Origin: Lytechinus variegatus
Taxonomy: Eukaryota > Echinodermata > Echinoidea > Temnopleuroida > Toxopneustidae
Direction: 5' to 3'
DNA length: 64,000 nt
Assembly: GCF_018143015.1 (NCBI RefSeq)
Contig: NC_054748.1
Location: 18,990,725 to 19,054,724 of the forward strand
The position numbers were made by a program, and so were the translations under genes. Under the pieces are notes generated by a model, which did no database searches, was not told the origin of the DNA, and saw only the letters and a list, made by a program, of their open reading frames with translations. Numbering within the stretch: position 1 is the first letter of the stretch; each line of letters begins with the position of its first letter. This document shows positions 1-64,000 of the stretch, in pieces.

Positions 1-200
1 GACATGCACTTACATAATGTTGCGTAATTTCGGAACCACGTACCCGGGTGACGCAAAATTGGTCTCAAAAGTTGCACAAGACTTGAAAGTAAAAAGTCAG
101 CGAGCGGCGCGGTCAAAAAATTTCGCACGGCGAAAATATCGCGCGATTCCTTGAGGGGAAGGGCCTCCGAGCCCCCCACGGCCTAGATAGGGTTAAGGGT
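1..200. repeat. Dispersed repeat, copy 1
   Basis: This stretch matches 14955-15140 in the same orientation. Both copies share the words TGCACTTAC, ATGTTGCGTAATTTCGGAA, TTGGTCTCAAAAGTTGC, and CTTGAAAGTAAAAAGTCAGC, and both end in a C-rich tract followed by AGGGTTAA. It has no coding potential that I can see. The left end is cut by the window, so the full length and class are unknown. Confidence 0.7.
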
Positions 201-1387
201 CTGAAAGTGCAGCCTACTCATGCATTGTGTACTGCAGGCCTGAATTAAAGCAGCAAATTTGCTGTTTTAATTCCATGCGTGGAGCACGGAAATTCTAAGG
301 AAACCATGATTGTATGAAAATACATCGTATTTATATAATATTTTGAACAAACAAAAGATCGTGATATTTTTGGAAAGTAAGCAAAAATGACAGCGCTCTG
401 CTCATCAATTTAAAGCGGTGTATTCGTTGTTAGTATGAACGGTGTATGAAGCATTTTAACCATGAATGTATGATTACGCAGCGTACATCGTACCTGTATA
501 ATATTTTGAACAAACGTGTATGATGTTGACATTGCTGGCTTTCCATAGTTGTAATTGATTGAATGAAAATGTTTGTAAGACAGGACCGTAACGAACTGGG
601 ATACGGACCGTCACGATATGGGTACGGATGGACCTTCCATCCAAGAAAAAAATGGAATGGAATAAATTGAGGAGATTCAAACAACACTGGAAATTTCGTC
701 AAAAATCCGAGGTAAAACGACAGTTTTCAATTTTTCTCTCATCTTAAGTAAAATATTTCATTGATTGAATGGTTTACTTATTTCAATATTCACTGAAAAT
801 AGCAGGCAAAGGCTGAATTACATTCAGTTTACATATGGTTTATTATACAGACATTTTAAAAATATACAAATCGGAACAAAATAGGCAAATATCAAAATTG
901 TTCTACAAACTAATTATACATATATGAAATAATTGAAATACTCAGCATATGAGAAGAAAGCCACAGAGAAAGAATAAAGTACATGTGAAAACACGTCGGA
1001 ATGAAAGACGGAATGAAAAAGAGGAAGACAGGGAGACAAGAACAAAGTTAAAAAGGTTGGGTATTTAACAAACATTGAAAAAACATCGGTAATAGTAATT
1101 ATAATGCAACAAATGGAAAACTGAGGAAAAAACAAATTATATTGGGAAACGTGTTTTTAAGCCAGTGCAACTATAACGTAATTCAGAACAGTTCAACGAT
1201 GACGAAAAATAACATCTTGAAGTATGAAATTATCCAGGTAGGTATGATTTGTCATAATGAAATGATGTTTTTTCCATAAAGGGGTATTTGGATTAAAAAA
1301 AGAGGTGCCTGAGTAGTTTAATTAAAAAAACATGTAGAGAACAGAGTTCTTGAGTTCTTTAAAATAAGTGTTTGTATTAATGCCCGG
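201..1387. other. AT-rich interval without a recognised gene
   Basis: No gene is seen here. A diverged direct repeat of about 60 bp occurs at roughly 301-365 and 456-520; both copies end in TATAATATTTTGAACAAAC. The small open frames are AT-rich and have no recognisable domain. Confidence 0.5.
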
Positions 1388-2085
1388 TTGACACTTGCAC
1401 GCATTGTGGTGCCCGCATTGATGCGTGCCAATGCGGGACACTTTATGGCACGACTTGGCTATATCAGTTCACGCAATGTCCCGACAAGTTCACGACATGT
1501 TTGGACATTGTTCATGTTTGCGCATAGTTTGCGCATAGTTCACCCAGTGTTCGCGTATAGTTCACGCACTGTCCCGATGTGCTTTCATCAAATATTCTCG
1601 ACACCTTATTCTGTGACGTATCTAGCGCAAATTTAAATATTCAACGTTCTTGTGTTAACACTCTCTACGTTCGTTGATCAGGGCGACTCATACTGATCAC
1701 GTGGTCTGCACTCACAATTTTACGCATATCATTCGTGAACTATGCGTGAAGTATGCTTGACCTATGCGCAAAGTATGCGCGACCCTGTCGTGAACTAGTC
1801 GTGAACTGCGTGCCACTACCCCGTGGGTGTGCCTACTATTCTTTGCGCCACGAAATTTCTATTTCGATGCCACGAAAAGGTACGCAGTGGCACGACTAGG
1901 TTGCGCATAGTTCACGAACAGTTCACGAATTTGTAATGCGTGCCACAATTTTCAACATGTTGAAAATTTTGGCACGCATTTCACGCACCTATCCGCAAGC
2001 TGGCACGCATAGCTCGCGCATTGGCCCGCATGAGTGCGTGCCCATGCGCAAACTATGCGGGAACCACAATGCGTGCAAGTGTCAA
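1388..2085. mobile_element. Foldback MITE, about 0.7 kb
   Basis: The ends are inverted repeats: TTGACACTTGCACGCATTG at the left, and its reverse complement ending in AAGTGTCAA at the right. Pairing continues inward through GTGG and CCCGCAT with one mismatch. The interior is filled with short, partly palindromic words such as GCGCATAGTTCAC and AGTTCACG in both orientations, so the element could fold along much of its length. It encodes no transposase. I could not settle a target-site duplication, so the superfamily is open. Confidence 0.75.
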
Positions 2086-2530
2086 TAAACAAAATATGAC
2101 TACCAAATGTACGTTACAATAGACAAATTCGGGAACATCCAGTGGACATAGTGGAAACATTAAGTTGGGTGTGTAAAATGATTATAGATTATTCAATAGA
2201 TTAACAAGATATGGGATTGCACTGTCTCTTAATCTGTTTGTCCTGAATCTGGGTTGCATTGCATGCATTATATAATTATTGTCCTCGTAACACGGTGATA
2301 AGCAAATTAATTAGCTGATGTGAACATTTACAGAAGACTCTACATGAGATGTTAGAATTGGAACAAATCCACGTATTGAGGGGAAATAAAAAAAACTTTT
2401 TGTTTTAATTTTATTATGGAATGTATCTAAAAGAACGATCTTTACAGGCGCAAATCACTGAATTCATTCTTTCCCCCTAAATAGTCAAACACCGAATTAA
2501 ATCATGTGAATGATCTTGCTAGGCGCAAAT

Positions 2531-2836
2531 GATGATGTGGAAGCGCCGTGGTAGCGGTTCTGACCCTCGCCTTGTAATCAGAGGGTCGTGTGTTCGAATC
2601 CCACCAAGGCCTAGCGCCCTTTGGCAAGGCGTCAATCCACACTTTGCCACTCTCACCCAGGTGCTAATTGGGTACCGGTAGGAAACAACCGTCATTGTGG
2701 TTGGTTTAGCAAGTTTGCGCCTAACAGGCTGCTTGGAATGCTATGAATCCAGTGACCGGGTAATAATAATTGTAAAGCGCTTTGAACAGTCGTAGATTGA
2801 TAAAGCGCTATATAAATGCCAATTATTATTATTATT
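2531..2836 (+). mobile_element. tRNA-derived SINE
   Basis: The head looks like a tRNA with pol III promoter parts: an A-box-like TGGTAGCGGTT near 2550 and a B box GTGTTCGAATCCC near 2590. A tRNA-unrelated body follows, with CACCCAGGTGCTAATTGGGT. The tail is AAGCGCTATATAAATGCC followed by (ATT)n, which is shared with the next SINE in the opposite orientation. This is a typical non-coding SINE layout. Confidence 0.8.
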
Positions 2837-3240
2837 TGCGTATAGCGCCATATATCTGTCAAATAAATTCAAAGGCGCATTGGAGGAGCCAGTCAATCTG
2901 GGTCGCCTATGGCGCGCACACAGAACTGACCCGCGTGTCTCTCCTCCCGATATAACTGATTGGAGGGAATGCAGGTGGACCACTACACCGGGGTTTCCCC
3001 CTACTCTTAATCGAATAGTGCTGTGGGTTCTGAAAGGTGGTGACTCTCTTCTAAACGGGGCCTCCATTTAACGTCCTGTCCGAGGGACGGAGTGTTTTGT
3101 AACATAGCCTGCATCTATGAAACAGGGGAGAGACGTTTACACACATCGCACTGGTTTCAGTCAACCGCCCGGGGTGGACTCGAATCCACGATCTTTGGTT
3201 CGACAGGCAGACGCGTTACCGACTGAGACAACGTCGCTCT
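2823..3240 (-). mobile_element. tRNA-derived SINE, reverse strand
   Basis: Read on the minus strand, the element starts near 3240 with a tRNA-like head. It has an A-box region GTCTCAGTCGGTAACG and a B box GTGGATTCGAGTCC. The body contains GGACAGGACGTTAAATGGAG, and the element ends in TGGCGCTATACGC plus an ATT-rich tail. It lies tail to tail with the SINE at 2531-2836, and the two share the ATT tract. It belongs to a different subfamily because the bodies differ. Confidence 0.75.
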
Positions 3241-5300
3241 TATTATTGATTTCAAAATGTTTTTTTCCTAAATAGATTGTCCAATATTAAAAGGGAATTA
3301 GGAAACTGGAGTATATGAAGTCGAACGTTAGATCTCAAAAAAGTCTCCATTATATATTTTTTTCTTTCAATAATTTTATTCATCAAAATATCAACATATA
3401 TATAATATTTACATACAGTCAGTACATGTAATATACATACCATGCATTCAGTAAAACACTACACTAAAAACGCTTATACATAACAGAAAAGTTTAACTTA
3501 GAATATTAACAAAAGTAAACGGTAAAGTGTTAACTACCACGGTAGCAGTCACACCGCAGGTCCCTATGCTAATGAGCAAAAAGGCCAGATTCATCCAAAT
3601 AATCTCGTGGCTGAATCCTCATCCTTGCAAAATCGCGTGATTCGTGAGATTTTCTTTCTCTAAGAATTATCTTGTTTTAACCTCAAGTTAAATTAAATAT
3701 TATTGCACCATCAGATAGAGTAAAAGTTACTCTTTTATATTGGTCATTTATTTTGTTTACAATATTTTGTTAAATAAGTAAATTTCTGGCCTGAAAATGT
3801 GCCTCAAAACTGAATTTTCTTTCACTTTTTTCTTTTGCAAATTGTGCAAAACTTTTTTTATTTTGAGCCTCAATGATATCTTTATCACCTTAAAGCTGAA
3901 CTTCTGTACTTTCTCACAATGCCACTCTTGATATGCGGCACCTTTTAATCGGGTCAAGATCACACTTTTCCCACCAAGGTACAAGACGAGATTTCTGAAA
4001 TTTTGTACTTGCATGAAATCCAGAGTTCTGATTGGCTGGATAAGGTTCACAGAACAACAGGCGCGGGGTATTTGAGGAGATTACCACATGGGAAGTGTGA
4101 CATTCCCGCGAACCAAGGCACTGGGACCGTTGGATTTTGCCATTGTGTGGTCTCATTGACCAATCAGAGTGCAGTATTCTTGTTTTCAAACTGTTTTATG
4201 TACTTGGCAAATGAAAAGTGTGATCTTGATCTGATTCTTTTTCTTTACAATGGAACCAAATTCATGAAATTCGATACACAATTAGAGCAGCAATGACCGA
4301 ATGAAAAGAGGTGTTTTGGTCTGCATCAAGCTCATTAAATATGCAAAACATCTCACGTCATGAATATCACTTGGATGAAAGAAGCCACTTCCTTGGAACC
4401 TGCAGTCTGACTGGTAGCAAGTTGGCACCTTTGTTCGAAGCCTTATTCGACGAAAAGGCCCCCCCCCCCACACCATTAGATCTTAAACGGAACAGACAAC
4501 GTTAGCAGATTTAAGTCTAGAATTGATAGAGGAAACATTATATTTTTCTCAAAAATAGTATGGCAGTGGACCGAGCACTTTTCATGAATTCAATCATATC
4601 AAACAAAGTATTCTCATAAAATTCACCAAACTGTAACCATAAATACACAATTACCTACAAAATATAAATATGTAAAAATTTTGCCGAAATCGTTTTTCCT
4701 TTCTTATTAGCTCCAATCGGACCCCTCTTCGCATGTGAAATATTTTGGTCACTTGTTCGTGTGTTTTCTATCGGAAAAGTTGAGAAAACAACAAAATCAT
4801 TAATAAGCTATTTTGAGCTTATTTTATTATTTTGAAAGTACAAAGAGTTTGAAAATGTTTTTTACAAATTTATATCACCTTTCTATCTCGCGTTCGGTTA
4901 AAAAAGCCGGTCGGTAATACAATCACTCACTATACTTGTGTCATGAACTACTTGTGTCATGAACTAACGTCACTCGTAGTAGGAACAGACACTAATCTAA
5001 AAATAAAACTTGAAATGTTAACGAAAATATCCATAATCGATTCCAAAGATAACTGAAAGGAAAGGGATCGAGAATTATTGTATCACTTAGAGGAGAAAAA
5101 TCAGACCAGATTATTTCTTATTCTATCAAAAACAAAAAAAATATTAAAATTTTGAATAATAATCTAACAATATTATGTTTGAATAAATAAATAAGTATTT
5201 CATAATGCTTATAATACTATAATATTTGATATTAATCTCTACCTGTTAATCATATGTTTTTAAATTCGATATATAACGTTTCATTCCTGGGTGATGAGCT
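3241..5300. other. AT-rich interval without a recognised gene
   Basis: No gene is recognised. Near 4025-4175 a short inverted pair, TCTGATTGGCT and GACCAATCAGA, flanks about 130 bp; it may be a worn foldback element. A C-run lies at about 4460. The small open frames overlap on both strands and look like chance. Confidence 0.45.
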
Positions 5301-5314
5301 TAAAACATATGCAC

Positions 5315-5560
5315 TTTTTACACGATCTGTAACTTTACTTGTGCTGGAGTGGCGAAAAAATTTCAAAGCTCAGAAGCATCGAGTTTAGTAGTAGATCTAA
5401 CATATTTTTGAAAGGTAGTTCGAATTATTACTTCCACTCTTCCTGGAATCCAGGAAATTTTGCTATTTTCCAGGATCATTCCAGGAAGTGAGAAATTCAA
5501 GGAAGTTTTCCGGGAAGTGAGAAATACCAGGAAGTTTTCCAGGAAGTATATCATTTTCGA
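5315..5560 (+). repeat. Fragment of the 2.2-kb repeat unit plus CCAGGAAGT repeats
   Basis: The sequence ACACGATCTG, GCTGGAGTGGCGAAA and ATTTCAAAGCTC matches the conserved core of the repeat units at 36.9-60.4 kb. It is followed at about 5440-5550 by imperfect direct repeats of CCAGGAAGTGAGAAAT. Similar TTCCAGG/GGAAG words recur near 5800 and, diverged, near 46000 and 58920. Confidence 0.6.
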
Positions 5561-5904
5561 GAATGAAATTACATTATCTGAATGTATGTCAAAATCTATT
5601 ATAAAATTGGATCTTTTTTATTAAAATGTCAAAATTTTTGCTCGCTCGCAACTTCTTATAAACTTTGCCCGTTACGTCATGTTTTGCCCCCTCAAAATGT
5701 TTGGCTAACTTACGGCACTTGGCCCTATGTTTCATTTTGTGTGTGTGTATAGAAGATAATTATAACTTATGGAAGACTGAAGATCCGTTCAGAAAATTCC
5801 AGGATATTTTGTAAAATTCCAAGAACTTTCAAAATAAATTTCGGGAAGTTCCGTTTTGAAAAGTGAAGCACTGGTTAGAACACTGAAAGTAATCCGTGTA
5901 TTAC

Positions 5905-5972
5905 CGGCTACGAGTGGTTTTATGCGCCGGACTACGCCAGGAAAGTCCGGGGTTCGAATCCCGGGACGACCC
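5905..5972 (+). repeat. tRNA-like SINE head or tRNA pseudogene
   Basis: The stretch has a strong T-arm, CCGGGGTTCGAATCCCGG, and a weak D-arm/A-box region, GGCTACGAGTGG. The acceptor stem does not close convincingly, and another SINE begins within about 20 bases. It is better read as a truncated SINE head than as a working tRNA gene. Confidence 0.45.
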
Positions 5973-5987
5973 TTGACCATGGCATTT

Positions 5988-6295
5988 TGTGCAGCGTTGT
6001 GGCTGAGTGAATTAATCTATGAAGTTTGAAACAGAGTCATGGGTTCGAATCCCAGCCATGGCGTGATTTTCTTCGGCAAGAATTTTTTTCCGCATTGTGC
6101 TGCACTCAACCCAGGTGAGGTGAATGGGTACCTGACAGGAATTTATTCCTTGTAATGCGTGTGCGCTGTAATCTTAGTAATTACGGCTGCCAAGCTACAG
6201 CTGGGGTAGTAATATCCAAGTCCTTTGGAAGCGCATAAAGACATTATTCATAATTGATATATGCGCTATACATGAACTGTGTATTATTATTTTTT
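5988..6295 (+). mobile_element. tRNA-derived SINE
   Basis: An A-box-like GTGGCTGAGTGAA lies near 6000 and the B box GGGTTCGAATCCC near 6045. The body includes CAACCCAGGTGAGGTGAATGG, related to the middle of the SINE at 2531. The tail has ATGCGCTATACATGAAC and an ATTATTATT tract. This is a non-coding pol III-type retroposon. Confidence 0.75.
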
Positions 6296-6419
6296 AAATA
6301 AACATTGCTATTTTACCTTGCATCAAATAAAATAATGGAAATGCTTCATGCATTATCAATACCAAAGTTTGCACGTGTAAAAAAAAAATTAGGGGAAAAG
6401 TAAACTGTGGTCACAGCTA

Positions 6420-6660
6420 CTGTTCTTATGAATGATGCGTATGTACGAATCTTGGCATTCGTACGAATTCGGAAGTTCGTAGAATTTTTATTTCGTAGAC
6501 GCGCCATAGGTTCTTACCGCCTTCTTACGAATTCCGTACGAACGCCGCTTAATTCCCAAGAACATATTTAGACCTTCTTGAGAAACGAAATGATTTTCGG
6601 CAATTTTATGCCCTAGAATTCGTACGTTTTTCGTAAAAATGCCTTGTCGACGGCGAAATG
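6420..6660. repeat. CGTACG-rich palindromic interval
   Basis: The words CGTACGAATTC, TTACGAATTCCGTACGAA and GAATTCGTACG recur in both orientations over 240 bp. This suggests a degraded palindromic element. No ends, target duplication or coding capacity could be defined. Confidence 0.35.
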
Positions 6661-6871
6661 ACGTCGAAAAGAACGATCTTGCTAGGCATAAATCATTGAT
6701 CTAACACCGATCTTCTGTTATGACAAGGTAATTAGGAAAGTGGAATATATTACACAGTAATGAAAATAGCACGCTGTTTAATCCTGTCACTCTAACAACT
6801 AGTTGTTTAAACTGTTTATGTAACGAAATTGCATTGCGTATTAATTGCGCTTTTCAAATTATTAAGCAGAC

Positions 6872-7070
6872 GACGCGCGTGTGTGTGTATTTGAGTTTTA
6901 TTCAGACGTGTATCAATCAAATATGATTATTTACGTCTGGGACCGACCTTTAACGTCACCATCCGAAAGACGTGACCAGGGTTCGAACCTCGAACTTCTG
7001 CATCAATTTGTAACTCCCCCCCCCCCACGTAGCTTGGATTACAGGCGCACGCCACAACGCCCAGCGCGCT
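6872..7070 (-). mobile_element. SINE with a 7SL-like 5' part, copy 1
   Basis: On the minus strand the element begins near 7065 with GCTGGGCGTTGTGGCGTGCG and continues with CCTGTAATCCAAGCTAC. It then has a B-box-like GAGGTTCGAACCC, the body word GGTGACGTTAAAGGTCGGTC, and a tail ending in AACTCAAA plus a short CA-rich run. The first 37 bases line up without gaps with the 5' Alu domain of 7SL RNA as I recall it, at about 30 of 37 positions. A second copy, in the opposite orientation, lies at 8327-8506. Confidence 0.6.
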
Positions 7071-7079
7071 ACAGCTACA

Positions 7080-7735
7080 TGTAATTTACGTGAGAATTAT
7101 GCAGAAGTGCACCAATGTTGTGATACTACATCCCGCGGGGTGATTGAAGAAATAAAGGAGAATGAAACCTTTGGAACAAGATAGCTTGTGTGAAAACAGA
7201 TAAAACAAAGAAATGGATCAACACAAATTTAAGAAAAATCACACAAGTAATGAGAAAGTTGTGACCATTTGAATATTGCGATCACTAATGCTATGGAGAT
7301 CCTCAAATTGGTAATGCGACAAAGATGTTTGATGTCACTTGTGAACAAGTCTCCCCATTACTTTAGTATATATTTCACTTAAACTACCTCTTTTATCACA
7401 TCTATCAGTGGATCATGTGTTCTTTATATAGGAGGGCGTGAAATACACATTTTAAAGAATACATCATGGATAAAGAGTTTGTATCACCATAAGAAAAAGC
7501 AAAAAGAGACATTTTGGGGGTATTTTATAGTCATCAAAGGTAAAGTTGTTCACATGTGACATCACACATCCTTGTCGCATTGCCAAAGGGAGGATCTCCG
7601 TGGGCATAAGTGATTGTAATATTCAAATGCTCATAACTTTCTCATTGTTCGTCTGATTTTCAAACTTTCTTTGTTCCTATTCTTTGATTTTACTGTTTTG
7701 ACACAGGCCTACTTGTTCCTAAGGTTTCACTCTCC
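7080..7735. other. Interval between the paired SINE copies, no gene seen
   Basis: AT-rich sequence with no gene. Two parts resemble each other inversely: GAAACCTTTGGAACAAG (about 7164) with AACTTTCTTTGTTCC, and TGAGAAAGTTGTGACCATTTGAATATT with ATATTCAAATGCTCATAACTTTCTCA. This makes a long imperfect foldback of roughly 7160-7735, probably a MITE. Confidence 0.5.
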
Positions 7736-7769
7736 CTTAACAATGATTTGTGAATTCTAGATCTGCCTG

Positions 7770-8300
7770 CTAACTACTGCCTTTGAGTTTTGAAATAATT
7801 TCGCCGCCCCAGCAGCAGAAAGTAGCAGATCCATCAAATAGATTTTTCATTTAAGATGCAACAAACATTCTTGGAATGAATGAGGACATATAAATTTTGC
7901 AATTTTCTTTTTTAATCTAGTGTATTTTAATTGAAATTCATATGAGGTGTTATGATGTAGACAAACTGAAATTGAATGTAAATATAACTAATATGAACAA
8001 GTAACAAAAAATTGAAACATATTGTATGCAGTGTTTTCTTATTTTAATTGAACCATGTCCATGATTGAACATGTGTATTATTTTCAAAACAAAACGATTC
8101 TTTGCAAACTTATAATCGATTATACAATTATGTTATAAATCATTATCGATCAAAATTGTCTATATTTCGATCAAAATTGTCTCTATTTTTAAATATACAT
8201 ACATACACATGCACATTTTCCCATAAAGCTGCGCTGCGGGTCTGTATCATGATAAAATTATGATTTCATAACTGTTTTATTCACAACAAACAGTTGACAA
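7770..8300 (-). repeat. Reverse-oriented fragment of the 2.2-kb repeat unit
   Basis: Two landmarks of the large repeat field occur in reverse here. GAAATAATTTCGCCGCCCCAGC is near 7790, and AAAGCTGCGCTGCGGGTCTG is near 8225, which is the reverse of the word near 41190 and 43320. It shows that the unit family is dispersed as well as clustered. Confidence 0.6.
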
Positions 8301-8326
8301 CGAACATATAACTAGTCCTTGTACAA

Positions 8327-8506
8327 CTGTGCGTTGTGGCGTGCGCCTGTTATCCAAGCTGTGGAGAAGTTACAAATTGATGCAGAGGGTCGAGGTTCGA
8401 GCCCTGGTCACGTCTTTCGGATGGTGACGTTAAAGGTCGGTCCCAGACGTAAATAATCATTTCTGATTGATACACGTCTGACAAAACTCAAACAAACACA
8501 CTCTGG
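8327..8506 (+). mobile_element. SINE with a 7SL-like 5' part, copy 2
   Basis: This is the plus-strand copy of the SINE at 6872-7070. It reads TGTGCGTTGTGGCGTGCGCC, then TGTTATCCAAGCT, the B-box-like GAGGTTCGAGCCC, GGTGACGTTAAAGGTCGGTC, and a tail ATACACGTCTGACAAAACTC followed by CA-rich sequence. It is non-coding. Confidence 0.6.
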
Positions 8507-9420
8507 AATGATGGCATAACATTTCGCCTTGGACTAATTTTTAAGAAATTCCTTTTCCGAAGTGACAAGATGTATATTCCATGATGTTAACATGATCTAA
8601 AGTGATTGGTCAACATTGGTTTGACTTTTAAAAAATCTGAGCTTGAAGGTCACACTTGTCACCTGTGTCTGTGATATGTTACAAAAATGAAGCCCAGAAA
8701 AAATTGCGTTCGAAATTAATTATTTAGTGCTTCAAAAATTGAAATATAAAGTGACCGGAAACACCATCTTAATTTCATCCCGTACACTTATCTGTACTAT
8801 TTAGGTGTCTATAAGACGCCTATTTACAAAATCGGGGTTTGCTTTGTAGTTTTAGCTTTTCATTCTCAATAATGTTTTTTTTCAGGGTTTATTAGTTCTA
8901 ATACATGCACTTGTACACATGTTTCATCATGGTTTGATAATTTTTTTAAATCGGCTGCTCACAAAGTTAAACAATACCTTTAAGAAGAGGACAAATTCTC
9001 CTTTTAAGAGTGTATTTTTTCAGGCACAGCCTATCGATCTTTGTGTTTCTGTGTCTGTGTGTAGTTAAAGAGAGAGAGAGAGAGAGGGGAGAGGGAGAGA
9101 GAGAGATGGATTTTATTTGTTTTGTAACACGATCTTATTGTCTTGATTGTACTCTCTCAAATCAAATATACAATACGAGTCTCACAAAATAATATTGACA
9201 CAGAAAATCGTCACGTTATTCAAGCCGTTTAAGCTCATTAAAGTGCATATTAACCATACAACGAGTATCACAAAATAAATTCTACAATCATTTGAAACCA
9301 ACATTATCATATAATTATACAGTTGTACATCTATCATTGAGAACGAAAAATAATAAATGATAATCAATAAATGTAACGTTTTACTAATACAGATTGAAAT
9401 TAAGAAAATAATCGATCTAC
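8507..9420. other. AT-rich interval with a GA microsatellite
   Basis: No gene is seen. A (GA)n tract with small interruptions spans 9068-9106. From about 9180 to 9420 the sequence contains GTCACGTTATTCAA, ATCATTGAGAACGAAAAAT and AATACAGATTG, which are landmarks of the repeat units near 48000-49500. Confidence 0.55.
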
Positions 9421-9424
9421 GTAC

Positions 9425-9766
9425 GAACTTATAAAATCACAACCATTTTGACACAGTAAGTCGTCACGTTATTCAAACCGTTTAAAGAAGCACATTAAAG
9501 ATCATATTGACCATAAGCCTTAATAGCCCCCTCTCAAGTCCTCAACTACTCATATCAGGCCAGGATTATTACCCATAATACATTATTCTGTGCAGTGTAG
9601 TCTTAAAATTGAATTCTTATCTCAATGATTATACCACCAAGTAAGAAAACTGACATCTATCCTCTCAAAATAATTAATTTCTGTACGAAAATAAAATTTT
9701 ATACTGATTCATCCTCTTTATTCCTAAGAGTAAATGTCAAAATTTTTGTTTCCACGACTGTCCATC
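9425..9766 (+). repeat. Left half of an interrupted repeat unit
   Basis: This stretch matches about 38590-38930 almost word for word, for example CCTCAACTACTCATATCAGG, TCTCAATGATTATA and AGAGTAAATGTCAAAATT, ending in CGACTGTCCAT. In the 38.9-kb copy the next bases are TAATAACA. Here the match stops at 9766 and resumes at about 19111, so foreign DNA lies between the two halves. Confidence 0.75.
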
Positions 9767-10235
9767 AAAGGACAAGTCCACCCCAACCTAAAGTTGAATT
9801 GCATAAAAAGAGAAAAATCCCATAAGCATAACACTGAAAATTTCACTAAAATCGGATGTAAAACAAGAAAGTTATGACATCTTTAAATCCTGGGCGGTAC
9901 GCAAATGATGGGACTGATGACGTCACCCATTCACCCTTTCTTTATTCTGTTATAGGAAATATTCTGATTTTCCCCCTTTCATGTGAATTGGAGTTTTATT
10001 CCTCCCTGGACATGTTGAATTAACATTGTTTAACATTATGTGGTTCTGACAAGTTAGACATACTTGTCAATTCTGTAAAAATTGAAATATTGTCTAATGC
10101 AAACAATAAAAATAAAAACTAGTAGTGAGTGATGGACATCATCGACTCTCTAATTTGCATATCACCGAGTTGTGCATATAAATGTTTTTTAGAAAAATAT
10201 AGGCGAAACACAAAATGTCGTATCTTATTTCGAAA
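9767..10235. mobile_element. MITE, left part
   Basis: The left end reads AAAGGACAAGTCCACCCCAA. The body has TCACTAAAATCGGATGTAAA and GATGACGTCACCC. Near the far side the complementary words AAAATGTCGTATCTTATTT appear, as expected for a long palindromic MITE. It stops abruptly at the GC-rich block at 10236, and its opposite end lies at 18986-19111. Confidence 0.65.
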
Positions 10236-10400
10236 GGGTGGGTGCTGTCGTGTTAGGGTGCGTCAACGCGAACGCGAAGATTCGTCCAAAGCCCCCCCGG
10301 CTTGGCCGAAAGGGTGCGCTTGGAGCGTTACGTCACGTCGCGTTCACTGGAACGCGTCCATTCGTCCAAAGCCCCCCCGGAAGTGCCGAAAGGGTGCGTT
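10234..10400 (+). repeat. GC-rich inverted-repeat block, left copy
   Basis: The block CGAAAGGGTGGGTGCTGTCG then GTTAGGGTGCGTCAACGCGA is repeated in inverse at 18795-18985. It contains two internal copies of ATTCGTCCAAAGCCCCCCCG. Its base composition is far richer in GC than its surroundings. The two copies look like the terminal repeats of a larger inserted segment. Confidence 0.65.
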
Positions 10401-10870
10401 TTATTTTGTTTTTAATAATAATAATAGTAATAATAATACTAACAATAATAATAATAATTTCAATAATAATGGTAATATTAATAATTATAATAATAATTAC
10501 AATAACAATAAGAAGAAAAAGAAGCGGAAGGAGGAGGAGAATAAGATAATGATGATGAAAAACAACAATTACAAGAAAAATAATATCACCAACAACAATG
10601 ATTAATAATGATAGTAAAAAAATAATTACAATATGAAGGAGACGAAGAAGAAGAAAAAGAAGAGGTAGTAGTAGTAGAAGAAGAAAATGATGTAGAAGAA
10701 AAAGGAATATACGATAATGATGAAGAACAACAATAACAAAAAAATATCACAGACAACAATTATGAAAATACAAATTTAGTAATAATTATAATGATAGTAA
10801 TTATAATAATATGAAGGAGAGGAAGAGGGATGCAGAGGAAGAAGAAAAAGAAGACAAGGCAAACGCCAAG
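10401..10870 (+). repeat. AAT/AAG simple-sequence tract
   Basis: Imperfect AAT, AAC, GAAGAA and ATG repeats make long open frames on both strands, rich in Asn or Ile. These are low-complexity translation artefacts, not genes. Confidence 0.85.
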
Positions 10871-10873
10871 CGT

Positions 10874-11666
10874 TGTCTCGCCTGCATATTGCAGTCATGA
10901 AGAGAATGTATGTCAAAACTATGCTGTATGACTTCCGAGGCTGTCAGCAGTTTAGGGGGTGAATTGTGGTTCTGACAGTTTACATATGCAATAATGCTAT
11001 AGGCCTACTTTATCCCTAGGAAATGAGATAACACTAAGAATGTTGTTAATACTATGAAGTTACATGTATAATGACTTCCATGGAAGTAAGGAAATTAATG
11101 TTAGTGAAAAAGAATGTAATTCATAACAATGTGAGTGAAAACTTTGACAGCTTTTCTATTGTACCTTTGGCAAATTTGTGTGAATATTATAAATGGTGTC
11201 AAGAACTATAGCTCATTAAATAAATAACAACAACAGCTTTTAAAGAATAAACAAGTAAAATACAAAATCTGGTTCAAGTATAGAGAGTACTGAGTTCTGA
11301 AGTAAAATGTTCATTGACCTTTGACCTTAATCAAATTCAACTCACATTCGAACTTGACCTGCACCTTCAAAAGATGGACCTCTTGTATGAATTTGGCAAT
11401 CCCACCTCGAAGCTGTAGAAAGTTATTGGGTGTACAACATAGCACAGTGCCAGTCATGGAAAGTTCATTGACCTTTGACCTTATTCAAATTCAACTCATA
11501 TTCGAACTTGACCTGTGCTTTCACGAGATGGACCTCTGGTATGAATTTGGTGATCCCACCTCGAAGCTGTAGAAAGTTATTGGGTGTACAACACAATTGT
11601 TGACGACGACGCCGCCGACACCTGAAATAGTGATACCTATGTCTCGCTCCGCTACGCAGGCGAGAC
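10874..11666. mobile_element. 0.8-kb dispersed repeat with inverted ends
   Basis: The ends are exact inverse matches, GTCTCGCCTGC at the left and GCAGGCGAGAC at the right. The interior carries two copies of TTCATTGACCTTTGACCTTA followed by a diverged block with GTAGAAAGTTATTGGGTGTA, about 160 bp apart. It is related in style to the repeat at 12081-12860, with the same GACCTTTGACCTT core and a GCCGCC cluster near the right end. No coding capacity is seen. Confidence 0.6.
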
Positions 11667-11689
11667 AAAAACCGAAGGAATTATTTTAA

Positions 11690-12075
11690 TTACAATAATA
11701 ATAATAAGAGGAAGAAGAAGCAGAAGAAGAAGGAGAGGAAAAAGTAGAAGCGGAAGAATAAGAATAATAATAAGAGGAAGAAGAAGAGAAGAAGAAAAAG
11801 AAGAAGAAAAAGATGAAGAAGTTCGAGGAAGAACAAAAGGAGGAGGAGGAAGAAGAAAATAAAAAACGAAGGAATTATTTTAATTACAATAATAATAATC
11901 TAAATAATAGCATGCTCCTTCTCCTATGGATCATAAAAATAAAAATAATAATAATTATAATAATTATAATAATGATAAAATATGCTTAATGATAATAATA
12001 ATAATAAAAATAATAATAATGATAAGAAGAGGAGGAATAAGAAGAGGAAGAAGAAAAAGAAGAAGAATAAAAGAA
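11690..12075 (+). repeat. Purine-rich AAG/AAT simple-sequence tract
   Basis: Long runs of GAA, AAG, GAGGAA and AAT units make the plus strand almost all purine in parts. The open frames are low-complexity. Confidence 0.85.
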
Positions 12076-12080
12076 AACAA

Positions 12081-12860
12081 GTGGAATGCTCTGGCAGTCT
12101 CACCGGCATCACGCGGTTCAATATAGCAGCAGTTCTGACTTTGAATACTACTCTAACTCGCACAAGGTGTTCAGTGATACATGGTTACTCTTATGTCCAC
12201 TTTTTATGAACTAGACCAATAAACTTACAGAGATATGATGGTTATTCAACAAAAAAAACCCAACATGGCCAAAGTTCATAGACCTTACATGACCTTTGAC
12301 CTTGATCATGTGACCTGAAACTCGAACAGGATGTTCAGTGATACTTGATTACTCTTATGTACAAGTTTCATGAATCAGATCCATAAACTTTCAAAGTTAT
12401 GATGGTAATTCAACAGATACACCCAATTCGGCCAAAGTTCATTGACCCTAAATGACCTTTGACCTTGGTCATGTGACGTGAAACTCATGCAGGATGTTCA
12501 GTGATACTTGATTAACCTTATGTCCAAGATTCATGAACTAGGTCCATATATTTTCTTAGTTATGATGACATTTCAAAAACTTAACCTCAGGTTAAGATTT
12601 CGATGTTGATTCCTCCAACATGGTCTAAGTTCATTGACCCTAAATGACCTTTGACCTTGGTCATGTGACATGAAACTGTAATAGGATGTTCAGTAATACT
12701 TGATTAACCTTATGTCTAAGTTTCATGAACTAGGTCCATATATTTTCTAAGTTATGACATCATTTCAAAAACTTAACCTCAGGTTAAGATTTGATGTTGA
12801 CGCCGCCGTCGCCGTCGGAAAAGCGGCGCCTATAGTCTCACTTTGCTTCGCAGGTGAGAC
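12081..12860 (+). mobile_element. Dispersed GACCTTTGACCTT repeat, uninterrupted copy
   Basis: It starts at GTGGAATGCTCTGGCAGTCT and ends at GCTTCGCAGGTGAGAC. Inside, a module of roughly 150-180 bp recurs about three to four times: TTCATTGACC, ATGACCTTTGACCTTG, TCATGTGAC, AGGATGTTCAGTGATACTTG and TCATGAACTAGGTCCATA. Near the right end is GACGCCGCCGTCGCCGTCGG. A second copy in reverse at 49824-58275 is split by later insertions. It has no coding capacity. Confidence 0.7.
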
Positions 12861-12934
12861 AAAAATGAAGGAATGATTTTAATTACAATAATTATAATAA
12901 TTAATCCAAATACTAACATGTTACTAGTCCTATT

Positions 12935-13140
12935 GATCATAATAATAAAAAAATAATGATAATGATAATTATAATAATAATGAGAAAAATAATACTTAAT
13001 GATGACGATAATAATAATGACAATAATGATAAGAATAATAATGATAATAATAATATCAATAATAATAATAATAGTAATAATGATAGTGATAATAATAATA
13101 ATAAAGATAAGAACGATGATAATAATGATAACATTTGAAT
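12935..13140 (+). repeat. AAT/GAT simple-sequence tract
   Basis: Imperfect AATAAT and GATAAT repeats; the Asn/Asp-rich and Leu/Ser-rich open frames here are low-complexity artefacts. Confidence 0.85.
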
Positions 13141-13429
13141 AAATTCCTTTTTTTTCATTTCATTAAGAAAATTCAAAGAAAATGTATTTATCTTTAGTCA
13201 ATGACAAATAAAAAGTAGACATTTCAAGAATCATATTTTCATCTATAAAACTATATTTTCATAAAAATTATTCAATACACAGGAAACATCTTCAAATGTA
13301 CACAATTTTTTCACACATAATTTTCTTTAACCTGAATAAATCATTGTGCATTTTTTTATCAATAATGTCCAATAAATTCTAAAAAAAAACTGTGGTGTCA
13401 TTGACTTTTGTACAAGTTTTTCAACATTC

Positions 13430-13975
13430 ATTAGTGTTGTTGGTGTTGCCGCTGCTGTTGTCATCATGGTTGCTGGAATTTATTTTCTTTTTGCTGCTGC
13501 TCTTGGTGTTGTTGGTGTGATTGTTTCATTGCTGGTGCATTCCTACTGATGTTGCTCAAGGTGTTGCCTGTGTGGTTGCTCTTGTCATCGCTGCTACTGC
13601 TGCTGTTTACAAGTATGGCTGTTGCATCCCCTGATGCATTTATTGATGTTGCCGCTTGTGTTGTTTCCTGTATGATTGCTTAATCCTTGACATTGGCTTT
13701 GTTTCTACTGTCGTTGTCGCTACTGCTGTTGATGTTTACCACTGTGGTTGTTGCATCTCTTGATGAAGTTATTTATGTTGCGCGCGATGTTCCCTGCATG
13801 ATTGTTGGAGCTCCTGCTGCTGTTGATGTTGCCAATGTGATTGTTGCATTTCTGCTGTAATACATGTAGGTATTTTTGCTGTTGCTCTTGATGTTGTCGG
13901 TGCGGTTGCTGCATCTCTTATTGCAGTTGAGGTTTCGGCTGCTGATGCTGTTGTTGCTCCTGCTGCTGTTCATGT
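13430..13975 (+). repeat. TGY trinucleotide-rich tract (TGTTGC/GCTGCT)
   Basis: About 550 bp of imperfect TGT, TGC and GCT units. Longer words such as TTGTTGCATCTCTTGATG and CTGCTGTTGATGTT recur at irregular spacing, so this is a degenerate minisatellite of mixed period. Reverse-strand frames are Gln/Asn-rich and are artefacts. Confidence 0.75.
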
Positions 13976-13984
13976 TTATTGAAG

Positions 13985-14940
13985 TAACTGAAATGGAATT
14001 AATTTATAGAGCATGTGATATTTTATTAATAAAGATATTAATTTCCATGATTATTGATACCAAAGTCATTTATTCCTAATTTAATTTTCGCTGTTAAAAT
14101 TCTGCGAAAAATCTCACTGCTCATTGATTATGAAAATTTATGCGTAAAATCATAAGTTTGCTCTAATAGACCAGTTGGTAGTTACTTCGTGGACAATTTT
14201 GGTCAAATGACCTTTCATTTCTTTCATCATGATAGGCAGATTTCAAAGCAAGGTATTACGTAAGCTTGCCTTACATAGCAGGATGAAGAAATTGAATAGA
14301 CCAGGTGACTAGAATAGCACACAAATGAACACGTAATTAAGGCATTTGTTGCATTCCTACTTTGAATGCATATCTTAGCATGTTGCACAATGTACTTTGC
14401 AAACTGTGAAATACCAGTCGTTCGTGGAAGCATTGTTGTTTTTTGTGGATGAAAATGAAAATGACAATTCAAAAGAATATATGAATAATCAAGACATCAA
14501 AGTTGGTGCTTATCTCATTAGATTTTAAAGCACCATGTCACTTTAGTACAAATGACCTTCTTCTGATCATGCATAGAATCTTTTGATCATGCGCAGAAAG
14601 GAACTACGAACTGGCTTATTAATAAAATAAAGCCCCTAAAATGCTCATTTTTGTTTCACATACTCTAGATAGGCATCTGATCAAATTTATTTTTCAAAAA
14701 TGTACACATCACATTTATTTTCTTATGTATTCTATTGTTTTCTAAATTTCTTATGTATTTCTTTGTTTTATGACTTTTTGCTTTTCATTGTGTTTTCAAT
14801 GGAAATTTACGGGGACTTTATTTTTACCATAGACAAGATAAAATTAAATGATTTTAAGCAGTAAAAGGAAAAAATAATGATACATTTTATGAATTTTGGC
14901 TAAAAACACTATTTGCATTGGATTTGTACACAAATTCATG
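13985..14940. other. AT-rich interval, no gene seen
   Basis: No recognisable gene, RNA or element. Short AT-rich open frames only. Confidence 0.4.
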
Positions 14941-14954
14941 TTTTTGAGCAATTT

Positions 14955-15140
14955 TGGGTCTGCATGCACTTACGAAATGTTGCGTAATTTCGGAAACGCG
15001 TACCTGGGGGTCACAATTTTGGTCTCAAAAGTTGCGCGAGAGTCTTGAAAGTAAAAAGTCAGCGAGCGACATATTAAAAAAACTTTGAGCAGCTGATTTA
15101 TCGCGAAAAATGTCGACCCCCCCCCGTCTTCTTAGGGTTA
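14955..15140. repeat. Dispersed repeat, copy 2
   Basis: This is the second copy of the repeat at 1-200, in the same orientation: TGCATGCACTTACGAAATG, GTTGCGTAATTTCGGAA, TTGGTCTCAAAAGTTGC and GAAAGTAAAAAGTCAGCGAG. It ends in a C-run and TTAGGGTTAA. The middle differs more than the first 110 bases. Confidence 0.7.
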
Positions 15141-15828
15141 AACAACCAAAAAAAAAATGCATAAGAAAAAAATTAAAATGTACATGTATACATAATTGAT
15201 TTTAATGACTTGAGTTTTTCTCATTAATACCAAAATAAAGGGAGTCAAAATCCAAAATTATCACATTTGTTTTTTATTTCGTGATTCAGAACCAACCTGC
15301 TGATTTCTGAAGTGAGTGCACAATCTACAGGCAAGATCCTGAGCCACCCCCCCCCCCCTACCAAGATCATTTGAATAAGTGAGGTTTAATGACTGCTTTT
15401 GTAGTCATTAAATTTATCTGATTTATACAGGCCTACAAGAGATATAAAAAAAATTGTGTTCTTTTTTGGGTAATTTTGCAGTGTTCCTAGCTGACAAAGC
15501 AGAGGGTGATGGTGTGTGGGGGTTCTAATAGGAATGCAGAACAATGGAACATTCATTTACTACTTTGGCAATAGAAAGCAAGTCACAGCATCTAGCATTG
15601 ATTGATATTGGATGTTTTACAACTGTCCAAGAAATATCTTCATTAATCATTTAAGCATCTAAGCACTTATTATCTTATAGACTTATAGATGTCACTGTTT
15701 TCAAATATTGACTGCTAGAAGACCAAATAAAGAAGAGAACAGTACTGGTAATTTATTTTTTTTTTAATGTGACTACTTTCTTCGCCAAAGTGAGGCAGTC
15801 ATACTTAAGAGTGTTTTAACTTACAAGT

Positions 15829-15937
15829 GACATCACATTTCCTGCCTTCTTGTCTGGCTCTCCAAAACCTTCAACCATTTATACTTGGGTAACTTTGTAT
15901 CTCGCATCCGTCTGAAAAGTTTGGGTGAAGCCTCCAC
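15829..15937 (-). CDS. Candidate 3' exon B of an unrecognised spliced gene
   Basis: On the minus strand a good acceptor, a pyrimidine run ending in TTCAG, precedes 15937. The frame that starts at the first base (GTG GAG GCT) stays open for 34 codons to a TGA at 15833-15835. It reads VEASPKLFRRMRDT, then a Lys-rich stretch ending in SQTRRQEM. A donor-like GTAAGT follows at about 15828. The peptide has normal protein composition and is not low-complexity. It joins in phase with the exon at 18620. I do not recognise the family. Single-exon evidence from sequence alone is weak. Confidence 0.35.
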
Positions 15938-16293
15938 CTGAAGGAAAAAAGAGTATTAAACTAATTAAAATATTTGCCACAATCTTGTATTTCTTCTCAC
16001 ATGTATATGTACATGTCTAAAAACAGGAAATAAAACATTTTTTGATTACCAGACCTCATATAGAAGGGGGTAAACAAAGGGTTCAAGCTTTTATTATGTT
16101 AATCAAAAATAAAAATAGTAAATGACATGCTCTGGCTGAGAAACTTAGAGAAATTATTCCTCGTAATGTAGCTTGTATGTACATACACATGAGCAAGTAG
16201 TGAAAAATGGATTGAGGGGTGTGAGTAGGGGCTACGCAAACAGAAGGGGGGGGGGGCTGGGGTCGCATGTTAACTGTAGAGTTTTTAAAGTGA

Positions 16294-16407
16294 GCGACCA
16301 TGCAAAAAATCATGACCAAATGGTAATTTTTTTGTTTTTCAGCTCCCGCACTGTTTTCCAAAACCATGTACAAAAATAACCATCTGGATGATTTTTTGCA
16401 TGGTCAT
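16294..16407. repeat. Short foldback with perfect 18-bp arms
   Basis: GACCATGCAAAAAATCAT at 16296-16313 is the exact reverse complement of 16388-16405. Complementarity continues imperfectly inward through CAAATGGT and ACCATCTGG. It is probably a very small MITE or a fragment of one. Confidence 0.6.
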
Positions 16408-16575
16408 GGTCTTTCATGTCTATGTAATGTCTACATTACAAACTGACTTTAAAATCTGGTACAGTGCGATTTCATTATCATTGATGTGGGTTTTAATGAT
16501 TTAACATTCTGCAACCTAAACAATATCCTTCATTTTTTTGTCATCATTATAGCATTTTACTAGTCTACATGTTAC

Positions 16576-16705
16576 CTGTGGTTGCATTTCAATCTCAGTG
16601 TTTCTTCACCCACTGCCAAATCTTCTGCCACATGTTCATCAGATTGGCCCCTGGCACATTCCTTGCTGTAGTAGACCAGTCAGAGCCAAGCTCTCTAGTT
16701 CCAGT
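16576..16705 (-). CDS. Candidate exon A of an unrecognised spliced gene
   Basis: On the minus strand an AATTTCAG acceptor precedes 16705 and a CACAG|GTAAC donor follows 16576. In the frame that joins the exon at 18620 it is open for 36 codons to a TGA at 16595-16597. It reads TGTRELGSDWSTTARN, then NMWQKIWQWVKKH at the end. The remaining 19 bases would be untranslated or, if the exon is skipped, absent. Exon A and exon B (15937) both begin in phase 0, so skipping exon A would swap the C-terminus. No family is recognised. Expression is not shown by sequence alone. Confidence 0.35.
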
Positions 16706-17270
16706 CTGAAATTAGAACATTAATATTACATTGATATAACAAAGAAATATGTAGATTGACACAGTGATCATTGAAAAATATTGCACTTTCTATGAATATT
16801 GTTGACATTTTATAAAGGGGAATGATTCAAATATACCAATCATTTTTTTTTCTTGCTGTATTATCCTGAAATTTCTAGAATTGACCAACAATCGGTCAAC
16901 AATTAATTCTTGTTAATTCACATAATTTCCACTTGATTATAAGCAAGACAGTCATTAACATATTAATCATACAAATAATTAAACATTTTTGTCATTAATA
17001 TATTTTTGAATTAAAATAAAAGTTTTTTCTAACCCAATAGCACATGGATACCTTGCTGGTTTAATTTACTGGACTTTGTTCAATAGTACTTTATTATGAG
17101 ATTCAAAGGCAAAAAAATACTTGGGCTTGATGAGATCCATTGCATATTCCCCTTTATTTTTGTTTTAATGAATGGACCTTTAAGTACCTTTACGTGCTAT
17201 TTAAGGTTAGGTTTGACTAGATCTAGACTCTAACTTTATGTGGTACGATAAAAATGAAAAATAAAATTGA

Positions 17271-17474
17271 AAAATTGAAGAGCCCCGACTGGGGGATTTC
17301 GCATTGTAAGTCCCATAATGGTGGCTGCACGATAGCTAGACAGCTGGCAGCTGTCTGTTTCAAGGAGTTTTTAAACATTTTTTTTATTTCTCATACACAG
17401 ACGGCTTGCTATTGTGCAGCCACCATTAGGGGACTTACAATGCAAAATCCCCCCGTCGGGGCTCTTCAATTTTG
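17271..17474. mobile_element. Small MITE with 65-bp inverted ends
   Basis: The left arm AAAATTGAAGAGCCCCGACT then GGGGGATTTCGCATTGTAAG pairs with the right arm at about 17405-17474, which ends in GGGGCTCTTCAATTTT. Both arms include a matching TAATGGTGGCTGCACRATAGC. The loop contains a further short palindrome, CAGCTGGCAGCTG. It is non-coding and the arms differ at only a few positions, so it is not very old. Confidence 0.75.
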
Positions 17475-17479
17475 TCTTT

Positions 17480-18610
17480 AATGAATAACAATTTTGAAAA
17501 TTAACGCGACCAAAATGCAAATTTATATTCCCTCTTGGCAATAATTCCCCAAAACGGAGAAAATTGAAGTTAAAAGGAACAAAACAGTGACTTACCTCGG
17601 CTGTCGCGCAAATTCACTTCCCCTTTTTATCCGATCTTAAGTACGTAAACATATGGCCATTGAGTCCCCTGTACAGATCGCGCTAGAACTTCGGTCTCTG
17701 TATTTGGTGAGTGAAGCCAACGGAGTTCAGCTGAACAACCAGCAAAACAGGGACCGAAGCTTTTGGTCTACTGCCACGGGTGCACCATTTAAAACTTATA
17801 ATATCTAGATTTTGATTGGGTGTGAACGCACCTCTGCCACATAACTCCCCCCTGAATCCTCGCCTGCTGTCGAGTGCCTCCATTTCGTTTGACTTGTGTT
17901 CGCTAAGCCTATATGCTAAATAAGTTGAGAATGTCCAATTTATCACTCACACTATCAATATGTGATTTAGCTCCTGTCCAATTCCAATGACTGTAACACA
18001 GAATTGGGATGGCCACATTGGATTTGTGTACATCTATTGCACACGCTGGTAATCGAGGATATCCCCGACCACACCGAGCAACAAAATTAATACAAAACCA
18101 AAGGAAAAGAAAAATTATGATTTTTAATATAGAATGTCAGGCCAAATCGTGGTTTTGGGAACCACTCGTAGATTTGTGTACAAGCACTTGTGTACAAAGT
18201 GAATGGAGGTGGAAATAGGGTAGTGCGTGCGCGTGTGACTGAATAAAGCGCTGCTGTATGACTATGACTATGAAGTGAACGATGGTTCCCTATATCACGA
18301 TAATGCCGAATGTCATAAAGGTAAAACAATATAAAGATTTCTCTTAGCAAAATTACAGCCCTGTGTGGATCATAAAAACGTGTATGGACAGGGTCGCGAT
18401 GGGTCGTTGTGTGGACCTCAGTCAGATACTTAGTTCTGCAGACACAGAAACACGGGTATGGGACTAGACTGGATTATGTACTGTCAAGTTTGTCGATCGT
18501 ATCGACAGGGTTCCTGCCAGAAGATTATCTTTTCTTGTAATTCAATTGATAATTACGCACCACAAATTATTCATCACCTTACATATAATATGAACGACAT
18601 TTTGAATGGT
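17480..18610. other. Interval between candidate exons, no confident gene
   Basis: A minus-strand donor-like site, CCGAG|GTAAGT, lies at 17597 behind about 100 bp holding short ATG frames. It could be an untranslated first exon. Otherwise I see nothing: no domain and no clear element ends. Confidence 0.3.
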
Positions 18611-18619
18611 TTTACTTAC

Positions 18620-18712
18620 GGTAAAATCCTCATTCACCTCTCCGGTGACCTTCACTTCTGCTAATTTCTTCGTTTCATTTCGAATCGTCGCGGCGAAAAC
18701 ATCAAACAAACT
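18620..18712 (-). CDS. Candidate 5' coding exon of an unrecognised spliced gene
   Basis: The minus-strand frame is open for 31 codons, from just after a TAA at 18713-18715 to a consensus donor ACC|GTAAGT at 18620/18619. It reads SLFDVFAATIRNETKK, then LAEVKVTGEVNEDFT. The composition is protein-like, and the end is in phase with both candidate downstream exons. There is no in-frame ATG in the open part, so a start in an upstream exon, or a different frame, must be assumed. The exon is a little CpG-rich. It lies just inside the GC-rich inverted block at 18795-18985. I do not recognise the family. Confidence 0.3.
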
Positions 18713-18794
18713 TTACATTTTTATCAAAACTTTGGGAGTGGGCGTGGCCTAATTAGTCAGCGAACCTCGTTCAAGACGCGACGATTTGTAAAAT

Positions 18795-18985
18795 AAAAAT
18801 GTACTGAACGCGAAGGTTCGGGAAAAGCCCCCCCGGTTGTGCCATTTGGGGGCGTTGTCGACACTGACGCGCCCTAACGCTCCCAACGCACCCTTTCGGC
18901 CAAACTGGGGGGGGGGCTTTGGACGAATCTTCGCGTTCGCGTTGACGCACCCTAACGCGACAGCACCCACCCTTTCGACATAAGC
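18795..18985 (-). repeat. GC-rich inverted-repeat block, right copy
   Basis: This is the inverse partner of 10234-10400. Read on the minus strand it gives CGAAAGGGTGGGTGCTGTCG, GTTAGGGTGCGTCAACGCGA and ATTCGTCCAAAGCCCCCCC, then a second, diverged module. The two blocks are about 8.7 kb apart, outer edge to outer edge. Confidence 0.65.
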
Positions 18986-19111
18986 CAAATGTCGTAACTT
19001 TTTTTTAATTCACATCCGATTTGGATGAAATTTTCATCGTTATGCTTGTTAGATTTTTTTTTCTAATTGATTCACATTAACGTTTTTCTGGGGTAGACGT
19101 GACCTTTAATA
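18986..19111. mobile_element. MITE, right part
   Basis: It reads AAATGTCGTAAC, CACATCCGATTTGGATGAAA, ATTTTTCATCGTTATGC-like words and ends TGGGGTAGACGTGACCTTT. This is the inverse of the left MITE end at 9767. The two parts bracket the 9.3 kb insertion. Confidence 0.6.
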
Positions 19112-19260
19112 ACACCCAGTTAATGAAAGACAACACACTTAACGAGTTGTTCAGTTTACTTTTCCTTTACATCCTATTTCTAAATCCATTTCTGATTTGA
19201 TTCACCGATTTTCGACAAAGACTGTTTTTTATGAAGAGCTATTGTCAAAAGATTTTCTGT
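19112..19260 (+). repeat. Right half of the interrupted repeat unit
   Basis: AATAACACCCAGTTAATGAA, AGACAACACACTTAACGAG, and ATCCTATTTCTAAATCC match 37385-37460 and 38931-39000 in order. They directly continue the unit that breaks off at 9766. Confidence 0.7.
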
Positions 19261-20134
19261 GTTATAGAAAGCGTCTGTGAAATGATTGTGAGAATGCTCT
19301 AATCAGGTGCGTTATAGGGAGAATACGGAAGAACGCCTTACTTGGATTTTCTTTATTTGTTTCAATTATTTTCTTCTTATATATAATTTCTCTCTTTGGT
19401 TTATATTTCTCGCTTATTTCCCACCTTTTTTACTCTCCCCTTTTCTACCTAATCCCTGTCTGTGTTACCTTTTCCATTTTCCCTCCTATTTACACACTTA
19501 CAATGTTGGATAACATACTGTCTACTGTGCTGGGTAATGTACGTTGGTTATTATATTCTAGGCAATTATCAACAAATTGAGCCAATTCATTACCCAATTA
19601 TTAGTTTTAATTTCCTAATATGGGCAGATTTTGACCAATAGTTGTGTGGACAGTATGTTGTCCAGGGTTTTTGTCCAACTATTCTAAGAGTATCTTTCCC
19701 TCCTCTATCTTTCTTTGTTTGTCTTTTTTTCTCTCCTCTATCCACTTATTACCATTACAACTATCTCACTTTCTTTCCTACCCTGGTTATCATACAAAAT
19801 AAGCCTACATGTAAATCAGTCACATTTTTAACATTCTTGGATTAAAAAAAATAAAAGATTTCATATATTGAAAAAAATACACAAAGCGGAAAGATGATAT
19901 CATCGGCTTGCTCAATGCATAAGACATGTAAGACGACATGTATATATATAAAAAAAAACCTGTTTCACCGAAATGCTGCAGAATCCAAAACATCATATCA
20001 ACGTTGTTTTCCTTGTACGTTTTAGATGAGATTTCCAGTATGTTCTTTGTTTAATTTTCCCTTATTATTTTCTTCAAATCCTGGAGTATCACCCACTTTA
20101 AGAACTTTGAAATATATTGTAGTCATCAGTTGAT
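19261..20134. other. Pyrimidine-rich interval, no gene seen
   Basis: Blocks of C/T-rich sequence lie at about 19390-19500 and 19685-19770. Between them, TAGGCAATTATCAACAAATTG and related words, and GGACAGTATGTTGTCCAGG, suggest a worn palindrome: CATACTGTC at 19513 faces GACAGTATG at 19650. No coding evidence. Confidence 0.4.
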
Positions 20135-20410
20135 CAGGGGCGGATCCAAGGGGAAGGGGCACAGCCCCTATTTTGGGGCAACCAACAGGAAAGGGTATAG
20201 AGAGAAATGCTTAAAAACAGAAAGAAAAGTAAAAAGGAGGTTACATACCCACGCCCTCGTAACGGCCGGCCAGACCCCAAGGCCTACTTGCAGTGGTACC
20301 CCATTTCCTTGGTTCACATGAAAGCAAACCACGCTACCGCACCTGATATGTTTTAGTTGATATTATACAAACACAACTTAATCATCACTAAAAAACGTTA
20401 TTTTTTAATA

Positions 20411-21278
20411 GTTTAGGAAATTAGGATTGTCAATTTCCTAATTATGTAAATGGAAAAAAGGAAAGATTGTGTCCTACCTTATATACGCCTACGATTTAAC
20501 TGATGGAAAGGATGGCAGAGCAGATAGATATCACCTCACTGACAGTTGCCGCTCAAGTATTGCACAAGTCCCAAATATATTTACAATTTACAAAAGTATA
20601 TGAAATGCAAAGTATAGAGGGTAGAAATCACAGTTGCAGAAGTATATAATTCGCGAAGTAGCAAGGCCTCACTAAATGCAGAGAACAGACTTCAAGAGAT
20701 GTGATTTAAGTAGAGGAAAGCAAAATAAATATGTAGAAGAGTAAATTGTAGGATCTCTGGTGGGCATGTGCTCCACAAAAGCAGGCTGACGTTGAGATGT
20801 TGTCAGAGCGAAGACAGAGAGTAGAGTGGTGATGTGGCAAAGTAGCAAGTTGGTTTTTGCCAGCATCACAAAAAGAGGGGGTATGAAAGACCACACCCAA
20901 AAGAGAGACTAAAACCAAGTTGAAAGGAGAAAGTGAGAGAGAGAGAGAAGAAAGAGCATCTGTGTAGTGATGCAGTATGAGTGCAGTGGGGAGCAAGGCC
21001 AGAACAATAAATCAGGTATATTAATGCCAGGTTGCCTTGCTCCAAGTCCATTATGTAAAAGTGAAAGGAAGATGTTTGTTTGTAAGATTTAGGCAGAAAA
21101 TATGCATGCAGTAGAAATGCACTGCATTTGACACAAACTGTAGAAGAGAAATTTACATGGAAATAAGACAGAGAATATAGGCTTATAAAATTATGTTGAC
21201 ATATGAATGAAAATATATACAGGAAAATAGTATGATATATACATGAAAATAGTATGAAGATATAGTCAAGTCACTACA
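20411..21278 (-). repeat. 3' LTR of the CsRn1-type element
   Basis: On the minus strand it begins TGTAGTGACTTGAC next to the polypurine tract and ends CCTAAAC. It is almost identical to 25599-26466. The two-base uncertainty at the ends comes from the short target duplication. Confidence 0.9.
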
Positions 21279-21406
21279 GTAGCTCCCCCCTAGATTTGTA
21301 CAGAATAAAAATGTAACAAATCGACAAGGGAAAGTAAAAGTGCACTTGGCTATATAAAAAGTAAAGTATGAAAACTGGAAACACAAGCAGTGTGTTGAGA
21401 AAATGT

Positions 21407-24400
21407 TCAACCATCCCCGAAATATTGAACGTATTTCGCAGGGAACCTGACATGGCGACCAGAACGAGTCCTACGAATGTCAGGAGTAATATGCTTGTCT
21501 TTAGGATCTACTGTCAAGTCTGTGGAGTTGGATTGTTCATGAACTTGAACATGCGGATCTTTACGGTGAAATGAAGGAGTGGTAGCTTCCTGCTCGATGA
21601 AAGCCGGTTTCAGTCTGTCGACACTGACATTTTCGTGTTTACCATTGTAGTCAATGGTAAAATACTTGTCAGTACGTCGGATGACTCGGAAGGGCCCTCG
21701 ATATGGGGGTTGCAGTGGCTTTGTAACTGCATCATCTCTTAGAAAGATGTGAGATGAGGAATGCAGTTCAGGATGTACCTGTATGGGTTTAGTTTGTTTG
21801 CGAGCAGGAGTGGGATGTAATTCCCGCATCATTCTCTTTAGTCTGTGGGCATAGTTAGATGGGTCATCGGCAGAATCAATTTGTGAAGGAGCTACAAATT
21901 GTGCAGGTAGAGTGACTGTAGTCCCAAACACAAGTTCTGCTGCAGAGCATCCAATGTCCGCCTTGATTGCTGTGCGTATACCCAGCAAGACTAAAGGGAG
22001 TGACTCAGTCCAACGGACCTTGTTATGAGCCTTGAGAGAGGCTTTAAGTTGGCGGTGAAAACGCTCCACTAAACCATTTGCGGCAGGATGGTATGCTGTT
22101 GTGCGGATGCGTTTAGTGCCAAGGAGGTTGGTGAGTGCAAGAAAAAGTGCCGACTCAAATTGCCTACCTCTGTCCGTTGTGATGGTAGTAGGTGCACCAA
22201 AAACCGCTACCCATCTGGCCACAAATGCCCGTGCTACCGTCTCCGCAGTGATGTCCGGGATAGGGATAGCTTCTGGCCACCTGGTGTAGCGATCAACGCA
22301 AGTTAGAAGGTAAGAGTTGCCTTCTGATGAAGGAAGCGGGCCAACGAGGTCAATATGCACATGGGAGAAGCGTGTATCTGGTGAAGTGAAAGTACCAAGT
22401 GGTGCTTTGGTGTGCCGATGTACTTTACACTTTTGACACTCGAGGCATGTTTTGGCCCATTTCCTGACATCAGCGTTGATGCTAGGCCAAACAAAGCGCT
22501 CTGTAATGAGCTTTTGAGTAGCTCTGATTCCTGGATGAGAAAGTCCATGAAGGGAATCAAAGATAGCTCTTCTATGTTTGGCTGGAACTACAGGCCTGGC
22601 AGTACCAGTTGAGACATCACATAGAATAGTAGTGAGGGAACCAGGAAGTGTTACCTGTTTGAGTTGGAGAGACGAGTCATGTACTTCAATTTCATCATCT
22701 TGGTCTTTTGCGATGGCCGCAAAGTCAATAATGGATGATGAATCCACTCGATCTATATACAGGCGAGAGAGAGCGTCAGCTGCAGTGTTATCCTTGCCTG
22801 AAATATGAAGAATGTTGGAAGTATATTGAGAAATAAAATCAAGTTGCCGGATTTCGCGTGGCGAGTGCCGATCCGGTTTGGATTTTAGAGCATGAGTGAG
22901 GGGCTTGTGGTCAGTGAAGATTGTGAATGTGCGACCTTCAAGAAGATGGCGGAAGTGCTTAACACCAAGATATGCTGCAAGCAACTCCCGACCAAAAGTG
23001 CTGTACTTCGTTTCGGCAGGCTGCAACCTCTTCGAGAAAAAGGCTAGCGGTTGCCAAACCCCATCAACCTGTTGTTGGATAGCTCCCCCGATGCCTACAT
23101 CAGAGGCATCCACTAATAGGCACAGTGGAACATCAGTGCGAGGGTGAACAAGAACAGTAGCGTCAGCCAATAACTCTTTAACGTGATTGAAAGCGAGAAG
23201 TTCTTTCTCTCCAAGATCAATTGGCATGTTCTTTTTTGTTCTGTTTTTCAACAGATCAGTGAGAGGTTGTAGCACCTCAGCACAATGTGGAACGAATCGC
23301 CTATAGAAATTGATCAACCCCAGGAATTCTCTAAGCTTGGTGAGCGATGTAGGAGGAGGAAAATCACGAATGATCTTCACTTTGTCGCCAAGTGGGCGAA
23401 TTCCTGTGTCGTCAACCATATGCCCAAGAAAAGACAGTGAAGATGCGCCAAACTGACATTTCGAAGGGTTGACAATGATGCCATACTCCTGTAGGCGATC
23501 GAAGAGCTGGCGGAGGTGTGTCTCATGTTCATCTATAGAAGAACTGGCTACCAGTATGTCATCTAGATAAACATAGACAAAAGGGAGACCACGAGTGACG
23601 GTGTCCATCAATCGCTGGAATGTCTGCGCTGCATTCCGAAGTCCAAATGGCATTCGAACGAATTCAAAGAGGCCAAATGGAGTGGTCACGGCGGTCTTGT
23701 GGATATCCCTAGGCTCGACTGGAATCTGATGATATGCCCTGACAAGATCAATTTTTGAAAAAATTGTCTTACCTGCAAGTGATGAGGAGAAATCTTGCAA
23801 GTGTGGGATAGGGTATCGATCAGGAATAGTGCGAGCATTTAGCATGCGATAATCACCACAAGGTCGCCAATCCCCGGGCGTTTTCTTGGGGACCATGTGC
23901 AATGGACTTGACCAGTTGCTATCAGATTGTCGGATAATGCCAAGTTCAAGCATGTGCTCAAACTCTGCCTGGGCAATTCTCTGACGATCTGGAGCAAGTC
24001 GACGAGGGCGCGCTGCCGCGGGCGGGCCTTGCGTCGGGATGTGGTGTGTGGTGGTATGTTTCACTTCCGAGTGCTTGTAAACCGGTCGTGTGATATCCGG
24101 ATACTTACGGAGAATGGAGTGAAACCGCTCCGATGAGTCATGTTGAACATACATCGGGCTAATAGTACCAGTATATGAACCACATCCCTGGACTGTAAGA
24201 GTGGTTGTGGTGTCTATCAATCGGCGGTGTTTGATATCCACCAACAGTCCAAACTGGTCAAGAAAATCGGCACCCAAAATCGGCGTGGGTATGTCTGTCA
24301 CAACAAATATCCAGCGGAAAACACGCCGTAAACCGAGATCAAGTGTGAAAGACTTTTGTCCGAAAGTCTTGATTGGCGATCGATTCACAGCCTGTAACTG

Positions 24401-24622
24401 AATATTTGTCGCGTCAACCCTAGCCGGTTTCCCAAACTTTGAATGAGGGAAAATGCTCACCTCAGCACCTGTGTCAACGAGAAAACGTGTACCAGTGTAC
24501 TTGTCGTTGACAAAGAAAAGGCGACTGGGTTGGGTGCTGCCAAGGGGATTTGTCGCCGCTATTCCTTGGCGGGACCGTTTCCCTGGGCGTGTCCTGCTGA
24601 GAAAGAGCAAGGACTTATGCAC
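21407..24622 (-). CDS. pol: Pol polyprotein of the CsRn1-type element
   Basis: It is a 1071-residue open frame. The domains run in standard Ty3/gypsy order. The aspartic protease has DTGAEVS at about residue 50. Reverse transcriptase spans about 200-400 with YLDD at 352-355. RNase H spans about 495-620, with acidic residues near 505, 546 and 571. Integrase follows with an HHCC zinc region at 692-729 and a DDE core at about 758, 817 and 853, then a GPF-like C-terminal module. The frame overlaps the end of gag by about 60 bases in another frame, consistent with the ribosomal frameshifting that many gypsy elements use. It looks whole. Such proteins copy the element RNA into DNA and integrate it in the nucleus. 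Confidence 0.93.
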
Positions 24623-25458
24623 TTTTGGGCACTACTCCCATGCTTCCAGTGATACCAGCACTGGGCACCTGCATGCTGTTCACTGCGATTCGGGCTGCGC
24701 GAAACTGACCGAGGGCGTTTATTTGAGTCTTTTGACTTGCGCTGCCGACTGCGACCTCTCCCGCGGTTATCTAGCAAGGAGCAGGTTAATGCTTGGACCT
24801 GCATCGTAAGCTGGGCAACCTGTGCAGAGAGCTGGTCGACTTTAGTTTCCTGCGCAGGGAGTGGAGGAGGTTGTGACGGCGCCAACTTAGACTGAATGTT
24901 AGATATGCTGGTTGGGCCTGCAACTTCGACAATTTTGTCCGCAAGCGCCGCCAAGTCCACCAAACTCACCCCATCGCTTGATGCGGCTAGGATGACCTGC
25001 ACGTTGGTGGGCAAGCGTTGCAAAAATAATTGCCGAAATATGGAATCCTCCATTGTGCTCGTCCCCATTAATTGCTGCATCCGCCGGAGGAGTTGCGATG
25101 GCGACTTGTCTCCGAGCTCCTCTCCTGACAGCAACCGATTGAGGCGCGTCTGCTCGGAGACGGTCGTTCGCTTGACCAATGCAGCTTTTAATTTCTGATA
25201 TGGGTTATCGGCCGGGATAGCTGTAATGATGTCCCTCACCTCCATAACTACCTCCTGTTGTAGTGAGGCAACTACATAATTGAATTTGGTAATTTCGGCG
25301 GTAATACCCTTCGTGTGAAATTGGGCCTCCACCTGAACAAACCAAATTTCTGTGTCGTTTGCCCAGAATGGTGGAAGCTTAATGCTCACCGGAGCAATAG
25401 AGGGTGATACTGGAGAAAGAATAGATTCAGGAGTAGAGGTAACATTAGGGGTAGTCAT
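24559..25458 (-). CDS. gag: Gag protein of the CsRn1-type element
   Basis: It is a 299-residue open frame whose ATG lies about 120 bases inside the 5' LTR. Residues 25-130 carry the [19 protein letters not shown] region typical of short gypsy gags. A helical middle follows, then a Gln-rich stretch and an Arg/Ser-rich basic stretch. The zinc motif is near the C-terminus, with CHCC spacing (C-x2-H-x9-C-x3-C). Gag packages element RNA into cytoplasmic particles. It looks whole. Confidence 0.88.
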
Positions 25459-25580
25459 GTTGTAGAGTTAAGAAAAAAAAATGAGAAGTAGAAACGAAAT
25501 AAAAATAGTGAAATGAGAAACAAGAATAGAGAAGTGAGAGAAATGAATAGAAGGCGATAAAAGAAAATTAAGGATTCAGG

Positions 25581-25598
25581 ATCACGTCGGGGTCACCA
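25581..25598 (-). promoter_or_regulatory. Primer-binding site, tRNA-Trp type
   Basis: Read on the minus strand directly after the 5' LTR, it is TGGTGACCCCGACGTGAT. This is complementary to the 3' end of metazoan tRNA-Trp as I recall it, and is the same 18-mer used by Rous sarcoma virus. Confidence 0.85.
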
Positions 25599-26466
25599 GT
25601 TTAGGAAATTAGGATTGTCAATTTCCTAATTATGTAAATGGAAAAAAGGAAAGATTGTGTCCTACCTTATATACGCCTACGATTTAACTGATGGAAAGGA
25701 TGGCAGAGCAGATAGATATCACCTCACTGACAGTTGCCGCTCAAGTATTGCACAAGTCCCAAATATATTTACAATTTACAAAAGTATATGAAATGCAAAG
25801 TATAGAGGGTAGAAATCACAGTTGCAGAAGTATATAATTCGCGAAGTAGCAAGGCCTCACTAAATGCAGAGAACAGACTTCAAGAGATGTGATTTAAGTA
25901 GAGGAAAGCAAAATAAATCTGTAGAAGAGTAAATTGTAGGATCTCTGGTGGGCATGTGCTCCACAAAAGCAGGCTGACGTTGAGATGTTGTCAGAGCGAA
26001 GACAGAGAGTAGAGTGGTGATGTGGCAAAGTAGCAAGTTGGTTTTTGCCAGCATCACAAAAAGAGGGGGTATGAAAGACCACACCCAAAAGAGAGACTAA
26101 AACCAAGTTGAAAGGAGAAAGTGAGAGAGAGAGAGAAGAAAGAGCATCTGTGTAGTGATGCAGTATGAGTGCAGTGGGGAGCAAGGCCAGAACAATAAAT
26201 CAGGTATATTAATGCCAGGTTGCCTTGCTCCAAGTCCATTATGTAAAAGTGAAAGGAAGATGTTTGTTTGTAAGATTTAGGCAGAAAATATGCATGCAGT
26301 AGAAATGCACTGCATTTGACACAAACTGTAGAAGAGAAATTTACATGGAAATAAGACAGAGAATATAGGCTTATAAAATTATGTTGACATATGAATGAAA
26401 ATATATACAGGAAAATAGTATGATATATACATGAAAATAGTATGAAGATATAGTCAAGTCACTACA
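25599..26466 (-). repeat. 5' LTR of the CsRn1-type element
   Basis: The promoter-bearing LTR. On the minus strand a TATATAAG box lies at about 25666-25673, some 70 bases before the LTR end, so U3 is long and R-U5 short. It is nearly identical to the 3' LTR. Confidence 0.9.
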
Positions 26467-26734
26467 ATAGAATTAGTGACAATATTGGATTTATTGCATT
26501 AGAATATTTCATTGGTTGACAGCAGCTGCACAGTGCATGAATGTAAAGAAGAAGACTTGTTAAGTCACGCCTGCTCTACCATATCTACATTGTTCCTTGG
26601 GGAGGGTTCTCAGCTAGATCCTCCGACAGGACGTATCCCCCCCCCATTTAAAATCCCTGGGATCCGCCCCTGTTAATTCCATCTTGAAGACGAAAAGTCA
26701 AATCAGGATTTTCAGCCTTGTCGCCTCCAATCAA

Positions 26735-27061
26735 GTTAGATCAATTTTTGCTTTTTCATTTTTCTTTTCATTTCTTCTCCTATTCTCCTTTTTTATATTT
26801 CCTCCTCCATTTTTGCCTTTTGTTTTCATCTTGTCTCCTTTTATCTCTCACTTTCCTTTTTTTTGTACTACCATGCTTTTCTTACTTTGATCTTTTGTTC
26901 CTTTCTCTTCCCGTTTATTTCTTATTTCATTTTTTTCCGCCCTCTTTTCTTTATCAATGTCTACTTTGTTTTTTTTTTCCTTTTTCATATTCTAATTGTT
27001 CCTGTGTTTTTTTCCATCTCTATATTATCAATTTCTTTTTTTTTCTATCTATCTATCTATC

Positions 27062-27115
<54 letters not shown>

Positions 27116-27480
27116 TTTTTCTTTCTTTCTCCCTTCCTTTATCTATTCATTTCATTCATCATGTTCATTCCTTCCTTTTCTTTTATTCTTTTATTTTTCA
27201 TTCATTCTTTTTTCCTTTTTTCTTTCTTTTTTTTCTTTCTTCATCTATTCATTTTATCAATTTCTTCCTTTTCTTTTATTCTTTCTACCTTCTTTTCTTT
27301 GATTCATTCTTTTCTTCTTTTTTTTCTTTCTTTTTGTATATTTTATTTCCTTTCTTTCTTCTTATGTTTCCCTTTCCGTCCTACCACTTATTCATTATTT
27401 TCTACTTTCCTTCCTACCATTTCTTTCTTTATTTTCTTCTTTCTCTATCTTATTTTTCGTTCTTTCCTTTTTTCTCTCTA
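26735..27480 (+). repeat. Long pyrimidine tract with a CTAT microsatellite
   Basis: About 750 bp of the plus strand is almost all C and T: TTTC, CTTT, TCTT words and a (CTAT)n run at about 27045-27100. Long open frames here in all three plus frames are Phe/Ser/Leu-rich artefacts. The tract could form triplex-type structure. Confidence 0.85.
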
Positions 27481-27991
27481 AACAAGTCAATAATATACTA
27501 CACACATTTCGATTATTTTCAATCAGGTAAAAAGAAAACCCGTGAATCAACCGTTACGCTGAATTGAAGTACATGAATGCACAATTGAAACATGTCAAAG
27601 GTTACTGGGAATTCCCAATCACTAAAAATAGTTTGATATTGAACTAGAATTCGTAAACAAGTGTAAATTTGCACACGATTCACTACGCACCACCATTATA
27701 AATTGATGTAGCCTAAATATCTAATACTGCTACTATCAGACCCGTATGTTGCTTTGATCAAACTGAGAAACATATCTTTTATAATGGACATAAGCTGTTT
27801 GACGTAAGTATATTGAATAATTCATGTATTTTCCGAAGATATTCTGTATATATTTTACACATTCAAATGCCATATGTATCAGAAACGTGTCGAATTTGAA
27901 ATCACACACTGATTGATATGGCTCGTTTAATGATTATTTCTTTAATATTACTGGATTGCCATTTTTCTTCAATAATAAGCGATTGTTTCCA

Positions 27992-28119
27992 GTGAGGAAT
28001 TGTAACATTACTATCTATGAACAGACAGGATCGAAACAATTAAATTATATATACAAAGATCGTTGTTTAGGGGTGATCAGACTTATTTTCCAACCCGGAA
28101 GTAATGGGGAAAGTGAAAA
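27992..28119 (+). CDS. Candidate internal coding exon, unrecognised gene
   Basis: A TTGTTTCCAG acceptor at 27991 and an AAAAG|GTAAAT donor at 28119 bound 128 bp with one open frame. It reads RNCNITIYEQTGSKQ, then KDRCLGVIRLIFQPGSNG. The composition is protein-like against an AT-rich background. It does not join in frame to the TRIM start at 29498. No family is recognised and the neighbouring exons were not found. Confidence 0.25.
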
Positions 28120-28127
28120 GGTAAATT

Positions 28128-29180
28128 ACCTATTCGTCTAATCCCAATTCTTCCACTAACCACATGGTCTACCTTGACTTAGTCTAATGCCATTCGGTCC
28201 ATCAACATCAATTTTTGTAACTGAAGAAAACATAATATGCCTTTTTAAGATGGAATTTGTTAATCTTTAATAATAGGTGAATCAAATGATTTTGTTCCTC
28301 TGTTATTCCATTCTTGACTTTACTATACCATAGGGGATGAGGAATACAGAGAAGACACAAAGTGACTGTTTTTTACTACATTTTTATCAAGTATCAGGGG
28401 CGAATCCAGCTTTCTATAAAGGGGGGGGGGGGTTGGGTGGTATGCGAGCTGAGCGAGCGATGGGGGGGGGAGGGTGTGGGAGGGGGGTTTCCCCCTCCCA
28501 CAGTATGGAAAATTTTTGAAAATCTGTGTGTGAAAATGGCGTTTTCTTGCATCTAAAACACCACTATTTTTGGTATAGAGGTCGTTGCCAAATTAACCCC
28601 CTTGAAAAATGGTAAAATTAAGTTGCATTTTCCTGCAATGTAATGCCAGTTAACAACACAGATACAAAGACATTTGTTCGCCCAACCCCCCCCCTCCCCC
28701 AAAAAAGAAATGATAATAAATGAAATAAATACATAGAATAGTATCCCCCCCCTCTAGATCAGCTTCTGAGTTTTTCCGTATTGATAAGCTGTACTTCTTC
28801 TAATATAAACTAATAATGCTGCCTGTTTTTCTTTTATTTGTTTATTCTGTTATATTTTAAATTACTCGTATTAATTATATGTGATTTGTTATACAAAATT
28901 ATGAAAACCCAATAAATTTTGCTTTTGTCTCATCACCAGTTCGTCTATTACCATTTCGTCTCATAACCAGTTGGTCTTAATAAATATCCATTTCATTTTT
29001 ATTTATTTTGTCCAATTTTGGATTTAATTGCTCTTAGCCCAACTGGTTATTATATAAACTGGTGAGTGAAAGAAATTGCAATTAGACCATGTGGATAGTA
29101 GATTAGCTTATGTTAGACCAAATGATAGTAAAGGAGTTTGGTAATTGGATGAAATGGCATTAGACTAATTGGAAATAAAC
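28128..29180. repeat. Degenerate GTCTAATNCCA short-repeat region
   Basis: Words like TATTCGTCTAATCCC, ACATGGTCTA and TTAGTCTAATGCCATTCGG at 28128-28205 recur in reverse at 29085-29175 (CATTAGACTAATTGG, TTAGACCAAATG). A third cluster with CCAGTTCGTCTATTACC is at 28937-28980. The centre contains a CAGGGGCGAATCCAGC hAT-like end at 28395 and several G- or C-runs. No gene is recognised. Confidence 0.5.
28395..28770. mobile_element. Possible hAT-like element or fragment
   Basis: It begins CAGGGGCGAATCCAGC, like the element at 20135, followed by G-runs. A weak inverse end, CCCCTCTAGATCAGCTTCTG, is at about 28768. No matching octamers flank it, so the right boundary is uncertain. Confidence 0.35.
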
Positions 29181-29464
29181 TTATAAAAATAATACTCTTT
29201 TTAAAGCAATATAATTCCTAATACTCCTCTTTTCTTTTCACTCCTTTCCTTTCACCTTCCCAATTTATTCCCATCGTACCAAGCTCCTCTTTCCATTTCC
29301 CTTTCTCCTATCCCGCCTCATCATTCCCAATTTCCCCTTGCTCCTCCCTTTCCTTTCCCTATTCAAAAACCCAACGTGATCCTTTTATGACTCAGTGATG
29401 TAACTAAGTCAAATGGCAGATTCTACGGTCCTTTACGTGTTTATTATTCTTCATCTTGTTTTGT

Positions 29465-29480
29465 AATAATCATTTTTCAG
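29465..29480 (+). promoter_or_regulatory. Probable splice acceptor ahead of the TRIM start
   Basis: AATAATCATTTTTCAG lies 17 bases before the ATG at 29498. It is a good acceptor and suggests an untranslated first exon further upstream. It also argues against the ATG at 29456, which would lie in the intron. Confidence 0.5.
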
Positions 29481-29497
29481 TCTTCTATAACCCAACC

Positions 29498-31399
29498 ATG
29501 GCTGAAGCATTAAAGACTATCATCTCCCAGAGAACAGAGTGTCCAGTGTGTCTTTCTACCTTCACCGATCCCAAGATCCTGTCTTGTTCTCACACTTTCT
29601 GCAAGACTTGCCTGGACAACCTCTTAGAGTGTCACGGTAACTGCCAGATCCGATGCCCTGTCTGCAGAGCTGTGACCCAGGTCCCAAACCAAGATGTCCA
29701 CAAACTACAGGTAAATCTTGCTTTGAAGAGTCTGATAGAGGATATGGAGGGCCATCCTCAGATTTGCACAAATTGTAAATCAAATGACAAGCCCCATGCT
29801 GTTGTCTACTGCCAAGACTGTGGCAAGTATCTCTGCACATCTTGTCTTAATAAGCACTCTCAATGGGAAGGCTTTATCGATCATGAAGTCATTGCCATGA
29901 GTGAGATCTCATCAGGAAAGGTGTCTGTACGTAGATACCGGAAATGCAGGAAACACCCAAAAGAAGACGAGGATTACTTCTGTTCCACCTGCAGGAGATT
30001 CACATGCTTCGGATGCGGTATGATGGAATATAAAGACGAGGGACACCAGGTTGTTGAGGCAGCTGCTTATGAGGACAAACACGTGAAGAACATCGAAGAC
30101 CTGAAATCAAAGGTTGACAAGCAACAGTCATGCTTTCAGAAGTACATTGATTTCATTGATGAGCAGAGGAAGAGTGTTGACAATGCTAAGAAACAGTGTA
30201 CAAGTGACATCAACAAAGCATATGGTGATGCGCTCCGGCAGTTGACAGAGAAGAGAGAAAGCCTGCTAAGAGAAGTCAAGGAAACGACCGAAGGAGTAGA
30301 GAAAGAACTGGAAAGCATGAAGACCACGGCTAAGAAGTACATCAATCAGTTGACAACCATGGCTGAAATGGTAACTAACAAAATAAAGATTCCATTAGAT
30401 ATGGATTCTTTGACTGCACACGACACTCTGTGTGAAGAGTTACGAGAGGTCTTTGATCAAAAGGGTCCTGACTACGAGCAGCCGAAGAAATCGGGCATAA
30501 AGGGGAGAAGTGTCAAGTTCAAGAGAAATGTTGGAGTGGATGAGCTAGGCCTTGGAAAGATTGTGAATGTAGTTGAAAGAAACGTCGCCTTACCCACTAA
30601 TAAAACCTTTGATGAAAAGGACGGTTCTTTGTACACTAATAAGATTGTTAATGTAAAGAAAGTTGCTTTGCCAGCTAAGAGTAACATGGAGGCCATGGTT
30701 GGTACACCAGACGGTAGGATGGCAGTAGGATGTAACCCAGATGGCATGAATATCTTCTCCACTGATGGTCAGCTTCAGGAGATAGTTCTGAAGGATGTTA
30801 AATTTCGTGGGATAGGGTTCCTCTCTGATGGTCGATGTGTTGTGATTGATACTTCACGCAACATCACACTGTACACACCAGAGTACACAAAGTTGAATGT
30901 AATGTTTAAGACTCTGAGTCGAGATGAAGGTGGGATTCCTCGTCTCACTGTTGATGCTGATGATCTGATCTATGTGAGCTACATGAAAGCCAACAAGATC
31001 CAGGTATTTTCAACAGCAGGTGGGCAAGCAGTCAGGGAGATACCATGCAACGGGTATGAACCTCGGCAAATCACTAGTTACCATGGTTCTCTGATCATTT
31101 CATCATTGCGTACTATCCGATTGATAGACAAACGGGGTGCTGTACAACATGAATTAAAGAAAGCGGGTAGTTCCCTTTACGCTGCTGTATCTCAATGGAA
31201 TACAATCCTGATAGCCAAGGTGAAGACTGGTGAAGGCTTGGTGAGCATTGACGAGTATACAAATAAACTAAGACACATTCGAAACCTTGTTAATGATTAC
31301 AAGATTGAGAAGACTGGGTGGAGTTGGTATTATCTCCAGCAGTACCGATCAGGAGAGATCGCTTTCTGCACTCGGGATAGACTCTATATATTCCGCTGA
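29498..31399 (+). CDS. TRIM-like RING/B-box protein, probable E3 ubiquitin ligase
   Basis: It is a 633-residue protein in one uninterrupted frame. An ATG 42 bases upstream (29456) is in frame, but 29498 is preferred: it has the context AACCATGG and follows a probable splice acceptor. A C3HC4 RING spans residues 15-56 (C15, C18, C30, H32, C35, C38, C53, C56). A first B-box-like zinc region spans about 88-130 and a second about 150-190. A long coiled coil covers about 190-310. The C-terminal third (about 390-633) has repeated short beta-rich segments (for example FSTDGQLQEI, VDADDLIYVS, IRLIDKRGAV), consistent with an NHL-type propeller. RING-B-box-coiled coil proteins transfer ubiquitin in the cytoplasm and often act in immunity or translation control. 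The target is unknown. This is the TRIM2/3/56/71-like build; orthology is not claimed. Confidence 0.9.
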   Translation: MAEALKTIISQRTECPVCLSTFTDPKILSCSHTFCKTCLDNLLECHGNCQIRCPVCRAVTQVPNQDVHKLQVNLALKSLIEDMEGHPQICTNCKSNDKPHAVVYCQDCGKYLCTSCLNKHSQWEGFIDHEVIAMSEISSGKVSVRRYRKCRKHPKEDEDYFCSTCRRFTCFGCGMMEYKDEGHQVVEAAAYEDKHVKNIEDLKSKVDKQQSCFQKYIDFIDEQRKSVDNAKKQCTSDINKAYGDALRQLTEKRESLLREVKETTEGVEKELESMKTTAKKYINQLTTMAEMVTNKIKIPLDMDSLTAHDTLCEELREVFDQKGPDYEQPKKSGIKGRSVKFKRNVGVDELGLGKIVNVVERNVALPTNKTFDEKDGSLYTNKIVNVKKVALPAKSNMEAMVGTPDGRMAVGCNPDGMNIFSTDGQLQEIVLKDVKFRGIGFLSDGRCVVIDTSRNITLYTPEYTKLNVMFKTLSRDEGGIPRLTVDADDLIYVSYMKANKIQVFSTAGGQAVREIPCNGYEPRQITSYHGSLIISSLRTIRLIDKRGAVQHELKKAGSSLYAAVSQWNTILIAKVKTGEGLVSIDEYTNKLRHIRNLVNDYKIEKTGWSWYYLQQYRSGEIAFCTRDRLYIFR

Positions 31400-32270
31400 A
31401 AATAATTGATAACATCAACATTCATGTATGATATCGCAGAAGGGGGGGGGGGGGGGGGAGGCTGATACCACCGAATTGCCAATTTCTGCTGATGTAAAAA
31501 TCTCCGCAATTAGATTTCTTTCTTTGTTAAAATATGATACAGAATAATGGTATACAATTCTTCTGAGTGTGATTTTGATCCTCGCAAAAAATGTGATCAA
31601 GTATAATGATGTACAAATGTATAAATAATAGCATTTAAACAATTCAAGAACCTAGTTCACACACTATAGCTCTGTTGAGTTTACACGTAGAATCAGTTCA
31701 TAAAACATTAATCAACCATGTCCTTTATCATCATAATATGATACTAATGGAAATATCTACCATGAGAACATAAAATTGGGTATAAAAGAAATCCACCTAT
31801 CTTCACATTTTTGTAAATATTCTTTCCCCCATAAAATCTGTGTGGACCTATAACCCTTTTGCAACTTAACTGAAATGGACGTAACCCCTTTTGAAAAAAG
31901 AAGATTTTTCTTTGCCACTTTAGATCACTTTTTAATGGGAATTTCAACTTTTCTCTGGTATCATCTTATAGAGCTACTAAAAATCTATAGGGTAAGTTGT
32001 GACACTCTTTGCATTTTGCATGTTAGAATCGATATGACTAGTAATATTGTAGAAATAAGTACCTTACCTTTAAATTTGATTCTTGGGAAATCTTTTTCAC
32101 CTACAGATAACTTTCTACCCCACACTGAAAGTCATCGTGACCTTTGAAAAAGCGATGTCAAGTGGCTCAACTTGCCCAATCTGTGGGGTAAGTTGTGCCA
32201 CCGTCTGTGGTATGTCGAGCCACAAAAACTATGTACAAAATGTGTGCGGGAAGAACCAGGATGTCAATTT
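31400..32270. other. 3' flank of the TRIM gene, no gene seen
   Basis: A G-run of about 20 bases lies at 31441-31460. I see no AATAAA in the 300 bases after the stop, so the poly(A) site is unassigned. From about 32160 the words GGCTCAACTTGCCC and GGGGTAAGTTGTGCC form a hairpin and recur near 32928 and 33297. Confidence 0.45.
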
Positions 32271-32274
32271 TTCA

Positions 32275-32779
32275 TTTAAAGGGGAAGTTCACCCTGACAA
32301 AAAGTTTATTGTAAAAATAGCAGAAAAAATAATAAGAAATATTGCCGAAGGTTTGAGAAAAAATCATCAAATAATTAAAGTTATTAGAATTTCAATTATT
32401 TGATTTGTGACGTCATATGCGAGCAGCATTCCTACATAGCGAATGGTAAAAAATCAATGAAATGTAATTTTCTCAGAAAATTGAAAATGGTTTTCATTGT
32501 AACTTTTGTATATCAAGAGACAAATCGTTTCACACCCGATCATGAAAAGAAAACAAAATTAAGTCATCAGGAACCATACAAAATTTGAAATTCATACATT
32601 TTATATTACATAACACATGGGGCAGCTGCTCGTTTATGACGTCACAAATCCAAAACTTTGAACTCTAATAACTTTCTTACTCTTTAACGGATTTTCCTCA
32701 AACCTTCACCAATATTTTTTACTATTTTTTCTGCTATTTTTACAACAAAGTTTTCTTCAGGGTGAACTTCCCCTTTAAA
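32275..32779. mobile_element. Foldback MITE, 505 bp
   Basis: The ends TTTAAAGGGGAAGTTCACCC and GGGTGAACTTCCCCTTTAAA are exact inverses. Pairing continues for more than 100 bp with mismatches, for example TAAAAATAGCAGAAAAAATA against TATTTTTTCTGCTATTTTTA. A mid-region TGACGTCA occurs in both arms. It is inserted in a repeat with GGCTCAACTTGCCCC words. It is non-coding. Confidence 0.85.
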
Positions 32780-34680
32780 GTCTTTTCACTCGCTAATTCT
32801 CTATAAATACTTACATTTTCTAAAAGTAAAAGAACTGTCATGTGAATTTGCTTCTTTCTGCCTGCATATCAATGGCTTTTTACATTTTTTATTTTTTTTC
32901 ATTATCCATAACCATAAGAATTACCATGGCTCAACTTGCCCCATGTTGATTTGGCTTAAATTACCCAGTCCAAACTTATTGCGATATTTTCACATCCACA
33001 CATTTCTCATGCATTCATCATGTAAAAGACTATTACAAAAATGAGAATCCATACCTGGACTAACAATATTGTTCTTATTTTTATAATGTATTTAAAGACG
33101 TGTGCGGGTAAAAAGCAATTATCTATTTTACACCCTTTTTTTTTACTTTTTTCGCTGAAATTTGTATTTTTCCCTCTCAAAAGCACTTTTTGTTTCAAAG
33201 TTGAAAATAAAGTGGTTGGGTTAAGGGTTATGCAATGGGTCATCAATACATGACACCACCACTATGTCTGACTCATTCAACATTGGTCTGGGGATGGTGG
33301 CTCAACTTGCCCCTATGCTCAACTTATCCCGCCTTCCCCTACATTGAGAAAACAAATTGATGAAAAATGGACCTAACCCCTTTTGCAAATGAGCTTTTCA
33401 TATGTAACAATACGTTTAATTTGTATTAGTTTGACAGCCCATTAAGGTCATTAAATTCATTTGTCGTGTTCTTACATAATACAAATTTGGTTCATCTGAC
33501 CATTTCAGATTCGTTGCATCATAACAGACATTCAATGGTATAACTAGGTTTTATCTGAATTTAATTTAAAGCCCGAGTAATTCCCGATGTTGATCATCGC
33601 AACATTTCCTGCCTGGAGGTAGGTCAGAAAAGAGCTGCATCATCCGCTATCTGCACTGTACAAAATATTGGTTACAATTTTAACCACAAAGAGGGTCATT
33701 ATGTGTCCAACGAATTTTGAACAAGTATTAAACCCAATGTGGGAAGCATAATGTCCAGTCAGGTTAACAAACTAAGCAGCAATTACTTTAGAATGGGCTC
33801 AATTTTCATCACACTGGATAAATGCCCAATGTTGGTTGGATACAATTTAATGACACTTATGGAGCAATTTTACCCAATATTTTTTGCTTTGAGTGTGGGA
33901 CATCTTTAATTCCTTCGAATTTCAAAAGAATTAGTTAATCTTTGTTGAATGGAATATAAATTTCAAAAATTAAAATAAATTTATTGAAATGAGATTACAG
34001 AAAACGAATTGCAAAAAGTGGAGCAAATGTAGTAGTTCAGGCTAGCCAGGCCCCGTAGGAAATGAACTAAAACGCCTACGATTCAATTTCAATTGAACGT
34101 AACTTTAACGTCGTTCACATCACTATTTTTTTATAGATTTGCAATATGTAGCTAACCCGACGAGGAACTAATAATACACAAGCCTGGCTGGTTCCCCTTT
34201 TTCATGTTCTTCCTTAATCTTGGAACAGTGACTTTGTTCACATTTGTATACAAAATCTTATTTATATAAATCTTTATGATTATGTCATTATTTTGATGAA
34301 GCTATATCATTTGTGATTGTATAATTTTGTAAATATTGCTATGATAAATAAAACCTTAAAAAATCTGAAATCTTGATTGTTAAATAGAGCCTACTTGGGC
34401 CTACCCCTCTGTTAGGTAATAGCTGATCCGCCCTTCCGACCCAGTTATATTTCGAAGTGAAAATGCGTATGAATAATTAATTTGTATCCTGGGAATGCAC
34501 GGGAACTTTGTATGAGGTCAATGACCTCATAAACCATTTCTCTATAGGCCTATACACAAAAGCTATTTACATTTTTTTTAATGGCGAAATGAGCAATATC
34601 CATGAAGAAATTATGACGGAAGGAAACTTTCATCGTAAGATGGATGTGAATAATGCATTGGCGGTGGAAGCCAACGATTT
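32780..34680. other. AT-rich interval, no gene seen
   Basis: Contains GGCTCAACTTGCCCC words at about 32928 and 33297 and a poly-A-signal-like AATAAA at 34348. No recognisable gene or element. Confidence 0.4.
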
Positions 34681-34684
34681 TAGG

Positions 34685-34835
34685 GGGGACCACAAAATTT
34701 TTTTGACAAGCAAAAAAAAAAGAAAAGGTTATCAACCAAAAAAAATTAGGGGGTGGGCGCAGGAAACTAAATTGACGAGCAAAAAAAAAGTTACCAACCA
34801 ATTTTTTTAAGTAAGCAAAAAAAAAGGGTTATCAA
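34685..34835 (+). repeat. Short tandem repeat with GACRAGCAAAAAAAA units
   Basis: Three diverged units share GAC(A/G)AGCAAAAAAAA or AAGTAAGCAAAAAAAA followed by GGTTATCAAC or GTTACCAACC. Only this local array was seen. Confidence 0.6.
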
Positions 34836-35876
34836 CATGAGAAAGAGCCTGTCGACACACTTCGTATCTGTTTATAGTTTTATCAATATGCATGTTTTTA
34901 TATTCAATTTTATAACAGTGCATTTACATACTTTGTAAATTCGTTTCCTTTATTGTAATGTATGTGACGTGATATCAAATTAAATCAATGACGAAATAAA
35001 CAAAAATATTTTGCTGTTCTGGAAATTATTTATCCCTCCTTGGCTTAAAGCCTATTCCCTAAAAAACGGAACGAAAGTGATAGAAAATATTGAAAACATT
35101 GGGCGATTTTAGTTGAACAGGGTAAACTATCAATTGGCAATTTAAAACTAAGTCAGTCGCAAGAGTATCATTTACGTCTTTTTAAGTTTGTATGTATGCA
35201 TTTTGCTGTTGCACCCAATTCTATCTAATCTAATTTAATTTCAATATGGCTATGATTTAAATGAATTATAATCATAATCATCACTGATCTTTTACATTTT
35301 AGCTATAAGAAAGTTTTGAAATCATCATAACCCTTGGTCTTTTAATATTTTGGAGGGATTTCAAAGTTTTATTCGGGCAGTACTTTGTCATTTTTTGTTT
35401 GTGATTCGATTATGACGTCATCACCGCCATTCCGCCATTTTGATTCAAGTGGGATCCTTGAACTGTGCACAAAGAAACGAGTGAAGTTTCCGAACATTAT
35501 TTATGTCAAGGCCCGACGGTCTACGTCAAAAGGCACGTTGATTCTCACCACCAGTCGGTAACTTCATCCTGCTACATGACATGAAGTAATGGGTCTTTGG
35601 ATCCCGTTATTGTGCGTCTCGATTATAACTGAATAAAGCGGCGAAACAGAGGCGAAACGGATGCCTTTAATTCCGCTAATATCGTACAGCTTCTCGTGTT
35701 GAGTTTGCGGGGACCCTGTTCAGATCAGGCTGCATATGCTACTTTCGTTATTACGCTGGTGAGAATGTGTTGATGGTTGTGATGATGATGGTGACGACAA
35801 TATTGATGATGAAGCCAATTTTGATCATGACAATGAAGATGGGGATGATGACGATAATGATCATGATGGTCATAAC
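34836..35876. other. AT-rich interval, no gene seen
   Basis: No recognisable gene. At about 35770-35870 a GATGATGATGG-type simple sequence leads into the (AT)n tract. Confidence 0.4.

Positions 35877-35877
<1 letters not shown>

Positions 35878-35959
<82 letters not shown>
35878..35959. repeat. (AT)n microsatellite, about 41 units
   Basis: An uninterrupted TA dinucleotide run of about 82 bases. The Tyr-Ile frames across it are artefacts. Such pure runs are usually young and polymorphic and can extrude cruciforms. Confidence 0.95.
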
Positions 35960-35966
<7 letters not shown>

Positions 35967-36026
35967 ATATATAGAATGAGAGGGGCGTGGATATATATAC
36001 CAATCGCTTTGATCATTGTTTATAAT

Positions 36027-36410
36027 ATATGTGTGAAGAGTATAGTAGAATCATAAATAGCTCTATGGTAGAATCAAGGATAAAACAAAGTATACACTAT
36101 ATTGTAAAGCTTTCGGCCCTGGTCTTCTTCAGTTTTTATTTGCTGACATGAGTCATATATTCGCAAATTCTCCTGAATTTAGGGTTGTGTTGTGTACCGT
36201 GCGTGTGTTATTTACAGAGTAACGCATGTTATTTAAGTTATTTACGTGTTATTTACTTTACGCACGGTTCACAACACAACCCTAATTCATGAGAATTTAT
36301 GACCCATGTCAGCGAATAAAAACTGAAGAAGGCCAGGGCCGAAAGCTTTACTATACAATATAGTTTATACTTTGCTTTGTCCTTGATTCTACTCTACTCT
36401 TCACATACAT
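36027..36410. mobile_element. Foldback MITE with about 160-bp arms
   Basis: The left arm has GTGAAGAGTATAGTAGAATC, AAAGCTTTCGGCCCTGG and AGGGTTGTGTTGTG. The right arm mirrors these as CACAACACAACCCT, CCAGGGCCGAAAGCTTT and GATTCTACTCTACTCTTCAC. An extra 21 bases in the left arm repeat the word TCTATGGTAGAATC. The loop of about 50 bases carries several TTATTTAC words. It is non-coding and clearly palindromic. Confidence 0.85.
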
Positions 36411-36600
36411 TGCCAAGAGTATCGTTTTGTTTCCAATATTTATTAAAGGTAGGGTTTTACGCGCCACTACTTAGCAGGGGTGCATTTTCAGTATATGGAA
36501 AATACGTGTATAGGGTGCTTTTCGAGGCCCCATGGTCGCGCATGGTGTCCACTCGTCAATGGAGTTGCCCCCCCGGGGGGGGGGGGGGCAATTCCATTAC
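36411..36600 (+). mobile_element. G-tract hAT-type MITE, partial
   Basis: It matches the reverse of 46835-47010: CCAAGAGTATCGTTTTGTTTCC, TATGGAAAATACGTGTATAGG, CCCCATGGTCGCGCATGG, TCCACTCGTCAATGGA, then C- and G-runs. Only one end is present. Confidence 0.65.
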
Positions 36601-36899
36601 GTGTAGCTACGTTTTAGGTCTGTAATGAATAACACGTTTTAAAAAATATGAAATATGATCGATTACAAGTTTGAAAAACTATCATTCAATTTTTTTTATT
36701 TCTCAAACGCATGTATTTAATACTTAGTAGTTAAAATAATAGAAAATGTTTAAACAATATTGTAATCAGCGATGTTTCCATTGTCAATGTTACATAAATA
36801 AAAACTTGCCGTAAGTCATTCACATTCGATATATTTAGAAATCCACTGATATACAAAATATTCATTAGATGATTATTTTAATTTGACATTATATGATTG

Positions 36900-39800
36900 T
36901 AGACCAAATTGATGAAATAACCTCTTTTTGCACGATCTATTTATTATCTTTTGCTGGGGTGGCGAAATAATTTCAAAGCCCATAGGCACTGGTTAATGAA
37001 TAAGATCTACAATTCAATAATCAAAGTTAAGCTTCAATCACATGGCAAAACACATTCAAGGCTTTGTCAAGTTTAATTAAGCGCACATGGATTAGATTTC
37101 AAATTTCTGTAGCGTCCCGCAGTGTTTCCACAGACCAAAAACAAATTTCCCCAAACGGAATCTGAAATTGCCGGAAATAATTTAACCTTGTTTAGTTGAA
37201 TGCACTTTTTAAAAATAGAATTCTAGGAATTGAATTCTTTTCTTAATGATTATATCAACAAGTCGCAAAATTGGCACCTTTCCTCTCAAAATGATTATTT
37301 TTTGTAAGAAAATAAAATACTGATTCGTCCTTTTTATTTCTAAGAGTAAATGTCAAAATTGATGTTTCCACGAGTGTTCATTAATAACACATAGTGAAAG
37401 ACAACACAATTAACGAGTTGGTCATTTTACTTTCCTTTAAATCCTATTTCTAAATCCACTAATTAAATTAAGTTTTCTTAGACAAGCTGTTAATATACTA
37501 ATAGAGCTTACATTGTTTTACTTCGCGCTTATAATGGTTTCGATTTGTGAATATCACTTTTAGCTCCGTTTTAGGTCAGTAATGAAAATAATAGACCTAA
37601 AATCGATTAAATATAATCGATTACAATCGACGATTATTCCTTAATTCTCTATGCTTTCTCAGTCATACGGTATGTATTAGTTAGTAGTTCAAATAATATG
37701 AAATTGTTCTTAAACAAATTTTTTAATGTTTTTTTTCTAAACTAACAATGTTTTTGTTCTTAATGTTATGTAAGTGCGAAATTTGCCGTTAGATAGTCAT
37801 ATCAGATGTATTGAAGATACACTGATATAAAATAATATGTTATAAAACATATATACCTATGTTGTCCTCATATGGTTTCTACAAGTTCATTAACTTTTTG
37901 CACGATCTATCCCATACTTTTGCTGGAGTGGCGAAATGATTTTCAAAGCTCGTAGGCAATAGATATTGAGTTAGATCTACCTATCATTAACCAAAGTTAA
38001 TCTACAAATAATTGGTAAATTTCTTTATACCTTTGTTACAGTTCAAGCGCACGCGGACTGGATTCCAAATTTCAGAACAAAAATCTGTCTGTAGCGTCCA
38101 GTAGTGTGTCCACAGAATCAAAACAAATTTCCAAAACTGAATCTCAAATTGCCTGAAGTCATTTAACTTTTTTGGTTGAATGCACTTTTTAAAAATAGCA
38201 ACAAAATTGCAAAATGCAACCCCGGAACGCGAGCAGAAAATGTTGAGCTAAGTTATCTTTGTTTTTCTCTCTTATTTCATATTCTGATGAATTCAAATCT
38301 GTATTTGACAAAAGTTACAATTTCTTCATTTGTTATTGACACTTTGACACTCATCCAAACTCTCTAATTCTTTCTTTTTCTTGTGCTCCTCGGAATGAAA
38401 TATTTATTGATAGATGGCGCTATATAAATGACTATATTATAACTATTATCTTTTTATTTCCAATGATCGTTGTACAATTCTGATAATACTTGTTTCAAAT
38501 GATAAAGAATTTGCTTTTATGATACATACTTGATTAGAGAGAAGACAGTAAAAAAATTTATAAACTAAAAAAACCAAAATATTATGTAATCACAACCCTC
38601 TTGAATGAGGAAGTCGTCACGTTATTCAAACCGTTTAAAGAATCACATTAAAGATCATAATTATCCATAAGCCTTATTAACCCCATCTTTAGTCCTCAAC
38701 TACTCATATCAGGCCAGATTTATTACCTATAATACATCATTCTGAGAGGTGTAGTCTTAAAATTGAATTCTTATCTCAATGATTATATCACCAAGTAGGA
38801 AAACTGGCTCATTTCCTTTCAAAATAATTAATTTCTGTACGAAAATAATATTTTATACTGATTCATCCTTTTTATTCCTAAGAGTAAATGTCAAAATTCA
38901 TATTCCCACGACTGTCCATTAATAACAAACAGTCAATAAAAGACAATACAATTAACAAGTTGGTCAGTTTGTTTTCCTTTCCATACTATTTCTAAATCCG
39001 ATGATTAAATTAATTTTTCGTAGACAAGCGATTGATAAATAGTTCATGAAGCATACATTATATGGTTTCGATTTGCGAATATCAGTTATAGCTCCATTTT
39101 AGATCAGTAATGAAATAGACCTAAAAGCGATTACATATAATCGATGATAATTATACGAAATATTCATTTTTTAACTTCTCAATCGCGTGTATTTGCTAGT
39201 CGTTCAAATGATACAAATAGATATTTGAACATTTTTATAAATTAACATTTTTTTCATTGTTAATGTTTTGTAAGTGCAATATTTGCCGTAAGCTATTCAT
39301 ATCAGCTGTATTGAAAATCCACTGATATAAAAAAATATAATAAAATACTGATATATATTTGATTTATATAAGCAGTACGGTTACAAGTTTATTACTTCAA
39401 AATAAACTTTTTGCAAGATCTAATCGTATCTCTTGCCAGGGTGGCGAAATGATTTCAAAGCTCATAGGCCATGGATAGTGATTTAGATCTAAAATTCTTC
39501 AATCAAAGTTAAGCTAAAATCAAATGGGAAACTAATTCAAGACTTTGTCAAGTTCACATAAGCGCATGTAAATTGGATGTTAAATTTCAGAACAAAAATC
39601 TCTCTGTAACGTCCCGCACGTGTTTCCACAGAGCCAAAACAAATTTCCCCAAACTGAGTAAGTTAACCTTTTTGTTGAAAGCACTTTTTAAAAATAGCAA
39701 CAAAATTGCGAAATGCAACCCCGGGACGCGAACAGACAAATTTTGAGCTACAAAGTAAGAGACAAATAAATCATGAGAAATAGACGGCATAGATGTTGAA

Positions 39801-40190
39801 TGTTGCTGCGTTTAATTGCAGTTTCATTGGGATTTTAATATTATAGATTGTTATAAACTTCGTAACAACTGATGTGCTTTAATCTCCATGGATCAGCACA
39901 AAGCTTTTAATAACTTAAATTGGCACCTTTTCACCGAATTAGGCTTCGTACAAAGGTGCCAAATTGTTCCCGTGGTTTTACAGTTGACCGTTTACTTTTG
40001 CTGATGTTCTTAGTTGATTAAGTTTTCTGTTATGTATAAGTGTTTGGAGTGTAGTATTTTACTGTACGCATGGTATGTGCATTACATGTACTGAGTGTAT
40101 GTAAATATTGTATATATGTTGATATTTTGATGAATAAAATTTTATCGATTGGTCCACTTGTGCATATCTAATAATCGTTTCGACCAATCC
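36900..40190 (+). repeat. Diverged repeat units, plus orientation
   Basis: Three cores, with GATCTAT, GCTGG(A/G)GTGGCGAAAT and ATTTCAAAGC, lie near 36960, 37930 and 39440. Around each core the same order of words recurs: CAGTAATGAAA with GATTACA before the core, and AAATTTCAGAACAAAAATCT, CAAATTTCC, GCACTTTTTAAAAATAGCAA and ATGCAACCCCGG after it. Spacing is irregular because of gains and losses. No coding capacity is seen. This is an unnamed repeat family. Confidence 0.7.
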
Positions 40191-42130
40191 AACATTGTGT
40201 AATCCTAGTTCGTCTCCAGCCAGTTCGTCTACTCACCAATAGGTTTATAATTGTTATATATCCCGTTGAGCTTCGATCTTAAATAGTCTGCAACCACAGA
40301 CCCTTAGTTTTCACAATTCGCATACTGAATAATGAAGAGCCTGAAGTAGAGACTAGTACAGACATAAGGCCCAAATTCACAAAGGTGGTTTTTCAAAACC
40401 ATCTTGGCCGCGGGCCGAACGGCCAAAAGTGCTTTAGTTTTTAAATTTTGTTTCAGTTGACATTGAGGTATTTTAGATGCATTGAAAACAGTTTTTGAAA
40501 AATACATTGATTAGGAAATGGCTTGTTCCCGCAGTCAACTCGCTGCAGTTAGCAAAATGTGTAAATTAAAACTCTGTTTTCATCATGCTGTCTAGCCCAA
40601 AAGTTTGGTTGTTCAAATGAACGGCATTGACTCCACTCACCAATACATAGACTGAATAGTTGTTGGCCCGTAAGTAAAGACAACGTATTAGCAGAAACGT
40701 TACGTCTCACATTCGGCGGATAGGTTTTTTTTTACATGAAATGTCACATTATAAAAAAGAAATTACATCCAAATTTGCGAGAAAATATGTAAAAATTTCA
40801 GAAATATTGCACCTTAGACAGTAATTACGGCCAATTCTTTTCTAGTGATGATCAAAACATAGTCATCTTCGATCCTTCGTTGGTCAACGTAAGTTGACAT
40901 CTGGGATGACGTCATCATCCTTACAGACGTATTTAACAGTAGGTATTTGTTGAAAATTTTATTTTACAATGAAATTATTATATTTACTACAAATAACATG
41001 TTTATGTTATTAGGAAAACTGAATCTTCCGTTCAACTTAGCCTACCAAAATTATTATGCATTGATTTACATTTATCTTTCCCTATACATGTATAGTCTCT
41101 TTCTATTCTACAAGATCTAGCTATATGATCGTTTTCAAGTGTTTGTTTTTAATAAAACAGTTATGAATACATATTTTCATCATAATACAGACCCGCAGCA
41201 CAGCTTTATGGCGCACTCAGAACGATCTTTGTATACAGATAAATTGGCAACGCGATTTTTTTTTCTGCTTGTATATTCAGTTTCTGATATCACTTGTCAG
41301 ATATGATATTTTCTTGCTGCATAGCGATAACATTACAAAGCTGCCAAAATAGTCAGACTTTCAACCACAATTATGCAAAATATGAGAAAATTTTATTTTT
41401 AATTCATACCTAAGCTTGATATGATTTTTTTTAAATATCAAGTCTAATTAAGGTAACTGCACAATATAGAAACGTTAAAATAATAGAGGCAATTTTGATT
41501 ACTTATGAATTTTAACAATTTTTAAGTTTGATGTATTATTTGTATAATTAAACTTGTTACGGATTTATTGTATAATTCATAATCATGTTTCAAATAGTTT
41601 GTACAACTTGCTTATGGAATGTGAATGTGTAGTTTGATTTGACAGAATACAATAAAACATTCCTTAAAAATAATAATTGTATAATCGATTATGGATAATC
41701 AAAGTATAGTACTGTTTTACAAATCGCCATAGTTAAAAAAAATAATAATAAATACTGCATGTCACATGTATGATTTTGAATTCATTCATAATACTTTTGT
41801 TCAATTTATTTCTAGTTTTTCTTCATCTTTTCACATTTAATGAATTTAATCAAAATACACTAGTGTGAATAAAAATAATTATATATATTTTTATTTTGAT
41901 TTACCTTACTCTAGCGTATTTTGTTTCAACTTGCAGCACTTTTTACTCGATCTATCAGCTTCTACGGCTGGAGTGGCGAAATTATTTCAAAACACGTAGG
42001 CAGTAGATAGCAGGCAGATCTATAATTTAAAAATCAGTATCAGAATTAAATTCTGTCACCCCGTGCGATGTAAATAATAACAAAAATCGACTGGTCTTCT
42101 TCTGCATGTTGTTTAATTATCGTTTCGACA
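40190..42130 (+). repeat. Segmental tandem duplicate A
   Basis: It begins with one 79-bp satellite monomer (about 40205-40285). It continues with TAATGAAGAGCCTGAAGTAG, ATGACGTCATCATC and CCGCAGCACAGCTTTATGGC, and ends with the GGCTGGAGTGGCGAAATTAT core near 41970 and GTAGGCAGTAGATAGCAGGC. The same order is found in duplicate B at 42131-44245. The two differ by scattered substitutions and indels. Confidence 0.75.
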
Positions 42131-44245
42131 AGTCCAACACATGGTCTTATCCTAGTTCGTCTACTGAACGGTTTATTATTGTTATGTATCCCGTTGAGCT
42201 TCGATCCTAACCTAGTTCGTCTTCAACCAGTTCGTCTACTCACCAATAGGTTTATAATTGTTATGTATCCCGGTGAGCTTCGATCCTAACCTAGTTCGTC
42301 TTCAACCAGTTCGTCTACTCACCAATAGGTTTATAATTGTTATGTATCCCGTTGAGCTTCGATCCTAACCTAGTTCGCCTTTAATCAGTTCGTCTACTCA
42401 CCAATAGGTTTATAATTGTTATGTATCCCGTTGAGCTTCGATCTTAAATAGTTTGCAGCGAGAGACCCTTAGTTTACACAATTGGCATACTGCGTAATGA
42501 AGAGTCTGAAGTAGAGACCAGCACAGCATAGGGCCCAAATTCACTAAAGTGGTTTTCAAAACTATCTAGGCCGTGGGCCGAACGATCAAAAGTGCTTTAG
42601 TTTTTAACTTTTGTTTCAGTTGACATTGAGGTATTTTTGATATATTGAAAAAAAAGTTTTTGAAAATACATTGATTGGAAAAACATGAAATTAAAACTCT
42701 GTTGTCATCATGCTGTCTAGACCAAAATCTACAGTGTCTATATTTTGGTTGTTCCGCTGAACTACGTTGCCTCACTCACCAATACATAGACTGAATAGTT
42801 GTTGGCCCGTATGTAAAGACAACGTATTAGCACAAACGTTAGATCTAACATTCGGCGGAATCCCGATTTTCGAAAAGTTTATTTCTTGTACATAAAATTT
42901 CACATAAAAAATTACATCCAATTTTGCGAGAAGAGATGTAAAAAAATTCAGAAATATTGTACCTTAGACAGTAATTACCGCCAATTCTTTTCCAATGATG
43001 ATCAAAACATAGTCATCTTCGAACCTTTCGTTGATCATCGTAAGTTGCCATCTGGGATGACGTCATCATCTTTACAGACGTATTTACCAGTTGGTATATG
43101 TTGACCATGAAATTATTATATTTACTACAAGTGACACGTTTATGTTATTATTATTATGTTTATACATCTTGTCGCTTCGGAAAAGGAATTTCTTAAAATT
43201 GGTCCAAGGCGAAATGTTTTGCTATCATTCCAGAATTCTACAAGGACTAGCTATATGTTCGTTTTCAAGTGTTTGTTTTTAATAAAACAGTTATGAATAC
43301 ATATTTTCATCATAATACAGACCCGCAGCGCAGCTTTATGGCGCACTCAGAACGATCTTTGTATACAGATAAATTGGCATTGCGATTTTTTTCTGCTTGT
43401 ATATTCAGTTTCTGATATCACTTGTCAGATATGATATTATCTTGCTGCATAGCGATAACATAACAAAGCTGCCAAAATAGTCAGACTTTCAACCACAATT
43501 ATTCAAAATATGAGAAAATTTTATTTTCAATTCATACCTAAGCTTGATATGATTTTTTTAAATATCTAGTCTAATTAAGGTAACTGCACAATTAAAATAA
43601 AAGTTCAAATAATAATGCAATTTTGATTACTCATGATTTTAAAATTTTTAAGTTTGATGTATTATTTGTATAATTAAACTTGTTACGGATTTATTGTATA
43701 AGTTCATAAGCATGTTTCAAATAGTTTGTACAACTTGCTTATGGAATGTGAATGTGTAGTTTGATTTGAGAGAATACAATAAAACATCCTTTTTAAAAAT
43801 TGTATAATCGATTATGAGTAGTCAAAGTATAGTTTTGTTTTACAAATTGACATAGCTCAATTAAAATATAAAAAAACACTGCATATCACATGTTAGGTTT
43901 TGAACTAATTCATAATACTTAAGGATTTCTTTTTTTTAGTTTTCCTTTATCATTTCAAATTTAATGATTTTGATTAAAATACACTAGTTTAAATGAAGAC
44001 GAATATATATATATATATAAATATATATATATATATTGTGATTTACCTTAAATAGTAGTCCTAACTGAAACAAATGTATCACTTTTTATTTGTTCTATCA
44101 ACTTCTGCGGCTGGAGTGGCGAAATTATTTCTAAACTCGTAGGCAGTAAATAGCAGGCAGATCTGTAATGTAAAACCAGCGTCAGTATTACGACAGGTCT
44201 TCTGCGTTTTCTGATTATCGTTCCGACTAGTCCCACATGGCTTTA
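42131..44245 (+). repeat. Segmental tandem duplicate B
   Basis: It begins with four satellite monomers (about 42150-42452) instead of one. It then parallels duplicate A: TAATGAAGAGTCTGAAGTAG, ATGACGTCATCATC, CCGCAGCGCAGCTTTATGGC, the GTGGCGAAATTAT core near 44115, and the AGCAGGCAGATCT end. A (TA)n run at about 44005-44036 is private to this copy. Confidence 0.75.
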
Positions 44246-45985
44246 TCCTACATACAGTTCGTCTACTCACCAATAGGTTTATAATTGTTATGTATCCCGT
44301 TGAGCTTCGATCCTAACCTAGTTCGTCTTTAACCAGTTCGTCTACTCACCAATAGGTTTATAATTGTTATGTATCCCGTTGAGCTTCGATCCTAACCTAG
44401 TTCGTCTTTAACCAGTTCGTCTACTCACTAATAGGTTTATAATTGTTATGTATCCCGTTGAGCTTCGATCCTAACCTAGTTCGTCTTTAACCAGTTCGTC
44501 TACTCACTAATAGGTTTATAATTGTTATGTATCCCGTTGAGCTTCGATCCTAACCTAGTTCGTCTTTAACCAGTTCGTCTACTCACTAATAGGTTTATAA
44601 TTGTTATGTATCCCGTTGAGCTTTGATCCTAACCTAGTTCGTCTTCAACCAGTTCGTCTACTCACCAATAGCTTTATAATTGTTATGTATCCCGTTGAGC
44701 TTCGATCCTAACCTAGTTCGCCTTTAACCAGTTTTTCTACTCACCAATAGGTTTATAACTGTTATGAATCCCGTTGAGCTTCGATCCTAACCTAGCTCGT
44801 CTTTAACCAGTTCGTCTACTCACTAATAGGTTTATAATTGTTATGTATCCCGTTGAGCTTCGATCCTAACCTAGTTCGTCTTCAACCAGTTCGTCTACTC
44901 ACCAATAGGTTTATAATTGTTATGTATCCCGTTGAGCTTCGATCCTAACCTAGTTCGCCTTTAACCAGTTTTTCTACTCACCAATAGGTTTATAATTGTT
45001 ATGAATCCCGTTGAGCTTCGATCCTAACCTAGCTCTTCTTTAACCAGTTCGTCTACTCACTAATAGGTTTATAATTGTTATGTATCCCGTTGAGCTTCGT
45101 ACCTAACCTAGTTCGCCTTTAACCAGTTCGTCTACTCACTAATAGGTTTATAATTGTTATGTATCCCGTTGAGCTTCGATCCTAACCTAGTTCGTCTTCA
45201 ACCAGTTTGTGTAGTCACTTTTGTTATGTATCCCGTTGAGCTTCGATCCTAACCTAGTTCGTCTTTAACCAGTTCGTCTACTCACCAATAGGTTTATAAT
45301 TGTTATGTATCCCGTTGAGCTTCGATCCTAACCTAGTTCGTCTTTAACCAGTTCGTCTACTCACCAATAGGTTTATAATTGTTATGTATCCCGTTGAGCT
45401 CGTACCTAACCTAGTTCGTCTTTAACCAGTTCGTCTACTCACCAATAGCTTTATAATTGTTATGTATCCCTTTGAGCTTCGTACCTAACCTAGTTCGTCT
45501 TTAACCAGTTCGTCTACTCACTAATAGGTTTATAATTGTTATGTATCCCGTTGAGCTTCGATCCTAACCTAGTTCGTCTTTAACCAGTTCGTCTACTCAC
45601 CAATAGGTTTATAATTGTTATGTATCCCGTTGAGCTTCGATCCTAACCTAGTTCGTCTTTAACCAGTTCGTCTACTCACTAATAGGTTTATAATTGTTAT
45701 GTATCCCGTTGAGCTTCGTACCTAACCTAGTTCGCCTTTAACCAGTTCGTCTACTCACTAATAGGTTTATAATTGTTATGTATCCCGTTGAGCTTCGATC
45801 CTAACCTAGTTCGTCTTCAACCAGTTCGTGTAGTCACTTTTGTTATGTATCCCGTTGAGCTTCGATCCTAACCTAGTTCGTCTTCAACCAGTTCGTCTAC
45901 TCACTAATAGGTTTATAATTGTTATGTATCCCGTTGAGCTTCTTTCCTAACCTAGCTCGTCTTTAACCAGTTCGTCTATACCAGT
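44245..45985 (+). repeat. 79-bp satellite array, about 22 monomers
   Basis: The monomer contains CTAGTTCGTCTTTAACCAG, TTCGTCTACTCACCAATAGG, TTTATAATTGTTATGTATCC and CGTTGAGCTTCGATCCTAAC. I count 22 copies of the TATG(T/A)ATCCC word. Variants are shared by sets of monomers, and two shortened monomers (about 66-68 bp) carry GTGTAGTCACTTTTG near 45205 and 45825. This gives higher-order blocks: a 237-bp (three-monomer) block at 44641 repeated at 44878, and a block near 45060-45230 repeated about 620 bp further on. Confidence 0.92.
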
Positions 45986-45989
45986 GTTT

Positions 45990-48900
45990 CTACCTTGAAG
46001 GGAATTCTGGGTAATCTGGATCATATTAAGGAATTTTTCAAGAAATGAGAGAAAAAAATTTAGAAAATCCAAGTTAAACTACAATAATTAAACGTAGCAA
46101 CATTCAATATTTATGTTGAGGCCTATATTTCAAGAATTATTCGCCTCTTACTTAGCTCAAGACTTTCTGCTTGAGTTCCGGGGTTGCATTTTGCAATCTT
46201 GGTGCTATTTTTAAAAAGTGCATTCAACAAAAAAGGGTAAACTATTTCAGGCAATTTGAGATTCAGTTTGGGCCAATTTGTTTTGGCCCTGTGGAACACT
46301 GCTGTACGCTAGACAAATGTTTGTCCTGAAATTCGAAATCATATCACGTGCGCTTAATTGAACTTGACAATGTCTCGAATTAGATTTATCTTTTATTTGT
46401 AGCGTAACTTTATTGAATTGAAGATCTACCTCAAAATCTGTTGCCCATGAGTTTTGAAATCATTTCGCCACCCCAGCAAAAGATGAGATTAGATCATGCA
46501 AAAAGAGAATGTATGCTGTAGTTCGAATATCTGAATACTAATTATCAAATACTGATAATTATGTAAAAAAAAATGTTTTGTATCAGTGGATTTTTAATTT
46601 ATCTAATATAAAAATCTAAAAACAAATTTACATTTGCTTAACATTAACAAACAAAAAATTGCTAATTAATAATTCGTTAAAACATCTTTTTAGATTATTT
46701 AAACAACAAACTTAGGCATGCGGTCGAAAATTAAAAAAAAATGATAATTTTGTGGAATTATAATCCATCATATTTATTTTTTTTAAAAAACGTGTTATTC
46801 ATTATAGACCTAAAACGTAGCTAAAAGTGATATTCCGGAGGGGGGGGGGGCACTTCCATTAACGAGTGGATACCATGCGCGACCATGGGGTATCGAAAAG
46901 CATCCTATACAAGTATTTTCCATATACTGAAAATATACCCCTCAACAAATATTGGCTTGTGAAACCCTACCCTTAACACGTATTGGAAACAAAACGATAC
47001 TCTTGGCAAGTATTCCCTGAATTGAACCCCTAATCAAGTACAGCGATATGTCAATTGTTATGTCATAGATGTCGGTCGTAGGTTTTACCTTTGCCTATTG
47101 GGTTTAGTACAGCCCCACCTCCCACACCTCGCGCAAATCGTACTCTAAACACGTAATGTTGACTCTTCAGGCAAAAAGTACATCCTTATAAAACATTTTA
47201 GTCTTAATTTTTATACCCTCGCAAATTTGACCCTAAACACGTAGCTTTCCTAGAAAAAATAGATACCCTTTTTCCTTATTTTAGTGTTTTTGATACCCTT
47301 ATCACGTTACGTACGTAACGTGCCCTATCTTTAAAATGACATCCTTTTTACGGTTTTTTTTTGTTTTTTGGTCGCAAAAGGCATCCACTCTTCAACGTAA
47401 GTGCCCCCCCCCCCGGTGAATTTCACAAATCGAAACCATGAGCGCAAAGTAAAAAAATGTATTCATTATTTATAAACCACTTGCATAAGAAAACTTAATT
47501 GAATTAGCGAATTTAGAAATAGGATTTAAAGGAAAGTAAACTGACCAACTCGTTAATTGTGTTGTCTCTCATTGACTGTGTGTTATTAATGAACAGTGGT
47601 GGAAACATAAATTTTGACATTTACTCTTGGGAATAAAAAGGATGAATCAGTGCATTAGAATTTTATTTTTGTTCAGAAATCAATTATTTTGAAAGGAAAG
47701 GAGCCAGTTTTCCTAATTGGTGATAAAATCATTGAGATAAGAATTCAAGAGTGCCTAAATTTTAAGACTACCCACTTCTCAGAATGATGAATTATGGGTA
47801 GTAAACCTGGCCAGATATGAGTAGTTGAGGACTTGAAATGGGGCTATTAAGGCTAGTGGTTAATATGATCTTTAATGTGCTTCTTTAAACGGCTCAAACA
47901 TGACGACTTACTGTTTCAAAATGGTTGTGATTACGTATTTTTTGCTTGTTTGTTTTCCATGATTTTTTACAGTCTTCTCTCTAAGCAAGAATGTCTCAGA
48001 AAGCAAATTCTTCATCATTTGAAAAAAGTATTATCACATAATTGTACATCGATCATTGAGAATGAAAAATATAAAATGATAATAGTGATAATAATAGGCA
48101 TTGATATAACGCCATCTATCTTGACATTTTATTTCCAGGCGCACAAGGAAAAGAAAAAATGAGAGAGTTTGGATGAGTGTCAAAGTGTCAATAACTAATG
48201 AAGAAAATGTAACTTTTCTCTAATACAGATTGGAATTCGTCAGAATCTGAGATGATAACAGAGAAAAACAAAAATAACAGGTGGTATCTCGTACGCAGAT
48301 TTGTAAATAAGTTTTTATGGTTTATTTAACCAGTCCACACATTGGTCTTTATCATACATTTTTCATATTAATTTATATGATTCACGATAAAAGAGCAATG
48401 TAGATAAAATACCTTGCTCAAGGACATAAGTGCAGTGCCTAGCCTTAGATCACTCGGCCAGAAATAAACGTAGATCGATTATTTTTCTAGATTTCAATCT
48501 CTATTTAGAATGAATGACCTTACGATTTCTTTATCATTTTATGTTTTTCATTCTCAACGACAGTTTCACAATAATTGTATAATTCTGTGGTAAAACTTGT
48601 TTCATATTATTAAAATCGGAAGTAAAATTCGCTATTTTGAGACTCAACTATATCTCACGGTGTTATTCTGATAATTGATTGTAGAATAATTGTGACTTTC
48701 CTTTATTGAATTGTAGATCTATTTCCATATCTATTGCCTTTGGGCTTTGAAATTATTTCGCCACCCCAGCAAAAGATAAGATGAGATCGTGCAAAAAGAG
48801 TTTCATGTACTTTAAGAAGATATATTGTATATGCTTGCTCGATGATTGTCAGATTATATATATAGTAATAAAATATTTTTTAAATCAGTGGATTTCCAGT

Positions 48901-49822
48901 ACATCTGATAGAAATAGTTAACGGCAAATGTCACACTAATATTAACAACGAAAACAATGTTTATTTAAAAGATGTTTAAAAGTCTGTTTTACATTTTGTG
49001 AACGACTAGTTAATACATGCGTTTGAGAAATTAAAGAAACTGAATATTTTCCTAAAATTAGAATCGATTATATTTAATCTGCTTTTTAAAGGTATATTTC
49101 TGCTATGACGGTCCTAAAACGGAGCTAAAAGTGATATTCACAAATCTACTGGTTAATATGATCTATAATGTTGTTCTTTAAACGGCTTGAATAACGTGAC
49201 GACTTTCTTATTCAAGGGGTTGTGATTACATATTTTATTTCTGCTTGTTTGTTTTATAACATGTTTTTTTACTGCCTCGTCTTTGATGAAGTTTGTCTCA
49301 TAAAGTAATTTCTTCATCATTTGAAACAAGTATTATCACAGAATTGTACAAAAATCATTGAGAATGAAAAATATAAAATGATATTAGTGATAACGCCATC
49401 TATCTTAAAATATTTCATTCCTAGGCGCACAAGAAAAAGAAAAAATGAGAGAGTTTGGATGAGTGTCAAAGTGTCAATAACTAATGGAAAAAATGTAACT
49501 TTCTCTAATACAAATTGGAATTTATCAGAATCTGAGATGATAAGAGAGAAAAACAAAGATAACAGGTGGTATCTCTTACGCAGATTCGTATATAAGTTTT
49601 TTTTTATTATTTATTTAACCAGTCCACACATTGGTCTATATCATACATTTATCGTATTAATTAATTTGATTCACGATAGAAGAATTTTAAAAATACCTTG
49701 CTCAAGGACATAAGTGCCTTGACGGGAATCGAACCTCCGATCCTCTGATCTCCATTCAAGTGCCTGGCCTTAGACCACTCGACCACGGCACCTCCAGAAA
49801 TAATCGTAGATCGATTGTTTTG
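45990..49822 (-). repeat. Diverged repeat units, minus orientation
   Basis: Beyond the satellite array the unit landmarks appear reverse-complemented: GGGGTTGCATTTTGCAATC near 46180, ATTTCGCCACCCCAGC near 46465 and 48757, GAGAGTTTGGATGAGTGTCA near 48163 and 49449. Units are about 2.3 kb apart. A G-tract MITE lies in the first (46835-47416). Near 49715-49795 is a tRNA-like reverse stretch, GGGAATCGAACCTCCGAT, probably a SINE head that also occurs truncated near 48440. Confidence 0.7.
46835..47416. mobile_element. G-tract hAT-type MITE, full copy
   Basis: It starts CCGGAGGGGGGGGGGCACTT followed by CCATTAACGAGTGGATACC, and ends with inverse ATCCACTCTTCAACGTAAGTG, a C-run and CCGG. It is flanked by TGATATTC and TGAATTTC, an 8-bp duplication with two differences. 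The sister unit at about 49130-49145 still reads GTGATATTCACAAATC, the empty site. It is non-coding. Confidence 0.8.
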
Positions 49823-50064
49823 GCCTCACCTGCGAAGCAGAGTGAGACTATAGGCGCCGCTTTTCCGACGGCGGCGGCGGCGGCGTCAACACCAAATCTT
49901 AACCTAAAGTTTTTGAAATGACAGCATAACTTAGGAAGTATATGGACCTAGTTCATGAAACTTGGCCATAAGGTTAATCAAGTGTTACTGAACATCCTGC
50001 CGGAGTTTTGTGTCACATGACAAAGGTCATTTAGGGTCAATCAACTTAGACCATGTTGGGAGAA

Positions 50065-50507
50065 CCCGGGGGCCACTTCCATTGACGAGTGGATACCATG
50101 CGCGACCATGGGGTCTCGAAAAGCACCCTAAACACGTAATTTCCATATTGTAAAAATGCACCCCTTAACAAGTATTGGCGTGTGAACCCTACCCTTAACA
50201 AGTATAGGAAACAAATCGATACTCTTGGCAAATATTCCTGAAATGAACCCCTAAACAAGTACAGGAATGTTTTATTGTTACAGGTCCTTCGGTACACCTC
50301 ACGCAAATCGGACTCTAAACACGAAGCGTTGGGACAAAAAGGACATCTTTTATAAAACATTTAAATTTTGTTTTATCATCCCCGCAAATTCGACCCTAAA
50401 CACGTAATTTTCCTAGCGAAATAGATACCCTTTTTTCATAATTTTCGTGTTTTTTGGCATCCTTGCTATCCACACGTCAATGTAAGTGCCCCCCCCCCCC
50501 CCCCCGG
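50065..50507. mobile_element. G-tract hAT-type MITE with 8-bp duplication
   Basis: The ends CCCGGGGGCCACTTCC and ATTGACGAGTGGATA pair with inverse ATCCACACGTCAATGTAAGTG, a C-run and GG. It is flanked on both sides by TGGGAGAA (50057-50064 and 50508-50515), a perfect 8-bp target duplication. With CCGG-G-run ends this fits the hAT superfamily. The body is 70-90 percent like 46835-47416 by eye. It is non-coding. Confidence 0.85.
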
Positions 50508-50815
50508 TGGGAGAATCAACATCAAAATCTTAACCTGAGGTTATGTTTTTGAATTGTCATCATAACTTAAAAATATATGGACCTAGTTTATGAAACTTAA
50601 AAAAGGTTAATCAAGTATTGCTAAACATCCTGCCTGAGTTTTGAGTAACATGACCGAGGCCATTTAGGGTCAATGAACTTTGGCCGAATTGGGGGTATTT
50701 GTTGAATTACAATCATAACTTTAAAAGTTTATGGATCTGATTCATGAAATTTGGACCTAAGAGTAATCAAGTACCACTTCACATCCTGTGCGAATTTCAA
50801 GTCACATGATCAAGG

Positions 50816-51712
50816 TGTTACATATAAGAATAATTTAGAAGAATTGTAAAAGCAATTACATCCATCTATTAGTTATTTCCCTTTAAGGCTAGCCAAGAAT
50901 TGTAAAGAACATTCAAGAATGTCTTTTTATTATGCAGGCCTTGCCTATTTAAAGGCCAAGGAGTTGTATTGTTATTTCTGAATAGAGATTAGGAACAATA
51001 GGCTTAGCTATGTTATTGACACTCTTGATTTCAATGAGGTCATTCAAGAGTGTTCTGGATTTTGACTGCTCCTGAAAGGAGAAAGTTCTTTTGGAAGAAG
51101 GTGCTAGAACCTTCTATGGTGGTGACATTTTTTAGAAGCTTCTAGATTAGTTGAAACTTAGTATAAATAGCTGCAGTTTCTTTAATCACATCATATTAGA
51201 TCACACCATCACATCATATGAGAGCAGGAGATCACATCACGTCATATGAGATCACTTCACCAGATTAGATCAGATCAGAGCAGTTTATGCATCAATGAAC
51301 TGTTTGCAGTTATTTTTGAGAGAGAAATTATCAGTTCTCATCGAGATCATCAACATCATCAACCTGTTCAATGAACACGCTTCAACCCATGGATTGCTGA
51401 AATTGACTGTTAATCATCATCAACATCGTCTTCACGGACATTTCAACTCGTTGCAGTGACTCTTATTATTCATCGGACTTCAACATCAGTTTCATCATCG
51501 CCATCATTGTGAATTTTCGCCAGTCAACTGGGATTTTATCATTTGGATTATTACTTGGATATAGTATCATCACTTCGGGATTTTACATCGGACACTTCAA
51601 GAGATTTATGTAAGATCATTATTTGTTTTATTTATGTATAATTATTTCCTGTAATAAAAAAAAGGAAATTTAAATAAAATTTTTACTTGTTATTTGTTGC
51701 AGTATCGTAACA
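50816..51712 (+). repeat. 5' LTR of the Gmr1-like element
   Basis: Begins TGTTACATATAAG and ends CAGTATCGTAACA. A TATAAATA box lies at 51162-51169 and an AATAAA signal at about 51653. Between them is a region dense in ATCACATCA and TCATCAACATC words. Confidence 0.92.
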
Positions 51713-51720
51713 AATAATTT

Positions 51721-51738
51721 TGGGGGCTTGTCCGGGAA
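51721..51738 (+). promoter_or_regulatory. Primer-binding site, tRNA-Pro type
   Basis: TGGGGGCTTGTCCGGGAA begins eight bases after the LTR end. It matches the tRNA-Pro primer site of murine leukaemia virus, as I recall it, at 16 of 18 positions. Confidence 0.75.
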
Positions 51739-51950
51739 ACGAAAATCAAATTTGTACAAGCCAAGGCAATTTGAAACGAAAACCAAATTTAAAGCCAATT
51801 TGAAATTAAAACCAGTTTTTCAGGAAACGAAAGCCAATTTGAGACGAAAGTCAATTTGAAACAAAAGCCAATTTGAATTGGAAACATTTTGGAAAGTTCT
51901 AGAATATACTGTACTGTGTTATTACGTGCTTGTATTTGTGTATATTCACT

Positions 51951-54900
51951 ATGGCTACATTTGATGTTGAAGAATTTCTTGCAAAGACAGAATTGTCATA
52001 TGATCATTTGAAGTCACTGAAGAAAGATGATTTGATAACAGTTTGTGATCATTTTGGTGTATCTCTAGCCCCAGGATTAAAGAAGGCAGAGATAATTGAC
52101 TTGTTAGCTAGTCACATGAAGCTTACAGAGGAGTCTGAAATTTCTGTTACTGTTTCAGATGATGCTCAGATTCAACTTGCAAAGTTTGAAATGGAAATGA
52201 AAATGAAAGAGAATGTCGAGAAGGAAAGAATCAGAGAAAACATTGAAATGGAGAAAATGAGATTGGAGTACCAGTTAAAGTTGAAAGAAATGGAGTTAGC
52301 TCATGCAAATACTAACTTTGTTAAAGATAAATCTCCCCAAGGCTTTGATGTGGCGAAAAACATTCGCCTTGTGCCAAAATTTGATGAAGAGGGAGTTGAT
52401 ACATATTTTGTGTCATTTGAAAAAGTGGCCAAGAGACTGAATTGGCCCGAGGAATACTGGACTCTTCTCCTCCAAAGTGTTTTTGTTGGTAAGGCTGCAA
52501 AAGTCTATTCTTCGCTCTCTGAAATGCAATCATGTGACTATGCTACAGTAAAAGAAACAATTCTCAATGCATATGAGTTAGTACCAGAAGCGTACAGACA
52601 TAAATTTAGGAACATGCAAAGACAATCAGGCCAGACGTATGTTGAATTTGCTAGGGAACAAGAAATGATGTTCGATAAGTGGTACAGATCACTGAAAGTT
52701 GACAAAGATTTTGTTCACCTTAGGGAAGTTGTCCTCCTAGAAGCATTCAAAAAGAGTCTTCCTTTTGGCATTAAATCTCACTTAGATGACCATAGAGTTA
52801 CTGAAGTCAGTAAAGCAGCCATAGTAGCTGATGAATTTGAGGTCACACATAAAGGTAGTGGAGATAGGCCTCCTTTCAAGAATTATTGGAAAAAGAAAGG
52901 TAAAGGGTCATTTGAATCCCACAATAAACCTAGTGAGGGAAAATATGCAAGCAAGGACAAAGACGCTAATAAGAATCAGGCTAGTGCGGGCACAGAATCA
53001 ACCAAAAGGTCTGAGAGTCGTAGTTCCAAAATTTGTACTCATTGTCATAAATCGGGACATTTGAAAAAATCATGTTGGAAATTGGTTGGAATGCCAACCA
53101 AAACTAAGAAAGACATGGGTTTTGTCAAGCAAACAAGTGTTCCCTCGATGGAGTTTGTTCCATCAGAGCCCAATCAAGATGTTGAGAGTGTTTCTCTGGT
53201 ATTTGCTGATAAAGTCAAGCAGGTTGATGAAACTTTTAGAAGTTTTTTGCATGATGGTGAAGTATCCCCTTGTTCGACTGGTGCTGCTGGTAGGTCAGTG
53301 GTGATCCTTAGGGATACAGGGGCTGCACAGTCCCTGATGGTGCCAGGTGATTCGGCTCTTCCTCCGGAGAGTTCAGAGAATGCCAACGTCTTAGTTCAAG
53401 GTATTGGCCCAAATTTCATGTCGGTTCCTTTGCATAAGGTCGACTTAAAGTGTGACCTAGTTAGTGGTCCTGTGACTGTTGGTGTCGTTCCAGAATTACC
53501 CATGAAAGGTGTTGATTTCTTGTTAGGTAACGACTTGGCTGGAGATAAAGTTGTTGCATCTCCAGTGGTTTCGGAAAAGCCCGTTGAGGTAGCTGAAACT
53601 GAATTGTTGCAGGAAGATTTTCCAGGGATTTTCCCGGATTGTGTTGTTACTAGGTCTCAGACTCGTAGAGCTGAAAAGGATGATGCGGAATCTGCTGATG
53701 TAGAGGAGAGTACTGATGTCTGGTTAGCTGAAACCTTTTTCAAGGATTTGAATGGGGATAGTGTTGAAGGCTCTGTTGCTAACAATGGTAGTTTGTTTAG
53801 TAAATCCTCCCTTGTACAGGCACAACAGGCAGACCCAGAATTAAAAAGCTTGTCACAGAAAGCATGTTCTGAGGCTGAGGCTGATAAGGTTCCTGAGTGC
53901 TTTTATGTCAAAGATGACATTTTGATGAGGAAGTGGAGACCTCCCCGGAGACCAGCTGATGAAGATTGGTGTATAATTCACCAGGTTGTAGTTCCTCCTT
54001 GTTACCGCACAGATATTCTGAAAATGGCTCATGAGTTACCTATGGCAGGTCATGTCGGTATTCGGAAGACAGAAGATAGAATTATGAGGCATTTCTATTG
54101 GCCTAAGATGCACAAAGATGTTGTGCATTTCTGTAAGACATGTCACACATGTCAGATTATTGGTAAGGCACAGCCTTCTATCAAGCCTGCTCCATTAATA
54201 CCCATTCCTGCATTTGATGAACCTTTTACTAGGGTTCTTGTTGATTGTGTCGGACCCTTACCCAGAACTAGGTCGGGTCACAGATTTCTCCTGACGATTA
54301 TGGACTTGTCTACACGGTTTCCAGAGGCGATACCTTTGAGAAGTATCACTGCAAAGACAGTGGTGCAGGCGTTAGTGCAGTTTTTCACTAGGTACGGTCT
54401 GCCGAAGGAGATTCAATCTGATCAAGGGTCAAATTTCATGTCAGGAATATTTCAGCAAGTTATGAAGGAGTTGGGAATAAAGCAGATTAAGTCTTCTGCT
54501 TATCACCCACAGTCCCAAGGAGCGTTAGAACGCTATCATCAGACTTTGAAGACCATGATTAGGGCTTATTGTGAAGACTATCCTGATGACTGGGATAAAG
54601 GGATCTCATTCCTACTGTTTGCAACTAGGGATTCCCCGAATGAGTCCACAGGTTTCAGTCCATTTGAATTGGTCTATGGTCATGAGGTTAGGGGTCCTCT
54701 AAAGCTTATCAAAGAGAGGTTTATGGTTCAGGATGATGATGTAAACCTTCTAGACTATGTGTCAAAGTTTAGAGAAAGGCTCTCAAAAGCTTGTGATGTG
54801 GCTAAGGAACACTTGAAAGAGTCGCAGGGAAAAATGAAAGCTCAAGCTGACAAAAATGCAAAAGAGCGAAGTTTCAAGCCTGGAGACAAAGTATTAGTGT

Positions 54901-56615
54901 TGTTGCCTTTGCAAGGTGAGCCCTTGAAAGCTAGGTTTAGTGGTCCCTACATAGTCAAAAAGAAATTGAATGATGTCAACTATGTGATCAGTACCCCTGA
55001 TCGAAGAAAGTCTCAAAGAGTTTGTCATGTAAACATGTTAAAAGAATACTTTGAGCGAGAGGCTAGTCAGCCAATAGGTACAACACAGGTCAAAGAAGAA
55101 GAAAAACATGTAAATGTAAATGAAGAAGAATGTTATGGAAAGACAGATAATGAATTGTCTTATACAGATGTATCCAAGAACGAACCATGTGGTGTAAAGT
55201 TGTCTAACTCAGAGATGTTAGGAAACATGGATGAGGCATTAAAACACCTGCCTGAAGATCAAAGAAATGATATATCTGGCCTGTTAAGAGAATATGAGAA
55301 TGTATGTAAAGACAAACCAGGTCGTACACCTTTAACTGTACATGATGTAGACGTAGGTGATGTAAGACCTATCAAACAGAATCCTTATAGGCTCAATCCA
55401 AGCAAGTTGGAAATGGTGAATAATGAAATACAGTTTATGTTAGATAATGACATAATCGAACCGAGTCAGAGTAGTTGGAGTTCCCCCATTGTAATGGTTC
55501 CAAAGCCAGACGGCTCTCAGAGATTTTGCATTGATTACCGAAAGGTAAATGCAGTAACTAAGACTGACTCGTATCCAATTCCTAGGTTAGAAGATTGTAT
55601 TGATAGGGTTGGAAATTCTGCCTATATCACAAAGATAGACTTGCTTAAAGGATATTGGCAAGTGCCACTGACTGACCGAGCCAAAGAGATATCAGCCTTT
55701 GTCACACCTGAAGGCTTATTTCAATGCAAAGTCATGCCTTTTGGAATGAAAAATGCACCAGCAACCTTCCAAAGGTTGACAAATCAAGTGATTGCCGGAC
55801 TTGACAATTGTGTCGTATACATAGACGACATCCTAGTATACAGTGATACTTGGAATGATCATCTGAATCATTTGCGAGCACTGTTTGACAGGCTGGACAA
55901 AGCCAATCTAGTAGTGAATCTGATGAAGAGTGAATTTGCCAAGGCAAAAGTCACATATCTTGGTCATGTGGTTGGTCAAGGGCAAGTGCTACCAAGAGAA
56001 GCCAAGATACAAGCTATCTTAGACTTCCCAATTCCCACAACTAAGAAAGAATTGCTCAGATTCTTAGGTATGAGTGGCTTCTACAGGAAATTTGTTCCAA
56101 ATTTCAGTACAGTGGTTAGTCCTCTGACAAACCTGCTGAAGGCAAAAGTGAAGTATGTTTGGTCTGACGAATGTCAAAGATCATTTGAGAAATTAAAGGC
56201 CATTTTGGTGAATGAGCCTATTTTGGCAGCTCCAAACTTCACAAAGCCATTCAAAGTAGCAATTGATGCATGTGATGTTGGAGTAGGAGCAGTATTGCTC
56301 CAAGAAGATGAAAAAGGCATCGAAAAACCAGTGTGCTACTTCTCTAAGAAACTCAATCGGTTTCAAAAGAAATACTCAACTATTGAAAAAGAGGCCCTGA
56401 GTCTCGTACTAGCCCTTCAGCAGTTTGAGGTGTATCTAACCAATGGAGAGATTACAGTCTATACAGATCACAATCCTCTTGTGTTTTTGGAGAAATTCAA
56501 AACAAAGAATCAAAGACTGTATAGATGGAGCCTAATGCTCCAACCATTTCCTTTGAAAATTGTACACATAAAGGGAAAGAATAATGTAATTGCTGATGCT
56601 CTATCAAGAGTATAA
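51951..56615 (+). CDS. gag-pol: Gag-Pol polyprotein of the Gmr1-like element
   Basis: It is 1554 residues from the ATG at 51951; an in-frame ATG at 51930 is less likely. Residues 1-45 resemble a SAP-type helix-turn-helix fold (SYDHLKSLKKDDLITVCDHF), followed by a Met/Glu/Lys-rich coiled coil. A gag core follows. A CCHC zinc knuckle (C-x2-C-x4-H-x4-C) is at about residue 361 and a protease DTGA motif at about 455. Integrase has an HHCC region at about 694-730 and a DDE core at about 765-860, then a GPY-like module. After a Glu-rich linker comes reverse transcriptase with YIDD at about 1290, then RNase H ending in IADALSRV. Gag and pol share one frame, so stoichiometry must be set in another way than frameshifting. 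It looks whole. Confidence 0.93.
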   Translation: MATFDVEEFLAKTELSYDHLKSLKKDDLITVCDHFGVSLAPGLKKAEIIDLLASHMKLTEESEISVTVSDDAQIQLAKFEMEMKMKENVEKERIRENIEMEKMRLEYQLKLKEMELAHANTNFVKDKSPQGFDVAKNIRLVPKFDEEGVDTYFVSFEKVAKRLNWPEEYWTLLLQSVFVGKAAKVYSSLSEMQSCDYATVKETILNAYELVPEAYRHKFRNMQRQSGQTYVEFAREQEMMFDKWYRSLKVDKDFVHLREVVLLEAFKKSLPFGIKSHLDDHRVTEVSKAAIVADEFEVTHKGSGDRPPFKNYWKKKGKGSFESHNKPSEGKYASKDKDANKNQASAGTESTKRSESRSSKICTHCHKSGHLKKSCWKLVGMPTKTKKDMGFVKQTSVPSMEFVPSEPNQDVESVSLVFADKVKQVDETFRSFLHDGEVSPCSTGAAGRSVVILRDTGAAQSLMVPGDSALPPESSENANVLVQGIGPNFMSVPLHKVDLKCDLVSGPVTVGVVPELPMKGVDFLLGNDLAGDKVVASPVVSEKPVEVAETELLQEDFPGIFPDCVVTRSQTRRAEKDDAESADVEESTDVWLAETFFKDLNGDSVEGSVANNGSLFSKSSLVQAQQADPELKSLSQKACSEAEADKVPECFYVKDDILMRKWRPPRRPADEDWCIIHQVVVPPCYRTDILKMAHELPMAGHVGIRKTEDRIMRHFYWPKMHKDVVHFCKTCHTCQIIGKAQPSIKPAPLIPIPAFDEPFTRVLVDCVGPLPRTRSGHRFLLTIMDLSTRFPEAIPLRSITAKTVVQALVQFFTRYGLPKEIQSDQGSNFMSGIFQQVMKELGIKQIKSSAYHPQSQGALERYHQTLKTMIRAYCEDYPDDWDKGISFLLFATRDSPNESTGFSPFELVYGHEVRGPLKLIKERFMVQDDDVNLLDYVSKFRERLSKACDVAKEHLKESQGKMKAQADKNAKERSFKPGDKVLVLLPLQGEPLKARFSGPYIVKKKLNDVNYVISTPDRRKSQRVCHVNMLKEYFEREASQPIGTTQVKEEEKHVNVNEEECYGKTDNELSYTDVSKNEPCGVKLSNSEMLGNMDEALKHLPEDQRNDISGLLREYENVCKDKPGRTPLTVHDVDVGDVRPIKQNPYRLNPSKLEMVNNEIQFMLDNDIIEPSQSSWSSPIVMVPKPDGSQRFCIDYRKVNAVTKTDSYPIPRLEDCIDRVGNSAYITKIDLLKGYWQVPLTDRAKEISAFVTPEGLFQCKVMPFGMKNAPATFQRLTNQVIAGLDNCVVYIDDILVYSDTWNDHLNHLRALFDRLDKANLVVNLMKSEFAKAKVTYLGHVVGQGQVLPREAKIQAILDFPIPTTKKELLRFLGMSGFYRKFVPNFSTVVSPLTNLLKAKVKYVWSDECQRSFEKLKAILVNEPILAAPNFTKPFKVAIDACDVGVGAVLLQEDEKGIEKPVCYFSKKLNRFQKKYSTIEKEALSLVLALQQFEVYLTNGEITVYTDHNPLVFLEKFKTKNQRLYRWSLMLQPFPLKIVHIKGKNNVIADALSRV

Positions 56616-56814
56616 AAAGTGAAATTATTCATGATTTTGACCAAGTGTGTCATTTGAAGAAAACATCTTTGATGTTCATTTATTTTAACATGTTCGTTAA
56701 GTACTATATCTTTGTACACGATAACTGTAAATGATTTATCAAGATGACTTTGAACAGTTAAAAGAAAAAGTAATCTTAAAGAAACCTTTACTACGGTAAA
56801 GCTTTCTTTTCCCT

Positions 56815-56825
56815 GGTGGGGGAGG
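56815..56825 (+). promoter_or_regulatory. Polypurine tract of the Gmr1-like element
   Basis: GGTGGGGGAGG directly precedes the 3' LTR start TGTTAC, where plus-strand priming is expected. Confidence 0.8.
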
Positions 56826-57723
56826 TGTTACATATAAGAATAATTTAGAAGAATTGTAAAAGCAATTACATCCATCTATTAGTTATTTCCCTTTAAGGCT
56901 AGCCAAGAATTGTAAAGAACATTCAAGAATGTCTTTTTATTATGCAGGCCTTGCCTATTTAAAGGCCAAGGAGTTGTATTGTTATTTCTGAATAGAGATT
57001 AGGAACAATAGGCTTAGCTATGTTATTGACACTCTTGATTTCAATGAGGTCATTCAAGAGTGTTCTGGATTTTGACTGCTCCTGAAAGGAGAAAGTTCTT
57101 TTGGAAGAAGGTGCTAGAACCTTCTATGGTGGTGACATTTTTTAGAAGCTTCTAGATTAGTTGAAACTTAGTATAAATAGCTGCAGTTTCTTTAATCACA
57201 TCATATTAGATCACACCATCACATCATATGAGAGCAGGAGATCACATCACGTCATATGAGATCACTTCACCAGATTAGATCAGATCAGAGCAGTTTATGC
57301 ATCAATGAACTGTTTGCAGTTATTTTTGAGAGAGAAATTATCAGTTCTCATCGAGATCATCAACATCATCAACCTGTTCAATGAACACGCTTCAACCCAT
57401 GGATTGCTGAAATTGACTGTTAATCATCATCAACATCGTCTTCACGGACATTTCAACTCGTTACAGTGACTTTTATTATTCATCGGACTTCAACATCAGT
57501 TTCATCATCGCCATCATTGTGAATTTTCGCCAGTCAACTGGGATTTTATCATTTGGATTATTACTTGGATATAGTATCATCACTTCGGGATTTTACATCG
57601 GACATTTCAAGAGATTTATGTAAGATCATTATTTGTTTTATTTATGTATAATTATTTCCTGTAATAAAAAAAAAGGAAATTTAAATAAAATTTTTACTTG
57701 TTATTTGTTGCAGTATCGTAACA
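56826..57723 (+). repeat. 3' LTR of the Gmr1-like element
   Basis: Nearly identical to 50816-51712, with the TATA box at 57172-57179. It is followed by AAGG, the target duplication. Confidence 0.92.
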
Positions 57724-58280
57724 AAGGTCAAAGGTTCAACTTTTGCCAAATTGGAGGTATTTGTTGGATTACCATCATAACTTTGAATGTTTATTGGTCT
57801 AGTTCAAAAAACTTGGACAAAAGAGTAATCAAGTATCACTGAACATCATGTGCGAGTTTCAGGTCACATGATTAAGGTCAAAGGTCATGTAACTAACGGT
57901 CAATGAACTTTGGCCAAGTTTTTTTGGGGGGGTATTTGATGAATTATCAACACAACTTTGAAAGATTACGGATAGGATTCATGAAACTTGGTCATAAGGG
58001 TAACCAAGTATCACTGAACATCTTGTGCGAGTTTCAGGTCACATGACCTTTCAAAGTTTATAGATATGGTGTATTAAATGTTGATATAGGGGTAATCAAG
58101 TATCACTGACAAGTTTTAGGTCACATGATCAAGGTCAAATGTCAGTAAACGTTGTATTGTATCATACATGAATGGTGTATTTTGTGAATAATTATTTTAT
58201 AGTAGTTTTCAAAGTCAGCACTGCTACTATACTGAATCGCGTGATGCACGGGTGAGACTTCCAGAGGCATTCCACTTGTT

Positions 58281-60430
58281 CTAGTTTTCGATCTGTATAG
58301 ACTCATGTTATAATTTCTTTATCATTTTATGTTTTTCATTCTCAAAGATAGTTTTACAATTGTATAACTCAGTGGTATAACTTGTTCAAATTATTGTAGA
58401 AATTGCTTTTATGGGATTTATTTTTTTCTAATTTTGAACATAATTAAAAAGAAGACCAAGTCATGTAATAAAACAAAATAAAATCCATTTTAATATTGTC
58501 TCTTCTTTTTTTTTTAATTTGTAAATATTGCATTGCTATTTTGTGTTGCCCATATAAGCTTTCAATTTGTATATGATTTTTCATTTTCACTTTTCGGTCC
58601 GTTCGAGGTCTGTAAGGGGGGTGTAAGTCTTTTGCAATTCAAGTTCAAGTTCATAATTTTATCTCTCACTGAAAACTGGTGTAAAAATAAAATTCATCGC
58701 CATAAAATTCAATCAAAATATACAGCCTTTCTCCTATAAAGGTCAACAAAAACGTTTGATATGGAAGCTAATGTTTTCCTCGATAATTTAAGCACGAACA
58801 TTTTGACGAATTCGTAGTTTATTCTTCGTTAAGCATATCCAAAATGTATTGCGTGCGGGTTAAATATTCATGTGTGTTCTTTTATAAGAACATCTATGAC
58901 ATAATACCAGTGTTTCTACTGAATTCTGGGTAATCCAGATCATATTCAGGTAATTTTCGAGAAATGAAAGAAAAAAAATCTCGAAAATCCCAATTGAACT
59001 ACAATAATTTAACGTAGCGACATTCAATATTTACGTTAAGGCCTATTTCTCAAGAATTATTCGCCTCTTACTTAGCTCAAGATTTTCTGCTCGCGTTCCG
59101 GGGTTGCATTTTGCAATCTTGGTGCTATCAAAAAAAATGCATTCAACAAAAAAGTTAAATTACTTCAGACAAAGTGAGATTCAGTTTGGGGAAATTTGCT
59201 TTGGCTCTGTGCAAACACTACGAGACGCTACAGAGAGATTTTTGTCTCGAAATTTGAAATCCAATCCACGCGCGCTTAATTGAAAGTCTTGAAGAGCTTT
59301 TCCATTTGATTGTAGCATAAATTAGATTAAAGAATTGTAGATCTACCTCAATATCCATTGCATACGGGCTTTGAAATTATTTCGCTACCCCGGCATAAGA
59401 CAAGAGTAGATCGCGCAAACTAAGGAGCTACTGTTAGAAGCTCCTTGCGCAAACAGAGGCTATACTAGAACATGTAAGTACATAATGTCAAATACATATA
59501 AATATCTAATAATATTTTCTTATATTAGTGGATTTTAATTACATCTAATATGAATGGCTTACGGCAAATTTTTATTTACGTAGCATTGACAACTGAAACA
59601 TTGCTAATTAAAATATTGTTTAAACATCTTTTGAAATTACATGAACGACTAACTAATATATGCGGTAGAGAAATTAAAGAAAATGAATTTTTGTAGAATT
59701 GTAATCGATCATATTTATTTTTTTAAGGTGTTATTCATTACAGACCTAAAACGGAGCTAAAAGTGATATTCCGGTGGGGGGGGGGGGGGACTTCCATTGA
59801 CGAGTGGATACCATGCGCGACCATGGGGTCTCGAAAAGCACCCTATACACGTATTATCCATATACTGAAAATGCACCCCTCAACAAGTATTGGCGTGTAA
59901 AACCATACCTTCAAAGGGGCTCTGAATGCATATTTTTTGCTTGTTTTTTTATTTTCTTTTACTGTCTTCTCTCTAATCAAGTATGTCTCATAAAGCAAAT
60001 TCTTCATCATTTGAAACAAGTATTATCACAGAGTTAAACAACGATCATTGAAGATAGAAAAGGATAATAGTGATAATAATAGTCATTTACATAGCGACAT
60101 CTATCTAGAAATATTTTATTCCGAGGCGATCAAGAAAAGGGGAAAGAATGAGAGAGTTTGGATGAGTGTCAAGGTGTCAATAACTAATGAAGAAAATGTA
60201 ACTTTTCTCTAATACAGATTTTACTTTATCAGAATCTGAAATGATATGAGAGAAACACAAAGATTACAACTGAGCTCAAGATTTTCTGCTCGCGTTCCTG
60301 GATTGCATTTTGCAATTTTGTTGCTATTTTTAAAAAGTGCATTCAACCAAAAAAGTTTAATGACTTCAGGCAAATTGAGATTCAGTTTGTCAAAAAAATC
60401 AATCGCAAGTCCTAAATAAGCGCTGTTGAT
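58281..60430 (-). repeat. Diverged repeat units, minus orientation, distal part
   Basis: The unit resumes with TTTATCATTTTATGTTTTTC. Further landmarks follow: GGGGTTGCATTTTGCAATC near 59100, ATTTCGCTACCCCGGC near 59385, GAGAGTTTGGATGAGTGTCA near 60150, TTGCATTTTGCAATTTTG near 60305. A partial G-tract MITE end lies at about 59774-59925, in the same place relative to the unit as 46835. Near 60390-60485 a short inverse pair, AATCGCAAGTCC and TTGCGATTGATTGT, makes a small hairpin. Confidence 0.65.
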
Positions 60431-60612
60431 TGGTTGAAAATCAAGTTGCGCATGATTTTTAGAGTTGCGATTGATTGTAACTCTTTCTGCAACGGGCCCC
60501 AGGACTCTGACTAGGCAAATGACATATTAGTTATATTTCATCCGGTCCGAGTCTAATAAGACGATGTAGGCCTACTGTCACGGTCCACCAACATTCGACA
60601 ATGACCTGTATT

Positions 60613-62184
60613 CATGGGTGTCGATCGGTATTCTTGGTTGGGGGGATGATTGACACAAATGTTCTTGTGGATGGGGATATTTCAACATTACCCCCACTAA
60701 AATCACAAGTTAGGACATTTGGGAGTGGTTGATATGCATGGTGTTCTTGGAAATTCCTTCATTGTTGTAGTGTACTATACTTGTATATTTTTTTTTAAAT
60801 TCAATTTGTGTTACGATCCATTTTCAGAGGGGGGGGGGGTTGTGAATCAACGTTCCAAAGGCGCTCGATCACAATATATATATATATAAATAACTCATGA
60901 GAAAGAGACACATATCTCACCTTCACCAACAATGCGAGCGCGAAGCGCGAGCTAAATTTTTTAAGTATGTCATGAAAACAGGAAAAATGTACCTGTTTAG
61001 GTTTGTTTGTAGTAACTCATGAGGAGGGTCGATACATGTATCTCACTAGAGAGCGAGCTGAAATTTCTTTATATTCTGATCTGAAAGCTTGATATTCTAA
61101 GCATTTTTGTACCAATGATTAAGATGGGTATCTAGAAGAACAATAGATGCGAGCGCGAGCTGAAAATTTTGATATTTTGATCTGGAAAAAAGGACACCTT
61201 AATGGAAGATATATATCCAACAAAAGATTATTGCAAAATCAAAGTTCTTTTGAGGTTTAGAATTGAAAACGGGACATTATATTCACCTATATAATCATGA
61301 AAAGCATGGGTTTTTGGTACATGATGCGAGCGCGAAGCGCGAGATGAATTTTTTTATTCCATTCTGAAAAGCAGACATTTTGAGCACGATCTTAAATCAA
61401 AATCGAGTTGGCATCTCAATCTCGCTTGCTGATTTCAGTGTAGCATTACAATCTTATTTTATTTTTTACTTTTTGCACATGCGGAATTATTGGGGGGGGG
61501 GGGCAAAACGATATGTTTGCCCCCCAATATTTTCATTGGTGGGGCGATAGCCCCCTGCCCGCCCCCCCCCCCCCCAGCCTGGATCGACGCCTCTGTGTAA
61601 ACAAATTCTCTCTTAAATCTAACCTGACTGGCAATATCTTTATTCTTCTTAATGCATGATGATAAAATGCAGATTCGGACCGAAGACTAGCACAAATTAC
61701 AACCTGTGTGGCTTCTCGTGCGCCATCGGGCTTACCGTCATTCCTTTATTTATCTTGCGACCCTTTTACTCCCGTTATTTTTCCACCTTTTGAGTTAATG
61801 ATTTATTTAAATTAATTTATTCACCACTGGTGGGACGGAACACCCTATCAAAAAAAGTTGATTTTCGTTGGGGTCCTTTTATGTCATGTGTTAAAAAATA
61901 TCAGATACATAAACATTTCATTCTTTTTCATCTTGAACCTCCACCCATCTGTTAAATAGTCCTGAAAAAGAATGTTTTTTTTAATAACAATATACACAAA
62001 TTGCGAGGGAAACAAACTGATTGATGGCATACTATAATCATCATGATCAAACTTTTCATTTTTTTCATCATTATTATAATTTTTCTACCCTAAATTATTG
62101 GGGGGGATAATAATACAGGCCATCCCCCCACTTGAAATATTGGGGGGATATATCCCCCTCATCCCCCCGTGATCGACACCCATG
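60613..62184. mobile_element. Non-autonomous hAT element, 1.57 kb, with 8-bp duplication
   Basis: The ends CATGGGTGTCGATC and GATCGACACCCATG are perfect inverses. They are flanked by CCTGTATT on both sides (60605-60612 and 62185-62192), a perfect 8-bp target duplication typical of hAT. G- and C-runs follow each end. The interior at 60900-61440 has about five spaced copies of GATGCGAGCGCGAAGCGCGA or shortened forms, each followed by GCTGAAATTTT-like sequence. A second hAT-like end, GCCTGGATCGACGCCTCTG, occurs at about 61577. No transposase is seen. Confidence 0.88.
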
Positions 62185-62192
62185 CCTGTATT

Positions 62193-63950
62193 CTGTCCTT
62201 TGTAATTTGATTGGCATTTTCAATAGATTCCCAATGTTCAAGAAAGCGTTTCCTCCTTTCCATATTTATCTATTGAAAAATCTCCATCCTTCTTTCCTTC
62301 ATTCCTTTCTTCCTCCCTTTATTTCTTTATATATGCCTTTCTTTTCTTCTATCTTTCTCCTTTTTTTGTTCTTTTCTTTTTTCTGAACAAGTCAATACTA
62401 TACCAGTGACATACAGATTACTACTTTTTACAACTTTTATTGATTAATCAAGTATATACAAAAAAATTGTCTTCTCGTCATCAAAGTAATTTGTTTCATT
62501 AAATCGCTAAAAGAAAAAACAATAACAATAATAATATCAGCCTAATACAGCAAATATGAATTATGATATTCTGTTATTATTATGTTACTACTCTTTTACA
62601 GATTTTGAAATTGCATTTCCTTCATTCACTTTCCAACGTTTACATTATAATGTTTGGTTTCGTACATTTTAAGAAAATTTCTAAAAGTTATTATGTATAT
62701 TATGATCAAATTGATGATCAAATCTTTTATAGTTCCTGAAAATGAAGAGCATAATTGATTTTACCTTTTAATAAACTCATTCTACTTGTAAACTCGACAT
62801 ATCGTATTGTAGAGCTGTATACTGTGAACTTGGTTCTTAAATACTTACATGTTATTATATTTATACATTTGCACATCACTGTTCTCGATCATATTTGTGC
62901 AAATGTAAAAAATAGGATTCATAGTGATCATGCAGTCCTTCTCAATTGTATAATTAATTAATGACGTTTTCTCTTCATTTTGAATATAGTGCATGATTCT
63001 TAATGAAAGAGAATTTATGCTAAAATAAGTTTACCTGTAGACAGTACAATTAATTATGATATTACAGTTTCATTATTTCCACGGTAATAGCAAGTCATAT
63101 CTGACGTGATCTTCTATCGAATTGAATCTTTTTAAAAGACAAAATCCGATGCAGAAATTTGAAATTATATTATTGAATAATTATCCAAACTTAGATAGAA
63201 TGTAACAATTTGATTGAGTTATACGCGTATTGTTCTTTCTTCAAAATTTTCACGACCAAAGGGAAAAGAAGAAAAGTCAATGAAACTAAAAGGCTGAACA
63301 TATCATTGTCTGAATATTATGTCGAAATCTATCACAAAATTAGATGTTTGCACTATTTTGCTAACTCCCGGCATTTTAGGAATTTTGCCCCCTCAAAAAT
63401 TTTCATTTCGCTCCATTTGATTTCGTTTATTTTTACAAAGTTATAACATATGCAAAATAATATATAATATAGATTTAATATAGTTATGGACCAATAAATA
63501 GTTCTTCAGACCTCTATGGATAGCAAATATCGACATCCATTGACTCATTACAACTGTGCTTTTACTGTACATTTCGTGTCATTGCCTGAAATACAATAAG
63601 CTATTCTCCGTAAAGCTATTCTATTTCACATTCGAGTTATTCCATATAATTTCATTTTCAAATTAACTTTCTACGAATACATCAAAGTAGTGTACTTCAC
63701 ATCGGTTCTATATCAAATACAGGTATAAAAATACACAGTATAAGCATGTTCTATAACGGAGAACGTTGTTTTTACCGTAAAGATCATGAACTCACTTCCT
63801 TTCTGCCTGATCAATGCATAAAATATATTTTACAAGAACATACATACATAGTACAGCATACCAACTTTAAAATGAATGGTAAATATTACACTTCCACCAT
63901 GGTTATTACTAGTTGAATATGAAGTACATGTTAATGAATAGAGAATTATT
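62193..63950. other. AT-rich interval, no gene seen
   Basis: A short pyrimidine-rich block is at 62285-62385. A small element-like word GAATTTTGCCCCCTCAAAA near 63375 resembles one near 5690. Nothing else is recognised. Confidence 0.45.
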
Positions 63951-63953
63951 TTA

Positions 63954-63990
63954 TTTCTCATCTAATAACATTATGTTATTAGATGAGAAA
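63954..63990. repeat. Perfect 37-nt palindrome
   Basis: The arms TTTCTCATCTAATAACAT and ATGTTATTAGATGAGAAA are exact inverses around a single T at 63972, followed by an A-run. Its role is unknown. Confidence 0.8.
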
Positions 63991-64000
63991 AAAAAAACAA

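Follow-up and report, generated by a model that had tools for sequence, protein, structure and literature searches.

Gmr1-like elements of the Ty3/gypsy group were reportedly described by Goodwin and Poulter in 2002, with Gmr1 of Gadus morhua among them. Published accounts describe a SCAN-like capsid domain in Gmr1 gag (PMC4592553), and give the tetraodontiform (pufferfish) Gmr1–Gmr4 as single Gag-Pol frames of 1506–1634 aa in elements with a full length of 6.1–6.5 kb (PMC11117352). The preliminary description of the present locus had Gmr1-like elements described from deuterostomes, which stands except that they are no longer confined to that group, given two reports that place them in crustaceans (PMC3587641) and in an annelid (PMC8220671).

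Positions 50816–57723 of the window (the whole 64,000-nt stretch of DNA analysed) comprise a complete LTR retrotransposon of 6.9 kb, which we read, with a probability of roughly 95%, as belonging to the Gmr1 clade of Ty3/gypsy LTR retrotransposons, recently inserted into an echinoderm genome and to all appearances autonomous. This assignment is made because its SCAN gag and integrase-first order correspond to the published Gmr1 description. With Gmr1-like elements such as Gadus morhua Gmr1, as published accounts portray them, it shares an RT and an integrase of gypsy type, with the integrase coming first, and a SCAN-type gag, the last being an independent Gmr1 hallmark that adds to the grounds on which it had already been called Gmr1-like. 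It is best read as a new family within the known clade, likened to named Gmr1 elements through published descriptions, by which it is, as far as can be told, distinct. Like the pufferfish Gmr1–Gmr4, it has one Gag-Pol frame (1554 codons here) and young copies, but PMC11117352 gives LTRs of 337–518 bp, compared to 897 bp here, and the shorter full length cited above.

Anatomy and domain order

The element has the full LTR-retrotransposon set of paired LTRs, primer site, purine tract and target duplication (Table 1), and 4-bp target duplications are present at two further copies of the family. Its two LTRs differ by three substitutions and one indel, in keeping with the near-pristine state and young LTRs noted at the outset. 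The stop-free frame around the ATG frame spans 1570 codons and is the longest in the window in all six frames, the next-longest, of 1074 codons, belonging to a second element. Within this one frame the order is SCAN-type gag, CCHC, protease, integrase, reverse transcriptase and RNase H; Pfam profiles and motifs follow each other identically along it, and both agree with the succession first reported (CCHC gag, DTGA, HHCC/DDE integrase with GPY, then YIDD RT and RNase H); the SCAN domain, the primer site and the copy number are additions to that first account. Searched against the PDB, the gag piece matched a SCAN protein, zinc finger protein 24, at E 0.53, which is not significant alone, and the protease piece gave no useful match. 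Rfam and tRNA scans of the 64-kb window found no match. As a separate observation on the host genome, a mitochondrial COX1 piece reads under the echinoderm mitochondrial code; a mollusc host, to which the style of the sequence had at first seemed to point, was discarded on this result.

Table 1. Features of the element and their positions in the window.
Feature	Position	Strand	Basis or remark
Target-site duplication AAGG, left	50812..50815	.	Outer side of 5' LTR
5' LTR, 897 bp	50816..51712	+	TG...CA
TATA-box-like TATAAATA inside 5' LTR	51162..51169	+	Consensus match only
Two AATAAA polyadenylation-like signals (51653, 51673) in 5' LTR	51653..51678	+	Consensus match only
Primer binding site	51721..51737	+	17/17 complementary to host tRNA-Pro 3' end, CCA included
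Single gag-pol frame, 1554 codons + stop	51951..56615	+	ATG start
SCAN domain, capsid C-terminal part of gag	52584..52853	+	Pfam PF02023, E 1.2e-10, above curated cut-off
CCHC zinc knuckle	53034..53075	+	Motif
Protease active-site motif DTGA	53313..53324	+	Motif; RVP profile weak (0.072, below cut-off)
Integrase zinc-binding H2C2 domain	53991..54158	+	Pfam PF17921 (Integrase_H2C2), 1.5e-20; HHCC motif 54030-54152
Integrase core (rve)	54222..54509	+	Pfam rve, 2.2e-13
Integrase D-D35-E	54243-54530	+	Codons begin 54243, 54420, 54528
Integrase C-terminal domain	54942..55043	+	Pfam PF22938 (Integrase_p58_C), 1.5e-11; GPY 54942-54950
Reverse transcriptase	55497..55970	+	Pfam PF00078 (RVT_1), 1.1e-36; YIDD 55818-55829
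RNase H	56235..56549	+	Pfam PF17917 (RT_RNaseH), 1.1e-34
Polypurine-tract-like GGTGGGGGAGG	56815..56825	+	
3' LTR, 898 bp	56826..57723	+	
Target-site duplication AAGG, right	57724..57727	.	Outer side of 3' LTR

Relatives within and beyond the window

A canonical element at 20410–26470 of the same window also has young LTRs and a gypsy RT (40% identical), but differs in its PR-RT-RNaseH-integrase order and in a gag with DUF7041. Two contigs filed as a Heimdallarchaeota MAG, NJBF01000089.1 and NJBF01000101.1, carry elements that are integrase-first too, with integrases 59–60% identical; a SCAN gag is present in the former, as in the window element, and the latter begins downstream of the capsid and hence lies outside this comparison. 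The source of both is probably eukaryotic. Viral contigs yielded no relatives among five candidate stretches with the integrase-to-RNase-H piece, nor among three with an RT alignment.

Many full-length frames occur among copies of the family, and pN/pS was 0.054 for integrase (10 sequences) and 0.042 for RT (six sequences); values near 0.05 together with so many full frames indicate recent activity. The genome also holds two 3.2-kb deletion derivatives. An origin from spliced RNA would have pointed to splicing of a Gag message; it was rejected, since both junctions lie in short sequences common to both ends, a situation that template switching fits better than splicing.

Alternative readings of the integrase-first order

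Integrase followed by RT is the order of copia elements, whose hallmarks are an RVT_2-type RT and a pre-integrase domain. Nonetheless, RT and integrase both find their best PDB match in yeast Ty3 (6.5e-91 and 1.8e-40 respectively), the closest solved counterpart of each although its own integrase comes after RT (positions in chain 7q5b). Moreover, gypsy/retroviral profiles are present (RVT_1, Integrase_H2C2, and p58_C with GPY), whereas Pfam revealed no match to RVT_2 or any other copia profile in the element at E up to 0.1. Ty1/copia membership was rejected on these grounds, and a copia/gypsy chimera carrying a copia integrase is equally hard to credit. A copia RT profile scan of the element's own genome was also without match, though control genomes were equally silent. 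By sequence, then, RT and integrase are of Ty3/gypsy type, as the preliminary description had held; of the two outcomes it named as adverse, a copia-type RT was the one sought here at E ≤0.1, and the other was an assembly join. Tandem LTR arrays do exist in the genome, as on C4, where three LTRs are spaced at ~6.07 kb, but no support was found for such a join, nor for one element nested within another: integrase and RT lie within one stop-free frame in the window, and integrase precedes RT in 11/11 further LTR-paired copies that were fetched, on six contigs, and in all 20 fetched SCAN-gag loci, eight of them representing families only 40–45% identical. In addition, integrase came next downstream of SCAN in each of the 30 top-scoring SCAN loci. 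Because independent copies show the same order, the join was rejected and has a negligible chance of being correct. Motifs, Pfam and the other copies thus agree on a gypsy element with copia-like order; this order is genuine, yet it has been described before for the Gmr1 type. The long intact frame and strong constraint might also suit a domesticated host gene descended from a Gmr1 element, but copy number and LTRs refute this, with a full LTR pair, a target duplication and 99–100% identity in 100/100 RT copies scored, leaving it practically no probability.

The phylogeny proposed at the outset, against Gmr1-like, other gypsy and copia clades, was run as RT and integrase trees of the window element with unnamed relatives and Ty3 as its only companions, and these trees also addressed whether integrase-first elements form one clade. 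RT trees united the integrase-first rows weakly (67/88; 66% of 200 bootstrap trees), in two groups, each starred: the window element with L094/L095, and L053, L059, L062, L067 and L091. Integrase trees did not hold these rows together, canonical e2 being placed among them weakly (69/90), and joined them in just 2% of 200 bootstrap trees (29% without Ty3). This lack of firm union, and above all the rarity with which the integrase tree joins the two starred RT groups, would suit a gypsy lineage distinct from true Gmr1 that came to the order independently. Against this, a single integrase-first clade was rejected in no tree, RT or integrase (integrase p-AU 0.13; 0.547 without Ty3), and SCAN gag, tied to Gmr1 in the literature, was found in both groups, so that we consider such a lineage very improbable. 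Slightly less remote, but still improbable, is that SCAN-gag gypsy elements acquired the order on two or more occasions, or that some relatives reversed it; if so, the window lineage and that of L053/L059/L062/L067 would not be one clade by order.

Proposed life cycle and significance

As a Gmr1 element, judged from its sequence, the family would be transcribed from its LTR and translated as one polyprotein, cleaved by its own protease, to form a particle with a SCAN-type capsid; reverse transcription would be primed by tRNA-Pro and integration would proceed with a 4-bp stagger. The integrase-first order probably alters only the order within the polyprotein, because the enzymes should act once cut apart, and most likely had a single origin in this lineage through a domain shuffle during template switching. 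The accepted picture is unchanged, and for specialists the finding is ordinary. The family is nevertheless a very clean, abundant and recently active Gmr1-type example from an echinoderm. It offers many intact frames and naturally occurring deletion derivatives, and the same genome houses several divergent sister families. It is useful for tracing the gag lineage thought to have given vertebrate SCAN domains, and a good system for studying how a Gag-Pol frame is processed when it runs without a break and places integrase before RT.

Anatomy of the element and its primer

The integrase-first element carries LTRs that differ by three substitutions and one indel in pairwise comparison across 897/898 bp, in keeping with the preliminary description, which had called them young; AAGG stands on both outer flanks, and the stop-free frame containing its ORF is the longest in the window with both strands counted. 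The frame was cut into four pieces for comparison with Pfam, which matched SCAN in the gag (1.2e-10, above its cut-off), a protease weakly around DTGA (0.072, below its cut-off), Integrase_H2C2 (1.5e-20), rve (2.2e-13) and Integrase_p58_C (1.5e-11) in the integrase and, downstream of it, RVT_1 (1.1e-36) followed by RNase H (1.1e-34). From the order of these matches along the frame, integrase therefore precedes RT, as had been claimed, and the HHCC, DD35E, GPY and YIDD motifs are all where expected. The element's assignment to the gypsy type also held, the closest PDB sequence being Ty3 for both the RT-RNase H piece (6.5e-91) and the integrase piece (1.8e-40), with no copia profile found in the frame by Pfam at E up to 0.1. 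The element is surrounded by a cluster of diverged repeats, each some 60-140 bp in length (49887-50060, 50603-50816 and 57738-58109).

Features of the two LTR elements in the window
Feature	Position	Strand	Description
5' LTR	50816-51712	+	direct repeat, 897 bp, starts TG, ends CA
TGGGGGCTTGTCCGGGA	51721-51737	+	primer site, eight bases beyond 5' LTR
Open frame	51951-56615	+	ATG to stop, 1554 codons, between LTRs
GGTGGGGGAGG	adjoins 3' LTR	+	purine tract
3' LTR	56826-57723	+	direct repeat, 898 bp, starts TG, ends CA
Second element	20410-26470	-	gag with DUF7041; protease, RT, RNase H, integrase (usual order)

When the genome was searched with a tRNA T-arm pattern admitting two tRNA-Pro versions, 32 matches were obtained versus none for the reversed control pattern, all 32 being the version that pairs 17/17 with the primer site (CCA added). 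The three places fetched all proved to be tRNA-Pro genes (anticodons TGG, CGG and AGG), and some other matches, antisense and near other retroelements, are probably primer sites rather than genes. At C4:47263697, C12:10301988 and C13:24423531 (contigs of this genome), the 3' half of a tRNA-Pro is found in antisense 4-5 kb ahead of RNase H matches of other families, which suggests that these families are primed through an unusually long match to tRNA-Pro.

Copies in the host genome

The genome containing the window comprises 869,567,369 bases in 33 contigs, one of which (C33, 15,693 bases) carries COX1. Over 540 bases read against mammalian COX1, three of four AAA codons align with Asn (positions 85, 86 and 122) and the fourth with Gly, two of three AGA codons with Ser (21 and 88) and the third with Ala, and all five TGA codons with Trp; this usage is that of the echinoderm code, which flatworms share.

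A search with an LTR piece gave at least 43 matches (a lower bound, 40 of 1552 first-look candidates having been scored), many paired at a spacing of about 6.0-6.2 kb. Inner stretches fetched from 11 LTR-paired copies on six contigs showed integrase, linker and RT in that order in every case, two being frame-shifted and four including RNase H. The SCAN profile gave at least 150 matches, all above cut-off (150 of 441 candidates scored), 69 of the 150 lying in open frames of at least 1400 aa. Integrase followed without intervening RT at all 30 loci from the top of this list, and integrase, RT and RNase H followed in order at all 20 loci fetched further downstream, which had been picked from the 150 mostly for long frames; 12 belong to the window element's family, and the families of the other eight share only 40-45% identity with it across integrase and RT. 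An assembly join of two elements, which the preliminary description had named as one of two results that would overturn its reading, is thus ruled out by the order shared among the 11 LTR-paired copies and 20 SCAN loci.

Other orders were also met. Among three loci fetched via RNase H alone, L090 has the canonical RT, RNase H, integrase; L091/L092 is integrase-first and nearly identical to L067, another integrase-first locus; and the frame of L093 stops after RNase H, its upstream side lying outside the fetched stretch. At loci cut out around a different gag type, Retrotrans_gag, RT lay inside the 1.5-kb flank in 7/18 and integrase in 0/18. The second element of the window, with LTRs 99.8% identical over 873 bp, is a young LTR element of canonical gypsy order; its DUF7041 gag we take to be CsRn1-like.

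The 100 RT matches scored, out of 1827 candidates, all show 99-100% protein identity, and 67 sit within frames of 1400 aa or more. Over the first 775 LTR bases, the window pair has two substitutions and three other pairs none (with 0, 8 and 12 gap columns). Pooled pN/pS was 0.054 for integrase (window element and nine of the 11 LTR-paired copies, one frameshift and one length change omitted) and 0.042 for RT (window element and the five copies whose fetched stretch included RT complete and free of frameshifts). Target duplications of 4 bp (AAGG, TTGT and ATAC) flank three of four LTR pairs examined; the right end of the fourth was not found. The window element is real, young and well preserved.

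Two 3.2-kb copies bear internal deletions: C18:2067966-2071896 lacks gag through most of integrase and retains RT-RNase H, and C14:22177463-22181476 retains gag and RNase H. Each junction falls within a short sequence common to both ends, a pattern such as template switching would give. At C4:44985715-44998648, three family LTRs about 6.07 kb apart enclose two internal regions, a tandem sharing an LTR. The RT copy at C5:43103035-43104282 (-) lies in an open frame whose reported length, 2911 aa, far exceeds the usual one of about 1570, and its upstream 1.1 kb resembles the normal element. The coiled-coil start of gag (window 51951-52328; loci L027-L036, L040, L050 and L051) varies in length and sequence, being mostly 74-97% identical, and the capsid and integrase pieces of these copies are mostly 94-100% identical.

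Relatives and placement

A scan of prokaryote genome contigs (30 candidate stretches) found two related contigs, NJBF01000089.1 and NJBF01000101.1, whose retrotransposon frames are likewise integrase-first and 59-60% (integrase) and 62-63% (RT) identical to the window element, the former with a SCAN gag (7.6e-12). Both are filed under a Heimdallarchaeota MAG, and we infer that they are probably misbinned eukaryote DNA contaminating an Asgard genome.

Trees were built with one row per family, near-copies being omitted, as were three partial rows from the 11-row trees; they are limited by long outgroup branches, and their rows are unnamed relatives and Ty3, without named Gmr1 or copia sequences. 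The window element groups with the two NJBF contigs (RT 100/99; integrase 82/90). In the RT tree the remaining integrase-first families form a second group (97/99), and the two groups join only weakly (67/88, seen in 66% of the 200 bootstrap trees; 63/53 when Ty3 is left out). By integrase, the canonical element e2 is placed weakly among integrase-first rows (69/90), which were kept together in 2% of bootstrap trees (29% without Ty3); a single integrase-first clade was not rejected (p-AU 0.13; 0.547 without Ty3). Nor were these rows together in earlier trees without the NJBF contigs (p-AU 0.405, 0.548 and 0.151).

The founding Gmr1 paper is reportedly that of Goodwin and Poulter (2002). Among the papers listed by our literature search on Gmr1 in sea urchins or echinoderms, none had a title on Gmr1 in echinoderms, and such papers may exist. 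Published accounts place Gmr1 elements within gypsy and describe their integrase as lying ahead of RT (PMC6238403, PMC8220671, PMC3587641); SCAN is said to resemble the gag of Gmr1-like elements (PMC4592553), and pufferfish Gmr elements have single frames of 1506-1634 aa (PMC11117352). The preliminary statement that such elements were described from deuterostomes stands, though as a restriction it does not, two reports adding crustaceans and an annelid (PMC3587641, PMC8220671); the Gmr1 clade of that annelid was not recovered in a later annelid survey (PMC8556966). Judged by sequence, the window element most likely represents a new family within the already described Gmr1 clade.
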